Source of the DNA: Pseudomonas nitroreducens TX1
Lineage (GTDB): Bacteria; Pseudomonadota; Gammaproteobacteria; Pseudomonadales; Pseudomonadaceae
Direction: 5' to 3'
Length of the DNA stretch: 64,000 bases
NCBI RefSeq assembly: GCF_000313755.1
Contig: NZ_AMZB01000134.1
Coordinates: 62,001-126,000, forward strand
Part shown: piece after piece, positions 1 to 64,000 of the stretch
Layout: each line of letters starts with the position of its first letter
How positions within the stretch are numbered: the stretch's first letter is position 1
Translations under genes and position numbers: made by a program
Notes under the pieces: model-generated
Told to the model about the DNA's origin: nothing
What the model saw: only the letters and a program-made list of their open reading frames with translations
Database searches by the model: none

Positions 1-263
1 AGGCTGCTGAAGTGGCGCAATGATAGCGTTCTGAGGTCGCCCGATTAAATCAATAGATATCAAATGCTGTTTTTGACGGAACTTTTTGTCTATTGATTTA
101 AATTAATCGGCGCGAAGCTATGGCGAAGTGCTGGCACTTGTTAGTGTGGGTGGGTTAGTTACAGGTTGCAGCACTTCAATCATGACGAAGTTGTTGCAAT
201 GCCACCCGTGAGAGAGCCCTTCCCTGAAGAAGTTCCGCAATCGCCGATGGAAAGATTCGGCCG
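1..263. other. AT-rich non-coding leader upstream of the lafK-like gene
   Basis: No convincing gene is seen. This stretch is markedly more AT-rich than the coding DNA around it. It contains a long inverted repeat: bases 45-57 pair with 89-101, and an outer CCGATT/AATCGG extension is interrupted by five extra bases on the right arm. A second imperfect palindrome (126-139) reads AAGTGC-TG-GCACTT. A third (165-199) has TTGCA/TGCAA ends. These look like operator sites for control of the flagellar activator gene that follows. I find no convincing sigma-54 or sigma-28 promoter here. The gene that would lie to the left is outside the window. Confidence 0.5.
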
Positions 264-1721
<1,458 letters not shown>

Positions 1722-1744
1722 TTTCGTTTCCGCAGGGGACTTCC

Positions 1745-2080
1745 ATGAGTTCGATCATGCAGGTGCAGCAGGACATGCTGGACCGGATGAACCGTTACGC
1801 CGACCTCGCCAGTGGCCCGGCCGTGCGGCCCGCCGCGCAGCTCGCCGGCAATACGCCGACGCAGGGCATCGGCGCCAGCTTCGAGCAGGCGCTGCGTTCG
1901 GTGGACGCCGAGCAGCACAAGTCCAGCGCCGCCATGGCCGCGGTGGACAGCGGCCAGAGCGACGACCTGGTCGGCGCCATGATCCAGAGCCAGAAGGCCA
2001 GCGTGTCGTTCTCCGCGCTGCTGCAGGTGCGCAACAAGCTCACCGGCGCCTTCGACGACATCATCCGCATGCCGCTGTAA
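1745..2080 (+). CDS. fliE: flagellar hook-basal body protein FliE
   Basis: FliE, 111 aa, the usual length. It joins the MS ring to the proximal rod and is exported early by the flagellar type III system. The C-terminal half is the conserved part, with SFEQALRSVD and the ending LLQVRNKLTGAFDDIIRMPL, where the VRNKL core is the family signature. The N-terminus is variable and alanine-rich. It is the first structural gene after the activator and is followed 9 bp later by fliF, so it lies at the head of the MS-ring/export-ATPase operon. An AGGGGAC SD sequence precedes the ATG. Confidence 0.95.
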   Translation: MSSIMQVQQDMLDRMNRYADLASGPAVRPAAQLAGNTPTQGIGASFEQALRSVDAEQHKSSAAMAAVDSGQSDDLVGAMIQSQKASVSFSALLQVRNKLTGAFDDIIRMPL

Positions 2081-2089
2081 GGACCGACA

Positions 2090-3796
2090 GTGCTGCAGAA
2101 TCTCAAAGGGCGCCTGCCGCTCGACAAACTCAAGCTCGACCCGCGCCTGGGCCTGCTCGGCATCGCCCTGGGCGCCGCCCTGCTGGCCGCCGCCGTGGTC
2201 TTCTACCTGTGGCGCGACCAGGGTGCCTACCGCCCGCTTTACGGTGCCGGCGAAGCCTACCCGGCCGCCGACGTCATGCAGGTGCTGGACGCCGAAGCCT
2301 TCGACTATCGCCTGCACCCACAGAGTGGCCAGGTGCTGGTACGCGAGGAAGACCTGGCGCGCGCCCGCATGCTGCTGGCCGCCAAGGGTGTGAAGGTGTC
2401 CCTGCCGGCCGGCTACGAGCTGTTCGACAAGGACGAGCCGCTGGGCACCAGCCACTTCCTCCAGGACGTGCGCCTGAAACGCAGTCTGGAAGGCGAGCTG
2501 GCCCGCACCATCATGGGCCTGAAAGGCATCGAGCAGGCGCGCGTGCACGTCGCCCGCGAGGACAGCAATTCCTTCGTGGTCGGTCGGCGCGATCCGGCCA
2601 AGGCCTCGGTGCTGCTGCAACTGGCGCCCGGCCAGCGGCTGAGCCCGGAGCAGGTCGGCGCCATCGTCAACCTGGTGGCCGGCAGCGTGCCGCAATTGAA
2701 GCCCGAAGATGTCAGCGTGGTGGACCAGAACGGCGTGCTGCTGTCGCGCGGCATCAGCGGTGTGGGCGGCCCCTCGCAGAACTGGCAGGCGGTGGATGAA
2801 TACCAGCGCAAGGCGGTGGGCAATGTCGAGGAGGTGCTGGCGCCGGTGCTCGGCCTGGGCAACTACCGCATCAGCGTGTCCGCCGACATCGACTTCAGCC
2901 AGAAGGAAGAAACCTTGCAGGCCTACGGCGAAGCGCCGCGCCTGCGCAGCGAAGTGCTGCGCAACGAGAGCACGCTGGACCAGCTTGCCCTGGGCGTGCC
3001 CGGCTCGCTGAGCAACCGCCCGCCGGAGCCGCCGCCGCAACAGCAAGGGCAGAACAATGCCCAGGCCAGCAACCAGGCCAACGGCAACCCGCCGGGCAAT
3101 GGCAAGGTCGCCAGCACCGACAACAAGGCCGCGACCTCGACCCGCGAGGAAGCCACCCGGCAGAACGACTTCGACCAGAGCGTCACCCACATCAAGTACC
3201 CGGCCTTCGCCCTGCGCCAGCAGAGCGTCGCCGTGGTGATCAACGCCTCCACCGCTCCCGAGGGCGGCTGGACCGACAAGGCCCGTGCCGAACTGGAAAC
3301 CATGGTGAAGAGCGCCGTGGGCTTCAACGCCCAGCGCGGCGACCTGATTACCGTCAGCGTGTTCCCCTTCGCCGCCACGCCGGTGGAAGCGTCCAGCGCC
3401 AGCTGGTGGGAGAGCAGCGCCTTGCAATCCCTGGTGCGCTACACCGTGCTCGGCCTGATTGCGCTGTTGTTCCTGCTGTTCGGCGTACGCCCGGCAGTGC
3501 GCAGCCTGACTCAGCGCGCGCAGCCGACGGTGACCGCCGAGCTGCCCGAAGGCAGCGCCGAATACCCGTTGGCGCTGGACGCCGAGCGGCGCCTGGCGCT
3601 GGGCAGCGAAAGCGTCGGTGGGCTCAACGTGCTCGGCGAGCTGAACCCGCTCTCGGAAATCCGCCTGCCGGCGCCAGGCTCGGGCCTGGAGCACCAGATC
3701 GAGCATCTGCAGATGCTGGCGAAGAACGACCCGGAACGGGTCTCGGAAGTGATCAAGCACTGGATTGGCCGCAATGACCGACACGAGCCTGCCTGA
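2090..3796 (+). CDS. fliF: flagellar MS-ring protein FliF
   Basis: FliF, 568 aa, builds the inner-membrane MS ring on which the flagellum assembles. A GTG start sits 9 bp after fliE. There is a transmembrane segment near residues 20-40 (GIALGAALLAAAVVFYLW). Periplasmic YscJ/FliF ring-building domains follow, with the family phrase QDVRLKRSLEGELARTI. A Gln/Asn/Pro-rich low-complexity linker covers about 305-330. A second membrane segment lies near 445-465 (VLGLIALLFLLFGVRP). The cytoplasmic tail ends with a FliG-binding stretch (LQMLAKNDPERVSEVIKHWI). The 3' end overlaps the likely fliG start by 23 bp, implying coupled translation. Confidence 0.95.
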   Translation: MLQNLKGRLPLDKLKLDPRLGLLGIALGAALLAAAVVFYLWRDQGAYRPLYGAGEAYPAADVMQVLDAEAFDYRLHPQSGQVLVREEDLARARMLLAAKGVKVSLPAGYELFDKDEPLGTSHFLQDVRLKRSLEGELARTIMGLKGIEQARVHVAREDSNSFVVGRRDPAKASVLLQLAPGQRLSPEQVGAIVNLVAGSVPQLKPEDVSVVDQNGVLLSRGISGVGGPSQNWQAVDEYQRKAVGNVEEVLAPVLGLGNYRISVSADIDFSQKEETLQAYGEAPRLRSEVLRNESTLDQLALGVPGSLSNRPPEPPPQQQGQNNAQASNQANGNPPGNGKVASTDNKAATSTREEATRQNDFDQSVTHIKYPAFALRQQSVAVVINASTAPEGGWTDKARAELETMVKSAVGFNAQRGDLITVSVFPFAATPVEASSASWWESSALQSLVRYTVLGLIALLFLLFGVRPAVRSLTQRAQPTVTAELPEGSAEYPLALDAERRLALGSESVGGLNVLGELNPLSEIRLPAPGSGLEHQIEHLQMLAKNDPERVSEVIKHWIGRNDRHEPA

Positions 3797-4814
3797 AGAA
3801 CCGAAAAAGCGCGGCCCGCAGATGCGCGCCGTGAGCTCCCTGGAACAGGCGGCGATCCTCATGCTGAGCATGGGTGACGAAGCCTCCGCGGGCATCCTGC
3901 GCAACTTCAGCCGCGAGGAGATCGTCAGCATCAGCCAGGCGATGGCGCGGCTGTCCAATGTCAAGCAGAACACCGTCTCCGACGTGATCGGGCGCTTCTT
4001 CGACGACTACAAGCTGCAGTCCAGCATCAAGGGCGCCTCGCGTTCCTACCTCGCCGGCATGCTCGGCAAGGCGCTGGGCAGCGACATCACGCGCAACCTG
4101 CTGGACAGCATCTACGGCGAGGAAATCCGCGCCAAGATGGCGCGCATGGAGTGGATCGACCCCAAGCAGTTCGCCGCGCTGATCGCCAAGGAACACGCGC
4201 AGATGCAGGCGGTGTTCCTCGCTTTCCTGCCGCCGGGCATGGCCACCGACGTGCTCGAGGCCATGCCTGCCGAGCGCCAGGACGAGCTGCTGTTCCGCAT
4301 CGCCAACCTGAGCGAGGTGAACAGCGACGTCATCGCCGAGCTGGAGCAACTGATCGACCGCAGCCTGCGCGTGCTCTCCACCCAGGGCTCGCAGGTGCGC
4401 GGGGTCAAGCAGGCGGCGGACATCATGAACCGCTTCAAGGGCGACCGTAACCAGATGTTCGAGCTGCTGCGCGCCCACAACGACGATCTGGTCGGCAGGA
4501 TCGAAGACGAGATGTACGACTTCTTCATCCTCTCCCGGCAGAACCAGGAAGTGCTGCAGACGCTGCTGGAAGTCATCCCGCTGGACGAGTGGGTGGTCGC
4601 CCTCAAGGGCGCCGAGCCCGAGCTGGTGCGCGCCATCCAGGGCGCCATGCCCAAGCGCCAGGCGCAGCAGATGGAGTCCATCAACCGCCGCCAGGGCCCG
4701 GTACCGCTGAGCCGCGTGGAGCAGGTGCGCAAGGACATCATGGGCGTGGTGCGCGAGCTGGCCGCCGAGGGCGACCTGCAGGTGCAGCTGTTCCGCGAGC
4801 AGACGGTGGAGTAA
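3774..4814 (+). CDS. fliG: flagellar motor switch protein FliG
   Basis: FliG, 346 aa, is the rotor protein that receives torque from the stator and forms the upper C ring. The N-terminal domain (SSLEQAAILMLSMGDEASAGIL) binds FliF. The middle domain carries the EHAQMQAVFLAFLPP segment, equivalent to the EHPQ motif. The C-terminal charged helix region (VIPLDEWVVALKGAEPELVRAI) faces MotA. I chose the ATG at 3774; an in-frame TTG at 3765 would add three residues and has no better ribosome site. As a paralogue of the polar FliG it would pair with the MotA encoded in this window. Confidence 0.94.
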   Translation: MTDTSLPEEPKKRGPQMRAVSSLEQAAILMLSMGDEASAGILRNFSREEIVSISQAMARLSNVKQNTVSDVIGRFFDDYKLQSSIKGASRSYLAGMLGKALGSDITRNLLDSIYGEEIRAKMARMEWIDPKQFAALIAKEHAQMQAVFLAFLPPGMATDVLEAMPAERQDELLFRIANLSEVNSDVIAELEQLIDRSLRVLSTQGSQVRGVKQAADIMNRFKGDRNQMFELLRAHNDDLVGRIEDEMYDFFILSRQNQEVLQTLLEVIPLDEWVVALKGAEPELVRAIQGAMPKRQAQQMESINRRQGPVPLSRVEQVRKDIMGVVRELAAEGDLQVQLFREQTVE

Positions 4815-4820
4815 CCGGGC

Positions 4821-5519
4821 ATGGCGATCAAAGTCATCAAGGCCGACAGCCGTGCCTGGCGTCCGTACCGCTTCCCGCCCCGCTGCGCCACGGCCAGTGC
4901 CGACAACCATGGCTGGGACAGCGACCCGGCGGCGCGCCAGCGCGCCATTTCCGAAGGGTTTCAGGAAGGCCTGGAGAAGGGCTATCAGGACGGCGTGGCC
5001 GAGGGCCGCGAAGCCGGCCTGCGCGAGGGGTTCGAGGCGGGTCGCCAGGACGGCCTGCGCAAGGGGCGCGAGGAAGGCCGCGCCGCTGGCCGCCAGGCAT
5101 TTGACGAAGCCAGCGCGCCACTTTCGGCCGCCGTCCAGGCCTTCGGCGAATACCACCAGGCCTTCCAGCGCAGCCGCCAGAAGGAGCTGCTGGAGCTGGT
5201 GCAGAAGGTGGCGAAGCAGGTCATCCGCGTCGAGCTGACGCTCAACCCGACGCAACTGCTGACCCTGGCCGAGGAAGCCCTGGCCGCCATGCCGGGCGAG
5301 CCGGTTGACGTGCAGATCCTGCTCAACCCGGAAGAGTGCGCACGCATCCGCGAGCTGAACCCCGAGCGCGCCGCCAAGTGGCGACTGGTGCCGGATGAGC
5401 GCCTGGCGCTGGGCGAGTGCCGCGTCGTCACCGCCCAGGCGGAAGCCGACATCGGCTGCCAGCAGCGCCTGGACAGCTGCATGGAAGCCCTGAGCACGCA
5501 CCTGCAGGACGCAGACTGA
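4821..5519 (+). CDS. fliH: flagellar export apparatus regulator FliH
   Basis: FliH, 232 aa, is the peripheral stator-like regulator of the FliI export ATPase. The region of residues 38-95 is full of short glycine-spaced repeats (GFQEG, GYQDG, GLREG, GLRKG), the GxxxG pattern typical of FliH, followed by a helical domain and a C-terminal FliI-binding region (VELTLNPTQLLTLAEEALAA). It is 6 bp downstream of fliG and one base from fliI. Identification rests on the GxxxG repeats, length and position. Confidence 0.93.
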   Translation: MAIKVIKADSRAWRPYRFPPRCATASADNHGWDSDPAARQRAISEGFQEGLEKGYQDGVAEGREAGLREGFEAGRQDGLRKGREEGRAAGRQAFDEASAPLSAAVQAFGEYHQAFQRSRQKELLELVQKVAKQVIRVELTLNPTQLLTLAEEALAAMPGEPVDVQILLNPEECARIRELNPERAAKWRLVPDERLALGECRVVTAQAEADIGCQQRLDSCMEALSTHLQDAD

Positions 5520-5520
5520 C

Positions 5521-6852
5521 ATGGCCCTGGGCGACGGCTTCAAGCTCGAAGAAGCGCTGCGCTCGCTGGATTCGGTCCAGCTGGCGCGGGTCAGCGGTCG
5601 CCTGGTGCGGGTCTCCGGCCTGCTGCTGGAGAGCCTCGGCTGCCGGCGCATGACCGGCCAGCGCTGCTACGTGGAAGTCGCCGACGGCGAGCGCCTGGAG
5701 GCGCAGGTGGTCGGCTTCAACCGGGACATCACCTACCTCATGCCTTTCAAGAAGCCCGTCGGCCTGACCTCCGGCTCGCGGGTCTTCCCGGCGCCGGACG
5801 AAGCCGTGCTGCATATCGATCATTCCTGGCTGGGGCGCGTGGTCAACGGCCTCGGCGAACCCCTGGACGGCCTCGGCAAGCTTGCCGGTCGCCACCCGTT
5901 GCCCAGCGAGCTGCCGCAGGTGAACCCGCTGCGCCGGCGCCCGGTGTCCGAGCCGCTGGACGTCGGCGTGCGCGCCATCAACGGCCTGCTGACCCTGGGC
6001 AAGGGCCAGCGCGTCGGCCTGTTCGCCGGCAGCGGCGTGGGCAAGAGCGTGCTGCTGGGCATGATCACCCGGCAGACCAAGGCCGATGTGGTGGTCGTCG
6101 GGCTGATCGGCGAACGCGGCCGCGAGGTGCAGGAGTTCATCCTGCACTCCCTCGGCCCGGAAGGCTTGCAGAAGGCCGTGGTGGTGGTGGCGCCGGCCAA
6201 CGAGTCGCCGCTGATGCGCCTGAAGGCCACCGAGCTGTGCCACAGCATCGCCGCCTACTTCCGCGACCAGGGCAAGGACGTGCTGCTGCTGGTGGATTCG
6301 CTGACCCGCTACGCCATGGCCCAGCGCGAGATCGCCCTGGCGCTGGGCGAGCCGCCGGCCACCAAGGGCTATCCGCCATCGGTGTTCGGCCTGCTCCCGG
6401 AGCTGGTGGAGAGCGCAGGTAATGGCGAGGGCGAGACGGGCAGCCTGAGCGCCATCTACACCGTGCTGGCGGAAGGTGATGATCACCAGGACCCGATCGT
6501 CGACTGCGCCCGCGCCATCCTCGACGGACACATCGTGCTGTCGCGCCGGCTGGCGGACGTCGGGCACTACCCGGCCATCGACATCGGCGCCTCGGTCAGC
6601 CGCTGCATGAGCCAGGTGGCGGACCCGCTGCACCTCGCCGCGGCGCGCCAGTTCAAGGAATTCAGCGGCACCTATGAGCGCATCAAGGAGCTGATTCCGC
6701 TGGGCGGCTATACACCGGGCATGGATGTAAAGACCGACCGCGCCGTGCAGCTGGCGCCCATGCTGGAGCGCTACCTGCGCCAGGAGACCGCCGACGGCGC
6801 GGAGCTCGCCAACAGCGTCGCCACCCTGCAAAGCATCGTCGGGAGCCGTTGA
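5521..6852 (+). CDS. fliI: flagellar export ATPase FliI
   Basis: FliI, 443 aa, is the hexameric ATPase at the base of the flagellar type III export gate, related to F1-ATPase beta. Walker A is GSGVGKS at residues 170-176. The Walker B strand is DVLLLVDSLTRYAMAQREIA, which contains the FliI/F1 signature. The arginine-finger/C-terminal region contains PAIDIGASVSRCMSQV. Length and motifs are complete. The stop codon overlaps the ATG of fliJ (ATGA). Confidence 0.96.
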   Translation: MALGDGFKLEEALRSLDSVQLARVSGRLVRVSGLLLESLGCRRMTGQRCYVEVADGERLEAQVVGFNRDITYLMPFKKPVGLTSGSRVFPAPDEAVLHIDHSWLGRVVNGLGEPLDGLGKLAGRHPLPSELPQVNPLRRRPVSEPLDVGVRAINGLLTLGKGQRVGLFAGSGVGKSVLLGMITRQTKADVVVVGLIGERGREVQEFILHSLGPEGLQKAVVVVAPANESPLMRLKATELCHSIAAYFRDQGKDVLLLVDSLTRYAMAQREIALALGEPPATKGYPPSVFGLLPELVESAGNGEGETGSLSAIYTVLAEGDDHQDPIVDCARAILDGHIVLSRRLADVGHYPAIDIGASVSRCMSQVADPLHLAAARQFKEFSGTYERIKELIPLGGYTPGMDVKTDRAVQLAPMLERYLRQETADGAELANSVATLQSIVGSR

Positions 6853-7274
6853 TGAAGGCGCAGATCGACATGCTCGGGCGCCTGGCCGATGTGCGCGGCG
6901 GCAAGGTGCGCGAGCTGCTCGGGCGGGTGAACTACCAGCAGAATCTCTGCCAGCGTTACCGCAACAACATCACCGGGCTGGATCGCCTGTGCGGCTTCAG
7001 CGTGGCCACCAGCACGCCGCTGCAGCGGCACAACCAGCAGCAGTACAAGGCGACCCTGCACAAGATGCTGCAGTTGCAGCGACGCGAGCTGGAAGTCGCC
7101 GAGCAGACCCTGGCACGCATCCAGGGCGAGCTGATGGCGGCCATGCGCAGCGAGAAGGTGCTGGCCCAGGTGATCGAGGCCAAGGTCGGCCAATGGCAGG
7201 CGCAGCTTGCGCAGCAGGAACAGAAAATCCAGGATGGCCTCGCCGCACAGTCCTGGTGGCGCGCCAGGGCGTAG
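6852..7274 (+). CDS. fliJ: flagellar export chaperone/coupling protein FliJ
   Basis: FliJ, about 140 aa, is a coiled-coil protein that acts as the central stalk of the FliI hexamer. The product is almost wholly predicted helix, with many Gln, Leu, Arg and Glu residues (for example LHKMLQLQRRELEVAEQTLA). The ATG at 6852 overlaps the fliI stop; a TTG directly before it is a less likely start. Sequence conservation in FliJ is always low, so the call rests on length, helical composition and position after fliI. Confidence 0.88.
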   Translation: MKAQIDMLGRLADVRGGKVRELLGRVNYQQNLCQRYRNNITGLDRLCGFSVATSTPLQRHNQQQYKATLHKMLQLQRRELEVAEQTLARIQGELMAAMRSEKVLAQVIEAKVGQWQAQLAQQEQKIQDGLAAQSWWRARA

Positions 7275-7326
7275 GGCGAATCACCGCTTGCGGTTATGCG
7301 CCGTCCGTTGCGCGAACATCGGCATT

Positions 7327-7351
7327 TAAGTTTTCCTGCGAGGCGGTCGCC
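7327..7351 (+). promoter_or_regulatory. sigma-28-like (LafS) promoter candidate before flgM
   Basis: TAAG (7327-7330), a 15-bp spacer, then GTCGCC (7346-7351). The general sigma-28 form is TAAA-N15-GCCGATAA. The same TAAN-N15-GTCGCC layout, with TTCC and GCGAG shared inside the spacer, occurs before the flagellin gene on the opposite strand. flgM begins 36 bp downstream. The pairing of the two sites is seen directly; their use by the local sigma-28 is inference. Confidence 0.5.
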
Positions 7352-7387
7352 CTCTGAGTGAAAGCCCAAGAATTTCGGATACCCACC

Positions 7388-7672
7388 ATGGAAATCACCC
7401 GGCAACTGACCAGCGTTGCGCTGGCCACCAGCGAGTCCGCCAAGTCCGTGCGCAGCGAGCGCGCCGCCCCGGCGGCAGAGGCCAGCGCCAGCGCGCCGGT
7501 CAACGAATCGCTGCGCCTGGACGAGATGCAGGAAACGCTGCGCGCCATGCCCGACGTGGACCAGAACCGCGTCGCCGAAATCCGCCGCGCGCTGATGAAC
7601 GGCGAGCTGGGCAACGACACCACTGTGCTCGCCACCAGCATCCTCTCCTACCATCGCGGCAGCGACGCATGA
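7388..7672 (+). CDS. flgM: anti-sigma-28 factor FlgM
   Basis: FlgM, 94 aa from the ATG at 7388. It holds sigma-28 inactive until the hook is finished and FlgM is exported through it. The conserved C-terminal sigma-binding half reads VDQNRVAEIRRALMNGELGN. The N-terminal part is disordered and Ala/Ser-rich, as usual. A GTG ten codons upstream could extend the frame but lacks support. It overlaps flgN by 4 bp. Its likely partner is the FliA/LafS encoded about 4.5 kb downstream. Confidence 0.9.
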   Translation: MEITRQLTSVALATSESAKSVRSERAAPAAEASASAPVNESLRLDEMQETLRAMPDVDQNRVAEIRRALMNGELGNDTTVLATSILSYHRGSDA

Positions 7673-8109
7673 CCCAGCGCGCGCGGCTGCTGCAGGTGAT
7701 CGAGCAGGACATCCAGCAGGATGGCCGCGATTGCCTGGCGCTGCGCGACCGCCTGCAGGAGCTTTATCGCTACCTGCTGGCGCGGGACAGCGCGCAGATC
7801 GAGGCGCTGAACCCGGACATCCAGGCCCTGCTCGACGCCGTCGCCGCCCGCGCCCAGCGCCGCAGCCGCGTGCTGCGAGCCTTCCAGCTGTCGATGGACG
7901 CCGACGGCATGCGCACGCTGTTGTCCAACTACCAGCCGCCGCGCCGCGAGGAACTCCAGCAGGCGTGGCTGCAGCTGGGCCAGCTCACCGCCCAGTGCAA
8001 GCGCCTCAACGAGCGCAACGGCAAGCTGCTGGCGATGCACCATGACATCCTCAGCCAGCTCATGGGCGATCCGCGCGAGCAGCCGGTGTATTCGCGCCAG
8101 CTGTACTGA
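7669..8109 (+). CDS. flgN: flagellar export chaperone FlgN
   Basis: FlgN, 146 aa, is the cytoplasmic chaperone for the hook-filament junction proteins FlgK and FlgL. It is predicted all-helical and begins TQRARLLQVIEQDIQQDGRD, consistent with the N-terminal helix of the family. It overlaps flgM by 4 bp, the standard flgMN pairing. Its substrates FlgK and FlgL are encoded about 25 kb to the right, in the other arm of the lateral locus. Confidence 0.87.
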   Translation: MTQRARLLQVIEQDIQQDGRDCLALRDRLQELYRYLLARDSAQIEALNPDIQALLDAVAARAQRRSRVLRAFQLSMDADGMRTLLSNYQPPRREELQQAWLQLGQLTAQCKRLNERNGKLLAMHHDILSQLMGDPREQPVYSRQLY

Positions 8110-8179
8110 AGCTTCCTACACCAGCTTTTGTTTCCTGTTGAAGCGATTGTCTTCCGCTGAATCTCCGTACTTGGGATTT

Positions 8180-8214
8180 CCCTCTCCCTGAAGGGAGAGG
8201 GCGGGGGGAGAGGG
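8180..8214. repeat. CCCTCTCCC/GGGAGAGGG palindromic intergenic repeat
   Basis: A near-perfect hairpin: CCCTCTCCCT, then GA, then AGGGAGAGGG, followed by a further G-rich GGAGAGGG. The same unit recurs at 29123-29168, 40086-40124, 40191-40229, 48440-48463 and 48507-48546, always outside genes. It behaves like a dispersed REP-type element; no T-tract marks it as a terminator. Confidence 0.75.
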
Positions 8215-8415
8215 TCGCCCCGATCAGGACTCCCTCGAAAAGCACTTCATCATCCCCCTTAACCAATCCCTCCCCACGGTCGCCCTTTCCCTGCATCAGG
8301 GCGCGTGCCCGGCAGGCGGAAACACCGCTTCCCGCTGCGCGCCAAAGCACGCCGGGCGGAAGTTCGACTTCTCCCTGGAAACCCGCAAAGCCCCGCAATA
8401 CGGGGTCTCCGGCAT

Positions 8416-8431
8416 TGGCATCGTAATTGCT
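8416..8431 (+). promoter_or_regulatory. sigma-54 promoter upstream of fliD
   Basis: TGGCA (8416-8420) and TTGCT (8427-8431) have exact GG-N10-GC spacing, matching the TGGCACG-N4-TTGCW consensus at all but two of the informative positions. fliD starts 28 bp downstream, which leaves a leader of about 17 nt. The local LafK-like protein is the natural activator. Confidence 0.75.
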
Positions 8432-8458
8432 CTTCCGGCAGCAGAGAGGTGGATTCAG

Positions 8459-9808
8459 ATGGCGACCATAGATTCCGATTACGTCAAGCAGATGGCCCAG
8501 CAGCTGGCGACGTACGATGTGCAGAGCGGGCTGAACAAGGCCGACCGCAACAAGGCCTCGTACCAGGCGCAGCTGACTGCCGTGACCTCGCTGGAAACCG
8601 CGCTCAAGACTTTCTCCACCGCGGTGAAGGGGCTGCAGGGCACCACCGGCAGCAATACCAGCATGCTGATCAACAGCGCCAAGCTGAGCAAGGACGGCTA
8701 CCTGACCGCAACCGTCGGCAAGAGCGCCGTGGCTGGCCGCTACGACTTCTTCGTCGAGCAGCTCGCCACCAGCCATCAGCTGTCCTTCTCTGGCCTGCAG
8801 ACCGGCGACATCGACACCCAGGGCACCCTGACCCTGACCCAGAACGGCAAGTCCTTCGACATCGACCTGAGCAAGGTCGACACCGACGGCGATGGCGCCA
8901 ACTCCATGGACGAGCTGGCCGCGGCGATCAACAAGGCCACCGACAATACCGGCGTGAAAGCCACTCTGGTGCGCAGCAACGGCCAGGTCTCGCTGGTGCT
9001 GGGGGCGGAGAAATCCGGCGCGGCAAACGCCATCAGCCTGTCGCTGAGCGGCACCGACGGCGCCAACAGCGCCTTCGAGAACGCCATCGGCAATCCGCAG
9101 GAGCTGTCCAGGGCGCAGGATGCCCGCGTCCGCCTGGGCGGCGAGAGCGGCATGCTGCTGACCAACGCCAGCAACACCTTCGACAACATCATCGATGGCG
9201 TCAGCGTCACCTTCACCCAGGCGCAGAAGTCCGGCGAGCAGCCGATCTCCATGACCATCGCCCAGGACCAGGGCGAAACCAGGAAGAAGGTGCAGACCTT
9301 CATCGATGCGTTCAACGCCCTGGCCAGCCAGATCGACAGCCTGACCGCATCGGGCGACCAGAGCGGCAACGCCCGTGGTGCCCTGGCCGGCGACTCCAGC
9401 GTGCGGGCCATCGAGAACAGCCTCAATCAGATGCTGCGTACCACTTTCGGCGGCGCCAACCTGATCAGCTTCGGCATCAGTGCCGACCGCAACGGCAAGC
9501 TGACCCTGGACGCCACGCGCTTCGACAAGGCCATCGCCGCCGACCCGGAAGGGTTGGACAAGCTGTTCATGGGCAAGGGCAACCTGCTCGACAGCACCGA
9601 CAAGGCGCTGTCGCTCTACACCAGCAGCGTCAACGGTGTGTTGAAGAACCGCAAGGAGTCGCTCAACAGCAGCCTGAAACGGGTCAACGACGACTACGAC
9701 AACCTGCAGAAGCAGTACGACACCTACTACGCACGCTATCTCAAGCAATACACCTCGATGATGCAGACCATGCAGTCGATGGACCAGACCAGCGGGATGT
9801 TCGGATGA
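8459..9808 (+). CDS. fliD: flagellar filament cap protein FliD (LafB)
   Basis: FliD/LafB, 449 aa, is the filament cap (HAP2) that guides flagellin folding at the tip and can mediate adhesion. The N-terminal domain contains ADRNKASYQAQLTAVTSLET. The middle contains the FliD-C signature VQTFIDAFNALASQID. The C-terminus ends in a helical stretch rich in Tyr, Gln and Met (KQYDTYYARYLKQYTSMMQT). It heads the fliD-fliS-fliT-fliK-fliL-fliA-motA-motB run, has its own sigma-54 promoter, and overlaps fliS (ATGA). Confidence 0.94.
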   Translation: MATIDSDYVKQMAQQLATYDVQSGLNKADRNKASYQAQLTAVTSLETALKTFSTAVKGLQGTTGSNTSMLINSAKLSKDGYLTATVGKSAVAGRYDFFVEQLATSHQLSFSGLQTGDIDTQGTLTLTQNGKSFDIDLSKVDTDGDGANSMDELAAAINKATDNTGVKATLVRSNGQVSLVLGAEKSGAANAISLSLSGTDGANSAFENAIGNPQELSRAQDARVRLGGESGMLLTNASNTFDNIIDGVSVTFTQAQKSGEQPISMTIAQDQGETRKKVQTFIDAFNALASQIDSLTASGDQSGNARGALAGDSSVRAIENSLNQMLRTTFGGANLISFGISADRNGKLTLDATRFDKAIAADPEGLDKLFMGKGNLLDSTDKALSLYTSSVNGVLKNRKESLNSSLKRVNDDYDNLQKQYDTYYARYLKQYTSMMQTMQSMDQTSGMFG

Positions 9809-10203
9809 CCGCCTACGGCATGAACGAAAGCTACGACAGCTACCGGATGATCGACCTGGAATCCAGGGCCGCTTCGTCCTCGCCCTACGAACTGGTGCTG
9901 GTGCTGTTCGACGGCCTGCTCGACGAACTGGCCCGCGCTCGCGGGCACATCGAGCACAAGCGCTACCAGCAGAAGGGTCGCTCCCTGGAGAAGTGCCTGA
10001 ACATTCTCAATGGCCTCAACGGCGCACTTGACTACGAGGGCGGCGGCGAGACCGTGCAGGGCCTGGCGCGCCTGTACGACTACTGCATCTACCGGATTTC
10101 CGACGTGAGCATCTCGCTGGATGTCGCCGGCATCGACGAAGTGGTGCGCCTGCTGGGCATCCTGCGCGAAGGCTGGGAGGGCGTGAGTGCCGCCCGTGGA
10201 TGA
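9805..10203 (+). CDS. fliS: flagellin export chaperone FliS (LafC)
   Basis: FliS, 132 aa, binds unpolymerised flagellin in the cytoplasm and delivers it to the export gate. The family core is present: an N-terminal YDSYR motif, then SPYELVLVLFDGLLDELARA, and LARLYDYCIYRI in the third helix. The ATG overlaps the fliD stop. A much longer open frame starting at 8305 includes this sequence but is out of frame with fliD, so the short form is right. The partner flagellin is encoded at 16805-17644. Confidence 0.93.
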   Translation: MTAYGMNESYDSYRMIDLESRAASSSPYELVLVLFDGLLDELARARGHIEHKRYQQKGRSLEKCLNILNGLNGALDYEGGGETVQGLARLYDYCIYRISDVSISLDVAGIDEVVRLLGILREGWEGVSAARG

Positions 10204-10504
10204 CCGCCAGCGCCTGCTCCAGTTGTACGAAAGACTGGGCGTGGCGTTGCAGCGCAAGGACTGGAAGGCCATGGGGCAGGTCGACCTGGCGATCCGCGCG
10301 CAACTGGTGGCGATGTCATCGCAGACCGGGCTGGCAGCCGATGTGCTGCTGGCCAAAAAGCACCTCAAGGGCCTGCACGAACAGGCGTCGCAGGCCTGCG
10401 CCGTGGAGTGCGAGCGTCTGCGCCGCCTCCTGCTCTCGCATCTGGAGTATGCCGAAGGACGCTCGGCGTACATGCAGGTGGATACGTACCAGGAGGGTCG
10501 ATAG
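10187..10504 (+). CDS. FliT-like flagellar chaperone (LafD)
   Basis: Small helical protein of 105 aa in the fliT/lafD position, 3' of fliS and overlapping it by 17 bp. FliT is the FliD chaperone. The sequence is mostly charged helix (QLYERLGVALQRKDWKAMGQ) and carries no strong motif, so the assignment depends on place, size and helicity. The GTG start at 10187 is chosen; a second in-frame GTG lies three codons later. LafD proteins of other lateral systems are equally divergent. Confidence 0.72.
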   Translation: MPPVDDRQRLLQLYERLGVALQRKDWKAMGQVDLAIRAQLVAMSSQTGLAADVLLAKKHLKGLHEQASQACAVECERLRRLLLSHLEYAEGRSAYMQVDTYQEGR

Positions 10505-10507
10505 ACC

Positions 10508-11668
10508 GTGATCCAGCTACCGACCCCAGCGCTGCCGGGTACCGCTCGCGACGCCCGCCAGGTGGCCGAAGCGCGCCAGCCGGATTCGCGCCGTGATGAC
10601 CCTGGCGCTGCGTGCACTTCAGGCTTTCGCTCGCAACAGTCGACGCAATCGGCTGCCGGCGAGCGGACCCTTACCGTGCCGTCCTTCCTCGCACAGTACG
10701 ACACCGCGCAGGTCGAGGAACCGCTGCAGCAGCCCAGCGCCAAGGTGCCGAGCCTGCCAGAAGCGTTGACGGTGGAAACCCGCGCCAGCGATACGCGGGG
10801 TGGGCGGGCCGACGAGTCGTCGCCCTCCGGAGCGGAGAGCTGGCTCGCCGGTATGCTCAGCCAGGCAGGCCTGGTGGTGCAGGCGCGGGACAACCCGCCC
10901 GGGCAGACCAGCGCTCGGGTGGCCGGCTTCGCTACCCAGGTGTCCGACTCGCCTGCGCAGCCAGCACCTGTCCCCGTGAAGCCGGAGGATATGTTGCTGC
11001 CTCCCGCCGATCTCTCCGAGGAACCGGCCAAGGTCGCCGCGCCGGCACCCCGCGAGGCGATCCCGAGCCAGGCGCAGGCGCTGCTGCAACAACACCTGGC
11101 CGCTGCCGTGCAGGCCTCTGATTCCAGCATGCCAGTGCCGCCGACCGCCGCACTCGACCCACGCCTGCCGGCTACCGACGGCAACGCCCAGCCATCAGCC
11201 ACACCGCCGGCCTCGCCGTTGCTCGACAGGCCGCTGCACCTCAAGGGCAACAACGACGCGCATTGGGGCGAGCAGATGGTCAGTGCGCTGCGCGACAACG
11301 TCGAGCTGCAGCTCGGCCAGCGCGTGCAGAACGCCACGATCCGTCTCGATCCGCCGGAGCTGGGCGCCATGGAGATCCTCGTGCGTCACGAGGCCGGCCA
11401 GCTCAACGTGCAGATCTCCGCGTCCAACGGCGACGTGGTGCGCCTGCTGCAGAACACCAGCGAGCGCCTGCGCCAGGAGCTGGTCGGGCAGAACTTCCTG
11501 CAGGTCAACGTGCAGGTTTCATCCGACTCGCAGCCCGGCCAGCAGGGCCAGCAGAACCGCCAGCGCTTCGCCGACGAGCAGCTGGCGGTCGCCGCCAACC
11601 CGCGCGATGCGCAGGCGGGCGAACGCTCCTCGCCCCGTGGCGACAGCGGCGTACTGATTACCGTGTAG
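10508..11668 (+). CDS. fliK: hook-length control protein FliK (LafE)
   Basis: FliK-like protein of 386 aa, the exported molecular ruler that fixes hook length and switches export specificity. Residues 1 to about 250 are a disordered Pro/Ala/Ser/Gln-rich ruler. The C-terminal Flg_hook domain is clear: ATIRLDPPELGAMEILVRHE, then GQLNVQISASNGDVVRLLQN, then LRQELVGQNFLQVNVQVSSD split across a short gap. A GTG start follows fliT by 3 bp. Confidence 0.9.
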   Translation: MIQLPTPALPGTARDARQVAEARQPDSRRDDPGAACTSGFRSQQSTQSAAGERTLTVPSFLAQYDTAQVEEPLQQPSAKVPSLPEALTVETRASDTRGGRADESSPSGAESWLAGMLSQAGLVVQARDNPPGQTSARVAGFATQVSDSPAQPAPVPVKPEDMLLPPADLSEEPAKVAAPAPREAIPSQAQALLQQHLAAAVQASDSSMPVPPTAALDPRLPATDGNAQPSATPPASPLLDRPLHLKGNNDAHWGEQMVSALRDNVELQLGQRVQNATIRLDPPELGAMEILVRHEAGQLNVQISASNGDVVRLLQNTSERLRQELVGQNFLQVNVQVSSDSQPGQQGQQNRQRFADEQLAVAANPRDAQAGERSSPRGDSGVLITV

Positions 11669-11711
11669 GCCGTCTGCGGCCGCACTCCTACAGGATTTTT
11701 CGAGAAACCCC

Positions 11712-12200
11712 ATGTCCACGCCGCGTCTCGTTCTACTGATGCTCATCGTGAATATCGCCGTCGTGCTGGGTGGCGTGTTCGTCAACTACAAGATGATCAA
11801 GTCCGCCAGCCTCGCCCCGGCCGCCGCCGCTTCCGACCAGGAGGGCGGCAAGGCGGACGTCGAGGAGGAGCAAGAGCAGGAGAGCGCCGAATACCTCTTC
11901 GTGCCGGTGGAGAAGATCATCGTCAGCTCCCGTGGCGAGGACCGCGAACACTACTTCGTGATCGACCTGGTGCTGCAGGCCAAGGCCGAACAGGAGCGCA
12001 AGAAGCTCGAGAGTGTCGCTCCCATGGTGCGCAGCTCGGTGGTCGCCAACCTGACGCCGGAGAAGTTCGAAGTGCTGCGCGCGATGCCCATCGGCGATGT
12101 GCAGACCCGCCTTGAAAAGGCGGTGATCGACGACTTCGCCGCGCGCAGGGTGGTGGTGCCCTTCGAGCACGTATTGCTCAGCAAGATGATCGTCCAGTAA
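11712..12200 (+). CDS. fliL: flagellar basal-body protein FliL (LafF)
   Basis: FliL, 162 aa, is a single-pass inner-membrane protein that surrounds the stator and stabilises its active form. A transmembrane helix lies near residues 6-23 (VLLMLIVNIAVVLGGVFV). A Glu-rich linker is followed by the periplasmic stomatin-like domain, which has the family feature of an R/K-rich terminal section (AARRVVVPFEHVLLSKMIVQ). It stands directly before sigma-28 and the stator genes. Confidence 0.9.
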   Translation: MSTPRLVLLMLIVNIAVVLGGVFVNYKMIKSASLAPAAAASDQEGGKADVEEEQEQESAEYLFVPVEKIIVSSRGEDREHYFVIDLVLQAKAEQERKKLESVAPMVRSSVVANLTPEKFEVLRAMPIGDVQTRLEKAVIDDFAARRVVVPFEHVLLSKMIVQ

Positions 12201-12206
12201 ACCGCC

Positions 12207-12968
12207 ATGCACGCCCTTCGCGATCCCGCACCCAGCTACGCCCCTGGCGACGGCGGCTACGACAGCCCGGACGGCGGTCATGCGCGCCTGTCACCGGCCG
12301 CCGAGCAGCGCTGGATGATGCAGTACCTGCCGCTGGTGCGGCGCATCGTCAGCCAGCTGTCGCTGCAGGCCAACCAGGTGCTGGACCGCGAAGACATGGA
12401 GCAGATCGGCCTGATGGGCCTGCTCGAAGGTTTGCGCCGCTACGGCGAGCCGGACGAACAGTTCGGCCGCTTCGCCGCGCTGCGCATCCGTGGCGCGATC
12501 CTCGACGAATTGCGTCGCCAGGACTGGCGCCCGCGCCAGGTACGGCAGCAGGCACACAAGGTACGCGATGCGATCCGCGCCCTGGCCCGCCGGCTCGGCC
12601 GCGTGCCCAGCGACGAGGAAGTGCTCGCCGCCACCGGCCTCGACGAGGCGGGCTACCAGGATTACCTGCGCGCCGAATCCTCCGAGGCCATCGAGAGCTT
12701 CGATGCACTGCTGCAAAGCGGCCACGACGGCGTGCAGGGCAGCGGCGCCGCGCTGGAAGAACGGGTCCTCAAGGAGCGCCTGCTGGCCCAGGCGCTGGAG
12801 CGCCTGAACGAGCGCGAGCGGCTGATCCTCAACCTGTATTACCTGCACGAGCTGAACCTCAAGGAAATCGCCCTGGTGCTGGAGCTGACCGATGCGCGCA
12901 TCTGCCAACTGATGAAGCAGGCGATCGGCAAGTGCAGCCGTTTCCTCAACGACCCCGACCCTCTCTGA
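12207..12968 (+). CDS. fliA: flagellar sigma-28 factor FliA/LafS
   Basis: Sigma-28, 253 aa, transcribes late lateral-flagellar genes. Region 2 includes QYLPLVRRIVSQL and EDMEQIGLMGLLEGLRRY, then FGRFAALRIRGAILDELRRQ with the DNA-melting RGAILDELR. Region 3 contains LARRLGRVPSDEEVLAATGL. Region 4 ends LNERERLILNLYYLHELNLK and a helix-turn-helix. It lies 6 bp after fliL and 14 bp before motA. Because a polar system would have its own FliA, this copy probably reads the TAAN-N15-GTCGCC sites before flgM and lafA. Confidence 0.93.
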   Translation: MHALRDPAPSYAPGDGGYDSPDGGHARLSPAAEQRWMMQYLPLVRRIVSQLSLQANQVLDREDMEQIGLMGLLEGLRRYGEPDEQFGRFAALRIRGAILDELRRQDWRPRQVRQQAHKVRDAIRALARRLGRVPSDEEVLAATGLDEAGYQDYLRAESSEAIESFDALLQSGHDGVQGSGAALEERVLKERLLAQALERLNERERLILNLYYLHELNLKEIALVLELTDARICQLMKQAIGKCSRFLNDPDPL

Positions 12969-12981
12969 AGAATCCACAACC

Positions 12982-13854
12982 ATGCAGAAAATCATTGGCG
13001 CCCTGATCATCATCGCCTGCGTGCTCGGCGGCTACGCCATGGCCCACGGCGACATGCGCGCGCTCTGGCAGCCGGCGGAAATGGTCATCATCCTCGGCGC
13101 GGGCCTGGGCACCCTGGTCGTCGCCAATCCGCGGGAAGTGCTGCTGGAGATGTGCTCGCAGATCAAGGGCGTGTTTGTCTTCAAGCGCCGCGGCGAGGAG
13201 TTCCAGCGCCAGTTGCTGATGCTGCTCTACGAGCTGCTGGAAATGGTCGACGTCGGCGGCCTCAAGGTGCTCGACGCGCACATCGAGGAGCCGGAGCAGA
13301 GCGATCTGTTCGCCCGCTACCCGCTGATCCTGCAGGAAAAGAACCTGATGGCGTTCATCGCCGACAACTTCCGCCTGATGGCCATGGGCAAGATCAGCGC
13401 CCATGAGCTGGAAGGCTTCCTCGAGCAGGAGCTGGACGCCATGGAGCACGCCCTGCTGCAGCCGTCCAAGTCGCTGCACAAGGTCGGCGAGGCGATGCCG
13501 GGTTTCGGCATTCTCGCGGCGATCCTCGGCATCATCATCACCATGGGCAACATCGGCGGCTCGGTGGCCGAGATCGGTGCGCACGTGGCCGCCGCGCTGG
13601 TGGGTACCTTCTTCGGCATCTTCGTCTGCTACTGCCTGATGGACCCGCTGTCCAACGCCATGTCGCAGCGGGTGAAGACCGAGCTGTCGGCGCTGGAGTG
13701 CGTGCGTACCACGCTGGTCGCCCACGTCGCCGGCAAGCCCACGCTGCTGGCGGTGGACGCCGGGCGCAAGCTGATCGAACAGGACGTGAAACCGGCCTTC
13801 AAACAGCTGGAGACCTGGGTCACCCGCTATGAGGAAGAGCGGGACGCAGCATGA
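12982..13854 (+). CDS. motA: flagellar stator protein MotA (LafT)
   Basis: MotA/LafT, 290 aa, has four transmembrane segments: about 1-20, 33-50, 168-190 and 200-222. The cytoplasmic loop contacts FliG. Family signatures are FGILAAILGIIITMG in TM3 with the conserved Gly-Pro-type turn EAMPGFG before it, and ALVGTFFGIFVCYCLMDPL in TM4. The Cys-containing TM4 and short loops fit proton-driven stators. Its stop overlaps the motB ATG. Confidence 0.94.
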   Translation: MQKIIGALIIIACVLGGYAMAHGDMRALWQPAEMVIILGAGLGTLVVANPREVLLEMCSQIKGVFVFKRRGEEFQRQLLMLLYELLEMVDVGGLKVLDAHIEEPEQSDLFARYPLILQEKNLMAFIADNFRLMAMGKISAHELEGFLEQELDAMEHALLQPSKSLHKVGEAMPGFGILAAILGIIITMGNIGGSVAEIGAHVAAALVGTFFGIFVCYCLMDPLSNAMSQRVKTELSALECVRTTLVAHVAGKPTLLAVDAGRKLIEQDVKPAFKQLETWVTRYEEERDAA

Positions 13855-15194
13855 AGAAACGTGCCGACAAGCACAGCGAAGTCATCATCAAGCGCCGCAG
13901 CAAGAAGGGGCACGATGACGAGCACGGCGGCGCCTGGAAGGTAGCCTTCGCCGACTTCACCCTGGCGATGATGGCGCTGTTCATGGTGCTGTGGATCGTC
14001 CATCCGCAGACCGAGCCACAGCCGGTGGCGGTGGGCGACCAGGATGCCAACCCGGTGGTGGACGGCGGTGCCGGCGTGTTCGATGGCGCCAGCCGCACGC
14101 CCGTCGAGTTGGACGGCATGCCGCAGCCGGTCAAGACCCCGGAGAAGCCCGCGCCGCAGCTGGCGCTCGACTCTGGCAAGCAAGGCAAGGCTGGCGAGCA
14201 GGCGCAGGATTCGAGCGTGCAGCAGGAAGGCGAAAGTCGCCAGTACGACAGCAACGAGGACCTGCGCGAGCTGGCCGAGTTGATCCGCGAAGTGTCCGGC
14301 AAGGTCGACGCACTGGCCAACATCGAGGTGACCGTGGTCCCGCAGGGGCTGCGCATCCTGATCAAGGACGACCAGCAGCGTTTCATGTTCGCCCGTGGCC
14401 AGGCCACCCTCGACCCGCATTTCCAGACCCTGCTGGGTGCGTTGTCCGGCGTGCTGGCGAAGGTGCAGAACAAGCTGATCTTGAGCGGCCACACCGATGC
14501 CGTGCAGTACCGTCGACCGGATGGCTACAACAACTGGAACCTCTCCGGCGACCGCGCCCTGCGCGCGCGCAACGTGATGGTCGACAGTGGCCTGCCGGCC
14601 GCGCAGGTGTTGCAGGTTGCGGCCCAGGCCGACGTCATGCCGCTGCGCCCGGAGGACCCGGAGAACGGCGCCAACCGGCGCATCGAGATTCTCCTGCTGA
14701 CCCATCGCGCGCAGAGCCTGTACCGGGAAATCTTCGGCGAAAGCTATGCACAGGTGCATTACTCGAAGTCGGGCGCGAAACTCGTCGAGCCGCAGCCGCA
14801 GCCGCAGCCGCAGCCGCAGCCGCAGCCGCAGCCGCAGCCGCAGCCGCAGCCGCAGCCGCAGCCGCAGCCGCAGCCGCAGCCGCAGCCGCAGCCGCAGCCG
14901 CAGCCGCAGCCGCAGCCGCAGCCGCAGCCGCAGCCGCAGCCGCAGCCGCAGCCGCAGCCGCAGCCGCAGCCGCAGCCGCAGCCGCAGCCGCAGCCGCAGC
15001 CGCAGCCGCAGCCGCAGCCGCAGCCGCAGCCGCAGCCGCAGCCGCAGCCGCAGCCGCAGCCGCAGCCGCAGCCGCAGCCGCAGCCGCAGCCGCAGCCGCA
15101 GCCGCAGCCGCAGCCGCAGCCGAACACGCCGGCTTCAGCGGCTGCCGAAGCAACCGTTCCCGCCCCGGCGGCCGAGCCGACCCTGAAGCTGTGA
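13851..15194 (+). CDS. motB: flagellar stator protein MotB (LafU) with a Gln-Pro repeat tail
   Basis: MotB/LafU, 447 aa, anchors the stator to peptidoglycan and carries the ion-binding Asp. A short basic N-terminus leads into the transmembrane helix FADFTLAMMALFMVLWIV with Asp35 as the ion ligand. A Pro/Gln/Glu-rich periplasmic linker follows, then an OmpA-type peptidoglycan domain (about 155-290) with LILSGHTDAV and GANRRIEILLLT. After that domain the protein carries Pro plus 55 consecutive Gln-Pro units (residues 314-424), then a short Ala/Pro tail. Normal MotB proteins stop soon after the OmpA domain, at roughly 300-340 aa. The tail is encoded by a perfect hexamer repeat. Confidence 0.94.
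   Translation: MKKRADKHSEVIIKRRSKKGHDDEHGGAWKVAFADFTLAMMALFMVLWIVHPQTEPQPVAVGDQDANPVVDGGAGVFDGASRTPVELDGMPQPVKTPEKPAPQLALDSGKQGKAGEQAQDSSVQQEGESRQYDSNEDLRELAELIREVSGKVDALANIEVTVVPQGLRILIKDDQQRFMFARGQATLDPHFQTLLGALSGVLAKVQNKLILSGHTDAVQYRRPDGYNNWNLSGDRALRARNVMVDSGLPAAQVLQVAAQADVMPLRPEDPENGANRRIEILLLTHRAQSLYREIFGESYAQVHYSKSGAKLVEPQPQPQPQPQPQPQPQPQPQPQPQPQPQPQPQPQPQPQPQPQPQPQPQPQPQPQPQPQPQPQPQPQPQPQPQPQPQPQPQPQPQPQPQPQPQPQPQPQPQPQPQPQPQPQPNTPASAAAEATVPAPAAEPTLKL
14790..15122 (+). repeat. (CAGCCG)n microsatellite inside motB
   Basis: A perfect tandem hexanucleotide: CCG followed by 55 copies of CAGCCG, 333 bp without a single substitution. Slippage in units of six keeps the reading frame, so tract-length variants would change tail length without breaking motB. 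All three forward frames and the reverse frames stay open across it, which creates long artefact frames. Confidence 0.97.
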
Positions 15195-15199
15195 ACCGC

Positions 15200-15688
15200 T
15201 CAGCGATTGCGCAGTTGGCGCGGGCAGAACACCTGGCGGGTCTCCACGCCGTAGAGGCAGCCGCCCATGGGTTCGAGGGTGATACGGGCGCCGCGTTGGC
15301 GGCCGTAGAGCAGGTTGAAGATCAATTCGCTGTCCAGGCCGCTGTCGGCCTGCAGGTTGCTGATGCTGTTCTCTTCCACCTGCAACTGGTAGCGCCCGCC
15401 CAGGTCGTTGCCGACCTGCCCGGAGACCTCGAGGATGTTGGCGTCCTGCTGGATCATCGAGTAGAAGCGCCCCTCGTGGAACATGGTGGTCTGGGCGATC
15501 TCCAGCACCTTGCCGTTGCCCAGCAGCACCTGGCCGGAAGCGGCGTAGCGACCGTCGATGGCCGAGGTGTTGTGTGCGTGCTTCCACAGCATGCCCAGCG
15601 CCATGGCCAGGCAGACCACGCCGAACAGCGAGATCAACAGGCAGCGGCGGGCCACGCCGGACTGGCGGCCCAGGGTCAGTTCAGGCAC
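15200..15688 (-). CDS. membrane-anchored periplasmic partner of the winged-helix regulator (ToxS-like position)
   Basis: Unrecognised small protein, 162 aa from a GTG at 15688 whose codon overlaps the stop of the upstream regulator gene. After a short cytoplasmic head it has one transmembrane helix (ISLFGVVCLAMALGMLW), then a periplasmic domain of about 120 residues that ends with a Cys pair region (GGCLYGVETRQVFCPRQLRN). The overlap with a ToxR/CadC-type regulator and the topology resemble ToxR-ToxS or TcpP-TcpH pairs. No sequence match to ToxS is claimed. It runs convergent to motB with only 5 bp between stops. Confidence 0.72.
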   Translation of the reverse strand: MPELTLGRQSGVARRCLLISLFGVVCLAMALGMLWKHAHNTSAIDGRYAASGQVLLGNGKVLEIAQTTMFHEGRFYSMIQQDANILEVSGQVGNDLGGRYQLQVEENSISNLQADSGLDSELIFNLLYGRQRGARITLEPMGGCLYGVETRQVFCPRQLRNR

Positions 15689-16515
15689 TTGCGCAGCTGC
15701 TCCTGGGGAATCCGGGCAACCTGGCTTTCGTGGATCAGCAGCCAGTTGGAATTGCCTTCGGGTTGCACGCAGACCAGTTCGTAGAAGCCGGAGGTCATGT
15801 GCAGCATGAGGCCGATGGGCCGGCTGGCCAGGTCGGCCAGTTGGTGGGCCAGGGGTCGGGTGCTGTTGATCAGCCGCTGCAGGTCCTGCTCGTTGTCCTC
15901 GACGTAGGTGATCTGCAGGGAGCCGACTTTCTGTTCGCTGGTGAGCACCGGACTGCGCACCTGGGTGTAGTAGAAGGCGCCGGAGAGACCCAGCAGGCCG
16001 AAAATGCAGAGGCTGGCGGCGGCAACTTTCAGACGCCGGGGATTCGGCGCTGAAGGCAAGGCGGCGGACGGGGCGGTGTCCGTCGCAATGACGTGCGGCG
16101 TGGCATCGGCCACTTCGACATCCGACTCGCTCGCCTGGCTGACCAGGTATTGCGGGTTGAACATGTAGCCGCGGCGCGGCAGCGTCTGGATGATCTGCCG
16201 CTGCTTTTCGTCCGCCAGCACCTGGCGCAGGGTATAGATCTGCTGGTTCAGGCTGCCCTGGCCGACGACGCGGTCGGACCACGCGTGGGTCAGCAGCTCG
16301 TCGCGCGCGACCACGTCGCCCGGGCTTTGCAGCAGGCGTTCGAGCACGCGGCTGCCGGAGAAACCCAGGTCGATGCGCTCCACCTGGCCGTCACGGTCAA
16401 GGTCGAGTTGATAGAGCGCGGGATAGAACTGCGCGACGCAATCGGGACGCCCGGTGCGGAGGGTCAGGCAGGCGATCGGCCGACTGTCCGTTGGCGTGGA
16501 AGTGAGTGTGTTCAT
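15676..16515 (-). CDS. ToxR/CadC-type winged-helix transmembrane regulator (LafZ-like)
   Basis: Predicted one-component regulator, 279 aa. An OmpR/PhoB-type winged-helix DNA-binding domain covers about residues 37-120, with DLGFSGSRVLERLLQSPGDV, the recognition helix area SLNQQIYTLRQVLADE, and the wing TLPRRGYMFN. A proline-rich linker is followed by one transmembrane helix (about 163-183) and a periplasmic domain of about 95 aa. E. coli Flag-2 carries a predicted transmembrane regulator, LafZ, near its flagellin gene, so this may be the counterpart. The ATG at 16515 is preferred; the frame can extend to 16569. It is transcribed in the same direction as lafA, about 290 bp from it. Confidence 0.82.
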   Translation of the reverse strand: MNTLTSTPTDSRPIACLTLRTGRPDCVAQFYPALYQLDLDRDGQVERIDLGFSGSRVLERLLQSPGDVVARDELLTHAWSDRVVGQGSLNQQIYTLRQVLADEKQRQIIQTLPRRGYMFNPQYLVSQASESDVEVADATPHVIATDTAPSAALPSAPNPRRLKVAAASLCIFGLLGLSGAFYYTQVRSPVLTSEQKVGSLQITYVEDNEQDLQRLINSTRPLAHQLADLASRPIGLMLHMTSGFYELVCVQPEGNSNWLLIHESQVARIPQEQLRKCLN

Positions 16516-16735
16516 CTTGCCCTTGCGAGCCGCGCCCTTGACGGTCGCGGGGGAACTCCATCGGTCCATGGAGGCAGAGGCATTATTTTGACGTCAGAAA
16601 AATGTGCGTGCAAGTTCTGAATTTTGCGCACGCGTGCTTGCAATTTTCACACAAGCCTCGAAACCACCGGCGCAGCAGGGCTGCGCCGCGACCCAGGGTC
16701 GCAACGCCGTTTGTCAGCGTACCCGCAGACGCAGA

Positions 16736-16797
16736 ACGCCCCGCCGAGGCGGGGCGCATCCGTATCAGGGGCGCGAAGCGGGGGGCGCTTCGCGCGA
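16736..16797 (-). terminator. tandem GC-rich hairpins 3' of the flagellin gene
   Basis: Just beyond the lafA stop the minus strand has two strong hairpins: GCGCGAAGCG / CGCTTCGCGC (plus-strand 16771-16797) and CGCCCCGCC / GGCGGGGCG (16736-16757). The second is followed by GTTCTGCG rather than a full T-run, so it may be a weak terminator or an mRNA 3' stabiliser. Confidence 0.5.
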
Positions 16798-16804
16798 GCC
16801 GGGC

Positions 16805-17644
16805 TTAGCCCAGCAGGCCCATGATCATGCTGGGCATCTGGCCGGCTTGCTTGAGCATGGAAATGCCGGACTGCATCAGCATGGAGCTCTTGGTCATGTT
16901 GGCGGTTTCGCTGGCGAAATCGGCGTCCATGATGCGGCCCTTGGCCATGTCGGTGTTGTCCTTCATGTTGGCCAGGTTGTTGGAGGTGTGGCCCAGGCGG
17001 TTGATCGCGGCACCGAAGGCGGCGCGGGTCTTGCCGACCTGGTCCAGGGCGGCGTTCAGACCGGTGATCGCGGCGGCGGCGCCGGCTTTCGGGTCCAGCG
17101 CCTGCACGGTGGTGCCCAGGGCGGTGACGGTGGCGGCGATGTCGGTGTCGGTGGCGCTGACGGTCATCACTTCGGCGGAATCGGAGCCGATCTGGAACTT
17201 GATGTCGGCTGCCAGCTTGCCACCGGTGCCGAACAGGCTGTCACCGGCATACTTGGTGTTGGTGACGATGTTGGTCAGCTCTTTGCCCAGCTCGTCAAAC
17301 TCGGACTTCAGGGCGTCCAGGTCCTTGTCGGAGTTGGTGCCGTTGGCGGACTGGGTGGCCAGGTCCTTCATGCGCTGGAGGATGTCGGTGGCTTCGCTGA
17401 AGGCGCCTTCGCCGGTCTGCAGCATGGAAACGGCATCGCTGGTGTTGCGCATGGCCACGTTCATGCCGCGGGTCTGGGCGTTCAGGCGGGTGGCGATCTG
17501 CAGGCCCGCGGCGTCGTCGGCGGCAGAGTTGATGCGCAGGCCGGTGCCCAGGCGCTGCTGGGAAGTAGCCAGCTGGCTGTTGGTCTTGCTCAGGCTGGTC
17601 TGGGTGATCAGGGAGGAGTAGTTGGTTTGAATCGACAAGGCCAT
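16805..17644 (-). CDS. lafA: lateral flagellin LafA
   Basis: Flagellin, 279 aa, short as is usual for lateral filaments. The N-terminal D0/D1 region begins with ALSIQTNYSSLITQTSLSKT, has a typical GTGLRINSAADDAAGLQIAT block, and continues with MNVAMRNTSDAVSMLQTGEG. The C-terminal D1/D0 region has GAAINRLGHTSNNLANMKDN and ends in a hydrophobic GQMPSMIMGLLG. The central variable domain is only about 60 residues. An AGGAAG SD lies 6 bp before the ATG. Its cap and chaperone genes (fliD, fliS) lie in the left arm. Confidence 0.95.
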   Translation of the reverse strand: MALSIQTNYSSLITQTSLSKTNSQLATSQQRLGTGLRINSAADDAAGLQIATRLNAQTRGMNVAMRNTSDAVSMLQTGEGAFSEATDILQRMKDLATQSANGTNSDKDLDALKSEFDELGKELTNIVTNTKYAGDSLFGTGGKLAADIKFQIGSDSAEVMTVSATDTDIAATVTALGTTVQALDPKAGAAAAITGLNAALDQVGKTRAAFGAAINRLGHTSNNLANMKDNTDMAKGRIMDADFASETANMTKSSMLMQSGISMLKQAGQMPSMIMGLLG

Positions 17645-17964
17645 GGTGGACTTCCTGTATGAGCTGAATGAAGCCGGCGTTGTGCCTGCTGAAGGGGTAA
17701 GGCGACAGCTCGCGGGAAGCGATTAAGGGCGGATGAAAAAAAGTTGGCGCGGGAATTCCGGCGGGGCCCGCCTGCACCGCGCAGACGGCATCTGCCTACG
17801 TCATGTGTCCTTTTACCCAGGATCGGTCATCTATCTTGTTGAGACATATCTGACAGCCCTGACGCCAGGGTGCGGCTAAGCTTCCCGGGTCCACAGGGCT
17901 GTGGATAGTTCGCGATCACCGCGCGTGCCAAAGCCGACACGCGCCGAACCTGAGAAGGAACCTC
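17645..17964. other. divergent intergenic region between lafA and the lipid operon
   Basis: 320 bp with no gene. On the minus strand it holds the sigma-28-like site for lafA (17701-17725). A weaker GG-N10-GC match (17673-17686, minus) also lies close to the lafA start. No clear promoter for the plus-strand lipid operon can be named. Confidence 0.55.
17701..17725 (-). promoter_or_regulatory. sigma-28-like (LafS) promoter candidate before lafA
   Basis: Read on the minus strand: TAAT (17725-17722), 15 bp, GTCGCC (17706-17701). It matches the flgM site in layout and shares TTCC and GCGAG within the spacer. It would give a leader of about 50 nt before the lafA ATG. Confidence 0.5.
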
Positions 17965-18585
17965 ATGATCTCCGTCTATCAGTTGAAGTCCCGTTTCCAG
18001 AACCTGCTCCGCCCTCTGGTCACCCGCCTTTACGAGCGCGGCGTCACGGCCAACCAGGTGACGCTGGCGGCCTGCGGCCTTTCGCTGCTGGTGGCGCTCA
18101 CGGTCGCGCTGCTGGCCGGCCACGCCTGGATATTCCTGCTGATCCCCCTGTGGATGTTCCTGCGCATGGCACTCAACGCCATGGACGGCATGCTCGCCCG
18201 CGAGTTCGGCCAGCAGTCGAAGCTGGGTGCCTACCTCAACGAACTCACCGACGTGATCGCCGACAGCGCGCTGTACCTGCCGTTCGCCCTGCTGCCGGGT
18301 GTGGCCCCGGCGCTGGTGGTGCTGGTGGTCCTGCTGGCGGTGATCAGCGAATACGCCGGCGTGCTCGGGGTGATGGTGGGGGCTTCGCGGCGCTACGACG
18401 GCCCCATGGGCAAGAGCGACCGCGCGCTGTGCTTCGGCGTCCTCGGCGTGGCCGTGGCGGTCGGGCAATTGCCGCTGGCCTGGCTGAATCCGCTGCTGGT
18501 GCTGCTGGCGCTGTTGCTGGTGCTGACTATCGTCAACCGGGTGCGCCAGGGGCTGGCCGAGCAGAAGCAACAACCGGCCGGCTGA
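17965..18585 (+). CDS. CDP-alcohol phosphatidyltransferase (YnbA-like)
   Basis: Integral membrane enzyme, 206 aa, predicted to join a CDP-activated lipid to an alcohol head group. The CDP-OH-P-transferase motif DGxxAR-x8-G-x3-D-x3-D appears at 74-96 as D74-G75-x2-A78-R79-x8-G88-x3-N92-x3-D96: the third Asp is Asn. From memory, E. coli YnbA has the same Asn. Five or six hydrophobic helices are visible. It is the first gene of a six-gene operon that also encodes the CdsA-type enzyme that would make its CDP-lipid substrate. The alcohol acceptor is unknown. Confidence 0.88.
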   Translation: MISVYQLKSRFQNLLRPLVTRLYERGVTANQVTLAACGLSLLVALTVALLAGHAWIFLLIPLWMFLRMALNAMDGMLAREFGQQSKLGAYLNELTDVIADSALYLPFALLPGVAPALVVLVVLLAVISEYAGVLGVMVGASRRYDGPMGKSDRALCFGVLGVAVAVGQLPLAWLNPLLVLLALLLVLTIVNRVRQGLAEQKQQPAG

Positions 18586-18648
18586 ACCGCGGCCGCCATG
18601 TCAGGACGGGGACCGGACAGTCCCGCCAGCCATCGAACAGAGGAAGTT

Positions 18649-20406
18649 ATGCGCGAATCTTCAAACCACCACTTCGTTACCCACGACGGCGTCGAGCTGT
18701 TCTACCGCCACTGGCCGGCTGCTGCCGGAAACGACGAGCCGCGCCGCGCGGTGCTGCTGTTCCACCGCGGCCACGAGCATTCCGGGCGCATCGGCCACCT
18801 GGCCGACGAACTCGACCTGCCCGGTTTCGATGTCTTCGCCTGGGACGCCCGCGGCCACGGCCAGTCGCCCGGCGCGCGTGGCGACAGCCCGAGTTTCGGC
18901 ACCAGCGTGCGCGACGTGCAGACCTTCGTCGAGCACATTGCCTCAACCCATGGCATCGCCATCAGCGACATGGCGGTGGTGGCGCAGAGTGTCGGCGCGG
19001 TGGTCGCTTCCACCTGGGTGCACGACTACGCCCCGCCGATCCGCAGCCTGGTGCTCGCCTCGCCGGCGTTCAAGGTCAAGCTCTACGTGCCTTTCGCCCG
19101 GCCGGGCCTGAAGCTGGCGCGCTGGTGGCGCGGCAACTTCTTCGTCAACAGCTACGTGAAAGCGAAATTCCTTTCCCACGACCCCGAACGCATCGCCTCC
19201 TACGACAGCGACCCGCTGATCGCCAAGGCCATCTCGGTAAACGTGCTGCTGGGCCTGTATGAGGCGGCCGACCGCGTGGTGGCCGACGCCCAGGCGATCC
19301 AGGTGCCGACGCAACTGCTGATCTCCGGTTCCGACTTCGTGGTGCACCGCAAGCCGCAGCAACGCTTCTTCGACAACCTCGGCACGGCGCGCAAGGAACT
19401 GCACGTCCTGCCCGGCTTCTTCCATGACACCCTCGGCGAACTGCATCGCGAGCAGGCGACCGCGCGCGCCCGGCGCTTCATCCTCGAATGCTTTGCCCGC
19501 GAGCCGGAGCGGCCGGACCTGCGTGACGCCGACCGCTTCGGCTACACCTGCGCCGAGGCCGAAGCGCTGGCGACGCCGCTGCCGGCCTGGTCGATCCGTG
19601 ATCTGTACTGGCGCGCCACCCGCGCCAACATGCGCCTCGGGCGGCTGCTTTCGGACGGCATCAACCTCGGCTTCCAGACCGGCTTCGATTCGGGCAGCAC
19701 CCTGGACTACGTCTACCGCAACCAGCCCGCGGGCGCGGGGCCGGTGGGCCGGATGATCGACCGCACCTACCTGGAATCCGCCGGTTGGCGCGGTATCCGC
19801 CAGCGCAAGGTGAACATCGAGGAACTGCTGCGCCAGGCCATGGCCAACCTGCGCGAACAGGGGCGCGAGGTGCGCATCCTCGACATCGCCGCCGGCCACG
19901 GGCGCTACATCCTCGAAGCGCTGCAGGGCGTCGATCCGCTGCCGGAAAGCGTGCTGCTGCGCGACTACAGCGAGCTGAACGTGCGCGAAGGCTCGGCGCT
20001 GATCGAGCGCCTGGGCCTGAAGGAACGTGCGCGCTTCGTGCAGGGCGACGCCTTCGACGGCGCCGATCTCGCCGCCGTGCAACCAAAGCCGACGCTGGCC
20101 GTGGTCTCCGGTCTGTATGAGCTGTTCGCCGACAACGCCATGGTCAGCGGCTCGCTGGCCGGCCTGGGCGAGGCGGTGGAGGAGGGCGGCTACCTGATCT
20201 ACACCGGCCAACCCTGGCACCCGCAGCTGGAGCTGATCGCCCGCGCCCTTACCAGCCACCGCGCCGGGCAGGCCTGGGTGATGCGCCGTCGCACGCAGCT
20301 GGAGATGGACCAGTTGGTCGCCGCCGCCGGCTTCCGCAAGCTGGCCCAGCGCATCGACGAGGACGGCATATTCACCGTCTCCCTGGCCCGCCGGGAGCGC
20401 AACTGA
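18649..20406 (+). CDS. alpha/beta hydrolase - SAM methyltransferase fusion (YnbC-like)
   Basis: Two-domain soluble protein of 585 aa. Residues 1 to about 290 are an alpha/beta hydrolase of the monoacylglycerol-lipase type, with GxSxG-like nucleophile region VAQSVGA (Ser114) and later GSDFVVH and GFFHD supplying Asp and His. Residues about 330-585 form a class I methyltransferase with SAM motif I ILDIAAGHGRY near residue 410. An AGGAAG SD points to the ATG at 18649 rather than an upstream start at 18598. E. coli ynbC has the same fusion. It probably acts on a lipid made by the operon; substrate unknown. Confidence 0.87.
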   Translation: MRESSNHHFVTHDGVELFYRHWPAAAGNDEPRRAVLLFHRGHEHSGRIGHLADELDLPGFDVFAWDARGHGQSPGARGDSPSFGTSVRDVQTFVEHIASTHGIAISDMAVVAQSVGAVVASTWVHDYAPPIRSLVLASPAFKVKLYVPFARPGLKLARWWRGNFFVNSYVKAKFLSHDPERIASYDSDPLIAKAISVNVLLGLYEAADRVVADAQAIQVPTQLLISGSDFVVHRKPQQRFFDNLGTARKELHVLPGFFHDTLGELHREQATARARRFILECFAREPERPDLRDADRFGYTCAEAEALATPLPAWSIRDLYWRATRANMRLGRLLSDGINLGFQTGFDSGSTLDYVYRNQPAGAGPVGRMIDRTYLESAGWRGIRQRKVNIEELLRQAMANLREQGREVRILDIAAGHGRYILEALQGVDPLPESVLLRDYSELNVREGSALIERLGLKERARFVQGDAFDGADLAAVQPKPTLAVVSGLYELFADNAMVSGSLAGLGEAVEEGGYLIYTGQPWHPQLELIARALTSHRAGQAWVMRRRTQLEMDQLVAAAGFRKLAQRIDEDGIFTVSLARRERN

Positions 20407-21755
20407 TGGGCTCGATGCCGGCGCGCGATCCCGGAGTCCTGCGGCGCGCGGTGATCTGGCTGCTGTTCCTCGGGCCGTTCTTCTTCCTCAGCTACGGCTT
20501 CGCCAACTGGGTGGCGGCGCAGCGCGAATCGGTCGGCGTGCTGGTGTTCGACTGGGAGCGCGGTACGCCGCTGTGGCCCTGGACGATCATCCCGTACTGG
20601 TCCATCGACCTGCTCTACGGGCTGTCCTTCCTGCTGCCGCGCACGCGGCGCGGGCTGGACTGCCATGCCCTGCGCCTGCTCACCGCGCAGGTTATCGCGG
20701 TGGCCTGCTTCCTGCTGTTCCCGTTGCGTTTCAGCTTCGAGCGGCCCATGCAGGAGGGCTTCTTCGGCGTGCTGTTCGACCTGCTGATGGGCTTCGACAA
20801 ACCCTTCAACCAGGCGCCTTCGCTGCACATCGCGCTGCTGGTGATCCTCTGGGTCGCTTATGGCCGATACCTGCAAGGCGCGTGGCGTTGGTTGCTGCAC
20901 GGCTGGTTCACGCTGATCGGTGTCTCGGTGCTGACCACCTGGCAGCATCACTTCATCGACGTGCCGACCGGTGCGCTGCTGGGCTTCTTCTGCGTCTGGC
21001 TGTGGCCGCGGGAGGTTCGCTCGCCGCTGCAGGCGTGGCGCCTCAGCAATGATCCGCAGCGGCGTCGGCTGGCGGGGCTCTACACCTGTGGTGCGCTGTC
21101 GTGCCTGGTGTTGGCGCTGGCGGGCGGCGGCCTGTGGCTCTGGTTGTGCTGGCCTGCGGTATCCCTGGCGCTGGTTGCGCTCTGCTACCTGGGCATCGGC
21201 ACGGTGGGTTTCCAGAAACGCCTGGACGGACGCCATTCGGTGGCGGTCTCCTGGCTGCTGGCGCCCTACTGGCTGGGCGCGTGGCTCAACGCGCGCTGGT
21301 GGACGCGCCACCACCCGCAGCCCGACGAGGTGCTGCCGGGGCTCTGGCTCGGGCGCCTGCCCGACTGGCATCAACCCCGGCACTTGCCCAGCCTGGCGAT
21401 CCTCGACCTGTGCGCCGAGCTGCCCTGTACCGCGCCGGCGCGCCGCTACGAGTGCCTGCCGCTGCTCGATCTGGTAGCGCCGAGTGTCGAGCAGTGCCGC
21501 CAAGGCGCGGAGCTGATCCAGCGACTGCACGCCGAAGGTCCGCTGCTGGTTTGCTGTGCGCTGGGCTACTCGCGCAGCGCCACGCTGGTGGCGGCATGGC
21601 TGATGATTTCCGGCCGCGCGAACACGCTGGAGGAGGCCTTGGCGCTGGTTCGCCGGGCGCGCCCGCAGGTGGTGCTCAAGGCCGACCAACTGGCGGTGCT
21701 GGCGCAGATCGCCGGCCAGCCGAGCCTGCCGCAGGAGGTGAGCCATGTCGGTTGA
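20406..21755 (+). CDS. PAP2 phosphatase - dual-specificity phosphatase fusion (YnbD-like)
   Basis: Membrane protein of 449 aa with two phosphatase modules. The N-terminal PAP2 superfamily part has several transmembrane helices, PSLH (138-141) and HxxxDxxTG (His181, Asp185, Thr188-Gly189). After further hydrophobic segments (about 220-295) comes a cytoplasmic protein-tyrosine/dual-specificity domain with the CX5R loop C384-ALGYS-R390-S. The residue before the Cys is Cys383, not the usual His. E. coli ynbD combines the same modules. It may dephosphorylate a phosphatidylglycerophosphate-like or phosphatidylinositol-phosphate-like intermediate. Start codon is coupled to the previous stop. Confidence 0.86.
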   Translation: MGSMPARDPGVLRRAVIWLLFLGPFFFLSYGFANWVAAQRESVGVLVFDWERGTPLWPWTIIPYWSIDLLYGLSFLLPRTRRGLDCHALRLLTAQVIAVACFLLFPLRFSFERPMQEGFFGVLFDLLMGFDKPFNQAPSLHIALLVILWVAYGRYLQGAWRWLLHGWFTLIGVSVLTTWQHHFIDVPTGALLGFFCVWLWPREVRSPLQAWRLSNDPQRRRLAGLYTCGALSCLVLALAGGGLWLWLCWPAVSLALVALCYLGIGTVGFQKRLDGRHSVAVSWLLAPYWLGAWLNARWWTRHHPQPDEVLPGLWLGRLPDWHQPRHLPSLAILDLCAELPCTAPARRYECLPLLDLVAPSVEQCRQGAELIQRLHAEGPLLVCCALGYSRSATLVAAWLMISGRANTLEEALALVRRARPQVVLKADQLAVLAQIAGQPSLPQEVSHVG

Positions 21756-22191
21756 TCCGGGCCTGATCCTGGTGGCCAGCCTGCTGCGCCGTGGCAGCAG
21801 TCTCAATGGCCTTTCCTCCGCACTCACGGTGCTGGCGCTGGCGCTGGGTTTCTACGGCGTGCTGATGGCCAGCGCCACCCTGGCGTTCAGCCTGAGCATG
21901 GCGTTGCTGGTGCTGCTCGGGCTGGTGCAGAAATTCTATGCCATGCGCGTGGCGCTGGACGCCGACCTGTTCGAAGCCATGGCCAATGCCGGCGACGCGC
22001 TGCCGGAAAAGACCCGGCAGCTGGACGAAGCGCTGGCCACCTACGCCGGAGTGGCGGCCGACAAGGCCGGCCGCCCCTGGGGCGAGCGCAGCCGTGGCGC
22101 CCTGGCGCTGCTGCGTCGGCAAGTGCTGCTCTGTGCCGCGCAATGGCTGATCGCGCTGCTGTGCCTGATCATCCTGACCTTCCAATCCTGA
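21745..22191 (+). CDS. small membrane protein of the lipid operon, unknown function
   Basis: Unrecognised protein, 148 aa, overlapping the previous gene by 11 bp. Two adjacent hydrophobic helices lie near residues 24-62, a soluble helical middle (65-120) follows, and a third helix is at the C-terminus (VLLCAAQWLIALLCLIILTF). No catalytic motif is seen. The tight overlap suggests a subunit or scaffold for the membrane enzymes on both sides. The four-gene E. coli ynb operon has no equivalent that I recall. Confidence 0.75.
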   Translation: MSVDPGLILVASLLRRGSSLNGLSSALTVLALALGFYGVLMASATLAFSLSMALLVLLGLVQKFYAMRVALDADLFEAMANAGDALPEKTRQLDEALATYAGVAADKAGRPWGERSRGALALLRRQVLLCAAQWLIALLCLIILTFQS

Positions 22192-22205
22192 GGAACGCAC
22201 CCGCA

Positions 22206-22835
22206 ATGCTGGAACGACTCTTCGCCTATGCCATCATCGCCGGCGCCCGCGCGGTGACCGGCCTGCGCAGCCTGTGGATCGGCACCACGCCGATTCCGGC
22301 GCAGCGCATCTACTACGCCAACCACAGCAGCCATGGCGATTTCGTCCTGCTCTGGGCCTCGCTGCCGCCGGAGCTGCGTTCTCGCACGCGGCCGGTCGCC
22401 GGGATGGACTACTGGGGCAAGGGCGGGCTGCGTGGCTTCATCATCAACCGCGTATTCCACGGCGTGCTGATCGACCGCACGCGCGGCGCCGAGGGCGGCA
22501 ACCCACTGGAACCGGTGGAGCGTGCGCTGGCCGAAGGCGATTCGCTGATCCTGTTCCCCGAAGGCACCCGCAACCTCGACGAGGAAGTGCGCCTGCTGCC
22601 GTTCAAGAGTGGCATCTACCACCTGTCCAGGGCGCACCCGCAGGTGGAGCTGGTGCCGGTGTGGCTGGACAACCTCAACCGCGTGATGCCCAAGGGCCGC
22701 GCGCTGCCGTTGCCGCTGCTGTGCACCCTGAGCTTCGGCGCGCCGCTGGCGGTAGAGGAGGGCGAGGCCAAGGATGCCTTCCTCGAACGCGCCCGCGAGG
22801 CCTTGCTGAAACTCGCCGCGCCGGAGGGTCGCTGA
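22206..22835 (+). CDS. PlsC-type 1-acyl-glycerol-3-phosphate acyltransferase
   Basis: Acyltransferase of 209 aa, predicted to transfer an acyl chain to a lysophospholipid-type acceptor. Motif I is NHSSHGDF (NHxxxxD), motif III FPEGTRN, with the acceptor-binding VFHGVLIDR between them. I start at the ATG at 22206, just after the upstream stop; a longer frame begins inside the previous gene at 22143. It would feed phosphatidate to the CdsA homologue next door. A housekeeping PlsC is expected elsewhere, so this is a dedicated copy. Confidence 0.87.
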   Translation: MLERLFAYAIIAGARAVTGLRSLWIGTTPIPAQRIYYANHSSHGDFVLLWASLPPELRSRTRPVAGMDYWGKGGLRGFIINRVFHGVLIDRTRGAEGGNPLEPVERALAEGDSLILFPEGTRNLDEEVRLLPFKSGIYHLSRAHPQVELVPVWLDNLNRVMPKGRALPLPLLCTLSFGAPLAVEEGEAKDAFLERAREALLKLAAPEGR

Positions 22836-22836
22836 A

Positions 22837-23766
22837 ATGAACCAGACCTGGCTGCTCTTCGGTGGCATCGGCGCCATCCTGGTCCTCGCTTCCCTGGTCG
22901 GCGCGGTGCTGCGCTGGAAGGCCCCGCCCGGGCCGCACGCGGTGATCGACAACCTCAACGCGCGGATCAACGCCTGGTGGGTCATGGTCGCAGTGATCGG
23001 CTGTGCCTTCGCTCTCGGCTATTGGGCGGTGATCCTGCTGTTCTACGGGGTGTCCTTCTACGCCCTGCGCGAATTCCTCACCCTGATGCCGACCCGCCGC
23101 AGCGACTATCCGGCGCTGGTGGCGGCGTTCTACTTCGTGCTGCCGATGCAGTACCTGCTGATCGGCATCGGCTGGTACGGGCTGTTCTCCATCTTCATCC
23201 CGGTCTACGTGTTCCTCCTGCTGCCGATCCTCGCCTCGCTGGGTGGCGACTCCAAGCACTTCCTCGAACGCGCCTCGAAGGTGCAGTGGGCGCTGATGCT
23301 GGCGGTGTTCTGCATCTCCTACGTGCCGGCGCTGCTGACCCTGGAGATCGCCGGCTACGAGGGACGCAACCTGCTGCTGATCGCCTTCCTGGTCATAGTC
23401 GTGCAGCTGTCCGACGTGCTGCAGTACGTCTGCGGCAAGCTGGTGGGCAAGCGCAAGATCGCGCCGAACCTGTCGCCGTCCAAGACCCTGGAAGGCTTCG
23501 TCGGCGGGGTGACGCTGGCCACGCTGATCGGCGGCGCGCTGTGGTGGATCACGCCCTTCAGCTTCTGGCAGGCCCTGCTGATCGCGCTGATGATCAACAT
23601 CCTCGGCTTCTTCGGCGGCCTGGTGATGTCGGCGATCAAGCGCGACCGCGGGGTGAAGGACTGGGGCCACATGATCGAAGGCCACGGCGGCATGCTCGAC
23701 CGGCTGGACTCGGTGTGCTTCGCCGCTCCGGTGTTCTTCCACTTCGTCCGCTACTGGTGGACCTGA
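22837..23766 (+). CDS. CdsA-type phosphatidate cytidylyltransferase (YnbB-like)
   Basis: Polytopic membrane enzyme of 309 aa that would make CDP-diacylglycerol from CTP and phosphatidate. About eight hydrophobic helices are visible. The C-terminal CDS signature is present: SAIKR, then KDWGHMIEGHGGMLDRLDS. It starts one base after the plsC-like gene and is the last gene of the operon. Together the six genes could make an activated lipid, attach a head group, then dephosphorylate and methylate the product. Confidence 0.9.
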   Translation: MNQTWLLFGGIGAILVLASLVGAVLRWKAPPGPHAVIDNLNARINAWWVMVAVIGCAFALGYWAVILLFYGVSFYALREFLTLMPTRRSDYPALVAAFYFVLPMQYLLIGIGWYGLFSIFIPVYVFLLLPILASLGGDSKHFLERASKVQWALMLAVFCISYVPALLTLEIAGYEGRNLLLIAFLVIVVQLSDVLQYVCGKLVGKRKIAPNLSPSKTLEGFVGGVTLATLIGGALWWITPFSFWQALLIALMINILGFFGGLVMSAIKRDRGVKDWGHMIEGHGGMLDRLDSVCFAAPVFFHFVRYWWT

Positions 23767-23954
23767 CTTCCGTCGGAAATCCCCCAGGCGCTCCGGGGGT
23801 AGCCACTCCGGAGCGACGGTTCGCGGCTACGCTTGCTCTATTCTTCTGGAAGTGTCGTATGGCAATGGAGTGTTTGGGGCGTAGGCAATCGAATCTTTTG
23901 GGGCCATGAAGCAATGAACACTCTTTTGGCACGACTCACGGTCAGGGCCGCATC

Positions 23955-25001
23955 TTGAGCGCCCCGGCGAGCGGTTTTCCCTTTACCTGCCTGGTCACCG
24001 CCATCGGCTCGTATTCCGCCGAATCGGTGATCGCTTCGCTGCGCGAGCATTGGGGTGCGCGGGTCGTCGGGACCAATATCCAGCCGTGGGACTGGTGTAC
24101 CGCTTCCGCGCTGCTGGATGCCTTCCACCAGGTGCCGCCGGCGCGCGGCGTCGAGGCCTACATCGGGCGGTTGCTGGAAGTCTGCGAGGCCGAGCGGGTG
24201 ACCCATGTGTTGCCGCTGATCGACCCGGAGGTCGATGCCTTTGCCCGTCATTATGAAACCTTCGCCGAGCGTGGCATCACACTGTGCATGCAGCCGCTGG
24301 AGACCATCCGCATCGCCCGCGACAAATGGCTGGTGCATCAGGCTTTCCAGGATGATCCACTGATCCGCACCATCCCCACCTGGCGCCTGGAAGACCTGCC
24401 CGTGCCGGGGCTGGGCCTGCCGCTGATCGCCAAGCCGCGCGACGGCCGCAATTGCGAAGGGCTGATGCAGGTGCGCGACGAGGATTTCCTGCACTACGTG
24501 CGCAAGCGCTTCTCTGGCCGCGACTACATCGTGCAGCCGCTGCTGCCGGGCGATGTCTGTGTGGTCGACGTGGTGCGCCAGCAGAGCACTGGCGACTGGG
24601 CAGCGATGGCTCGCCAGGAGTTGGTGCGAACCCCCACCGGAGCGGGGCTGACCGTGCGCATGCTGGCCGACCCGCATTTGGTCGCGATGGCCGGTCGGGT
24701 AGCTGAGGTGCTCGGCGTCAACGGTTGCATCAACATGGAATTCCTGGTGCAGGACGGCGAGGCACTGCTCATGGACGTCAACCCGCGCTTCTCCGGCGGG
24801 ATCGCCTTCAGCCACCTGTCGGGCTACGACATGGTCGCCAACCACCTGCGCTGCTTCCGCGAGGCGCCGCTGGATGCGCCGGTGCTGCCGGCACCGAGCA
24901 TCCATGCGCGGCGGCTGGTGGAGGTGACGACCTATTGCGCGCCGGATGCCCCCGTAGGAGCGGACCTTGTCCGCGATGTCCTGATGCCGCTGCAGCGTTG
25001 A
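23955..25001 (+). CDS. ATP-grasp family ligase, stand-alone
   Basis: ATP-grasp enzyme of 348 aa, of the carbamoyl-phosphate-synthase-like type. It has a Rossmann-like pre-ATP domain (1 to about 110), then the ATP-grasp fold with LPLIAKPRDGRNCEGLMQV and ending at the metal-binding FLVQDGEALLMDVNPRFSGG. Such enzymes join a carboxylate to an amine or similar nucleophile; the substrate cannot be read from the sequence. A TTG start is used. The last roughly 15 residues (PVGADLVRDVLMPLQR) are encoded by a REP element, so the original C-terminus was probably replaced or extended. It is isolated between the lipid operon and flgA. Confidence 0.8.
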   Translation: MSAPASGFPFTCLVTAIGSYSAESVIASLREHWGARVVGTNIQPWDWCTASALLDAFHQVPPARGVEAYIGRLLEVCEAERVTHVLPLIDPEVDAFARHYETFAERGITLCMQPLETIRIARDKWLVHQAFQDDPLIRTIPTWRLEDLPVPGLGLPLIAKPRDGRNCEGLMQVRDEDFLHYVRKRFSGRDYIVQPLLPGDVCVVDVVRQQSTGDWAAMARQELVRTPTGAGLTVRMLADPHLVAMAGRVAEVLGVNGCINMEFLVQDGEALLMDVNPRFSGGIAFSHLSGYDMVANHLRCFREAPLDAPVLPAPSIHARRLVEVTTYCAPDAPVGADLVRDVLMPLQR

Positions 25002-25312
25002 TGGGGTGTTCCCCGGCGCATCGAAGCCCGCCCCCGGCAAATCGCGGACGGCGTCCGCCCTACGAAAGCCCGATACCGCGTAGGAGCGGACTTCGTCCGC
25101 GATGCTGGCGCCCTGCTCAATAGGCGCAGATCGTAGGGCGCATAACGCGCCAGCGTTATCCGCCCGACGGGCTGCAGCGTTGAGCGAGGATTTCCTTGCG
25201 GGAGTAGGCGGGTGCTCTCTGTGGGTTCGAAGTCCGCCGCGCGGGCCATCGCGGACGGAGTCCGCTCCTACGAAAGCCCGATACCGCGCAGGAGCGGACT
25301 TCGTCCGCGATG
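24952..25312. repeat. cluster of REP-like palindromes
   Basis: Six short palindromes follow each other, partly inside the end of the ATP-grasp gene. They are 24952-24978, 25045-25064 with CCCTAC at its end, 25079-25103, 25132-25165, 25249-25272 and 25289-25312. Five share the core GGAGCGGAC-TTN-GTCCGC or its complement, ending in TAGGAGCGGA. The fourth is a different unit, TAGGGCGCATAACGCGCCAG followed by CGTTATCCGCC. No gene is seen between the ATP-grasp stop and flgA. Confidence 0.85.
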
Positions 25313-25359
25313 TTATCGCCCCGCTCAATGGGCGTAGCGGAGCCGCGGAGCGGGCAGTA

Positions 25360-26157
25360 TCAGAAGATGCTGCTGACCTCGCCTGAAGCCATCACCTTCG
25401 CCTCGATGATCTTCTGGCTGCGCAGATTCTTCACGCGGATCACCTCGTCCTGCTTGCCGTTGGCCAGCGCCTCGCCGACGGCGCTGGCCTGGATGCCGTC
25501 CTGGCTGGCGACGATCTTCACCTGCTGCCCGCGGCGCACCAGCATTGCGCCATCGAGCAGCGCCGGGGTCAGCGGCTGGTCGGCGCGGATGCGGCGGCGG
25601 GCGGTCTTGCCCGTCACTTCCGTGATATCGGTGAAGTAACCCCGCGAACTCTTGCCGAGCTCCACCGGCGCGAGCTTGAGTTGCGCCGCCTCCAGCGTCT
25701 GGCCGCGCTCGATCTCGCCGCTGGCGACCACGGTCGGCAGGGATACCCTGGGTTGGCTGGTGAAGCTCACCGGCCAGCCGGGTTGCCCGGCGCAGGAAGC
25801 TTCGAAACGGCGCCGTGCGGTAACCGCGGCGGGAGTTTCCAGCAAGCGCAACTGCGGGCCGCCTGGGCAGGCGGCGAGCTTGCCCAGGCTGCTGGGCAGG
25901 TTGTTGTCAACCGTGAACGTCATGCCTTTCCACCCGGCCTTGCGCGCGGCTTCTTTCAACTCGGAGGCGACCTGCTGCTGCGCGGCGGCGTCGAGTTGCG
26001 CACGTGCATCCTTGGCTTGCGCCAGGGTGGGAAGCAGCAGGAGGAAGCAGGCGGAAAGGGTTTTTCCGCATCCTGTCGCGTGGCGTGTCGAAAGCGGAAA
26101 CGCCGCGTTGCACACGCAAGTCATTCCTGCGCGTAAAGCCTTGTAGATCAACGACAT
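25360..26157 (-). CDS. flgA: flagellar P-ring assembly chaperone FlgA
   Basis: FlgA, about 265 aa, is the periplasmic chaperone for P-ring (FlgI) assembly. The signal sequence is atypical: a hydrophobic core TLSACFLLLLPTLAQA follows a long n-region. The C-terminal SAF domain is well conserved: VVASGEIERGQTLEAAQLKL, then ARRRIRADQPLTPALLDGAM, RRGQQVKIVASQDGIQASAV, ending in VKNLRSQKIIEAKVMASGEV. I start at 26157; an ATG at 26181 would add eight residues, and the open frame extends further. It is divergent from flgB with about 75 bp between them. Confidence 0.88.
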   Translation of the reverse strand: MSLIYKALRAGMTCVCNAAFPLSTRHATGCGKTLSACFLLLLPTLAQAKDARAQLDAAAQQQVASELKEAARKAGWKGMTFTVDNNLPSSLGKLAACPGGPQLRLLETPAAVTARRRFEASCAGQPGWPVSFTSQPRVSLPTVVASGEIERGQTLEAAQLKLAPVELGKSSRGYFTDITEVTGKTARRRIRADQPLTPALLDGAMLVRRGQQVKIVASQDGIQASAVGEALANGKQDEVIRVKNLRSQKIIEAKVMASGEVSSIF

Positions 26158-26175
26158 GAAGCGGCCTTCAGGGGT

Positions 26176-26191
26176 CGGCATGCTTTGTGCT
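26176..26191 (+). promoter_or_regulatory. sigma-54 promoter candidate upstream of flgB
   Basis: CGGCATG-CTTT-GTGCT has exact GG-N10-GC spacing (GG 26177-26178, GC 26189-26190). It matches about nine of twelve consensus positions. flgB begins 42 bp further on. It would drive the 11-gene flgB-L/lafW operon under the LafK-like activator. Confidence 0.5.
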
Positions 26192-26232
26192 CTGTCGCCT
26201 CGCACGCCGAAAAGTGAGAGTGGGTTGCGGAA

Positions 26233-26598
26233 ATGAGTATACGGTTTGACGAGACGCTGGGTATCCACGAGAGAGCCCTCTCGCTGCACATGCAGCGCAG
26301 CGAAATCCTCGCCTCCAACCTGGCCAACGAGGACACCCCCGGCTTCAAGGCGCGGGACATCGACTTCGCCGCCGAGATGCAGCGCCAGGACACCTCCAGC
26401 GTCCTGTTGGCCAGCACCAGCGCCGCGCGCCCGGACCTGAAGTACCGCATCCCCAACCAGCCATCCCAGGACGGCAACAGCGTGGAGCTGGCCACCGAGC
26501 AGGCGGAGTTCTCGCGCAACGCGATGGATTTCCAGACCAGCCTCACCTTCCTGACCTTGAAGTTCCGCGGCCTCAAGCAGGCCATCGAAGGACGCTGA
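26233..26598 (+). CDS. flgB: flagellar proximal rod protein FlgB
   Basis: FlgB, 121 aa, forms part of the proximal rod. The N-terminus carries the axial-protein motif RSEILASNLANEDTPGFKAR (ANNLAN-type). The C-terminal helix DFQTSLTFLTLKFRGLKQAI is typical. First gene of the rod-hook operon, 4 bp before flgC, downstream of a sigma-54 promoter candidate. Confidence 0.95.
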   Translation: MSIRFDETLGIHERALSLHMQRSEILASNLANEDTPGFKARDIDFAAEMQRQDTSSVLLASTSAARPDLKYRIPNQPSQDGNSVELATEQAEFSRNAMDFQTSLTFLTLKFRGLKQAIEGR

Positions 26599-26602
26599 CG
26601 CC

Positions 26603-27031
26603 ATGGCATTCGATTCCATCTACCGCATCGCCGGCTCGTCGATGAACGCGCAGACCGTGCGCCTGAATACCGTGGCCAGCAACCTGGCCAACGCCGACTC
26701 CGCCGCCAACAGCCCGGACGCCGTGTACCAGGCGCGCAAGCCGATGTTCGCCGCCGTCTACGAGAACGACCAGCTCACCCGCGGCGCCGGCATGGGCGGC
26801 GCCCACGTGCAGGTGCTCGACGTGGTCACCTCCGGCCGCGCCCCGCAGCGCCGCTACGAGCCGGGCAGCCCGCTGGCCGATGCCACCGGCTACGTCTACT
26901 ACCCCGACGTCAACGAGATCGAGGAGATGACCGACATGATGTCCGCCACCCGCAGCTTCGAGACCGGCGTGGAAGTGCTCAACCGCGTGAAGAGCATGCA
27001 GTCCAGCCTGCTGAAACTGGGAGACGCCTGA
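26603..27031 (+). CDS. flgC: flagellar proximal rod protein FlgC
   Basis: FlgC, 142 aa, is a rod component. The N-terminus has NAQTVRLNTVASNLANADSA. The ending TDMMSATRSFETGVEVLNRV is the flg_bbr C-terminal signature. The middle PDVNEIEEMTDMM is conserved in FlgC. Its stop codon overlaps the flgD start (TGATG). Confidence 0.95.
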   Translation: MAFDSIYRIAGSSMNAQTVRLNTVASNLANADSAANSPDAVYQARKPMFAAVYENDQLTRGAGMGGAHVQVLDVVTSGRAPQRRYEPGSPLADATGYVYYPDVNEIEEMTDMMSATRSFETGVEVLNRVKSMQSSLLKLGDA

Positions 27032-27702
27032 TGGGCACGGTGAACAACGACACCAGCGGCACCAGCACCAACGGCACCGCTTCGGATGCGCCCCGGCAGG
27101 CGGTCAACCTGGGCGAGCTGACCGACATGGAGAACAGCTTCATCACCCTGCTGGTCGCCCAGGTGCAATACCAGGACCCGACCAAGCCGGTGGACAGCAC
27201 CGAGTTCATCAACCAGTACTCGGCCATGGCGCAGGTCAAGAGCATGCAGAACATGACCACCCTGCAGCAGAACAACCTGGTGCTGATGGACAACCTGCAG
27301 ACCCTCACGGCCGCAGGCCTGGTCGGCCAGGAAGTGAAGGTCAGCGCTGACAGCCTGCAACTGGACGGCGACAAGGTCAGCGGGCAGATCACCCTGGAGC
27401 ACGCCTCGGCCACCACCGTGCTACAGCTCACCGACGCCAACGGCGTGCGCACCGACATCGCCCTCGGCCCGCAGGAAGCCGGCGCCGTGCCCTTCACCGT
27501 GGACCCGCAGGCGCTGGGCCTTAAGCCCGGCAAGTACAGCCTGGCGGTCAAGACCGAGAGCGGCGAGACGCCAGGCATCGAGGTTTCCGGCCGGGTGCAC
27601 AACGTTCGCGTCAGCGCCGACGGCCCGGTGCTGGAAGTCGAAGGCGCAGGTTCGGTGCCCTTCTACAAGATCGTCGAATTCAGCCAGGGCCAAGCCGCCT
27701 GA
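27031..27702 (+). CDS. flgD: hook-capping protein FlgD
   Basis: FlgD, 223 aa, is the scaffold that caps the growing hook and is later discarded. The conserved N-terminal block is present: FITLLVAQVQYQDPTKPVDS then EFINQYSAMAQVKSMQNM. The C-terminal part forms the FlgD Ig-like and tudor-like domains. The stop codon is the first base triplet of a large palindromic element that separates flgD from flgE. Confidence 0.94.
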   Translation: MGTVNNDTSGTSTNGTASDAPRQAVNLGELTDMENSFITLLVAQVQYQDPTKPVDSTEFINQYSAMAQVKSMQNMTTLQQNNLVLMDNLQTLTAAGLVGQEVKVSADSLQLDGDKVSGQITLEHASATTVLQLTDANGVRTDIALGPQEAGAVPFTVDPQALGLKPGKYSLAVKTESGETPGIEVSGRVHNVRVSADGPVLEVEGAGSVPFYKIVEFSQGQAA

Positions 27703-27851
27703 GCGCTTGTTTACGGTATCGCGAGCTAGAGCAGAACAAGGCAGAAACAGGCTGAAAAAGCGGAGTTTACGCGCTGTAAATGAGCATTTTTCAGCCTGTT
27801 TCTAACGCAGTTTTGCCGACGCGCAGCAGATCGTAAACAAGCTCTGAGCGC
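27700..27851. repeat. long imperfect palindrome, MITE-like, between flgD and flgE
   Basis: About 150 bp folding into one long hairpin. The outer arms GCTTGTTTACG (27705-27715) and CGTAAACAAGC (27832-27842) match over 11 bp. The inner arms AGAAACAGGCTGAAAAA (27743-27759) and its complement (27787-27803) match perfectly over 17 bp. The loop itself contains TTTAC-GCGCT-GTAAA. A direct repeat TGAGCGC(T/C)TGTT flanks it at 27700-27711 and 27845-27856, like a target-site duplication. It is AT-richer than its surroundings and codes for nothing visible. Confidence 0.78.
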
Positions 27852-27882
27852 CTGTTCCCCCCACTTAGGATGAGCTAACGCC

Positions 27883-29070
27883 ATGAGCTTCAACATCGCC
27901 CTGACCGGCCTGAACGCCGTCACCCAGCAGCTGGACACCATCAGCAACAACATCGCCAACTCCGGCACCGTGGGCTTCAAGTCCTCGCGCACCGAGTTCG
28001 GCAGCGTCTACGCCGACAGCAAGGGCATGGGCGTGGAAGTCGCCGGTACCACCCAGAGCATCAGCCAGGGCGGCTCGCTGGTGTCGACCAACCGCGCCCT
28101 GGACCTCGCCATTTCCGGCGGCGGCTTCTTCGTGGTCAAGAGCGGCAACGGCGACACCCAGTACACCCGCGCCGGCGTGTTCGGCCAGGACAAGAGCAAC
28201 TACCTGATCAACGCCACCGGGCAGCGTCTGCAGGGCTACCCGACCGACGCCGCCGGCAACCTGCTGGTGGGCACCGTTTCCGACCTGCAGGTGAAGACCG
28301 CCAACCTGCCGGCGAAGGCTACCGACAAGCTGGAGTTCGTCGCCAACCTCGATTCCAACGAAAAGGTGCCGACCGTCTCGCCGTTCGACCCGCAGAAGGT
28401 GGAGACCTACAACTCCACCTACACCAGCAAGATCTACGACTCCCAGGGCAAGGAACACACCCTGACCCAGTACTTCGTGCTGACCGGCACCAACACCTGG
28501 GATGCGCACTACGCGGTGGACGGCAACGCCGTCGGCGCCACCCAGTCGCTGACCTTCGCCCCGGACGGCTCGCTGTCCGCGCCGATCGCCTCGGTGCCGG
28601 TGGGCTTCACGCTGCCGGGCGTCGACCCGATGAACATCGCCCTGGACTACACCGGCACCAGCCAGTACGGCTCGGACTTCGTCGTCACCACCAACCGCAC
28701 CACCGGCTACGCCGCCGGCGAGCAGACCGGCATCGCGGTGGAGAACGACGGCAAGGTCTACGTCAACTACAGCAATGGCCAGCGCATGCTGCAGGGCCAG
28801 GTCGCCCTGGCGAACTTCATCAACGCCGGCGGGCTGCAGAACCAGAGCGGCACCGCCTGGACCGAGACCTCCGCGTCCGGCGCCCCGCTGATCGGCGTGC
28901 CCGGCATCGGCCAGTTCGGCTCGCTGTCGGCCGGCAACCTGGAGGGCTCCAACGTCGACATCACCCAGCAGCTGGTGGGCCTTATGGAAGGCCAGCGCAA
29001 CTACCAGGCGAACACCAAGGTGATGACCACCGACAAGGAACTCACCCAGGTCCTGTTCTCGGCTATCTAA
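27883..29070 (+). CDS. flgE: flagellar hook protein FlgE
   Basis: FlgE, 395 aa, is the hook subunit. The N-terminus has TGLNAVTQQLDTISNNIANS and GTVGFKSSRTEF. The axial core has RALDLAISGGGFFVVKSGNG. The C-terminus reads QRNYQANTKVMTTDKELTQV. It is separated from flgD by a palindromic repeat and from flgF by another, yet orientation and order remain those of a standard flg operon. Either repeat could act on mRNA stability or polarity. Confidence 0.95.
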   Translation: MSFNIALTGLNAVTQQLDTISNNIANSGTVGFKSSRTEFGSVYADSKGMGVEVAGTTQSISQGGSLVSTNRALDLAISGGGFFVVKSGNGDTQYTRAGVFGQDKSNYLINATGQRLQGYPTDAAGNLLVGTVSDLQVKTANLPAKATDKLEFVANLDSNEKVPTVSPFDPQKVETYNSTYTSKIYDSQGKEHTLTQYFVLTGTNTWDAHYAVDGNAVGATQSLTFAPDGSLSAPIASVPVGFTLPGVDPMNIALDYTGTSQYGSDFVVTTNRTTGYAAGEQTGIAVENDGKVYVNYSNGQRMLQGQVALANFINAGGLQNQSGTAWTETSASGAPLIGVPGIGQFGSLSAGNLEGSNVDITQQLVGLMEGQRNYQANTKVMTTDKELTQVLFSAI

Positions 29071-29122
29071 GCGTCTTTTTACGATTTTCTGCTGTGTTGG
29101 AAGTATCGATGCTCGGGCATTT

Positions 29123-29168
29123 CCCTCTCCCCAGCCCTCTCCCTGAAGGGAGAGGGCTGGGGAGAGGG
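29123..29168. repeat. long GC-rich palindrome between flgE and flgF
   Basis: CCCTCTCCCCAGCCCTCTCC followed by CTGAAGGGAGAGGGCTGGGG and AGAGGG gives arms of about 21 bp around a three-base loop. This is the longest member of the CCCTCTCCC repeat family seen in the window. It can form a strong mRNA hairpin inside the operon. Confidence 0.8.
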
Positions 29169-29227
29169 GTTCTTCAAGCGACACGTCCCCATGCTTTTCC
29201 AACTCAAAAGGCCTCTAAGGACTCCTC

Positions 29228-29956
29228 ATGGATCGCCTCGGCTATACCGCAATGACCGCCGCCAGCCGCAGCATGGCGGCGCTGGACGTGCGCGCGAACA
29301 ACCTCGCCAACGTCAACACGCCCGGCTTTCGCGCCGACCTGGAACACGCCACCGCGGTGGACGTGAGCGGCGCCGGCTACGACAGCCGCCACCTCGCGCG
29401 CATCGAGAGCAGTGGCGTGGACATGAGCGCCGGCACCCTGATGGCCACCGGTCGCGACCTCGACGTCGCCATCCAGGGCCAGGGCCTGTTCGCCGTGCAG
29501 AGCGGCAACGGCGAGGCCTACACGCGCCAGGGCAACCTGGAGATCGACGCCGACCGCCAGCTGATGATCAACGGCCGCGCCGTGCTCGGCGAGTCCGGCC
29601 CGATCACCCTGCCCGAGTACGACGCCATCGCCATCGGCAACGACGGCACCATTTCGGTGATGCCGCGCGGCGACTTCATGATGACCGACGTCGACCGCCT
29701 GAAGCTGGTGGACGCCCCGGCGTCCTCCCTGGTGAAGAACGCCCAGGGCCTGCTGGTGAGCAAGGACGGCCAGAACGTCGCGGCCAGCGAGGACGTGCGC
29801 CTGGTGTCCGGACACCTGGAGCAGAGCAACGTCTCGGCCATCGACCAGCTGGTGGGCACCCTGAGCCTGAACCGTCGGTTCGAGGCCCAGGTGAAGATGA
29901 TGAAGGCCGCCTCGGATCTCGCCGAGGCCGGCGACCGCATGATCCGTGGCGCGTAA
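29228..29956 (+). CDS. flgF: flagellar proximal rod protein FlgF
   Basis: FlgF, 242 aa, is a rod protein. The N-terminal block is MAALDVRANNLANVNTPGFR. The middle contains GRDLDVAIQGQGLFAVQSGN. The C-terminal block is LVGTLSLNRRFEAQVKMMKA. Length and motifs are complete. An AGGACTCCTC leader precedes the ATG; flgG follows 27 bp later. Confidence 0.95.
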   Translation: MDRLGYTAMTAASRSMAALDVRANNLANVNTPGFRADLEHATAVDVSGAGYDSRHLARIESSGVDMSAGTLMATGRDLDVAIQGQGLFAVQSGNGEAYTRQGNLEIDADRQLMINGRAVLGESGPITLPEYDAIAIGNDGTISVMPRGDFMMTDVDRLKLVDAPASSLVKNAQGLLVSKDGQNVAASEDVRLVSGHLEQSNVSAIDQLVGTLSLNRRFEAQVKMMKAASDLAEAGDRMIRGA

Positions 29957-29983
29957 CGCGCGGCGCGCAGACAGGAGCACAAC

Positions 29984-30769
29984 ATGAGTTCGGCACTTTG
30001 GGTCAGCAAGACGGGCCTCGCGGCACAGGACACCGCGATGTCCACCGTCGCCAACAACCTGGCCAACGTCAACACCGTCGGCTTCAAGAGCGACCGCGCG
30101 GTGTTCGAGGACCTGTTCTACCAGGTGCAGCTGCAACCCGGCGCCCAGGCTGACCAGGTCAACACCGTGCCTTCGGGCATCCAGCTGGGCAGCGGCGTGC
30201 GCGTCGTCGGCACGCAGAAGGTGTTCACCGAAGGCAGCATGCAGACCACCGGGCAACCGATGGACCTGGCCATCGTCGGCAGCGGCTTCTTCCAGGTCGA
30301 GGCGCCCAACGGCGACACCTACTACACCGAGAACGGCCAGCTGCAGCTGAACAACGAAGGCATCGTGGTCAACGCCCAGGGCCTGCCGCTGACGCCGAAC
30401 ATCGAGGTACCGGCCGGCGCCAGCCGCTTCACCGTCGGCAGCGACGGCATCGTCACCGCCGTGCTGCCGGGAGAGACGTTGCCCACGGAGCTCGGCCAGA
30501 TCACCCTGGTCAGCTTCACCAACCCGTCGGGCCTGGAAGCCATCGGCGGCAACCTCTACAAGGAAACCGCCGCCAGCGGCGAGCCGGAGGAAGGCACGCC
30601 GGGCGAGGAAGGCCTGGGCACCCTCAAGCAGGGCGTACTGGAAGGTTCCAACGTGCAGGTGGTGGAGGCGATGGTGAACATGATCGCCATCCAGCGCGCC
30701 TACGAGGCCAACGCCAAGGTGCTCGACGCCGCGTCGGGCATGCAGCAGTTCCTCAACCAGACGGTCTGA
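29984..30769 (+). CDS. flgG: flagellar distal rod protein FlgG
   Basis: FlgG, 261 aa, is the distal rod subunit. It begins SSALWVSKTGLAAQDTAMST and has NNLANVNTVGFKSDRAVFED, the FlgG hallmark QPGAQADQVNTVPSGIQLGS, and a C-terminal VEAMVNMIAIQRAYEANAKV. A GACAGGAGCACAAC leader supports the ATG. It is 2 bp before flgH. Confidence 0.96.
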   Translation: MSSALWVSKTGLAAQDTAMSTVANNLANVNTVGFKSDRAVFEDLFYQVQLQPGAQADQVNTVPSGIQLGSGVRVVGTQKVFTEGSMQTTGQPMDLAIVGSGFFQVEAPNGDTYYTENGQLQLNNEGIVVNAQGLPLTPNIEVPAGASRFTVGSDGIVTAVLPGETLPTELGQITLVSFTNPSGLEAIGGNLYKETAASGEPEEGTPGEEGLGTLKQGVLEGSNVQVVEAMVNMIAIQRAYEANAKVLDAASGMQQFLNQTV

Positions 30770-30771
30770 CG

Positions 30772-31434
30772 ATGACGCGCCTTGCCCTGCTGCTCGCCCT
30801 GGCGCTGCTCGCCGGCTGCCAGAGCTTCGAGGAGATGTTGCCGGACGAGGATTCCTCGACCTACCAGCCGCCGGAGCTGGACTACAGCCAGCCGCCCACC
30901 ACCAGCGGCGGCCTGTTCCGTTCCGGCTACGGCGGCTCGCTGCTGCGCGACAAGCGCGCCATCGGCGTCGGCGACATCGTCACCGTGGTGCTCAGCGAGT
31001 CCACCCAGTCGAGCAAGAGCGCGGGCACCAGCTTCGGCAAGCAGTCCAGCCTGGACGTGCCGGTGCCGACCATCCTGACCAAGGAATACGGCGGCCTGGA
31101 AAGCTCCGCCACGGCCAACCGCGACTTCACCGGCTCGGCGAAGAGCTCGCAGCAGAACACCCTCTCCGGCTCCATCGCGGTGACCGTGCACAAGGTGCTG
31201 CCCGGCGGCGTGCTGCTGGTGAAGGGCGAGAAATCCCTGCGCCTGAACCAGGGCGACGAGTTCATCCGCCTCACGGGCCTGGTGCGCATCGACGACATCA
31301 ACCGTTCCAACCAGGTGTCCTCGCAGAACGTCGCCAACGCGAAGATTTCCTACGCCGGGCGCGGCGTGCTCAACGACAGCAACTCGGCCGGCTGGCTGAC
31401 ACGCTTCTTCACCCACCCGCTGTTCCCGATGTAA
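30772..31434 (+). CDS. flgH: flagellar L-ring lipoprotein FlgH
   Basis: FlgH, 220 aa, forms the outer-membrane L ring. The signal peptide has lipobox LLAGC, so Cys15 would be lipidated. Conserved segments are AIGVGDIVTVVLSESTQSSK and VRIDDINRSNQVSSQNVANA, ending in the L-ring C-terminal GWLTRFFTHPLFPM-type stretch. Complete and of usual length. Confidence 0.95.
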   Translation: MTRLALLLALALLAGCQSFEEMLPDEDSSTYQPPELDYSQPPTTSGGLFRSGYGGSLLRDKRAIGVGDIVTVVLSESTQSSKSAGTSFGKQSSLDVPVPTILTKEYGGLESSATANRDFTGSAKSSQQNTLSGSIAVTVHKVLPGGVLLVKGEKSLRLNQGDEFIRLTGLVRIDDINRSNQVSSQNVANAKISYAGRGVLNDSNSAGWLTRFFTHPLFPM

Positions 31435-31449
31435 GCAGGCGAGCACTCC

Positions 31450-32568
31450 ATGCGTAGAACACTCATGTGTAGAACCCTTGGGCGCCTGCTGGCGGCCTTC
31501 TGCCTGTTCTGGCAGGCCGAGGCGCTGGCCATCCCCTTGCTGGACCTCGTGGACATCGAAGGCGTGCGCGAGAACCAGCTGATTGGCTACGGCCTGGTGG
31601 TCGGCCTGGACGGCACCGGCGACAAGAACCAGGTGAAGTTCACCAACCAGTCGGTGGCCAACATGCTCAAGCAGTTCGGCGTGAACCTGCCGCCGAACGT
31701 CGACCCGAAACTGAAGAACGTCGCCGCCGTGAGCGTCACCGCCAGCGTGCCGCCGTCCTACAGCGCCGGGCAGACCATCGACGTCACCGTGTCCTCGCTG
31801 GGCGACGCCAAGAGCCTGCGCGGCGGCCTGCTGCTGATGACGCCGCTGCAGGGTGTGGACGGTGAGGTGTATGCGCTGGCCCAGGGCAATCTCGTGGTGG
31901 GCGGCCTGCACGCCCAGGGCCAGAGCGGCTCCAGCTTGTCGATCAACAGCGCCAACAGCGGCCTGATTCCCAATGGCGCGACCATCGAACGGATGATCCC
32001 CAGCGACTTCGCCCAGCGCCCGGACGTGATGCTCAACGTGCGCAAACCGAGCTTCCAGACCGCCACCCAGGTGATGAACGCGGTGAACGAACGCTTCGGC
32101 TCCGGCACTGCCACCGCGCTGGACGGCACCAAGGTGTCGGTGCGTGCTCCGGTCAGCCTGGCCCAGCGCACCAGCTTCATGGCCATGCTCGAAGGCATGG
32201 AAGTGCAGGAAGGCCGCACCCGGCCCAAGGTGGTGTTCAACAGCCGCACCGGCACCGTGGTGGTCGGCCAGGGCGTGCGCGTGAAGGCGGCCGCCGTGGC
32301 CCACGGCACGCTCACCGTGACCATCAGCGAGAACCCCCAGGTCAGCCAGCCCGGCCCGTTCTCCAATGGCACCACGGCCGTCACGCCGCAGTCGGACGTC
32401 TCGGTCAGCCAGGACAAGAAGCCGATGTTCAAGTGGCCCGAGGGCACCAGCCTGGAAAGCATCATCAACACGGTGAACAGCCTGGGCGCCACGCCGGACG
32501 ACGTGATGAGCATCCTCCAGGCGCTGGAGCAGGCCGGCGCGCTGAACGCCGAGCTGGTGGTGATCTGA
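31450..32568 (+). CDS. flgI: flagellar P-ring protein FlgI
   Basis: FlgI, 372 aa, builds the periplasmic P ring; FlgA is its chaperone. A signal peptide ends near WQAEALA. The mature start has [20 protein letters not shown] and [10 protein letters not shown], then [20 protein letters not shown]. The C-terminus is [20 protein letters not shown]. The first 30 bases are an imperfect tandem duplication giving two Met codons five residues apart (31450 and 31465). I use the first. The stop overlaps the flgJ ATG. Confidence 0.95.
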
Positions 32569-33608
32569 TGAGCATCACCTCGCTCAATCGCCCCATCGTT
32601 CCCAGCGGCCAGCCGGGCGAGTCGCCTGAACAAATTCGCCGCGAACAGTTGCAGGCGGCCTCCGAGCAGTTCGAGGCGATGTTCCTGCAGCAGATCCTCA
32701 AGCAGATGCGCAAGGCCGGCGACGTGCTCTCCGCCGGCAGCCCGCTGCGCAGCCGAGACCTCGACACGATGCGCGACTTCTACGATGAGGCGCTGGCCGA
32801 GCACCTGGCCTCGCGCAAGCAGACCGGCATCGCCGACCTGCTGGTGCGCCAGCTCTCGGCTGAGCCGACCGACACCACCGCGCCGGTGGCGCTGGCGGAC
32901 GGTGGCGAGGCCCTGCGCCGGCCTTCCGTCTCCAGCCGCAACCCGCTGGTCGACACCTGGCAACGCGGCGTCGAGCGCCTCGCCCACGCCTGGCAGCAAG
33001 GCAGTGCGGGCTTCCGCACCCTGGTGGACAGCGTGATCGGCCAGGAATCCGGCGGCAACGCCGCCGCCGTTTCTCCCAAGGGCGCACGCGGCCTGATGCA
33101 GCTGATGCCCGACACCGCCCGCGAAGTCGCCGGCGAGCTCGGCCTGCCCTACGACGAGCAGCGCCTGACCAGCGACCCGGCCTATAACAAGGCCCTGGGC
33201 AGCGCCTACCTGGGCAAGCTGCTCGACCGCTACGACGGCCAGCACGTGCTCGCCCTGGCCGCGTACAACGCCGGCCCCGGCAAGGTGGACGAGTGGCTGA
33301 AGAACAACGGCGACCCGCGCAGCGGGCAGATCGGCATGGCCGACTGGGTGCGCAGCATTCCCTATGACGAAACCCGCGACTACACCCTCGGCGTCCTGCG
33401 CCGCGTGCGCGAGGCCCAGGCGCCGGCGCGTATCCCCGGCAGCGGCCTGTCGCCCGAGAGTGGTCTGAAGCACGCGCCCCAGGACGGATTTAAGCGTCAC
33501 GCCGATTCCGTCGCCTATCAGGGACAACAGCCCGAATTTGTTTCCCGACCGGCCTCGGCGGCCTTTGCCCAGCCGATTCGCCTCGAGTCGAAGGAGAGTG
33601 CCTCTTGA
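32568..33608 (+). CDS. flgJ: rod-cap FlgJ with an SLT-type (not GH73) muramidase domain
   Basis: FlgJ-like, 346 aa. The N-terminal rod-binding domain is standard (EQFEAMFLQQILKQMRKAGD, then DLDTMRDFYDEALAEHLA). The C-terminal enzyme domain is a lytic-transglycosylase SLT/GH23 fold with IGQESGGN (Glu160 catalytic), GARGLMQLMP (173-181) and LALAAYNAGPGKVDEW (about 228-243). Classical gammaproteobacterial FlgJ carries an N-acetylglucosaminidase (GH73) domain instead. The product would scaffold the rod and open peptidoglycan by a different chemistry. The open frame extends upstream to 32433, but the ATG overlapping the flgI stop is right. Confidence 0.92.
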   Translation: MSITSLNRPIVPSGQPGESPEQIRREQLQAASEQFEAMFLQQILKQMRKAGDVLSAGSPLRSRDLDTMRDFYDEALAEHLASRKQTGIADLLVRQLSAEPTDTTAPVALADGGEALRRPSVSSRNPLVDTWQRGVERLAHAWQQGSAGFRTLVDSVIGQESGGNAAAVSPKGARGLMQLMPDTAREVAGELGLPYDEQRLTSDPAYNKALGSAYLGKLLDRYDGQHVLALAAYNAGPGKVDEWLKNNGDPRSGQIGMADWVRSIPYDETRDYTLGVLRRVREAQAPARIPGSGLSPESGLKHAPQDGFKRHADSVAYQGQQPEFVSRPASAAFAQPIRLESKESAS

Positions 33609-34972
33609 GTATGTTGAGCCAGATCGGCTACAGCGGCCTGCGCGCGGCGCAGATCGCCCTGGCCACCTCCGGCCAGAACGTCGCCAACGCCAACACCCCC
33701 GGCTTCAGCCGGCTGAGCCCGGTGCTCGCCTCGCTGGCCGGCGAGGGCGGGCTGAACGTCGGCGGCGGCGTGACGGTCACCAGCATCCGCCGCATGGCCA
33801 ACGACTTCCAGAACCAGCAGCTGTGGCGCGCCACCACCGAGCAGAGCTACTACGACAGCGGCCAGCAGTACCTGTCCGCGCTGGAAGGCCTGATGGGCGG
33901 CGAAGGCTCGAGCATCAGCGTCGGCCTGGACAACTTCTTCGCCGCGCTCAGCGAGGCCACGGCCACCCCCGGCTCCGTCGCCCTGCGCCAGCAGATCGTC
34001 AACGAGACCCGGAACCTCGCCCAGCGCTTCAACGGCCTGTCCGGCAACATCGACAGCCAGTTGCGCGCCCTGCAGGAGCAGCGCGGCGCCATGGTCGGCG
34101 AGATCAACGGCCTGACCGCCAACCTCGCCGCGCTGAACAAGCAGATCGTCGAGGTCGGTTCCTCCGGCGGCGACACCACCGCGCTGCGCGACCATCGCGA
34201 GAGCCTGGTGCAGGACCTGTCCAGGTACGCCTCGATCCGCGTCAACGAAGTGGCCGACGGCTCGCTGACCGTCTCCCTCGCCAACGGGCAGCCGCTGGTG
34301 GCCGGGAACTCCGCCGGGCAACTGGCGATCAGCCGCACCGCCAGCGGCAAGCAGGAAATCGCCCTGACCTTCGCCGGTACCAGCTTCCCGCTTTCCCAGG
34401 ACGGCATGGGGGGCTCCCTTGGCGCGCTGTACGACACCGAGTACGACACCCTGCGGCCGAACCAGACCGCCCTGCACGAGATGGCCGGGCAGTTCGCGCA
34501 GATGGTCAACGACACCCTCGCCAATGGCTTCGATCTCAACGGCAACCCCGGCCAGGCGCTGCTCGGCTACAACGCCGGCAGTACCACGGCCATGCTCAGC
34601 GTGAACGGCCTCAAGCCCGAGGAGCTGGCGCTGTCGGATACCGCTGGCGAGAGCGGCAATAACAGGAACCTGCTCGACCTGCTCGAACTCAAGGGCCAGA
34701 GCATCACCGTCGGCGGCAGCCAGGTGACACTCAACGACGCCTTCGCCGGCCTGCTCGGCAAGGTCGCCAGTGCCAGCCGGCAGAACCAGGCCGACCAGAA
34801 GACCGCCACCACCGTCGCGACCCAGGCCCAGGCCCAGCGCGACAGCGTCAGCGCGGTGAGCCTGGATGAAGAGGCGGTCAACCTGATCACCTACCAGCAG
34901 GCCTACCAGGCCAACATGAAAGTCATCAGCACCGCCAAGGAGCTGTTCGACTCGATGCTCGCGGCCTTCTAA
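33605..34972 (+). CDS. flgK: hook-filament junction protein FlgK (HAP1)
   Basis: FlgK, 455 aa, is the first junction protein and a client of FlgN. The N-terminus MLSQIGYSGLRAAQIALATS precedes GQNVANANTPGFSR. The C-terminus LDEEAVNLITYQQAYQANMK is the HAP1 signature. The TTG at 33605 is favoured as start because AAGGAG lies 8 bp before it; an ATG two codons later is the alternative. It overlaps flgJ by 4 bp. Confidence 0.94.
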   Translation: MSMLSQIGYSGLRAAQIALATSGQNVANANTPGFSRLSPVLASLAGEGGLNVGGGVTVTSIRRMANDFQNQQLWRATTEQSYYDSGQQYLSALEGLMGGEGSSISVGLDNFFAALSEATATPGSVALRQQIVNETRNLAQRFNGLSGNIDSQLRALQEQRGAMVGEINGLTANLAALNKQIVEVGSSGGDTTALRDHRESLVQDLSRYASIRVNEVADGSLTVSLANGQPLVAGNSAGQLAISRTASGKQEIALTFAGTSFPLSQDGMGGSLGALYDTEYDTLRPNQTALHEMAGQFAQMVNDTLANGFDLNGNPGQALLGYNAGSTTAMLSVNGLKPEELALSDTAGESGNNRNLLDLLELKGQSITVGGSQVTLNDAFAGLLGKVASASRQNQADQKTATTVATQAQAQRDSVSAVSLDEEAVNLITYQQAYQANMKVISTAKELFDSMLAAF

Positions 34973-34994
34973 GGCCCTGGCTAAGGAAAGCACC

Positions 34995-35909
34995 ATGCGC
35001 ATTACCAACGCACAGATCACCGCGCTGATGAGCGGCTCGATGAACAGCAACTCGGCGGCGCTGGGCAGGCTGATGCAGCAGATGTCCACCGGCAAGCGCA
35101 TCCTGCAGCCCTCCGATGACCCCATCGCCAGCGTGCGCATGCTGCGCATCCAGCGCGAGGAAGCGAGCCTGGCGCAGTACCGCACCAACATCAGCAACGT
35201 CTCGGGCAACCTTTCCACCCAGGAAGCCAACCTGCAGGCCACCTCGGACTCCATGCTCAACGTGCGCGACCTGCTGCTCTGGGCGGCCAACGGCTCGAAT
35301 ACGCCCAAGGACCTCAACGCCATGGCCGGCGAGCTGGAGAGTATCGAGAAGACCATCGTCAGCTTCGTCAACGTGCGTGACGAGGAAGGCCGCTACCTGT
35401 TCGCCGGCACCCTGAGCGACACCGCGGCGGTGACCTACGAACCGCTGACCGACACCTACGTCGCCACTGGCAACGACAAATCACGCCAGGCTGCCGTGGC
35501 CAACGGCGTGCAGGTGGAAGAGAACGTCACCGCGCTGGGGATGTTCGGCAGCAACCTGGACTTTCTCAACCAGCTCCATGCCACGGTGAAGCTGCTCAAG
35601 GACCCGGCTCTGGATACCACCGACCCGGCGGTGCAGGCGCAGATCGCCGCGACCATCGACGGCCTCGACAGCGCCCACGACGGCGTACTCGGCGCCATCA
35701 CCGAGCTGGGTGGCCGGCAGAACACCCTGAGCATGCTCAACTCGAGCAATGAGGAGGTGTCGCTGGTGAACCAGAAGATCAACGGCGAGCTGTCGCAGCT
35801 GGACTATGCCGGCGCGAGCATCGACCTGAACACCTACCAGCTGGCGCTGCAGGCCACGCAGAAGACCTACCTGAAGCTCAACGACCTGTCGCTGTTCAGC
35901 CGCCTGTAA
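34995..35909 (+). CDS. flgL: hook-filament junction protein FlgL (HAP3)
   Basis: FlgL, 304 aa, is the second junction protein, flagellin-like at its ends. It begins MRITNAQITALMSGSMNSNS and has RLMQQMSTGKRILQPSDDPI. The tail ends LNTYQLALQATQKTYLKLND. It is the last classical gene of the flg operon, followed 120 bp later by the lafW-like gene. Confidence 0.94.
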   Translation: MRITNAQITALMSGSMNSNSAALGRLMQQMSTGKRILQPSDDPIASVRMLRIQREEASLAQYRTNISNVSGNLSTQEANLQATSDSMLNVRDLLLWAANGSNTPKDLNAMAGELESIEKTIVSFVNVRDEEGRYLFAGTLSDTAAVTYEPLTDTYVATGNDKSRQAAVANGVQVEENVTALGMFGSNLDFLNQLHATVKLLKDPALDTTDPAVQAQIAATIDGLDSAHDGVLGAITELGGRQNTLSMLNSSNEEVSLVNQKINGELSQLDYAGASIDLNTYQLALQATQKTYLKLNDLSLFSRL

Positions 35910-35919
35910 GTTCTTTCGT

Positions 35920-35967
35920 AGGGGCTCCGCACGGAGGTCTGGACGCCAATCGGCGGATCGCCCCTAC
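35920..35967. repeat. GTAGGGGC inverted repeat between flgL and lafW-like gene
   Basis: CGTAGGGGC at 35920-35928 pairs with GCCCCTAC at 35959-35966, with GGAGGTC and GGCGGATC elements between. It resembles the window's other TAGG-ended REP units. A second GC hairpin (CCCGGC / GCCGGG, 35986-36003) follows. Confidence 0.55.
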
Positions 35968-36029
35968 TTTTTATCCCGCTTCCGCCCGGCCCTTGCGCCG
36001 GGCCGAGGCACATCGGTGCAGAGGTCACC

Positions 36030-37076
36030 ATGAAGGTCATCAAGCAACTGCCGGCCGCTGCCGTCTTCGATCCCAGCGCCCGCCGCGACGTCATCCTGCC
36101 CTCCACGGGGGAGCGGCAGAACGCCCTGCGCAAAGGTGAGGAAAAAGGCGAGAACGCCGCACAGATGGCGCGCGGCGCGCAGAAGAGCGGCAGCTTCAAC
36201 CTGCAGCTCAACCAGCAGTTGTCCTCCATGCAATCGGCCGACAGCTACCTGGGCGACCTGCAGGACCGCCTCGGCGGCCTCAAGCTCAACCTCAGCCGCG
36301 AACTCAGCGCGCCGCAGTCCCAGGACCGCGAAGGCGTGCGCCAGGCCACCCGGCAGGTCAACGAGCTGCTGGAGCAGCGCGCCCAGCGTTCGGACGGCAG
36401 CCTCGATGCCAACTTCCGGCTGCGCCTCAACGAGCCGGTGCGCAGCCGCTTCAGCCTGGAAGGCCTGGAGTCGGTGCAGGACATCCAGCGTTCGGGCAGG
36501 GAAACCCTGCTGTTCAGCGCCGGTCGACTGCTCGCCGAACCGGCTGCGGTGGTGCTGGACGATGGCATGAGCACCGAGCAGGTGCTGCGCCGCTTCAACG
36601 CCACGCTGGGCCAGGCCGGCATCCGTGCCGAACTCGATAGCGACGGTGCGTTGAAGTTCTCGGCGCCCGAGGCTGACTGGCAGCAGCTCAAAGGCCAACT
36701 GGCGGTGCAGGGCGAGGGCAAGCTGTTCGCCAAGGGCAGGAACACCCGGCTGAAAAGCCAGGAAGAAGGGCTGCTGGCGTTCCCCACCGAGATCAGGTCC
36801 GATGCTTTCCGCGAGCAGCGCCAGTTGCTCGATTCGGTGGTCTCGGCGCTGGATCGCATCGGCGGCCTGCGTGACCAGTTGCGTCACCGCCAGGACGACA
36901 TCCGCGATTTCCTCGACCGGCATGCCAGCGAGGACGAGCGCGAATGGGCGCACACCTTCGCTGCCTCGATGCTCGATCGTATGGGGCGCAGTGCCACGCA
37001 TTACAGCGCAGCGGCGCAGACGGTGGTGGCGCAGGCCAATCTCAGCCGCTTTGCCGTGGTGAGACTGCTGGCGTGA
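36030..37076 (+). CDS. LafW-like flagellar accessory protein
   Basis: Unrecognised by motif: 348 aa, no signal peptide, no transmembrane helix, mostly charged helix. It starts MKVIKQLPAAAVFDPSARRD. Helical regions cover about 50-120 (NLQLNQQLSSMQSADSYLGD) and the C-terminal 100 residues, flanking a mixed alpha/beta part (about 150-230). It is the last gene before a strong terminator, in the flgK-flgL-X position where E. coli Flag-2 encodes LafW, described as a putative hook-associated protein. I infer an exported or hook-junction role from that position only. Confidence 0.68.
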   Translation: MKVIKQLPAAAVFDPSARRDVILPSTGERQNALRKGEEKGENAAQMARGAQKSGSFNLQLNQQLSSMQSADSYLGDLQDRLGGLKLNLSRELSAPQSQDREGVRQATRQVNELLEQRAQRSDGSLDANFRLRLNEPVRSRFSLEGLESVQDIQRSGRETLLFSAGRLLAEPAAVVLDDGMSTEQVLRRFNATLGQAGIRAELDSDGALKFSAPEADWQQLKGQLAVQGEGKLFAKGRNTRLKSQEEGLLAFPTEIRSDAFREQRQLLDSVVSALDRIGGLRDQLRHRQDDIRDFLDRHASEDEREWAHTFAASMLDRMGRSATHYSAAAQTVVAQANLSRFAVVRLLA

Positions 37077-37091
37077 TTCGCGTGGGTCTTT

Positions 37092-37170
37092 CGTAGGGCG
37101 GATAACGCGCCAGCGTTATCCGCCGCGAACATGCCGGCGGATAACCTGTTCCAGGTTATGCGCCCTACGA
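37092..37170. repeat. paired GTAGGGCG palindromes 3' of the lafW-like gene
   Basis: GTAGGGCGGATAACGCGCCA followed by GCGTTATCCGCC, then GCGGATAACCTGTTCCAGGT followed by TATGCGCCCTAC. Each half is a hairpin and together they form a larger inverted unit with TAGGGC ends. Related to the unit at 25132-25165. Confidence 0.75.
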
Positions 37171-37217
37171 TCCTCGGCGGCTTTTCGCAGGGCGCACGGC
37201 ACCTTCTTCAAGACAAC

Positions 37218-37249
37218 AAAAAAAGGCGGAGCCCAGCTCCGCCTTTTTT
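37218..37249. terminator. bidirectional rho-independent terminator
   Basis: Stem GGCGGAGC / GCTCCGCC with loop CCA, preceded by a run of A and followed by six T. It ends the flagellar operon on the plus strand and the mdtJI-like pair on the minus strand. Confidence 0.9.
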
Positions 37250-37265
37250 CATTTCACTTACGCAA

Positions 37266-37595
37266 TCACGCCAGCTTCAGCAGGCCCATGCCCAGCACCA
37301 GCATCGCCAGGCCGACCCAGCCGCGCCACACCAGGCGCTGGCCGAACAGGGCCCAGCCCATGGCGACGGTGGCGAGGATGCCGAAGCCGCCCCAGATGGC
37401 GTAGGCCACCGACAGTTCGATGCCGCGTACCGCCTGCGCCAGCGCGGTGAACGCGCCCAGTACGCAGAGGATCGAGGCCACGCCGATCAGGCGCTTGCGA
37501 AAGCCGTCGGAATACTTCAGCAGCAGGTTGGCGATCACTTCCAGGACGATGGCCAGGCCCAGCCAGGCCATCGGAATCAGGTCATGGTTCAGCAT
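37266..37595 (-). CDS. mdtI: SMR family efflux subunit, MdtI-like
   Basis: Small multidrug resistance protein, 109 aa, four transmembrane helices. The conserved TM1 Glu is in [20 protein letters not shown], and the TM3 signature is [23 protein letters not shown] proteins encoded as overlapping unequal pairs usually form heterodimers, and MdtJI exports spermidine in E. coli. It overlaps the partner gene by 7 bp. The substrate here could equally be another cation. Confidence 0.85.
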
Positions 37596-37948
37596 GTGAC
37601 AGCCTCCATGTTCTCCTCACGCTTCCCAGTGCGGGTACCGGATTTCACCAGCAGGATGCCGGCGATCATCACGGCCAGGCCCAGGGCCTTGTCCAGGCTC
37701 AGGTGCTCGCCGAGGAAGAAGGCGCTGACCAGGGTGATCAGCACGATGCCGATGCCTTCCCACAGGGCGTAGGCCACGCCGACCGGCACGCGCTTGATGG
37801 CCAGCGACAGGAAGTAGTACGACAGGCCGATCATCACGTACATCAGCAGCAGCCCGGCGACCGGGAACAATGTGTGGGTGAATTTCATCGAGGTGGTGCC
37901 AACGACTTCGAAGCCGATGGCGGCTAGCAGATAGATCCAGGAACGCAT
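37589..37948 (-). CDS. mdtJ: SMR family efflux subunit, MdtJ-like
   Basis: Partner SMR subunit, 119 aa from the ATG at 37948. The TM1 Glu is in [20 protein letters not shown], and TM3 reads [20 protein letters not shown] with an extra Glu characteristic of MdtJ. The frame could extend to a TTG at 38044, but that stretch is Arg/Pro/Asn-rich and unlike an SMR N-terminus. It is the first gene of the pair and is preceded by a long leader. Confidence 0.85.
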
Positions 37949-38420
37949 GGTAAAGCCCTCCCTCGGGCAGCCGCGCGCAGTCTCGCTAAGAGCATCCTTG
38001 CGGCGGTTTCGGTTCGGGTTCGGTGGCGCCGACTCGGGCGGCAATCACAGTTGAGTGTTGGCCGCGCTTGGCGCCACGCTCAGGTAGCAGCCGAAGGGAG
38101 GAACTAGAGGTCGCCGGTCCAGTGACGCTCACGCGAAACCAGGCGGGAAGTGGGGAGAGGTAGAGCCTTTATGTTCAACATAATGAACACATTGTGCCAA
38201 TTTTCCGCTTAGCTGGCAAATCGGCTGCCTTGATTCAAGTCATGGATGCCCATGAACAGGCACCTGGGAAGCATGCTGGACCCCGCGCGTCATCAAGGTT
38301 GTGCAATATTCTGTTCACTCTGTTCTGCCTGCGACAGCACGCCACACTCATGACCTGCGCCAGTTCGTTCCGGTGCCGGTCCTGCTAGCATCCAGCATCG
38401 TTATCCCGTCGGAGACTGTG
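37949..38420. other. divergent intergenic region mdtJ / sulP
   Basis: 472 bp. The half next to mdtJ is GC-rich with several short inverted repeats and may form a structured leader. I could not match it to the guanidine-I or guanidine-II riboswitch consensus. The half near 38165-38240 is AT-rich and carries overlapping palindromes. No credible gene is seen. Confidence 0.5.
38169..38189. promoter_or_regulatory. overlapping palindromic operator candidate
   Basis: TTATGTT-C-AACATAA (38169-38183) overlaps TGTTCA-N6-TGAACA (38172-38189), two perfect-arm palindromes sharing bases, in the AT-rich part of the divergent mdtJ/sulP region. Typical of a homodimeric regulator site; the regulator is unknown. 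Confidence 0.5.
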
Positions 38421-40058
38421 ATGATCGCCCTGCGAGAAGCCTGGAAGGCCGGACTCTTCGGCCGTGAGCATTGGACGCGCAACCTGGTGGCAGGCGTCAT
38501 AGTCGGGGTGGTTGCGCTACCGCTGGCCATGGCCTTCGCCATCGCCAGCGGGGTGAAGCCCGAGCAGGGCATCTACACGGCGATCTTCGCCGGTGCCCTG
38601 GTCTCGCTGCTGGGCGGCAGCCGCGTGCAGATCGCCGGGCCCACCGGTGCCTTCATCGTCATCCTTGCCGGCGTTACCGCGAAATACGGTGTGGACGGCC
38701 TGCAGATCGCCACGCTGATGGCTGGCGGGATCCTCGTGCTGCTGGGCGTCAGCCGCCTGGGCAGTATCATCCGCTTCATCCCCTCGCCGGTGATCGTCGG
38801 CTTCACCGCCGGGATCGGGGTAATTATCTGGGTCGGCCAGTGGAAGGACTTCTTCGGCCTGCCGGCGGTGACCGGCGAGCACTTCCACCAGAAACTCTGG
38901 CATCTGATCCAGGCGCTGCCACACCTGCACCTGGCGACGACGCTGCTGGCGCTGCTGAGCCTGGCGCTGGTGCTGTTCACCCCACGTATCGCCGCGCTGC
39001 GCCGGGTTCCCGGCCCGCTGGTGGCGATGGTGGTGGTCACGGCCATCCAGTCGCTGTTCCATTTCGACGGCGTGGCCACCATTGGCAGCGCCTTCGGCGG
39101 CATCCCACAGGGGCTGCCCAGCTTCAGCCTGCCGGAAGTGACCCTGCCGCGCATACTCGAACTGATCGGCCCGGCCTTCGCCATCGCCATGCTCGGCGCC
39201 ATCGAGTCGCTGCTTTCGGCGGTGGTCGCCGACGGCATGGCCGGCACCCGCCATGACTCCAACCAGGAACTGATCGGCCAGGGCATCGCCAACCTGGTCA
39301 CCCCGCTGTTCGGCGGCTTCGCCGCCACCGGCGCCATCGCCCGCACAGCGACCAACATCCGCAACGGCGGCAATAGCCCACTGGCCGGCGTCACCCATGC
39401 CGCGACCCTGGTGTTGATCCTGCTGTTCCTCGCGCCGCTGGCGTCGAACATTCCGCTCTGTGCGCTGGCGGCGATCCTCTTCGTGGTGGCCTGGAACATG
39501 AGCGAGGCGCGGCACTTCCTGTTCATGCTCAAGCGCGCGCCGCGCGCGGACGTGGCCATCCTGCTGGTGACCTTCCTGCTCACGGTGTTCAGCGACCTGG
39601 TGATCGCGGTGAACATCGGTGTGATCCTTGCCATGCTGCACTTCCTGCGGCGCATGGCGTCCTCGGTGGACGTGCATGCCGACGAAGGCCCGGAGCTGGA
39701 AGTGGAGCTGCGCGGCCGCGGCCTCGGCGAGCTGCCGCCCGGCGTGCTGGTCTACAGCATCGAAGGGCCGCTGTTCTTCGGCGCGGCGGAAACCTTCGAG
39801 CGCGCGTTGGCCAAGACCCACACCGACCCGAAGGTGCTGATCATCCGCCTGCGCCATGTGCCGTTCATGGACATCACCGGCCTGCAGACGCTGCAGGAAG
39901 TGATCGAACAACTGCATCGGCGGGGCATCGAGGTGCGCCTGTGCGAGGCCAATGCCCGGGTGCTGGGCAAGCTGCGCAAGGCGGGGGTTCTGGGGGATAT
40001 CGGGACGGGGTATCACGCCGACTTTTCGGCGGCGCTGGGGGCGAGTGTCGTGTCCTGA
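38421..40058 (+). CDS. SulP family anion transporter with STAS domain
   Basis: SulP-type inner-membrane transporter, 545 aa from the ATG at 38421, which has GGAG 7 bp before it. The frame can be extended to 38301 without support. About 10-12 hydrophobic helices are visible. The family phrase near the first helices is VVALPLAMAFAIASGVKPEQ, and the second signature VQIAGPTGAFIVILAG. A C-terminal STAS domain covers about 445-545 (LIIRLRHVPFMDITGLQTLQ). The substrate could be sulfate, bicarbonate or another anion. The sulfonate locus next door makes sulfate plausible but does not prove it. Confidence 0.88.
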   Translation: MIALREAWKAGLFGREHWTRNLVAGVIVGVVALPLAMAFAIASGVKPEQGIYTAIFAGALVSLLGGSRVQIAGPTGAFIVILAGVTAKYGVDGLQIATLMAGGILVLLGVSRLGSIIRFIPSPVIVGFTAGIGVIIWVGQWKDFFGLPAVTGEHFHQKLWHLIQALPHLHLATTLLALLSLALVLFTPRIAALRRVPGPLVAMVVVTAIQSLFHFDGVATIGSAFGGIPQGLPSFSLPEVTLPRILELIGPAFAIAMLGAIESLLSAVVADGMAGTRHDSNQELIGQGIANLVTPLFGGFAATGAIARTATNIRNGGNSPLAGVTHAATLVLILLFLAPLASNIPLCALAAILFVVAWNMSEARHFLFMLKRAPRADVAILLVTFLLTVFSDLVIAVNIGVILAMLHFLRRMASSVDVHADEGPELEVELRGRGLGELPPGVLVYSIEGPLFFGAAETFERALAKTHTDPKVLIIRLRHVPFMDITGLQTLQEVIEQLHRRGIEVRLCEANARVLGKLRKAGVLGDIGTGYHADFSAALGASVVS

Positions 40059-40085
40059 TCGAGCTGGTGGGGAGCGTGGGCGAGC

Positions 40086-40229
40086 ACCCTCTCCCCAGCC
40101 CTCTCCCTGAAGGAAGGGGGAGCCGTCCTCTGCATCGTTACATATCGGCGTCAGTCGGCGAGAGTAGTTGTGTCCGTGCATGCCGGCCGGTCCCCTCTCC
40201 CTTCAGGGAGAGGGTTAGGGAGAGGGCAA
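40086..40229. repeat. two CCCTCTCCC-family palindromes between sulP and the ABC operon end
   Basis: The first copy (40086-40124) is degenerate on its right arm. The second (40191-40229) reads CCCTCTCCCTTCAGGGAGAG then GGTTAGGGAGAGGGC. A truncated GTAGGAGCGGACTTCGTC REP end follows at 40256-40272. They lie where the sulP and ABC operons converge, and no other terminator is seen. Confidence 0.7.
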
Positions 40230-40276
40230 GTTCCGCTGAGAAATTACATACGGCGTAGGAGCGGACTTCGTCAGGT

Positions 40277-41086
40277 TCATCCCTGCATCAGCTCCGCCAG
40301 CAGTTCATCCTTCAATTTCGCCAGCAGCACGTGGCCACGCTCGCGCGGATGCGGCAGGTCCACCCGCACCTCATGGCGGATCCGCCCCGGCCGCGCGTCC
40401 ATCACCACCACTCGGTCGCCCAGGTACAGCGCCTCTTCCACGTCGTGGGTGACCATGATCATGGTGCTGCGCTGCTGCACCCAGATGCGCTGCAGCTCGT
40501 GCTGCAGTCGCACGCGGGTGAGGGCGTCGAGGGCGCCGAAGGGTTCGTCCAGCAGCAGCACCTTGGGCCGGGTGATCAGCGCGCGGGCGATGGCGGCGCG
40601 CTGCGCCATGCCGCCGGACAACTGGTGCGGATAGGCCTGCTCGAAGCCGGTCAGGCCCACCAGCTCCAGGTGGTCGGCGACCCGCTCGCGCTTCTCGGCG
40701 CGGCTGAGCTTCTGCTGCTTCAACGCCAGGGCGACGTTTTCTTCCACGGTCTTCCAGGGGAACAGGCGGTGGTCCTGGAATACGATGCCGCGCGCAAGGC
40801 TGGTGCCAGTGACCGCCTTGCCGTCGAGCAGGATGCGCCCGCTGTAGTCGTTCTCCAGGCCGACGATCAGCCGTAGCAGCGAGGATTTGCCGCAGCCGCT
40901 GGCGCCGACGATGCTGACGAATTCGCCGGGACGTACGTCGAGGGAAATGTTCTCCAGCACCGGCAGGCTGCGCCCGTCGATGGCGTAGGCCTTGCTCAGG
41001 CCCTGGATGGCCAGCGCGCCGGGTTGCGCCTGCTGGGCCGGCAGGATGGCGGGGTCGAGGATCGCGTTCATGGTCTGGGCACTCAT
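40277..41086 (-). CDS. ABC transporter ATPase, sulfonate/taurine type (SsuB-like)
   Basis: Nucleotide-binding subunit, 269 aa. Walker A is GASGCGKSS, the Q loop VFQDHRLFPWKTVEENV, the signature LSGGMAQR, Walker B VLLLDEPFGALD, and the switch His is in VTHDVEEAL. The layout matches SsuB/TauB/NitT-type importers. It is the last gene of a seven-gene minus-strand operon and would energise the two permeases encoded just upstream. Confidence 0.9.
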   Translation of the reverse strand: MSAQTMNAILDPAILPAQQAQPGALAIQGLSKAYAIDGRSLPVLENISLDVRPGEFVSIVGASGCGKSSLLRLIVGLENDYSGRILLDGKAVTGTSLARGIVFQDHRLFPWKTVEENVALALKQQKLSRAEKRERVADHLELVGLTGFEQAYPHQLSGGMAQRAAIARALITRPKVLLLDEPFGALDALTRVRLQHELQRIWVQQRSTMIMVTHDVEEALYLGDRVVVMDARPGRIRHEVRVDLPHPRERGHVLLAKLKDELLAELMQG

Positions 41087-41097
41087 GGCAATAAGGG

Positions 41098-41859
41098 TCA
41101 GCGCAGGTTGCGCCAGCGCAGCAGGTGGCGCGCGGCACGGGCGAACAGCTGGTTCATGGCGTAGCCGAGCAGGCCGATACTGAGCACGCCGATCACCACG
41201 ATCTCCATGCGCGAGCCGGTCTCGGCGTTCATCATCAGGTTGCCCAGGCCCATGCCGGTGGAGAGGAACAGCTCGCAGCCCACCGAACTGACCCAGGCGA
41301 AGGCCAGTGCGTGCAGCACGCCGTTGCTCAGGCTGGGTAGCGCGCCGGGCAGCAGCACTTCGCGGAACTGCTGCCAGGGGCCGAAGGCGTACAGGCAGCC
41401 AACTTCGCGGTAGCGCTTTTCCACGTCGCGGAAGCCCTCGAAGGCATTCAACGTCATCGGATAGAAGGCCGCCAGGCTGACGATCAGCACCTTGGACGCC
41501 TCACCGCTGCCGAACCACAGGGCGATCAGCGGGATCAGGCCGAGGATCGGCACCTGGCGGATGGTGTGATACAGCGGCGCGAACAGTCGCTCCAGCGGTC
41601 GCGACAGCGCCATGCCGGCGCCCAGCGCGAAGCCGGCGAGCACGCCGATCAGCAGGCCGAGGCAGGTACGTTGCAGGCTGGCGGCGACACTCAGCCACAG
41701 CTCGCCGGTTTGGATCAGCTCGACGAAGCCGGCGCCGATGCGCTCCAGCGGCACGAAGGCATAGGCGGCGCTGGCGCCCTGTTGCGACTGCCAGTGCCAG
41801 GCGGCGATCAGCAGCACCGGCAGCACCAGGCCACGCAGTGATTTGAAATAGCGAGTCAT
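41098..41859 (-). CDS. ABC transporter permease, sulfonate type (SsuC-like), first copy
   Basis: Permease of 253 aa with about six transmembrane helices and the BPD_transp_1 EAA loop EVLLPGALPSLSNGVLHALA. The phrase GLLIGVLAGFALGAGMALSR is typical of SsuC/TauC. It overlaps the upstream permease gene by 4 bp. Two different permeases plus one ATPase suggest a heterodimeric channel. Confidence 0.88.
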   Translation of the reverse strand: MTRYFKSLRGLVLPVLLIAAWHWQSQQGASAAYAFVPLERIGAGFVELIQTGELWLSVAASLQRTCLGLLIGVLAGFALGAGMALSRPLERLFAPLYHTIRQVPILGLIPLIALWFGSGEASKVLIVSLAAFYPMTLNAFEGFRDVEKRYREVGCLYAFGPWQQFREVLLPGALPSLSNGVLHALAFAWVSSVGCELFLSTGMGLGNLMMNAETGSRMEIVVIGVLSIGLLGYAMNQLFARAARHLLRWRNLR

Positions 41860-42617
41860 GGCGTCGGTCTCCAGCGCAGCAGGCGCTTTTCCAGCAGGCG
41901 GAAGGCGAAGTCGAGGACGAAGCCGATGGCCCCGGTGACCACCACGCCGACCATCACGATGTCGATACGCAACATCTGCCGGCTCAGCTCGATCATCTGC
42001 CCCAGGCCGCTGTCGGCGGCGAGCAGTTCGGCCGCCACCAGCACCATCCAGGCGCGGCTCAGGCTGATGCGCAGGCCGGTGACGATGGGCGGCGCGGCGG
42101 CGGGGAAGGCGACATCGCGCAGCAGGCTCCAGAGCGGCAGGCGGTACACGCTGGCGACCTCGAAGTAGCCGCGCGGGATGCCCTTCACGCCCTCGCTGGC
42201 GGCCAGCGCCACGGGGAAGAAGGCGGCCTTGGTGACGATGAGGATCTTGAAGGTTTCCTCCACACCGAAGAACAGGATGAACATCGGGATCAGCGCGATC
42301 GACGGCACCTGGCGCAGCGTGTGGAACAGCGGCGCGCAGTAGATCTCCACGGTTTTCGATAGCGCCATGGTGGTACCAAAGAGCAGGCCGCCCAGCGCGC
42401 CGATGGAGAAACCGATCGCCAGGCGCGACAGGCTGTTCGCTACGTGTTCGCGCAGCTCGCCGCTGGCCAGCAGGTCCTTGAAGCTGGCCCAGACTTCCGC
42501 CGGCGGCACCAGCAGCTGCGGCGGGAACCAGCCGGCGCGCGCGGCGACGAACCAGGCCAGCAACAGGAGCAGCGGCGAGGCGAACCAGCTCAGACGATCA
42601 AAGGTGTGGTTGAGCAT
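41856..42617 (-). CDS. ABC transporter permease, sulfonate type (SsuC-like), second copy
   Basis: Permease of 253 aa, paralogous to its neighbour. It has LAIGFSIGALGGLLFGTTMA and the EAA-type loop RDVAFPAAAPPIVTGLRISL followed by SRAWMVLVAAELLAADSGLG. About six transmembrane segments. It directly abuts the MFS gene upstream and overlaps the next permease gene. Confidence 0.88.
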   Translation of the reverse strand: MLNHTFDRLSWFASPLLLLLAWFVAARAGWFPPQLLVPPAEVWASFKDLLASGELREHVANSLSRLAIGFSIGALGGLLFGTTMALSKTVEIYCAPLFHTLRQVPSIALIPMFILFFGVEETFKILIVTKAAFFPVALAASEGVKGIPRGYFEVASVYRLPLWSLLRDVAFPAAAPPIVTGLRISLSRAWMVLVAAELLAADSGLGQMIELSRQMLRIDIVMVGVVVTGAIGFVLDFAFRLLEKRLLRWRPTP

Positions 42618-43829
42618 TCAGCCCTCCTGTCCAAGCAATGGCTCGGGGGTTTGCCGGCGCAGCTTGCGTTGCCAGCAGAACAGCGCGGCCAGCAGCACCA
42701 GGGGAATCCAGCAGAGGAACAGGTTGCCCAGCCCGACGACGTGGCTGATCGCCCCGCCTAGCAACGCGCCGGAAAAGCTGCCGGACATGGAGGCGAGGTT
42801 GAACAGCCCGGAAATCTTGCTCTTGTCCATGGCGTGCTCGCCCAACTGGGCCATGTTCACCAGGTGGATCAGCGCCGCCGCCGCGCTGAGCAGCACGCCG
42901 CCCAGGGCCAGCAGCCAGTAGTTGTGCGCGCTGCCGAGCAGCAACAGGGCGAGTAGTGCCGCGCAAAGGCTGCCGATGTAGGCCAGGCGCCGGCCGCTGC
43001 GTTCGATCAGGTAGCCGAAGCCGAACAGGCCCAGCACCGAGGCCAGGCCCTGGATCATCACCAGGCTCACCGCCTGGCCTTGTGACAGTCCGGCAACGTC
43101 CATCGCCAGCAGCAGGATGAAGGTGCCGAACAGCGCGCTGGTGGCGGCGCTGAGCAGCTCGATCAGGCAGCTTTCGGCGATCTCGACGTTGGCCAGCATG
43201 TTGCCGACCTGTTGCAGCAGTCCGCCGGTGGCGGCCGCGACGGGCACGTCTTCGCTGGGGGCTTCGCCTTCCCAGAAGCCGAGGCTGTAGAAGGCCATCA
43301 GGCCAAAGCACAGGCCGATGGCGGCGAAGCCCCAGGTGAAGCTCGTCGCGCCGCTCAGCCAGTTGCCCAGCAGCGGCCCGAGCAGGCCCATACCCAAGGT
43401 CAGCGAACCGCGGTACCAGCCAGCCTTGTCGTTGCCGATGCGCTTGAGCTGGCGCAGGAAGGCGCTGTTCATGGCAACGATGCGGAAGGGGATGCACAGG
43501 CCGATCAGCAGCCGCGCGAAGGCCAGCCACAGCCAGCCGCCGAACAGCGGGATGGCCAGGTTCAGCAGCATCGGCCCGAGGCTGGCGAGGAAGTACACCC
43601 GGCGCGCGCCGAAGCGGGCGATGACGAAACCGGCGGGCAGGGTGAGGATCACCATGCCCAGGGCCTCCATCGCCGAGATGATGCCGATCTGCATGGCGTT
43701 GGCGCCGATGCTGATGGCGTAGAGCGTGGTGACGATCTTCGCCATGCCGATGGTGGCGCCGCTGAAGGCCGCCAGCAGCATGAAGTTGAGCAGGAAGGCG
43801 TCTGGCCGCGCCGGGCTAGATGGCGACAT
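42618..43829 (-). CDS. MFS transporter within the sulfur operon
   Basis: Major facilitator superfamily protein, 403 aa, twelve predicted helices, with an A-like motif region GFVIARFGARRVYFLASLGP between TM2 and TM3. It overlaps the DszB-like gene upstream by 14 bp and abuts the permease gene downstream, so it is part of the same transcript. An exporter role for a desulfonated product, or a second uptake route, are both possible. Confidence 0.85.
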   Translation of the reverse strand: MSPSSPARPDAFLLNFMLLAAFSGATIGMAKIVTTLYAISIGANAMQIGIISAMEALGMVILTLPAGFVIARFGARRVYFLASLGPMLLNLAIPLFGGWLWLAFARLLIGLCIPFRIVAMNSAFLRQLKRIGNDKAGWYRGSLTLGMGLLGPLLGNWLSGATSFTWGFAAIGLCFGLMAFYSLGFWEGEAPSEDVPVAAATGGLLQQVGNMLANVEIAESCLIELLSAATSALFGTFILLLAMDVAGLSQGQAVSLVMIQGLASVLGLFGFGYLIERSGRRLAYIGSLCAALLALLLLGSAHNYWLLALGGVLLSAAAALIHLVNMAQLGEHAMDKSKISGLFNLASMSGSFSGALLGGAISHVVGLGNLFLCWIPLVLLAALFCWQRKLRRQTPEPLLGQEG

Positions 43830-44871
43830 CGATCTTCCCCAGCAGGGCTTCCAGCGGGCGCGGGTCGATCCAGTCGTCCACGTTGACGTGGTTGCCGATG
43901 AAGTCCCAGCGCTGGAGGAACGCGGTGAGGTCGCGCAGGGCGTTGACCGAGCGTTCCGCCAGGTTGGTCTGCAGGCGCAGGTGCGCGTCCTCGCCGTAGG
44001 CGCTGGCCACCCAGAACTCGCTGGTGTTCAGCTCGCGAGCGAGGAAGCGCCGGGTCTCTTCGGGGTGTGCCCAGGCCCATTGCTCGGCGCGCAGCACGGT
44101 GTCGAGCACCCGCACGGCGGCATCGAAATGCTCGTCCAGCAGTTGCTGGTCGACGGTCAGGGTGCGTGGCGTGCCGATGTTCGAGCGCACCAGCGGCTCG
44201 GGGTGCGAGCCGACATCCATCACCACGTGCAGGCCGAACTCATGGGCCAGCTGCAGACCGTGGGCGCCCTTGAGGAAGATCGCGTCGATGTCGCCACGCA
44301 GCAGGCCGATCAGTTCGTTGTTGCGCTGCACCACGCGGTTGCCCTTGAGCGCCACCTGGGCGCCGAATACGTGGCGTACCGGGTCGTCGCTGAAGGTGCC
44401 GCCGTAGGGGTAGTCCACCAGCTCGACGTCGCGCACTTCCAGGCCTTCCAGGCGCAGGGCGTTCTCCAGGCCGCGCAGGGACTGGGCGCGGGTGAAGTCG
44501 ATCTGCACGTTGGCCCACTTCGGCAGGCCGAAGCGCCGGTGGCGCAGGTCGCGGATACTGCGCACGCCGCTGTCCGGGGCGCTGACGATCAGTTGCACCT
44601 CGTCGCTCCACGACAGCCCGACCACCCGCGTGCGCGCGCCGCTGGCGCGGGCCCAGATGGCCGGGATGTTGCCGCCGTGGCGGACGGAGTAGGGCAGGTG
44701 ATGGTCGAAGTGTGCCTCGCGTACCTCGCGCTCGGAGGATTCGCGCAGCGACTGGATGCGCGTGCCGAACGGGCGGAAGGCCTGGGCCAGGCGCCCGGAT
44801 TCGACGGCGATGCCGAGCCCCGTGGGAACGGGACTGTGGGTGTACCAGAGGGTTTCCAGCGGTGTGCTCAT
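43816..44871 (-). CDS. DszB-like protein, Ser variant (often labelled ABC substrate-binding protein)
   Basis: 351 aa with no signal peptide, so probably cytoplasmic. It resembles periplasmic-binding-protein-fold desulfinases of the DszB type: the N-terminus TLWYTHSPVPTGLG aligns with the DszB segment around its catalytic Cys27, and HFDHHLPYSVRHGGNIP aligns with the DszB His60-Arg70-Gly73 region at identical spacing (His54, Arg64, Gly67 here). The residue in the Cys position is Ser13, so classical desulfinase chemistry may be lost. It is a close paralogue of the protein encoded directly upstream. An alternative is an ordinary cytoplasmic relic of an SsuA-type binding protein. Confidence 0.78.
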   Translation of the reverse strand: MSTPLETLWYTHSPVPTGLGIAVESGRLAQAFRPFGTRIQSLRESSEREVREAHFDHHLPYSVRHGGNIPAIWARASGARTRVVGLSWSDEVQLIVSAPDSGVRSIRDLRHRRFGLPKWANVQIDFTRAQSLRGLENALRLEGLEVRDVELVDYPYGGTFSDDPVRHVFGAQVALKGNRVVQRNNELIGLLRGDIDAIFLKGAHGLQLAHEFGLHVVMDVGSHPEPLVRSNIGTPRTLTVDQQLLDEHFDAAVRVLDTVLRAEQWAWAHPEETRRFLARELNTSEFWVASAYGEDAHLRLQTNLAERSVNALRDLTAFLQRWDFIGNHVNVDDWIDPRPLEALLGKIDVAI

Positions 44872-44955
44872 GGGTGTCCGTCAGGGGTGAAAGCCCCCGC
44901 GCCGTCGCGCGGGGGCCAGGTCGGGAAACAGAGGGAATCGCCCTCGTGACGTTGA

Positions 44956-46011
44956 TCAGCCAGTCTTCTGTGCCAGGCGGCTGCGCAGGGCTTCCAGCGG
45001 GCGCGGGTCGATCCACTCACGCACGTCGAAGCGTGCCGGGATGAAGTTCCAGCGCTGCAGGAAGTCGGTGAAGTCCTGCAGGGCGAGGATCGAGCCTTCG
45101 TCCAGGTTGGTGCGCAGGCGCAGGTGCGCGTCTTCGCCATAGGCGGTGGCGACCCAGAACTCGCTGCTGTTGGTTTCCCGCGCCAGGTAGCGGCGGGTGT
45201 CGTCCGGGTGCTGGTGCGCCCAGTCCTCGGCGCGCAGCACCGAGGCGAGGATCGCGGTGGCGGCGTCGGGGTGCTGCTCCAGCAGGTTGAGGTCGACGCT
45301 GAGGGTGCGCGGCGTACCGTTGTTGGCGCGGATCAGCGGCTCCGGATGGGCGCCGGTGTCGATCACCGTGTGCAGGCCGAACTGCTGCGCCAGTTGCACG
45401 GCGTGGGCGCCCTTGAGGAAGATCGCATCCACTTCGCCGCGCAGCAGGCCGACCAGTTCCGGATTCTGGCTGCGCCGGCGGCTGCCGCCGTGGCCGGTGA
45501 TGCCGACGATGTTGCTCGGCGCCTCGTCGCTGAAGGTGCCCTTCAGGCCGAAGTCCACCAGCTCGAGGTCGCGCACTTCCAGGCCTTCCAGCCGCAGGGC
45601 GTTCTCCAGGCCGCGGATGGCCTGGGCGCGGGTGAAGTCGATCTGTGCGCCGCTCCAGTCCGGCAGGCCGAAGCGCCGGCCTTTTAGGTCGCGCACGGTG
45701 CGGATGCCGCTCTCGGCGGTGGTCAGGATCAGCTGCGCCTCATCGGCCCAGGACAGGCCGATCACGCGGGTTTCGCGGCCGCTGGCGCGGGCCCAGATGG
45801 CCGGGATGTTGCCGCCGTGGCGTACGGAGTTCTGCAGGGTGTGGTCGAAGTGCGACTCGCGCACTGCCTGGTCGGCGGACTCGCGTAGCGACTTGATCTG
45901 CGTGCCCTGCTCGGCCAGGGATTCTTCCAGCCAGCCTTTCTGCACGGCGATGCCAAGGCCCGTGGGGACCGGGCAACGGGTGTACCAGAGGGTATCGAGG
46001 GGACGGGACAT
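44956..46011 (-). CDS. DszB-like putative desulfinase, Cys variant
   Basis: 351 aa, no signal peptide. Cys13 in TLWYTRCPVPTGLG, His54 in SHFDHT, and Arg64/Gly67 in SVRHGGNIP match the catalytic set I recall for the 2-hydroxybiphenyl-2-sulfinate desulfinase DszB (Cys27, His60, Arg70, Gly73), including the ten-residue His-Arg spacing. I infer release of sulfite from a sulfinate made by, or related to, the monooxygenase encoded 17 bp upstream. Automatic annotation would call it an ABC binding protein, but a true secreted SsuA-type protein exists at 48656-49732. Confidence 0.8.
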   Translation of the reverse strand: MSRPLDTLWYTRCPVPTGLGIAVQKGWLEESLAEQGTQIKSLRESADQAVRESHFDHTLQNSVRHGGNIPAIWARASGRETRVIGLSWADEAQLILTTAESGIRTVRDLKGRRFGLPDWSGAQIDFTRAQAIRGLENALRLEGLEVRDLELVDFGLKGTFSDEAPSNIVGITGHGGSRRRSQNPELVGLLRGEVDAIFLKGAHAVQLAQQFGLHTVIDTGAHPEPLIRANNGTPRTLSVDLNLLEQHPDAATAILASVLRAEDWAHQHPDDTRRYLARETNSSEFWVATAYGEDAHLRLRTNLDEGSILALQDFTDFLQRWNFIPARFDVREWIDPRPLEALRSRLAQKTG

Positions 46012-46028
46012 GTGCAGCTCCTTGTGGG

Positions 46029-47183
46029 TCAGGCGCGGGCCTTGAGTTCGTGGACGTCGGCGCGTTTGCCCTGTACCAGCGGCAGGACTTCCTGGCCGAT
46101 CCGCAGGGCTTCTTCCAGGTGCGGGTTGCCGGCAAGGATGAAGGTGGAGAAACCGGCGTCGCGGTATTCGGCGAGGCGTTCGGCGACGTTCTCGTGGCTG
46201 CCCACCAGGCCGATGGTCGGCCCCGGCTTGGCCTTGCCGAAGCCGGCCCAGAGGTTGGGGCCGAGGATCAGGTCGTCGAATCGCTCGACGTTCTGGTGGT
46301 AGGCGGTCTGCCGCGCGGCACCGACCGAATCCGAACCGGTGGCGAAGTTCTTGATGAAGGCGCTGGTGCGCGCGTCGATGCGCTCGTACTGGCGGCGCAG
46401 CTCGCTCCAGGCGGCCTCTTCGGTCTCGCGTGCGAACAGGTCGATGCGGATGCCGAAGCGGATTTCACGGCCCTGCTTGTCGGCCAGCTCGCGCACGCGT
46501 TCCAGGTGCGGCTTGAGCTTGTCGATGGGTTCGGCCCAGTTCAGGTAGACGTCGGCGTGTTTCGCCGCGACGTCCAGTGCCGGGTCGGAGAAGCCGGAGA
46601 AGTACACGCCGGGTTTGCGCACGTTGCGCAGCGCGATGGGCAGCGAGCCGTTCTCCAGCTGGTAGATCTCGCCCTGGTAGGAGAACTGCTCGTTCTTCCA
46701 CAGCCCGTCGATGATGTCGAGAAACTCGCCGGTACGCTGGTAGCGCTTGTCGTGCTCGAGGAAGTCACCGTTGGCGCGCTGGCTGGCGGGGTTGCCGCCG
46801 GTGATGATGTTCCACTCCAGGCGGTCGCGGGACAGGTGCTGGAGGATCGCCGCCTGCTGCGCGGCATAGGCCGGCAGGGTCCAGGCGGCCTGGAAGGCGA
46901 TCAGGAACTTGATCCGTCGGGTCTCGCGGGCCAGCGCGGCGGCGGCGATCCATGGTTCCGGGCCGGTGGGCAGCAGCGCGCCTTCGAAGCCGGCGATCTC
47001 GGCGGCCTTGGCTACCTGGGCGATGTAGTCGATGTAGGTGAAACCATCCGGCTCACCGTTAGGCATACGTCCCGGGGCGATGTTGCCGGGGCGCTCGATG
47101 TGGCTGCCACGGTTGTTCTTGTCCGAGGCGAGGTAGGGACCGTCGCTGCCCAGCGGCAGTCGCCAGAAGAATTCGGTGCTCAT
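46029..47183 (-). CDS. FMNH2-dependent sulfonate monooxygenase (SsuD-like, LLM class)
   Basis: Luciferase-like monooxygenase, 384 aa. It has FFWRLPLGSDGPYLASD at the start, ALARETRRIKFLIAFQAAWT, the SsuD signature RLEWNIITGGNPASQRANGD then HDKRYQRTGEFLDI, and GLVGSHENVAERLAEYRDAG. SsuD enzymes cleave the C-S bond of alkanesulfonates using reduced FMN from a separate reductase, which is not encoded here. It is the first gene of the seven-gene operon, behind a sigma-54 promoter. It could instead oxidise a sulfone in a Dsz-like route. Confidence 0.88.
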   Translation of the reverse strand: MSTEFFWRLPLGSDGPYLASDKNNRGSHIERPGNIAPGRMPNGEPDGFTYIDYIAQVAKAAEIAGFEGALLPTGPEPWIAAAALARETRRIKFLIAFQAAWTLPAYAAQQAAILQHLSRDRLEWNIITGGNPASQRANGDFLEHDKRYQRTGEFLDIIDGLWKNEQFSYQGEIYQLENGSLPIALRNVRKPGVYFSGFSDPALDVAAKHADVYLNWAEPIDKLKPHLERVRELADKQGREIRFGIRIDLFARETEEAAWSELRRQYERIDARTSAFIKNFATGSDSVGAARQTAYHQNVERFDDLILGPNLWAGFGKAKPGPTIGLVGSHENVAERLAEYRDAGFSTFILAGNPHLEEALRIGQEVLPLVQGKRADVHELKARA

Positions 47184-47239
47184 GGGCTTGCTCCTTTGCT
47201 TTGCGGGGGGCAGCGTCGTGCTGCTCGTGCAGGGTCTTG

Positions 47240-47255
47240 AGCAAGGGCTGTGCCC
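47240..47255 (-). promoter_or_regulatory. sigma-54 promoter for the monooxygenase operon
   Basis: Minus strand GGGCACA-GCCC-TTGCT with exact GG-N10-GC spacing (GG 47254-47253, GC 47242-47241). Ten of twelve consensus positions match. The monooxygenase ATG is 57 bp downstream of the GC element. Confidence 0.7.
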
Positions 47256-47336
47256 AAAGGCTGGAGGCCAGGCGGGGCGGGGCTTTCAGAGTGGTGTGCT
47301 GCTGTCGCAGCAGGGCGTTTGTCTGTACAGCAGCAA

Positions 47337-47357
47337 TGGGGCAGCAGGGGATGCTGG
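47337..47357. promoter_or_regulatory. shared 21-bp upstream activator motif, copy 1
   Basis: TGGGGCAGCAGGGGATGCTG then G, containing the inverted repeat CAGCA-N5-TGCTG. It lies about 80 bp behind the minus-strand sigma-54 promoter and about 95 bp behind the plus-strand one, a normal enhancer distance for both. A 17/21 match occurs at 52181-52201. Confidence 0.6.
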
Positions 47358-47450
47358 GCGGGCAGCAATTTCGGCAGCGTTCAGACCGTTTCAGCCCTCA
47401 TGCGCATTCGCGTTGTTCATAACTGGCTGATTTTGTTGAGTATTTTTTAA

Positions 47451-47466
47451 TGGCACAAGTCCTGCT
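47451..47466 (+). promoter_or_regulatory. sigma-54 promoter for the class II aldolase gene
   Basis: TGGCACA-AGTC-CTGCT with exact GG-N10-GC spacing. Ten of twelve consensus positions match. The gene starts 58 bp after the motif. Confidence 0.72.
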
Positions 47467-47523
47467 CAGTCACTGGAACACCGCCATGCGGTTCATCCAT
47501 CCCCGACTGCCAGGAGGCATTCC

Positions 47524-48255
47524 ATGTCCACCCTCGACCCGCAACTCGCCAGTCAGCTCGAACAGGTCCGCCGCGACTTCGCCAAGGCCTTCCGCGTGCT
47601 CAAGGAAAGCCGCACCCTCACCGCCACCAACACCTACCAGGCCTATGTGCGAGTGCCGGACAGCGACAAGGTGATTGCCGTCCATGCGCCCAACCCGTGG
47701 GCGGACGGCCAGGAAATCCGTGCCGTGATCTCGACCTGGGACGGCGAGGTGATCCTCGACGAAAGCATCCCCGGAGCGACGCCGCTCAGCGGCCGTGGCG
47801 CCGGCGGCAACGGCAAGCGCTACGCGCCGATCTTCCAGGCGCGCCCGGAGGTGAACGTGGTGATCCACGTGCACACGCCCTACCTGGGCGGCTGGGCCAG
47901 CGCCCACCGTGTGCTGCCGATCCGCTACGCCGCCTCCCAGCGCGTGACCCTGGCCCGTGAACTGCCGATCTACATCGACCGCCGCCAGCCCGAGCCGCTG
48001 TTCATCCTTGATCGCATCGCCGAGAACCCGCATACCCCGGCCATCCTCGAAGCCAACGGCGGCGCGACCTTCTGGGGCGAGGACCTGATCAAGGCGTCCA
48101 AGCTGATCCTGCTGATCGAGGAAGGCGCCTACTTCCAGGGCCTCGCCGAAGGCCTGGGCGGCTCCCAGGAATTCGGCCCCGGCGTGCTGGAACAGCAATG
48201 GAAGATGACCGGCCTCTGGGAGCAGGGGCAGAAGCTGCTGGGTGAGGCGGCCTGA
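47524..48255 (+). CDS. class II aldolase/adducin family protein
   Basis: 243 aa, metal-dependent class II aldolase fold (fuculose-phosphate aldolase/adducin family). Zinc ligands are in VVIHVHTPYLGGW and the downstream ILEANGGATFWGED region. The N-terminal substrate loop is unusual. AGGAGG precedes the ATG by 7 bp. It is divergent from the monooxygenase operon and has its own sigma-54 promoter, so it likely processes the carbon skeleton, an aldehyde or similar, left after desulfonation. Substrate unknown. Confidence 0.82.
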   Translation: MSTLDPQLASQLEQVRRDFAKAFRVLKESRTLTATNTYQAYVRVPDSDKVIAVHAPNPWADGQEIRAVISTWDGEVILDESIPGATPLSGRGAGGNGKRYAPIFQARPEVNVVIHVHTPYLGGWASAHRVLPIRYAASQRVTLARELPIYIDRRQPEPLFILDRIAENPHTPAILEANGGATFWGEDLIKASKLILLIEEGAYFQGLAEGLGGSQEFGPGVLEQQWKMTGLWEQGQKLLGEAA

Positions 48256-48272
48256 GTCTCATCCGAAAACTA

Positions 48273-48300
48273 AAAGGCCCTCTTGCGAGGGCCTTTCTTT
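48273..48300 (+). terminator. rho-independent terminator after the aldolase gene
   Basis: Perfect stem AAAGGCCCTC / GAGGGCCTTT around loop TTGC, followed by CTTT. It lies 18 bp after the stop codon. Confidence 0.9.
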
Positions 48301-48307
48301 GGCTGTT

Positions 48308-48650
48308 CGTAAGAGCGAGCTTGCTCGCGAACCGAGCCCGCAGCAGGGTTTGTTCGCGAGCAGGCTCGCTCCTACAGGTTCGGTTGGCTTCTGTGCTGTA
48401 GGAGCAACTTTCTTTCTCTGAAAGTCCGTGCCGAGAAACTCCCTCGCCCTGAAGGGAGAGGGATCGGACGGAACAGGATGAATCCATTGCGTCAGCCGGC
48501 ACGGACAGCTCCCTCTCCCTTCAGGGAGAGGGTGAGGGAGAGGGCGGGTCCCGGCGCGATATTTCAGGTAGGAGCGGATTCATCCGCGATCGATTCCTGC
48601 CCGCTCGGAGCTGGCCGGTGGCAAATCGCGGACAGAGTCCGCTCCTACGC
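48308..48650. repeat. mixed REP-like cluster
   Basis: A stretch without genes that packs several palindromes. GAGCGAGCTTGCTCGCGAAC (48313-48332) is inverted at 48352-48376. CCCTCTCCC-family units lie at 48440-48463 and 48507-48546. GTAGGAGCGGATTCATCCGC lies at 48568-48587, with its complement AATCGCGGACAGAGTCCGCT ending CCTACG at 48624-48649. At least three repeat families are mixed. Confidence 0.8.
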
Positions 48651-48655
48651 TTCGG

Positions 48656-49732
48656 TCAAGGTTTGGCGGCGACCGAAGGGCCGGCGCTGTGCTGCCAGAA
48701 GCTTTCCAGCTGCAGGTTCTTCAATCCCTGCTCGACGAACTTCGGTTCCAGCAGGTCATCCACCTTGACCTCGTTGCGGATCAGTTTCGCCCTGCGGCTG
48801 TAGGCGATGCCGTCGGCGTAGTGCTTGTGCAGGGCCTCGTCGTAGATTGGCGAGAAGTGCGCCGACCAGGGCTCACCAGCCACCTCGCGCTGCAATACGC
48901 TCAGCGGTACGCCGGAGCGGCTCTGGGCGTCCTGGTAGGCCGCCTGGTTGGCGTCCTGGGAGACCCACCACGCGGCCTTCAGGTAGGCGTCCACCACCAG
49001 TTGGGTGAGGTCGGGATGATCCTTGACGAAGTCCCGTGCGCCCCAGACTTCGGCGCGCATCTTCCAATCCGCCGGGGCCTCCTTGCTCGACCAGATGATG
49101 CGGCCGACCTGCTTGTCTTCCAGCAGGAAGGCGTCGCTCAGGGTAAAGAAGGCATCCACCCGCCCGGCGCTCAGCGCGGCGGCGCCGGCCTGGGGGTTGA
49201 GGTTGAAGATGCGGAAGTCCTCGAAGCCCAGGTGGTTGGCTTCCAGCAGCTTGGCGAACGACAGCTCCCACGGCCGGCCGCGGTGCAGCGCGATGCGCTT
49301 GCCCTTGAGGTCGGCGATGGATTTCGCCGTGGAGCCCGGCGGCACCACGAGGTAGACGTTGTTGCCGATGCCGCCGGGGACGATCAGCTGGGTCTGTACG
49401 CCGGACGCGTTGGCGATGATCGACGGCAGGTCGCCATAGAAGGCGAAGTCGATGCGCTTGTTGGCGAACTCCTCGTTGACGAAGGTGCCCACCGAGGCGG
49501 TGGCGGCGGGTACCCACTCCAGCTTGATGCCACGCTGGGCCAGCTGTTGCTCCAGCCACTTGTCGCGGTCGATGACGTAGGCCGGGCCGTTGAAGGTGAT
49601 CTGCCCGGCATTGGCGTAGGCCACGGTGGCGATACGCAGGGTGGTCGGCTGCTCGGCGGCCAGCACGTGGCCGGCGAGCAGCAGGGCGGCTGCCGGCAAG
49701 AGCCGGCGCAGCGTTCGGTGGATCAGGGACAT
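48656..49732 (-). CDS. periplasmic sulfonate-binding protein (SsuA-like)
   Basis: ABC substrate-binding protein, 358 aa, with a clear signal peptide (LLPAAALLLAGHVLAAEQPT). The NMT1/SsuA fold is seen in TLRIATVAYANAGQITFNGP, then RIDFAFYGDLPSIIANASGV and the hinge phrase SIADLKGKRIALHRGRPWEL. It should deliver an organosulfonate to the permeases encoded at 41098-42617. It lies 14 bp behind the TonB receptor gene, which means two-step uptake through the outer and inner membranes. A 1003-codon open frame crossing this gene begins out of frame in the receptor gene and is an artefact. Confidence 0.88.
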   Translation of the reverse strand: MSLIHRTLRRLLPAAALLLAGHVLAAEQPTTLRIATVAYANAGQITFNGPAYVIDRDKWLEQQLAQRGIKLEWVPAATASVGTFVNEEFANKRIDFAFYGDLPSIIANASGVQTQLIVPGGIGNNVYLVVPPGSTAKSIADLKGKRIALHRGRPWELSFAKLLEANHLGFEDFRIFNLNPQAGAAALSAGRVDAFFTLSDAFLLEDKQVGRIIWSSKEAPADWKMRAEVWGARDFVKDHPDLTQLVVDAYLKAAWWVSQDANQAAYQDAQSRSGVPLSVLQREVAGEPWSAHFSPIYDEALHKHYADGIAYSRRAKLIRNEVKVDDLLEPKFVEQGLKNLQLESFWQHSAGPSVAAKP

Positions 49733-49746
49733 GGTCGTTACCTCAC

Positions 49747-51963
49747 TCAGAAGTCGGTGGTGACCGAGACGCCGAAGGTGCGCGGGTCGCCGAACATCAC
49801 GGCGGCGGTCTGGAAGCCGCCCGGCAGGGTGTGGTTGCGGTATTCCTTGTCGGTGAGGTTGTTCACGTAGGCGGTCACGCGGGTGGTTTCGCCCGGCAGC
49901 TCGTAGGTCACCCGTGCGTTGCCCAGGGTGTAGCCGCCGGTGCGCATGTTCTGGCTCTGGTCGTTGGTGAAGAAGTACTGGCGGCTGCGGGTATTCCAGT
50001 CGGTGCCCAGCACCACCGCGCCGCCGACGTTGAGTGGGATGCGGTAGTCGGCGCCGATCACTGCCGAGACGTTCGGCGCGCGGACGAAGTGGTTGCCGGA
50101 GTAGTCGTTCGGGCCGGAGGTGTAGTCGGTGAACTCGGTGTGTAGCAGGCCCAGGCCGAAGTTGACGTGGAGGTTCTGCACCGGGATGGCTTCGAGCTCG
50201 AACTCGGCGCCGTAGGCCTCGCCCTGGGCGCCGTTGGCCAGGCGCGAGACGGTCTGGTTGTTCACCGCGGTGACGATGTTGAGCTGGATGTCCTTGTAGT
50301 CGTAGTAGAAGACGCTGGCGTTGGCGTTCAGGCGACCGTCCAACCACTCCGACTTCAGGCCCAGCTCGTAAGAGGTGAGGTATTCCGGATCGACCTTGGC
50401 CACTGTGGCCTGGCTGGTGACGCCGGCGTTGTAGCCGCCGGAGCGGAAGCCGCGCGCATAGCGGAAGTAGGCGCGAGCGTTGTCGGAGATGCGGTACTCC
50501 GGGGTCAGGTCCCAGCTGTAGTCGCTCCAGGTGTTGCTCTCGTCCTGGGTGGCGTTGACGATCAGCGGCGACTCGATGTTGCCCGGCTGCCACCAGTGGC
50601 CGTCGCCGAAGCGCGCCGTGCCACGGTTGACCAGGCGCTCCAGGTCGATGTCCTTGGTTTCGCGGGTCCAGCGCAGGCCGGCGGTAAGGCTGAAGTCGTC
50701 GGTGAAGTTGTAGGTGGTGCTGCCGAAGACGGCGTAGCTCTCGGTCTGCTGGTCGTAGCTGACGTTGTTGTAGTAGCTGGGGACGTAGACGTTGGGCAGC
50801 GCCGCGTTGGCGTTCTTCGACTCCAGGTCCTCGTTGAAGTAGTGGAAGCCCAGCACCCAGTTCAGCCGGTCGGTGCGCGGCGAAGCCAGGCGCAGTTCCT
50901 GCGACCACTGCTGGCTGTCGGCATAGCTGTAGCTGCGCTGAAGCTCCTGCGGGGTATTGTCGCTGTCGGTCCAGCCGTCGCGGGTGAAGTGCTCGAAGGC
51001 GGTGATGGAGGTCAGCTCCAGCTCGCCCAACTGCCAGACCAGGTTGAGGTTGCTGCCGGCCTGGTCGATTTCGGCCTGGTACTTGGCGTTGAAGTTGGCC
51101 TTGCCCAGCTTCGGGTCGATGGAATAGCCGAACTGATTGGTGCCGTTCGGGCGGGTGCCGTAGCTCACGGTGTTGTAGCTGGCGGTGTCGTGGTAGTGGC
51201 GGGCGTGGACGTTGAGGTTGGCGTCGAGGTTGTCGTTGACCCGCGCGGCGAGTTGCAGGCGCACGGCGTCGTCTTCCAGCGCACCCTGGTCGTCGCCGTC
51301 GTTGATGTTCTCGGTGTAGCCGTCGCGGCCCTGGTGGTGGAAGGCCAGGCGGCCGGCCAGCTTGTCGTCCACCAGCGCGTCGCTCACCGCGCCCTCGACG
51401 ATGCGGTTGGCGTAGTTGCCCATGTCGACCTTGAAGTAGCCCTCGGGGCTGAAGGTCGGCTTGCGCGAGATGAAGTTGATCGCACCGCCCGTGGTGTTCT
51501 TGCCCCACAGCGTGCCCTGCGGGCCGCGCAGCACTTCCACGCGCTCCTGGTCGAACAGCGGGAAGCCCGTGGCGCTGATGTTGGCGATGTACACGTCGTC
51601 GACGTAGATGCCGATCGGGCTGACGGTGTTGGCGCCCTGATCGCCCGTGCCGAGGCCACGAATCCACCAGCGCGGCCGGCCATGGCCGTCGGTGGTGCCC
51701 GCCGAGGCGTTGGGCGTGTAGCGGGTCACTTCGTTGGCCGATTGCAGCGAGGCGTCGCGGATCTTCTCGCCGCTGAGCACGGTGATCGGCGCCGGCACCT
51801 CCTGCACCGACTCCTCGCGCTTCTGCGCGGTGACCACGACCTTGCCGAGGGTCGGCGCGGCGCTGGTCTCTTCAGTGTTCTGCGTATCGCCCTCGGCCGC
51901 ATGGACGGCGACGCTGGCCAGACTCGCCAGGATGGCAAGGGAAAGGGTGTTGCGTTTGAACAT
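49747..51963 (-). CDS. TonB-dependent outer-membrane receptor
   Basis: Receptor of 738 aa from the ATG at 51963, which has GGGGAC upstream; the frame extends to 52023. A signal peptide (LAILASLASVAVHAAEGD) is followed by a TonB-box-like LGKVVVTAQKREESVQEVPA, the plug domain with VEVLRGPQGTLWGKNTTGGA, and a beta-barrel ending in the aromatic C-terminal ...GVSVTTDF. It belongs to the iron-independent, FecA/CirA-like class. Co-transcription with a sulfonate-binding protein and the shared sigma-54/motif arrangement indicate uptake of an organosulfur compound rather than a siderophore. Confidence 0.9.
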   Translation of the reverse strand: MFKRNTLSLAILASLASVAVHAAEGDTQNTEETSAAPTLGKVVVTAQKREESVQEVPAPITVLSGEKIRDASLQSANEVTRYTPNASAGTTDGHGRPRWWIRGLGTGDQGANTVSPIGIYVDDVYIANISATGFPLFDQERVEVLRGPQGTLWGKNTTGGAINFISRKPTFSPEGYFKVDMGNYANRIVEGAVSDALVDDKLAGRLAFHHQGRDGYTENINDGDDQGALEDDAVRLQLAARVNDNLDANLNVHARHYHDTASYNTVSYGTRPNGTNQFGYSIDPKLGKANFNAKYQAEIDQAGSNLNLVWQLGELELTSITAFEHFTRDGWTDSDNTPQELQRSYSYADSQQWSQELRLASPRTDRLNWVLGFHYFNEDLESKNANAALPNVYVPSYYNNVSYDQQTESYAVFGSTTYNFTDDFSLTAGLRWTRETKDIDLERLVNRGTARFGDGHWWQPGNIESPLIVNATQDESNTWSDYSWDLTPEYRISDNARAYFRYARGFRSGGYNAGVTSQATVAKVDPEYLTSYELGLKSEWLDGRLNANASVFYYDYKDIQLNIVTAVNNQTVSRLANGAQGEAYGAEFELEAIPVQNLHVNFGLGLLHTEFTDYTSGPNDYSGNHFVRAPNVSAVIGADYRIPLNVGGAVVLGTDWNTRSRQYFFTNDQSQNMRTGGYTLGNARVTYELPGETTRVTAYVNNLTDKEYRNHTLPGGFQTAAVMFGDPRTFGVSVTTDF

Positions 51964-52096
51964 GGTGTCCCCAAGGGGCGGCGAAAGGACGGCCGGCTCT
52001 GTGGTGCTCGGTCGTCGCCGCAAGGCATCAAGCTGTTATTGCGCTGCTCTTGTGTTGGCTCACGCGTGATATGGCCGGTTGGCTTGCTGGGGCTAT

Positions 52097-52112
52097 CGCA
52101 ATATCCGTACCG
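52097..52112 (-). promoter_or_regulatory. sigma-54 promoter for the TonB receptor operon
   Basis: Minus strand CGGTACG-GATA-TTGCG with exact GG-N10-GC spacing (GG 52111-52110, GC 52099-52098). Nine of twelve consensus positions match. The leader to the receptor ATG is about 120 nt. Confidence 0.6.
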
Positions 52113-52180
52113 CTTTGCCGGTTAGTTGCAATCTATTGATATAAAAGGGAATTTTGTTTCGACTGAAGGTCTGTTGCTGC

Positions 52181-52201
52181 TGGGGAAGCAGCCCATGCTG
52201 G
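52181..52201. promoter_or_regulatory. shared 21-bp upstream activator motif, copy 2
   Basis: TGGGGAAGCAGCCCATGCTG then G: 17 of 21 bases equal copy 1 at 47337-47357, including an AGCA-N5-TGCT inverted repeat. It lies about 70-90 bp behind the sigma-54 promoter of the receptor operon. Confidence 0.6.
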
Positions 52202-52315
52202 CGTGCCGCTGCGTGGGCAGCAGCGGGGCAGCAGGTCATCCGGCTTTCGTCGAAAGACCATCGGAACGCCATCTGCCGCTGCTAAGCTGAAGTCCTGCAA
52301 GTCCTGGAGTTGGCA

Positions 52316-53053
52316 ATGAATACCCTCCTGCCGGAACGCCCCCTGCAACGCTTCGCGCGCAACCTGCGCGGCCGCGATTTCGTGGTGGGGGATGTGCACG
52401 GCCATTTCGAACTGCTCGAACGCCTGCTGGAACGGGTGACATTCGATACCGCCGCCGACCGCCTGTTCGCCGCCGGCGACCTGGTGGACCGTGGGCCCTA
52501 TTCGCCGCAGGTGCTCGACTGGCTGGCCAAGCCCTGGTTCGCCTCGGTGCGCGGCAACCACGAGCAACTGGTGATCGACGTGGTTCTGGCCGGCGATGAC
52601 CGCGACCTGCACTTCCGCAATGGCGGCACCTGGTTGTACAAGCTCACGCCGGTAACCCGCGAGCGCATCGCCCGGCGGTTGCAGCAGTTGCCGCTGGTGA
52701 TCGAAGTCGAACTGGGGGAGGGGCGGCGCGCCGGCATCGTGCATGCCGAGGCGCCGGTCTCACCGGCCTTTCCCGACTGGGACAGCGGCGTTGCCGCACT
52801 GGCCGGCGAGTTGGGCGATAGCGCCCGGCGCAATGCCGTTGGCCTGGCCATGTGGGCACGCACGCGGATCGAGAAGGAAGACGCCACCGTTATTGCCGGG
52901 CTGGAACGCCTGTACGTCGGCCACACCGCGCAGAGTGCCGTGCGCCCGCTGGGCAACACCCACTACATCGACACGGGCAGCGGCTACGCCGACGGTTGCC
53001 TGAGCCTCGTCGACATGCATAGCGGCAAGGTGGAAACGGCGGCCGTACGCTGA
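52316..53053 (+). CDS. serine/threonine phosphoprotein phosphatase, PrpA/PphA-like
   Basis: Metallophosphatase of 245 aa, closest in layout to E. coli PphA/PrpA and lambda phosphatase. Metal-binding motifs are GDVHGH (GDxHG), GDLVDRGP (GDxxDRG) and RGNHE. The later YVGHT supplies a further His. I use the ATG at 52316, six bases after GGAG; a TTG at 52310 is in frame. It acts in the cytoplasm on phosphoproteins or small phosphorylated molecules. Confidence 0.86.
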   Translation: MNTLLPERPLQRFARNLRGRDFVVGDVHGHFELLERLLERVTFDTAADRLFAAGDLVDRGPYSPQVLDWLAKPWFASVRGNHEQLVIDVVLAGDDRDLHFRNGGTWLYKLTPVTRERIARRLQQLPLVIEVELGEGRRAGIVHAEAPVSPAFPDWDSGVAALAGELGDSARRNAVGLAMWARTRIEKEDATVIAGLERLYVGHTAQSAVRPLGNTHYIDTGSGYADGCLSLVDMHSGKVETAAVR

Positions 53054-53069
53054 ACGGCCGCCGGGGCGA

Positions 53070-53504
53070 TCACTCGCCGCGGATGTACTGCTCCAGTTGC
53101 TGGATCAGCTCGGCCTGTTCGGCGATGGCAGCCTTCACCAGGTCGCCGATGGACAGCAGCCCGAGCAGTTCGCCGTTCTCCACCACCGGCAGGTGGCGCA
53201 GGTGGCGCTCGGTCATGATGCCCATGCACTTGTCGACGTTCAGGTGGGTATCCACGGTGATCACCGGCGCTGTCATCACCGCGCTGACCGGCGTGTCTTC
53301 CGAGTTGCGCCCCTTGAGCGCCAGGCGCCGGGCATAATCGCGCTCGCTGAAGAAGCCGACCAGCTGGTTGGCCTCGACCACCGGCAGGCCGCCGAGGTTT
53401 TTCTCCGCCATCAGGCGCAGTGCATCGATCACCAGCGCATCCGGGGCGATGGTGTAAACCTGCTGGTCCGCCTTGGCGTTCAACAGCTGAGCCACAGTCT
53501 TCAT
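53070..53504 (-). CDS. tandem CBS-domain protein
   Basis: 144 aa from the ATG at 53504, preceded by GGGGG; the frame opens as far as 53606. Two CBS domains make up nearly the whole protein: the first contains LVIDALRLMAEKNLGGLPVV and GFFSERDYARRLAL, the second VDKCMGIMTERHLRHLPVVE and LLGLLSIGDLVKAAI. Such stand-alone CBS pairs bind adenine nucleotides and sense energy state. The operon context (none, convergent to the phosphatase gene) gives no target. Confidence 0.86.
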   Translation of the reverse strand: MKTVAQLLNAKADQQVYTIAPDALVIDALRLMAEKNLGGLPVVEANQLVGFFSERDYARRLALKGRNSEDTPVSAVMTAPVITVDTHLNVDKCMGIMTERHLRHLPVVENGELLGLLSIGDLVKAAIAEQAELIQQLEQYIRGE

Positions 53505-53679
53505 TCGTACCCCCTGTTCGTTGTTCACGGCGCGATGCCCGTGGTTCATAGAGAATCGTGGACGAAATGCGATCCGGCAAGGTCGGAAAGCGCCGTCCGC
53601 CATCACGGAAGCGTCATCCCTCTGCCGCGCGACTTATACTGTGATTCCCTTCCTTGTTTCCCCCCACGAAAGACCGGCC

Positions 53680-53862
53680 ATGACTGACGAAGACCTCGAC
53701 CTCCACGAGCCCGAACACGACCACCTGCTGGACCTCGACGACGACCTCGACGGCCTGCTGGAGGAGGATGCGGCGTTCTTCGAGGACCCGCCCGGCGATC
53801 ACGAGGAGGAGGACGAGGACCTGGAGGAATACCAGCCCGGACTGGACGACGATCTGGACTGA
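53680..53862 (+). CDS. very acidic 60-residue protein
   Basis: Unrecognised. 60 aa, of which well over half are Asp or Glu (MTDEDLDLHEPEHDHLLDLD at the start, ending YQPGLDDDLD). It has almost no basic residues, so the isoelectric point must be extremely low. It also has several His. It could be a DNA mimic, a metal or cation buffer, or a chaperone tail-like peptide. A weak GAAAGA SD precedes the ATG. An open frame from 53521 includes it but begins inside the divergent promoter region. Confidence 0.62.
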   Translation: MTDEDLDLHEPEHDHLLDLDDDLDGLLEEDAAFFEDPPGDHEEEDEDLEEYQPGLDDDLD

Positions 53863-53931
53863 CCTTCTGACGATATCCGGGTGTCATGATGGGCTGGCAG
53901 AATGCTGGCCAGACAATAAAGAGAAAGCACC

Positions 53932-54657
53932 ATGCGCAATGTCACGCTCGCCCTGGCCGTTTCCCTGCTCTGTGGATGCTCTTCGGACGTCCGCCGGGAT
54001 GACCGCACCGCGCCCATCTCGCTGTACCGCGACACGCGCCACGTGATGGTCGTGAACTTCCAGCCCGACGCCGCGGTGGCGGCCAATCCGCGCTGGGGCG
54101 CGCTGAAGGCCAGCTGGCGCGAGGCGCTGCGCGACGAAGCGGGCTCGGCGGACTACCAGCTCACCGAGCAGGACGGCGAGCCGCGCGCCACCGACACCCT
54201 CTCCACTCTGGTGGTGATCGAGGTCGGCGCCGGCCATAGCGCCAATAATCGCTCCGGCAACGATGGCCAGGAATGGATCAGCTCCACCGTGCGCTACCAC
54301 GACGGCCTGACCGGCCAGCTGCTGGCCTCGCGTCGCTACGAAAGCGAGGCCGACGGCGATCTGTTTACTTCGATGGGCTCGTCGGAGGTCAGCGCGGTGT
54401 CCGAGCAGATCGTCGACGAGATCACCAGCGCCCTGCTGGTAGCGCGCCCGTCCCGCAGCCTGCCGGCGCCTCGCCCCGCCACCGCGCCGGTGCAGCCGCC
54501 CGAGGCCGTGCCGCAGCCGGTCTCGCCCACAGCGGCGGAAACCGTTGCCCATGTCTCCCGGCCGCTGAGCCAGGAGCAGCAATTGATGGAGCTGCAGCGT
54601 CGCAACCTGCCGTACGAGGAATACCGCGACGAGTATCGGCGGATCATGGGGCGCTGA
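53932..54657 (+). CDS. predicted lipoprotein, DUF4410-like
   Basis: 241 aa. Signal peptide with lipobox LLCGC (Cys16) indicates lipid anchoring. The mature domain contains VVIEVGAGHSANNR and VRYHDGLTGQLLASRRYESE, a pattern I associate loosely with DUF4410 envelope proteins. A Pro/Ala linker follows and a C-terminal helix QQLMELQRRNLPYEEYRDEY ends it. Function unknown. It follows the acidic gene in the same orientation. Confidence 0.78.
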   Translation: MRNVTLALAVSLLCGCSSDVRRDDRTAPISLYRDTRHVMVVNFQPDAAVAANPRWGALKASWREALRDEAGSADYQLTEQDGEPRATDTLSTLVVIEVGAGHSANNRSGNDGQEWISSTVRYHDGLTGQLLASRRYESEADGDLFTSMGSSEVSAVSEQIVDEITSALLVARPSRSLPAPRPATAPVQPPEAVPQPVSPTAAETVAHVSRPLSQEQQLMELQRRNLPYEEYRDEYRRIMGR

Positions 54658-54692
54658 ACGCCCGCGCGCTTTAAAGCGATAATCGGCGGCTG

Positions 54693-55286
54693 CTAGAACC
54701 AGCCGCCGCTCGACAGCTCCTGCTCGCAGCTCTTGTACTGGGCGCCGTACTGCGAGGCGCGCGCCTGGACCTTCTGTGAAGTCGCTTTCAGCCACGGCTT
54801 GGCGTCGTAGCTGCGGTTGCGATAGCCGCCCCAGCCCTCGTGGTAGTTCAGGTACTGGCCGTAAGCATCCCACTTGGAGACACGGTTCACACTGTAGGTC
54901 TTGTTCATGTACCAGCCCATGAAGTCCAGCGCGTCGGCGAAGTCGTCACGGTCGGCGCCCCAGCCTCCCGCCTCCTTCTTGTAGTCCGCCCACGTCTCGT
55001 CCTTGGCCTGGGCGTAGCCATAGGCGGAGCTGACCCGGCCCCAGGGGATGAAGCCAAGGAAGTAATAGCGCGGCGGCAGGGCGTCGTGCTTGAAGGAAGA
55101 CTCCTGGTACATCATCGCCATCGGGACCTGAATCGTCCCGCCCCAGCGCTTTTGCACCTGCAGCGCCGCCTCGTGCCATTTAGGCTTCTCGCGGAATATC
55201 TCGCAGAGGTTCTCGGGGTGCGCCGGTGGCTTGGTGGCGCACCCGGCAAGAGCCAGGAGCAGGGCGGGCAGCAGAAGCCGGAGCAT
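54693..55286 (-). CDS. SLT-type lysozyme-like outer-membrane lipoprotein
   Basis: 197 aa from the ATG at 55286; an upstream start at 55331 is less likely. Lipobox LALAGC. The enzyme domain has MAMMYQESSFKHDALPPRYY, with the catalytic Glu of the QESSF motif, and SSAYGYAQAKDETWADYKKE, matching the SLT GxxQ region. It would cleave peptidoglycan from the inner face of the outer membrane. It is independent of the FlgJ-SLT protein. Confidence 0.83.
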   Translation of the reverse strand: MLRLLLPALLLALAGCATKPPAHPENLCEIFREKPKWHEAALQVQKRWGGTIQVPMAMMYQESSFKHDALPPRYYFLGFIPWGRVSSAYGYAQAKDETWADYKKEAGGWGADRDDFADALDFMGWYMNKTYSVNRVSKWDAYGQYLNYHEGWGGYRNRSYDAKPWLKATSQKVQARASQYGAQYKSCEQELSSGGWF

Positions 55287-55430
55287 GGGCGGTTTGTCCT
55301 TTTCTCGCGCGATGGCGCAAGGCTTATACAACCTTGGATGGCGAAGAGGAATCGTCGAGTGTCGAGGGTTTTCCCGGCCCTGGCGGCAGTCGCCAGGGCT
55401 GGCCGGCGCGGTGCTGGCCGACAGAAATGG

Positions 55431-55455
55431 AAAAGCCCGCTCGGGGCGGGCTTTT
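55431..55455 (-). terminator. rho-independent terminator after tRNA-Arg
   Basis: AAAAGCCCGC / GCGGGCTTTT around TCGGG. On the minus strand it ends in TTTT, 45 bp beyond the tRNA 3' end. Confidence 0.85.
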
Positions 55456-55499
55456 CAGGCGGTTCCAAAGATGCCTGAGGCAGTCTCGAAACCGGTAGA

Positions 55500-55576
55500 T
55501 GGCGCACCAGGCGGGATTCGAACCCACGACCCCTGCCTTCGGAGGGCAGTACTCTATCCAGCTGAGCTACTGGTGC
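55500..55576 (-). tRNA. tRNA-Arg (anticodon CCG)
   Basis: 77-nt cloverleaf on the minus strand. The acceptor 5' GCACCAG pairs with CTGGTGC, the D arm is GCTCAGCTGGATAGAGTA, and the anticodon stem-loop TGCCCTCCGAAGGCA carries anticodon CCG. The T arm is GGTTCGAATCC, and an encoded CCA end follows the discriminator G. Confidence 0.97.
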
Positions 55577-56000
55577 GTAACGCCGCGGCTGGCGCGGCAG
55601 GCGGCAATCATACGCATCTCCCGTGCGGGCGTCCAATGCCGGTACGCTCGTTCATGATATCGAACGAAAACAGCCGCCGGTCGGCAGAAGTCCGCCGAAA
55701 ACCCGTTGCAGGCGGATGCCTTGCTGGGTTTTGTCGATCGAGCTATTGCCCTTTGCAGTCGAGGGCCCTAGGATTCGTTTGAGATTTCAAACGCCTCCCC
55801 ATCACAACAACAGGAGACCGGAGCATTGGCATCACACCAGCCGGCCATCAGCCTGCGGGATGACAGTCTTCCGTTGCACCCACCGCATGCCCCTTGTGGC
55901 AGGTCTCCGTGCGGCTTCCGTCGATCAGCGTACCGGAAGGTTGTAGGGCAGTCGTACTCCTGGGCAGCGCCTGGGAACCTGTGCGTGAACGCGTTCAACC

Positions 56001-56032
56001 AGACCGGGCAATGACCCCGGTCTGCGTTTTTT
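56001..56032 (+). terminator. intrinsic terminator upstream of gabD
   Basis: AGACCGGG / CCCGGTCT stem (56001-56008 with 56016-56023), loop CAATGAC, followed by GCG and six T. No gene directly precedes it on the plus strand. Confidence 0.85.
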
Positions 56033-56141
56033 CGTGTCCGCATGCCGAGCGAACTAAGAGCCGTTCGCCGGGCGTCGCCTCCATAGCAGGGCGACATTCG
56101 TCTGCAGCGTCGATACTGCTCGGCCGGGACGAATGAACGGC

Positions 56142-56157
56142 AGAGACCGCGGTCTCT
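56142..56157. promoter_or_regulatory. perfect 16-bp palindrome before gabD
   Basis: AGAGACCGCGGTCTCT is fully self-complementary, 78 bp upstream of the gabD ATG. Candidate operator for the gab operon; regulator unknown. Confidence 0.45.
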
Positions 56158-56234
56158 CCCATCCAGACAACAAGGCAGGCGGGGACTCGAGGTCGACCCG
56201 CCGTCCACAGGCTTTCCTCGAAAGGAGACAGGTC

Positions 56235-57686
56235 ATGCAACTCAATGATGCCAAACTGTTCCGCCAACAGGCTTACATTGACGGTTCCTGGGTCGATGCC
56301 GACAACGGCCAGACCATCAACGTGAACAACCCGGCCACCAACGAGATCATCGGCACCGTGCCGAAGATGGGCGCCGACGAAACCCGTCGTGCCATCGAAG
56401 CTGCCGACAAGGCCCTGCCGGCCTGGCGTGCGCTGACCGCCAAGGAACGCGCCAACAAGCTGCGCAAGTGGTTCGACCTGATGATCGCCAACCAGGACGA
56501 CCTGGCGCGCCTGATGACCATCGAGCAGGGCAAGCCGCTGGCCGAAGCCAAGGGCGAGATCGCCTACGCCGCCTCCTTCCTCGAGTGGTTCGGCGAAGAA
56601 GCCAAGCGCATCTACGGCGACACCATTCCGGGCCACCAGCCCGACAAGCGCATCATCGTGATCAAGCAGCCGATCGGTGTGACCGCGGCCATCACCCCGT
56701 GGAACTTCCCGTCCGCGATGATCACCCGTAAAGCCGGCCCGGCCCTGGCCGCTGGCTGCACCATGGTGCTCAAGCCCGCTTCGCAGACGCCGTACTCCGC
56801 CCTCGCCCTGGCCGAGCTGGCCGAGCGCGCCGGCATTCCGAAGGGCGTGTTCAGCGTCGTCACCGGCAGCGCCGGCGAAGTCGGCGGTGAGCTGACCAGC
56901 AACCCGATCGTGCGCAAGCTGACCTTCACCGGCTCCACCGAGATCGGTCGCCAGCTGATGGCCGAATGCGCCAAGGACATCAAGAAAGTGTCCCTGGAAC
57001 TGGGCGGCAACGCTCCGTTCATCGTGTTCGACGATGCCGACCTGGACGCCGCCGTCGAAGGCGCGCTGATTTCCAAGTACCGCAACAATGGCCAGACCTG
57101 CGTCTGCGCCAACCGCCTGTACGTGCAGGACGGCGTGTACGACGCCTTCGTCGAGAAGCTGAAGGCTGCCGTGGCCAAGCTGAACATCGGCAACGGCCTG
57201 GAGCAGGGCGTCACCACCGGCCCGCTGATCGATTCCAAGGCTGTCGCCAAGGTCGAAGAGCATATTGCCGATGCCGTTTCCAAGGGCGCCAAGGTCCTCA
57301 CCGGCGGCAAGCCGCACGCCCTGGGTGGCACCTTCTTCGAGCCGACCATCCTGGTCGATGTACCGAAGAGCGCCCTGGTGTCCAAGGACGAGACCTTCGG
57401 CCCGCTGGCGCCGGTGTTCCGCTTCAAGGACGAGGCCGAAGTCATCGCCATGTCCAACGACACCGAATTCGGCCTGGCTTCCTACTTCTACGCCCGCGAC
57501 CTGGCCCGCGTGTTCCGCGTTGCCGAGCAGCTGGAATACGGCATGGTGGGTATCAACACCGGCCTGATCTCCAACGAAGTGGCGCCGTTCGGCGGCATCA
57601 AGGCCTCCGGCCTTGGCCGTGAAGGTTCGAAGTACGGCATCGAGGATTACCTCGAAGTCAAATACCTCTGCCTCGGCGGTATCTGA
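56235..57686 (+). CDS. gabD: NADP-dependent succinate-semialdehyde dehydrogenase GabD
   Basis: GabD, 483 aa, oxidises succinate semialdehyde to succinate in GABA catabolism. Aldehyde dehydrogenase motifs are AAITPWNFPSAMITRKAGPA (cofactor site), ELGGNAPFIVFD (general base Glu) and NNGQTCVCANRLYV (catalytic Cys). The C-terminal PFGGIKASGLGREGSKYG is typical. AAGGAGAC lies 5 bp before the ATG at 56235; the frame opens upstream to 56133. gabT follows 203 bp later. Confidence 0.95.
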   Translation: MQLNDAKLFRQQAYIDGSWVDADNGQTINVNNPATNEIIGTVPKMGADETRRAIEAADKALPAWRALTAKERANKLRKWFDLMIANQDDLARLMTIEQGKPLAEAKGEIAYAASFLEWFGEEAKRIYGDTIPGHQPDKRIIVIKQPIGVTAAITPWNFPSAMITRKAGPALAAGCTMVLKPASQTPYSALALAELAERAGIPKGVFSVVTGSAGEVGGELTSNPIVRKLTFTGSTEIGRQLMAECAKDIKKVSLELGGNAPFIVFDDADLDAAVEGALISKYRNNGQTCVCANRLYVQDGVYDAFVEKLKAAVAKLNIGNGLEQGVTTGPLIDSKAVAKVEEHIADAVSKGAKVLTGGKPHALGGTFFEPTILVDVPKSALVSKDETFGPLAPVFRFKDEAEVIAMSNDTEFGLASYFYARDLARVFRVAEQLEYGMVGINTGLISNEVAPFGGIKASGLGREGSKYGIEDYLEVKYLCLGGI

Positions 57687-57889
57687 TCCGATTTTTTTCC
57701 GTGGGCGCAAGGTGGCAGGCAAGAGCTGACAGCCACCTTCGCGTCGGCGTTTTCCGGTGGTAGCACCGGACAACCCGTCCGGCGGGCCGCAAGTGCCGCG
57801 ACAGTCGATCATCGTATGCTGTCGTGTGTGGCTTCTCCCCGCTTTCATCCTTTGATCCGGTCGCCCGATGAGCGGCCACTGAGGAAGCT

Positions 57890-59170
57890 ATGAGCAAAAC
57901 CAACGAATCCCTGCTGCAACGTCGTCAGGCCGCCGTACCGCGCGGTGTAGGCCAGATCCACCCGGTCGTCGCCGAGCGCGCCGAGAACTCCACCGTGTGG
58001 GACGTCGAAGGTCGCGAGTACATCGACTTCGCCGGCGGCATTGCCGTACTGAACACCGGTCACCTGCACCCGAAAGTGATCGCTGCCGTTCAGGAACAAC
58101 TGACCAAGCTGTCCCACACCTGCTTCCAGGTGCTGGCGTACGAGCCCTACATCGAGCTGGCCGAAGAGATCGCCAAGCGCGTTCCGGGCAACTTCCCGAA
58201 GAAGACCCTGCTGGTCACCTCCGGCTCCGAAGCCGTTGAAAACGCCGTCAAGATCGCCCGTGCCGCCACCGGCCGTGCTGGCGTGATTGCCTTCACCGGC
58301 GCCTACCACGGCCGTACCATGATGACCCTGGGCCTGACCGGCAAGGTCGTTCCGTACTCCGCTGGCATGGGCCTGATGCCGGGCGGCATCTTCCGCGCCC
58401 TGGCTCCGTGCGAACTGCACGGCGTGAGCGAGGACGAGTCCATCGCCAGCATCGAGCGCATCTTCAAGAACGATGCCCAGCCGCGCGACATCGCAGCCAT
58501 CATCATCGAGCCGGTTCAGGGCGAGGGTGGCTTCTACGTCAACTCCAAGGCCTTCATGCAGCGCCTGCGCGCCCTGTGCGACGAGCACGGCATCCTGCTG
58601 ATCGCCGACGAAGTACAGACTGGCGCTGGCCGTACCGGCACCTTCTTCGCCACCGAGCAACTGGGCATCGTTCCGGACCTGACCACCTTCGCCAAGTCCG
58701 TTGGCGGTGGTTTCCCGATCTCCGGTGTTTCCGGTAAAGCCGAAATCATGGACGCCATCGCTCCCGGCGGCCTGGGCGGTACCTACGCCGGCAGCCCGAT
58801 CGCCTGCGCCGCGGCCCTGGCCGTGCTGAAAGTGTTCGAGGAAGAGAAGCTGCTGGAGCGTTCGCAGGCTGTTGGCGAGCGTCTGAAGGCTGGTCTGCGC
58901 GACATCCAGGCCAAGCACAAGGTGATCGGCGACGTTCGTGGCCTGGGTTCAATGGTTGCCATCGAGCTGTTCGAAGGCGGCGACCACAACAAGCCGGCAG
59001 CCGAACTGGTCAGCAAGATCGTGGTTCGTGCCCGTGAGAAAGGTCTGATCCTGCTCTCCTGCGGTACCTACTACAACGTGATCCGCTTCCTGATGCCCGT
59101 CACCATCCCTGACGCGCAACTGGAAAAAGGCCTGGCCATCCTGGCCGAGTGCTTCGACGAACTGGCCTGA
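57890..59170 (+). CDS. gabT: 4-aminobutyrate aminotransferase GabT
   Basis: GabT, 426 aa, PLP-dependent class III aminotransferase that turns GABA and 2-oxoglutarate into succinate semialdehyde and glutamate, feeding GabD. Motifs: LLVTSGSEAVENAVKIARAA, GAYHGRTMMTLGLTGKV, the Asp in LLIADEVQTGAGRTG that binds the pyridine nitrogen, and the PLP Lys in TTFAKSVGGGFPISG. Complete, with a terminator after it. Confidence 0.95.
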   Translation: MSKTNESLLQRRQAAVPRGVGQIHPVVAERAENSTVWDVEGREYIDFAGGIAVLNTGHLHPKVIAAVQEQLTKLSHTCFQVLAYEPYIELAEEIAKRVPGNFPKKTLLVTSGSEAVENAVKIARAATGRAGVIAFTGAYHGRTMMTLGLTGKVVPYSAGMGLMPGGIFRALAPCELHGVSEDESIASIERIFKNDAQPRDIAAIIIEPVQGEGGFYVNSKAFMQRLRALCDEHGILLIADEVQTGAGRTGTFFATEQLGIVPDLTTFAKSVGGGFPISGVSGKAEIMDAIAPGGLGGTYAGSPIACAAALAVLKVFEEEKLLERSQAVGERLKAGLRDIQAKHKVIGDVRGLGSMVAIELFEGGDHNKPAAELVSKIVVRAREKGLILLSCGTYYNVIRFLMPVTIPDAQLEKGLAILAECFDELA

Positions 59171-59199
59171 GCCTCACCGCTCTGACGGTTCAAGGGAGA

Positions 59200-59223
59200 G
59201 GCCCGCGCAAGCGGGCCTTTTTC
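59200..59223 (+). terminator. rho-independent terminator after gabT
   Basis: GGCCCGC / GCGGGCC stem with loop GCAA, followed by TTTTTTC, 30 bp after the gabT stop. Confidence 0.9.
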
Positions 59224-59420
59224 TTTGGCGCGTTTTCTTTGTGAGAATTGTTCGCCGGAGTTGATGGCGCGCATGGGAAAGCTCGTGGGCTTGGACTACG
59301 CTGCGCAGTATCCGAAGGCCGTTGGCCGGCGGCATCCGAAGGACCGGGCACTCGGCAAGGAAGGCTCTGGATCGGTTGTTTCCGCCCGCGACGGCATACG
59401 TCCCGAGCGAGGTGTGATTC

Positions 59421-60617
59421 ATGAGCGTTTCTCCCGGCGTGCTGGTCGCGGCCAGCGACCCCTGGAGCCGCGAGCTGCTCGGCCAACTGGTGCTGAGCGT
59501 GCGCTGCGACGCGAACGTCGAGTACTGCGAAGACGGCGACACGGCCATCGAGGCCTGCCGCCGGTATCCCTTCGCCCTGATCCTGGCCGAACGTGAACTG
59601 CCCGGCAGCGACGGGCTGGAATTGCTGCGCCACGTGCGCATGCGCCGCCGCGGGCCAGTGGCACAGCCCTTCATTCTGATCAGTTCCAAGGCCGATGCGG
59701 CCAGCGTGCGCGCCGTCGTGCCGCTGGCACCCACGGCGTACCTGGTCAAACCCTTCAACGCTGAGAATTTGCGCGAACGCCTGCGCTCCCTGCTGCTGGC
59801 GCCGGGCGAGAATGTCGTCTGCGAGCTGCCAACCCTGGAGGAAAGCCTGTCGCTGGAGCGTTTCCTCCAGGCCGAGCGCGACGCCACCGAGGGCGCGCCG
59901 CTGATGGGCGAGGTCGGTGCGGCGGTGAACCGTTGTATGGAGGCCAGCGAGATCAACCTGGAGATGCTCGAGCGGGATTTCGGCCACGACCCGCAGATCA
60001 CCGCCTGTCTGATCTCCGCTGCCAACAGCGCCGCGCGGCATGTCGGCATGCCCTGCCAGACGCTGATGCAGGCGCTCTCGCGCCTGGGCGTGGCGCAGGC
60101 GCTGAACCTGATGCTGGCGGTGGCGCTGCAGCGCGCGGCGACCCTGGAAGACCCGCTGCTCAGGTTGCGCGCCGAACATTTCTGGGAGATGTCTCGCCAC
60201 ACTGCCGATGCGGCCTTCGCCCTTGCCGAATCCCTGGGGGATGACGCTGATCGCTGCTTCACTGCCGGCCTGCTGCATTGCCTGGGCGACCTCGCGTTGC
60301 TGCGCAGCCTGCAGGACTGGCACAGCGCCGGTGGCGCGCTGAGCGAGGCGGAAGTGGACAAGACGCTGAAGGACTATGGCGCCGCTTTCGGCTCTGCGCT
60401 GCGCACCCGCTGGCGGCTGCCGCTGGAGCTGCGCAATCTGATCGCCGCCGCCTACGCCATTGAAAACGGCGTGTTCAGCCGCGAGGCGCTGATCGTCAAT
60501 CTCGCCGCAACTGCGGCGCGTCTGCCCGAAGAGGAGCTGCCCAGGCTCAAGGACCACAAGGCCGCGCGCATGCTGCAACTGACGCCTGCGCAGCTGGGCT
60601 ACCTCGGGCGCACCTGA
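59421..60617 (+). CDS. degenerate receiver - HDOD domain protein
   Basis: 398 aa. Residues 5-120 have the fold pattern of a response-regulator receiver, but the phospho-acceptor Asp is Glu57 (LILAERELPGSDG) and the usual N-terminal acidic pair is reduced to Ala11-Ser12-Asp13. The conserved Lys (Lys110 in AYLVKPFN) remains. Residues about 165-360 are an HDOD domain (MEASEINLEMLERDFGHDPQ, HFWEMSRHTADAAFALAES). A homologue follows gabT in P. aeruginosa (PA0267 from memory). It probably signals without phosphorylation; partner unknown. Confidence 0.85.
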   Translation: MSVSPGVLVAASDPWSRELLGQLVLSVRCDANVEYCEDGDTAIEACRRYPFALILAERELPGSDGLELLRHVRMRRRGPVAQPFILISSKADAASVRAVVPLAPTAYLVKPFNAENLRERLRSLLLAPGENVVCELPTLEESLSLERFLQAERDATEGAPLMGEVGAAVNRCMEASEINLEMLERDFGHDPQITACLISAANSAARHVGMPCQTLMQALSRLGVAQALNLMLAVALQRAATLEDPLLRLRAEHFWEMSRHTADAAFALAESLGDDADRCFTAGLLHCLGDLALLRSLQDWHSAGGALSEAEVDKTLKDYGAAFGSALRTRWRLPLELRNLIAAAYAIENGVFSREALIVNLAATAARLPEEELPRLKDHKAARMLQLTPAQLGYLGRT

Positions 60618-60621
60618 GTTT

Positions 60622-61332
60622 TCAGGACGTGTAGTAGTACTTCTTCGCCCAGGCGTAGGGGCGTTGCCTTTCGGCGCACCAGTCCACGAAGCTGCCTTCG
60701 GGGTGTGCCGAATAGGCCTGCCAGTCATCCAGCAGGGCCGTGAGCTGTGCGACTTCGTCGGTCTGGCGAGTGAACGGACCGGCGTCGGGTGCCTCGGTGA
60801 TGAGTCCGGTCGCGAGCGCCAACGCTTCGCGCGCGTCGGCCGGTTCGCCGATGAAAACCCCCTCGTCCAGATGGTGCGTCGCGTAGTCCGCGGCGCCCAG
60901 CGCGAAATCGATCAATCGGTAGCGAACAGCGACATCGTCCGGGCCGGTTGCCAGCGCCCGGCGCAGGAGGTCGCCATCATTCTGCAGCAGCCCCAGCCAG
61001 CGCAGCGGCGCGTGCGCCGTCGGTTCGCCGTCGATCCAGGATTGCAGTGTCGGGAACAGGAAGCGCACGAGCAGCGGCTGGGCGAGGAACTGGTGGGCTT
61101 CTCGGGTCTGGCTGTGCAGCGTGAGTATCTGCAGGCAGAGTTCGCGGGCTGGCTGGGACGCGGGGGCAGGGGCGTTGCGCAGGAATCCTTCGAGGGCGGC
61201 AAACGCCTCGCGACGCACACCTCGACTGCGGGCGCGGGCGTAGTCCGCCAGCGCTTGCAGGCCGGGCAGGCTCGCCAGTTCATCGGCGAGCCGTTCCAGT
61301 CCTTCGAAGTTGTCCTGGTTCCAGTAGTCCAT
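60622..61332 (-). CDS. hypothetical protein next to argH
   Basis: Unrecognised, 236 aa, soluble, mostly helical, rich in Leu, Ala and acidic residues. It starts MDYWNQDNFEGLERLADELA and ends with aromatic YAWAKKYYYTS. No signal peptide, no catalytic motif. It is 12 bp downstream of argH on the same strand, so it is likely co-transcribed with it, and convergent to the HDOD gene. Confidence 0.78.
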   Translation of the reverse strand: MDYWNQDNFEGLERLADELASLPGLQALADYARARSRGVRREAFAALEGFLRNAPAPASQPARELCLQILTLHSQTREAHQFLAQPLLVRFLFPTLQSWIDGEPTAHAPLRWLGLLQNDGDLLRRALATGPDDVAVRYRLIDFALGAADYATHHLDEGVFIGEPADAREALALATGLITEAPDAGPFTRQTDEVAQLTALLDDWQAYSAHPEGSFVDWCAERQRPYAWAKKYYYTS

Positions 61333-61344
61333 GAATCGATGCGC

Positions 61345-62739
61345 TTAGCGCGCGGCCAGCAGTTCCTTGCCACGCAAGACAGCGGCGCGGACCTGATTCG
61401 GTGCGGTGCCGCCGATGTGGTCGCGGGCGTTCACCGAGCCTTCCAGGGTCAGCACGGCGAACACGTCGTCATCGATCTGGTCGCTGAACTGGCGCAGTTC
61501 ATCCAGGCTCATCTCGGCCAGGTCCTTGCCGCTGTCAACACCATACTTCACGGCGTGGCCGACGATTTCGTGGCAGTCGCGGAACGGCAGGCCACGGCGT
61601 ACCAGGTAGTCGGCGAGGTCGGTGGCGGTGGAGAAGCCCCGACGGGCCGCTTCGCGCATGATCTCGCGCTTGGGCTTGATTGCCGGAACCATGTCGGCGA
61701 AGGCACGCAGGCTGTCGCGCAAGGTGTCGGCAGCGTCGAACAGTGGCTCCTTGTCTTCCTGGTTGTCCTTGTTGTAGGCCAGCGGCTGGCCCTTCATCAG
61801 GGTCAGCAGGCCGGCGAGGTGGCCAAATACGCGGCCGGACTTGCCGCGCACCAGCTCCGGGACGTCCGGGTTCTTCTTCTGCGGCATGATCGAGGAACCG
61901 GTGCAGAAACGGTCGGGCAGATCGATGAACTGGAACTGGGCACTGGTCCAGAGCACCAGCTCTTCGGAGAAGCGCGACAGGTGCATCATCGCCACGGCGG
62001 CGGCTGCGCAGAATTCGATGGCGAAGTCACGGTCGGAGACGCCATCCAGCGAGTTGCCGGAGATCGCTTCGAATCCCAGCAGTTCGCAGGTGATGGTCCG
62101 GTCGATCGGGTAGGTGGTACCGGCCAGCGCGGCGCTGCCCAGGGGCATGCGGTTGGCGCGCTTGCGGCAGTCCACCAGGCGCTCGTAGTCGCGGCTGAGC
62201 ATTTCGAACCAGGCCAGCAGATGGTGCCCGAAGGTCACCGGCTGCGCGGTCTGCAGGTGGGTGAAGCCGGGCATGATGGTGTCCGCTTCGGCTTCCGCCA
62301 GGCCCAGCAGGCCCTGCTGCAGGCGGGTGATCTCGGCCAGGATCAGGTCGATCTCGTCGCGCAGCCACAGGCGGATGTCGGTGGCCACCTGGTCGTTGCG
62401 CGAGCGGCCGGTGTGCAGCTTCTTGCCGGTGACGCCGATGCGGTCGGTCAGGCGCGCCTCGATGTTCATGTGCACGTCTTCCAGGTCGACGCGCCAGTCG
62501 AAGGTGCCGGCCTCGATCTCGCTCTGGATCTGCTTGAGGCCGTCGATGATGGTGTCGCGCTCGCTGTCCGTCAGCACGCCGACCCTGGCCAGCATGGTGG
62601 CGTGGGCCATGGAGCCCATGATGTCGTGGCGGTAGAGGCGCTTGTCGAAGTCGACGGAAGCGGTGAAACGGGCGACAAAGGCATCGACGGGCTCGCTGAA
62701 GCGGCCGCCCCAGGACTGGTTGGTCTTCTCTACGCTCAT
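61345..62739 (-). CDS. argH: argininosuccinate lyase ArgH
   Basis: ArgH, 464 aa, makes arginine and fumarate from argininosuccinate, the last step of arginine biosynthesis. It begins [20 protein letters not shown]. The fumarase/lyase signature [20 protein letters not shown] is intact, and [20 protein letters not shown] is present. The ATG at 62739 is used; the open frame continues to 62838 without support. The argH-algZ head-to-head order is the Pseudomonas arrangement. Confidence 0.96.
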
Positions 62740-62973
62740 GACTCTCTCTCGCTGAAACGGGCAGGCGCGGCGCGCGGCCTGCAGGAAGGGCAAAGTGCGA
62801 CGATAATAGCAGGCTGCAGGGCAAAACCGGCGGCGCATTGGCGGGTTGGGACCGGGGAGCGGCGGGTCGATTGTCGCGGCTGACCCAGCCGATCATTGCG
62901 CTGGCCGACAATTCCAGCCTTTTGCCATCACGCGGCGCTTGCCGCCAGGCAGGCGCTTACGGAAACTGCGTCG
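62740..62973. other. argH/algZ divergent intergenic region
   Basis: 234 bp between divergent argH and algZ. No small gene is credible. No promoter stands out by eye. Confidence 0.6.
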
Positions 62974-64000
62974 ATGTCCAGACTGACGAAGACCGGCGAC
63001 CAGCCGGCGACCAACGAAGACTTCTTCATTCCCGAACTCTGCCAGCCCGAGGCGCTGTTCAGCCTGGTGCTGCTGGCCGAGCTGCTGGTGCTCGTGCTGG
63101 TGCTTGCCGAGCCGATGACGCCCAGCTTCAACTGGGTACGCCTGGCGCTGTCGTCGCTGTTCGTGCAGTGGATCGTGCTGCTCTCGGCCGGTTTGCTCTG
63201 TCAGCTACGCCCGCTGATGGCGCGCTGGCCTGCGTGGTTTTCGGGCGTGCTCAGTTGTGCGCTGGTGATCCTGCTGACCCTGGCCTGCACCTGGGTGGCG
63301 GATTATTTCTCTCTCGGCGGGCCGATGTCGCGAACCGGCGAGGTCAACCTGTACCTGCGGCATGCGTTGATTGCGCTCATCATGTCCACGCTGTTGCTAC
63401 GCTACTTTTATCTCCAGAGCCAATGGCGACGGCAGGAGCAGGCTGAGCTGCGGGCACGGATCGAATCGCTGCAGGCGCGTATCCGTCCGCACTTCCTGTT
63501 CAACAGCCTGAACAGCATCGCCAGCCTGATCGAGATCGACCCGGGCAAGGCCGAGTTGGCGGTGTTGAATCTTTCGGACCTTTTCCGCGCCAGCCTGGCC
63601 AAACCTGGAACATTAATTTCCTGGGGGGAGGAACTTGAGCTGGCCAGACGCTATCTTTCCATTGAGCAGTTCCGTCTTGGCGACCGGTTGCAGATGGACT
63701 GGCAAGTGAACGGCGTACCCGATGGGGTGCCGATTCCACAGCTGACGCTGCAGCCGCTGCTCGAAAACTCACTGATTTATGGCATCCAGCCGCGCATCGA
63801 AGGCGGTCTGGTGAAAGTTGAGGCGGACTACCGTGACGGTGTGTTCCAGCTCTGCGTGAGCAACCCTTACGACGAATCGACCGAGACGCTGCCCAAGAAG
63901 GGGACCAGGCAGGCCCTGCAAAATATTGCAGCGCGACTTGCGGCACTTTTCGGGCCAAAAGCTAGTCTCACCGTCGAACGCCGTGACGGACGGCACTTCA
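62974..64000 (+). CDS. algZ: sensor histidine kinase AlgZ/FimS, 3' end outside window
   Basis: LytS-type membrane sensor kinase that, with AlgR, controls twitching motility and alginate in Pseudomonas. 342 codons are present; the P. aeruginosa protein has about 358, so only a few residues are missing. It has four or more transmembrane helices in residues 25-150, the His box ARIRPHFLFNSLNSIASLIE with the phospho-His, and the N box QLTLQPLLENSLIYGIQPR. The nucleotide-binding G box is poorly conserved, as known for AlgZ. algR should follow directly beyond base 64000. The frame is open to the window end, so it is partial by position, not broken. Confidence 0.92.
   Translation, partial: MSRLTKTGDQPATNEDFFIPELCQPEALFSLVLLAELLVLVLVLAEPMTPSFNWVRLALSSLFVQWIVLLSAGLLCQLRPLMARWPAWFSGVLSCALVILLTLACTWVADYFSLGGPMSRTGEVNLYLRHALIALIMSTLLLRYFYLQSQWRRQEQAELRARIESLQARIRPHFLFNSLNSIASLIEIDPGKAELAVLNLSDLFRASLAKPGTLISWGEELELARRYLSIEQFRLGDRLQMDWQVNGVPDGVPIPQLTLQPLLENSLIYGIQPRIEGGLVKVEADYRDGVFQLCVSNPYDESTETLPKKGTRQALQNIAARLAALFGPKASLTVERRDGRHF

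What the first reader, a model, noticed from the sequence alone, without database searches (positions are those of the whole stretch)
14790..15122. MotB tail of 55 perfect Gln-Pro repeats after the peptidoglycan-binding domain
A flawless 333-bp (CAGCCG) tract adds a 111-residue polyproline-like rod distal to the OmpA domain, where MotB normally ends. Perfection at the DNA level implies recent expansion or active slippage, and unit size six keeps frame. The tail could reach toward the outer membrane or P ring, tune stator anchoring or act as a variable-length spacer. I know of no described MotB of this kind.
Basis: partly seen in the sequence, partly recalled or inferred. Interest (0 to 1): 0.78.

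Follow-up and report, generated by a model that had tools for sequence, protein, structure and literature searches.

The report
Runaway Gln-Pro repeat in LafU tail
A short Gln-Pro stretch that sister species carry at the end of a lateral-flagellum motor protein has ballooned here to 55 perfect copies, most likely by DNA slippage, giving an extreme length variant of a naturally variable tail rather than a new kind of motor.

Summary
In detail: 55 uninterrupted CAGCCG units (14793-15122), in frame, lie after the peptidoglycan-binding domain of an intact LafU-like MotB in a lateral flagellar cluster of a Pseudomonas close to P. nitroreducens. Twelve close LafU proteins (89-97% identical to the window's over residues 1-313) carry 0-9 Gln-Pro units in the same tail. 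So the tract is an expanded pre-existing microsatellite, not a new module. The exact word (CAGCCG)4 occurs in 6 of 25 genus genomes, and every hit lies in lafU. One sister species has all its units as CAGCCA, a sign of array-wide homogenisation. The statement that MotB normally ends at the OmpA domain is wrong: the 17 long-frame MotB relatives read from other Gammaproteobacteria have tails of 59-181 residues (16 of 17 at least 102), and this tail is 157. Unusual are its monotony, its perfection and the jump from at most 9 to 55. The exact number needs long reads, because the genome is a 138-contig draft. I think it is a near-neutral expansion of a disordered, polyproline-II-prone spacer; a tether or length-tuning role is unproven.

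The parts
13851..15194 (+). lafU-like motB, 447-aa lateral-flagellar stator B subunit
   Evidence: ORF; PF13677 MotB_plug 15-53 and PF00691 OmpA 179-276 over cut-off; best NCBIfam model NF005273 LafU, 259 bits, below its cut-off of 383; D35 (channel Asp by recall) and G213, D216, L231, R235, R276, R277 invariant in 41 rows
14703..14789 (+). conserved LafU extension after the OmpA domain, residues 285-313 (helix 285-295, hairpin 301-312)
   Evidence: AF2 model; Y291 and F295 invariant in 41 rows
14793..15122 (+). (CAGCCG)55 = (Gln-Pro)55 tract, residues 315-424
15123..15191 (+). 23-residue C-terminal peptide after the tract, ending TLKL; all 9 clade members with at least one QP end in TLKL, ALKL or ALQL
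12982..13854 (+). lafT / motA-like stator A subunit, overlaps lafU by 4 bp
   Evidence: TIGR03818 MotA1 377 bits, cut-off 303.8; PF20560, PF01618
12207..12968 (+). lafS-like FliA/WhiG sigma factor
   Evidence: TIGR02479 224 bits, cut-off 189.6
16805..17644 (-). lateral flagellin lafA
   Evidence: NF038071 lat_flg_LafA_2, 372 bits, cut-off 365
31450..32568 (+).
   Evidence: ORF; PF02119 match at G000:C134:93543-94562, i.e. window 31543-32562; a second flgI lies on contig C123

Best explanation
The tract is a microsatellite that expanded inside the naturally variable C-terminal tail of LafU, the peptidoglycan-anchored stator subunit of a lateral flagellum. Shown: an intact LafU; 1-9 QP units in the same tail in 8 of the 12 other members of its clade; one single unit type within each array of two or more units; no other (CAGCCG)4 in the genome. 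Inferred: the tract grew by replication slippage or unequal recombination, helped by the strong self-pairing of the (CGGCTG)n strand. A unit of six cannot shift the frame, and the QP stretch, modelled as coil and probably polyproline-II-like, sits beyond the anchor domain, so growth was tolerated and is probably close to neutral for torque generation. Its physical effect is a longer spacer between the anchor domain and a short C-terminal peptide, with slight effects on stator mobility at most.
For: QP runs of 55, 9, 8, 5, 4, 4, 4, 3, 1, 0, 0, 0, 0 in 13 LafU proteins that form one clade (support 100/99); the 12 others are 89-97% identical to the window over residues 1-313. All (CAGCCG)4 matches in 25 genus genomes are at lafU, in 6 of 25. 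All 55 units are CAGCCG; in L002 (P. nicosulfuronedens) all five units and the preceding GAGCCA use CCA, 5% of Pro codons in 15 genes of the window, which points to array-wide homogenisation. The minus-strand (CGGCTG)20 folds as DNA at -55 kcal/mol, better than 200 of 200 shuffles; the plus strand folds worse than 200 of 200. AF2 gives coil throughout the tract. The same hexamer has expanded in two other proteins among 398 family genomes: an FtsY (13 perfect units) and a GspB-like protein (6).
Against: 55 is far outside the 0-9 range: a crude geometric fit to the eight other non-zero counts gives 3e-6, so ordinary slippage alone needs a change of regime, selection or an assembly error. mutS (own genome) and sbcD (25 of 25 genus genomes) are present, so no repair defect was found to explain it; mutL, sbcC and recA were not looked for. 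No strain-level variation was available. Neutrality was not measured. The shared C-terminal end of the QP-bearing orthologues could mean that the tail does something. In tolA, the nearest studied case, contractions were RecA-dependent (PMC3477136 abstract), so recombination may matter more than slippage.
Confidence: 0.75

Rival explanations
1. The tract is a functional spacer: a polyproline-II rod, up to about 34 nm if fully extended, that carries the C-terminal peptide towards the outer membrane or the P ring and tunes stator anchoring.
For: All 9 clade members with at least one QP end in TLKL, ALKL or ALQL. Of 11 other MotB-type tails, 6 end in a KLN-(I/L)-F-type motif after a variable stretch, and a seventh in a variant of it. 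4 of 17 long Gammaproteobacterial tails end in LPPIIDPSLLP. TonB's proline-rich domain is described as PPII-like and long enough to span the periplasm (a reference title in PMC7014051; passages of PMC12204202).
Against: Length is not conserved: 0-55 in one clade. The 4 of 13 without QP end differently. Of the 81 of 398 family genomes with a LafU match, no other frame leaves room for a tail over about 90 aa. AF2 shows no structure in the tract. [quoted passage not shown]
Confidence: 0.12
2. The copy number is an assembly artefact: a genuine shorter or longer QP array was mis-sized, because 330 bp of a perfect 6-bp repeat is a cycle in a short-read graph.
For: The genome is a 138-contig draft. 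Orthologues in single-contig genomes have at most 9 units (G002 9, G024 4, G005 1, and G023, G015 and G004 none).
Against: The array lies inside a 215,849-bp contig with normal flanks. An array shorter than the k-mer or read would normally be assembled exactly, so a mis-sized array should still be long (inference). The read type is unknown.
Confidence: 0.2
3. Contingency tuning: the tract changes length within populations and selection picks lengths suited to surface motility, as proposed for repeat number in E. coli tolA.
For: Hypervariable between sister species, and (CAGCCG)4 is confined to this gene within 25 genus genomes. tolA repeat number changes stress tolerance, and contractions arise in clonal populations (PMC3477136, abstract and one results section).
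Against: No within-species data. A unit of six cannot switch the gene off. No phenotype is known.
Confidence: 0.1

Closest known systems
LafU / lateral-flagellar MotB (NCBIfam NF005273; MotB_plug + OmpA architecture)
   Same: Domains, channel Asp, peptidoglycan-binding residues, position directly after a MotA gene in a lateral flagellar cluster
   Different: 259 bits, below the NF005273 cut-off of 383; tail of 157 aa with 55 QP units, against 31-66 aa in the other 18 LafU-type loci and 18-41 aa in 20 further family loci
MotB relatives with long C-terminal tails in other Gammaproteobacteria (17 loci)
   Same: Tail of similar length beyond the OmpA domain; 11 of 17 hold at least 15% Pro
   Different: Those tails are complex sequence with no QP run longer than 1, 4 of 17 with a LPPIIDPSLLP end; this one is a monotonous dipeptide
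TonB / TolA periplasmic proline-rich or repeat domains
   Same: Proline-rich spacer or tandem-repeat length variation in a partner of a proton-driven motor in the periplasm (passages)
   Different: There the spacer lies between membrane helix and terminal domain and transmits force; here it lies beyond the anchor domain
In-frame (CAGCCG)n in FtsY (G342) and a GspB-like protein (G101)
   Same: Same hexamer, same QP product
   Different: 13 and 6 perfect units only; other proteins (names are my reading of the sequences)

Membership tests
MotB / LafU stator B subunit | N-terminal MotB plug/transmembrane segment with channel Asp | tested here: met
   PF13677 over cut-off; D35 invariant in 41 rows; its role as channel Asp is recalled
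MotB / LafU stator B subunit | OmpA-type peptidoglycan-binding domain with conserved Gly, Asp, Leu, Arg, Arg | tested here: met
   PF00691 over cut-off; G213, D216, L231, R235 and R276/R277 invariant, matched by eye to the residues listed in passages of PMC3080404
MotB / LafU stator B subunit | Adjacent MotA gene in a lateral flagellar cluster | tested here: met
   TIGR03818 at 12982-13854, LafA_2 flagellin, FliA-type sigma; FliK, FliL, FliD; FliE to FliJ, FlgM, FlgN
NCBIfam NF005273 LafU equivalog | Score at or above curated cut-off | tested here: not met
   259.3 bits against 383; so named LafU-like by domains and place, not as a member of this equivalog model
Phase-variable (on/off) contingency locus | Repeat unit whose copy number shifts the reading frame or promoter spacing | tested here: not met
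   Unit of 6 bp inside the ORF; the frame reads to a stop after the tail in all 13 clade members
Length-variable tandem-repeat protein (as tolA) | Copy number varies between relatives | tested here: met
   0-55 between species; within-species variation not tested
Length-variable tandem-repeat protein (as tolA) | Copy number changes phenotype | not testable with these tools
   needs motility assays

The most novel reading that the evidence does not exclude
The lateral stator of this Pseudomonas group carries a locus-specific hypermutable spacer whose length tunes how far a C-terminal peptide reaches from the peptidoglycan anchor, so that colonies with different tract lengths differ in surface motility; this would be a graded, not on/off, contingency locus in a flagellar motor.
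Probability: 0.1. Interest if true: 0.7.

Novelty: new variant of a known kind. Interest (0 to 1): 0.36.

Why it matters
It gives a natural length series (0, 1, 3, 4, 5, 8, 9, 55 units) in one orthologous stator tail whose cores are 89-97% identical to the window's. That makes the neglected question of what MotB tails beyond the peptidoglycan anchor do directly testable. It also shows one hexamer that, across the 25 genomes held of a genus, is expanded to four or more units in a single gene only.

Tried and rejected
Rejected: chance; a tract added de novo; genome-wide instability of this hexamer, since no other (CAGCCG)4 exists in the genome (other repeat words were not scanned genome-wide); loss of mutS or sbcD (mutL, sbcC and recA not looked for); on/off phase variation (unit of 6); overlapping genes, since the SR, AA and GC frames run open through the array because the repeat has no stop codon there.

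Led nowhere or was weak: GC skew of the window is near zero and changes sign, so the lagging strand was not settled. PDB sequence matches to the QP tract itself (circumsporozoite protein, tegument protein, ribosomal eL29 and others) are low-complexity matches and were ignored. Paper searches, of which only the listings were seen unless stated: MotB + proline-rich + C-terminal + lateral flagella, 0 papers; LafU + lateral flagella + MotB, 5, none opened; TonB + proline-rich + Gln-Pro, 0; Pseudomonas with two of secondary flagellar, lateral flagella and nitroreducens, 13, none opened; MotB + C-terminal tail and others, 2, 3 and 27 with 15 listed; TonB + dipeptide repeats, 6; tandem-repeat terms, 12; MotB with QP/PQ terms, any 2 of 6, 70 papers with 20 listed, none of whose titles is on a MotB tail of this kind. 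Passages or parts seen: PMC12204202, PMC7014051, PMC3080404, PMC11673145 (nothing on the tail in the passages shown); abstract and one section of PMC3477136. The library is open PMC only, so 'not described' is limited to it. Fold search was not run because homology was plain.

Limits: one genome per species, so no strain-level test. The copy number comes from a draft. In the family and class searches only the best 5 or 6 first-look candidates of each genome were scored, so matches can have been missed. The tree used 28 rows: the 19 LafU-type loci and 9 of the 35. LafU tails were read for 19 + 35 + 20 loci, with overlaps; the rest of the 81 family genomes were judged by open-frame length only. 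In one search, 17 of 70 other-than-window-LafU matches (frames over 400 aa) were read; shorter ones were not. The AF2 model is modest overall (mean pLDDT 65.8, pTM 0.47). In the (CAGCCG)6 family scan the reversed control pattern rang in 2 of 398 genomes (1 and 4 matches), against 5 of 398 for the true pattern.

Full report
What is there. The window is G000:C134:62001-126000, a 6.69-Mb genome in 138 contigs. ORF 13851-15194 encodes 447 aa. It has a MotB plug segment (15-53) and an OmpA domain (179-276), both over Pfam's cut-offs, and directly follows a MotA gene (TIGR03818, 377 bits, cut-off 303.8). The cluster also holds FliE, FliF, FliG, FliH, a FliI-type ATPase, FliJ, FlgM, FlgN, FliD, FliK, FliL, a FliA-type sigma factor and a flagellin over the cut-off of the lateral flagellin model LafA_2. 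A second flgI on another contig indicates two flagellar systems. The best NCBIfam model for the ORF is LafU, but at 259 bits against a cut-off of 383, so I call it LafU by domains and context. Bases 14793-15122 are 55 perfect CAGCCG units, preceded by the CCG at 14790; 23 residues follow the tract.

It is an expanded ancestral tract. Among 56 related genomes, 12 other LafU proteins are 89-97% identical to the window's over residues 1-313. Read in the proper orientation, the 13 tails hold QP runs of 55 (window), 9, 8, 5, 4, 4, 4, 3, 1, 0, 0, 0 and 0. The nine with at least one QP share SGA[KR]L[IV][EQ]P before the repeat region and end in TLKL, ALKL or ALQL; the four without end differently. 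A tree of 28 cores puts these 13 in one clade (100/99), with little support inside it. Six more distant LafU-type loci (66-69% identical) have 0 or 1 QP. Among 35 loci from named genomes, runs of three or more occur only in L041-L045.

It is specific to this gene. LafU is found in 18 of 25 genus genomes at E <= 1e-60. The exact word (CAGCCG)4 occurs in 6 of 25, and all 66 listed matches lie at the lafU position (coordinates). (CAGCCG)6 occurs in 5 of 398 family genomes: lafU in three, an FtsY with 13 perfect units (G342) and a GspB-like protein with 6 (G101) (the last two names are my reading). The reversed control rang in 2 of 398. These scans see only this exact codon pair, not other QP codings. 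LafU is found in 81 of 398 family genomes at E <= 1e-60. The 14 others with open frames over 400 aa were all fetched, with 6 more; their tails are 18-41 aa, and in 13 of the 14 the long frame is shown to come from open sequence upstream of the start (in L121 the start was not found by the script, but its tail is 27 aa). The remaining frames are at most 363 aa, which leaves no room for a tail over about 90 aa.

How it arose. All 55 units are CAGCCG. The chance that 110 Gln and Pro codons agree by codon usage alone is about 4e-12, using 15 genes of this window. In L002 all five units, and the preceding Glu-Pro, use CCA, a 5% codon. The units of an array thus change together, as slippage or unequal recombination predicts (inference). 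Folded as single-stranded DNA, 20 units of the (CGGCTG) strand form one continuous hairpin at -55 kcal/mol (200 of 200 shuffles are weaker), and the other strand folds worse than 200 of 200 shuffles. The lagging strand was not settled. mutS and sbcD are present. A geometric fit to the other eight non-zero counts gives 3e-6 for 55 or more, so the jump is not ordinary: selection, a threshold for instability, or an assembly error must be kept open.

What it does to the protein. AF2 with 41 LafU sequences (mean pLDDT 65.8, pTM 0.47) gives blocks of mostly 78-93 over residues 131-260 of the OmpA region (59-72 over 261-280). It adds a helix (285-295) and a hairpin (301-312), then coil for the whole tract with block pLDDT 59-73 over 311-420. 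At 0.31 nm per residue (recalled PPII rise) the tract would be at most about 34 nm long, longer than the peptidoglycan-to-outer-membrane gap (recalled), though a flexible chain is shorter. Tails beyond the OmpA domain are not unusual. In 369 Gammaproteobacterial genomes, 70 (the own one included) have a match at E <= 1e-30. All 17 matches with frames over 400 aa, other than the window's own LafU, were fetched: tails of 59-181 aa, 16 of 17 at least 102 aa, Pro 5-29% with 11 of 17 at least 15%, and no QP run longer than 1. By the same count this LafU tail is 157 aa. Eleven other MotB-type loci have tails of 42-122 aa. The E. coli MotB-derived chimera in the PDB also ends in a short Pro-rich stretch. 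So length is not unusual; monotony is.

Verdict. I judge it an extreme, probably recent, near-neutral expansion in a variable disordered tail (0.75). A precedent for length-variable repeats in a periplasmic motor partner is E. coli tolA, where repeat number changes stress tolerance and RecA-dependent contractions arise spontaneously (PMC3477136: abstract and the section on spontaneous variation). [quoted passage not shown] The tether and tuning readings remain possible and are testable with the natural length series.

Noticed in passing
L150, L151, L154, L155 (variants in L148, L149): Long, variable MotB tails of other Gammaproteobacteria end in LPPIIDPSLLP (4 of 17 read), as if the tail were a flexible linker presenting a C-terminal binding motif.
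   Followed up: partly
L022, L023, L026, L028-L030 (variant in L027): Non-LafU MotBs have a variable, mostly Pro/Ala-rich stretch followed by a conserved KLN-(I/L)-F-type end (6 of 11 tails plus one variant).
   Followed up: partly
15200-16569 (-): Convergent to lafU lies a winged-helix regulator (15676-16569, Trans_reg_C; HilA/CadC-like below cut-off) followed by a reading frame without a Pfam match; perhaps a transmembrane regulator pair of the lateral flagella (inference).
   Followed up: partly
L094 (G342): FtsY-like protein with an N-terminal run of 13 perfect CAGCCG units coding Gln-Pro: the same hexamer expanded in another gene.
   Followed up: partly
17965-23766 (+): A run of lipid-type genes beside the flagellar cluster: CDP-alcohol phosphatidyltransferase-like, hydrolase/methyltransferase-like and phosphatase-like ORFs (my reading, untested) and a CTP_transf_1 cytidylyltransferase; resembles E. 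coli ynbABCD (recalled).
   Followed up: no
14703-14789 (+): A conserved LafU extension (consensus YRELFGESYAQVxYSxSGA) after the OmpA domain, modelled as helix plus hairpin, precedes the variable tail.
   Followed up: partly
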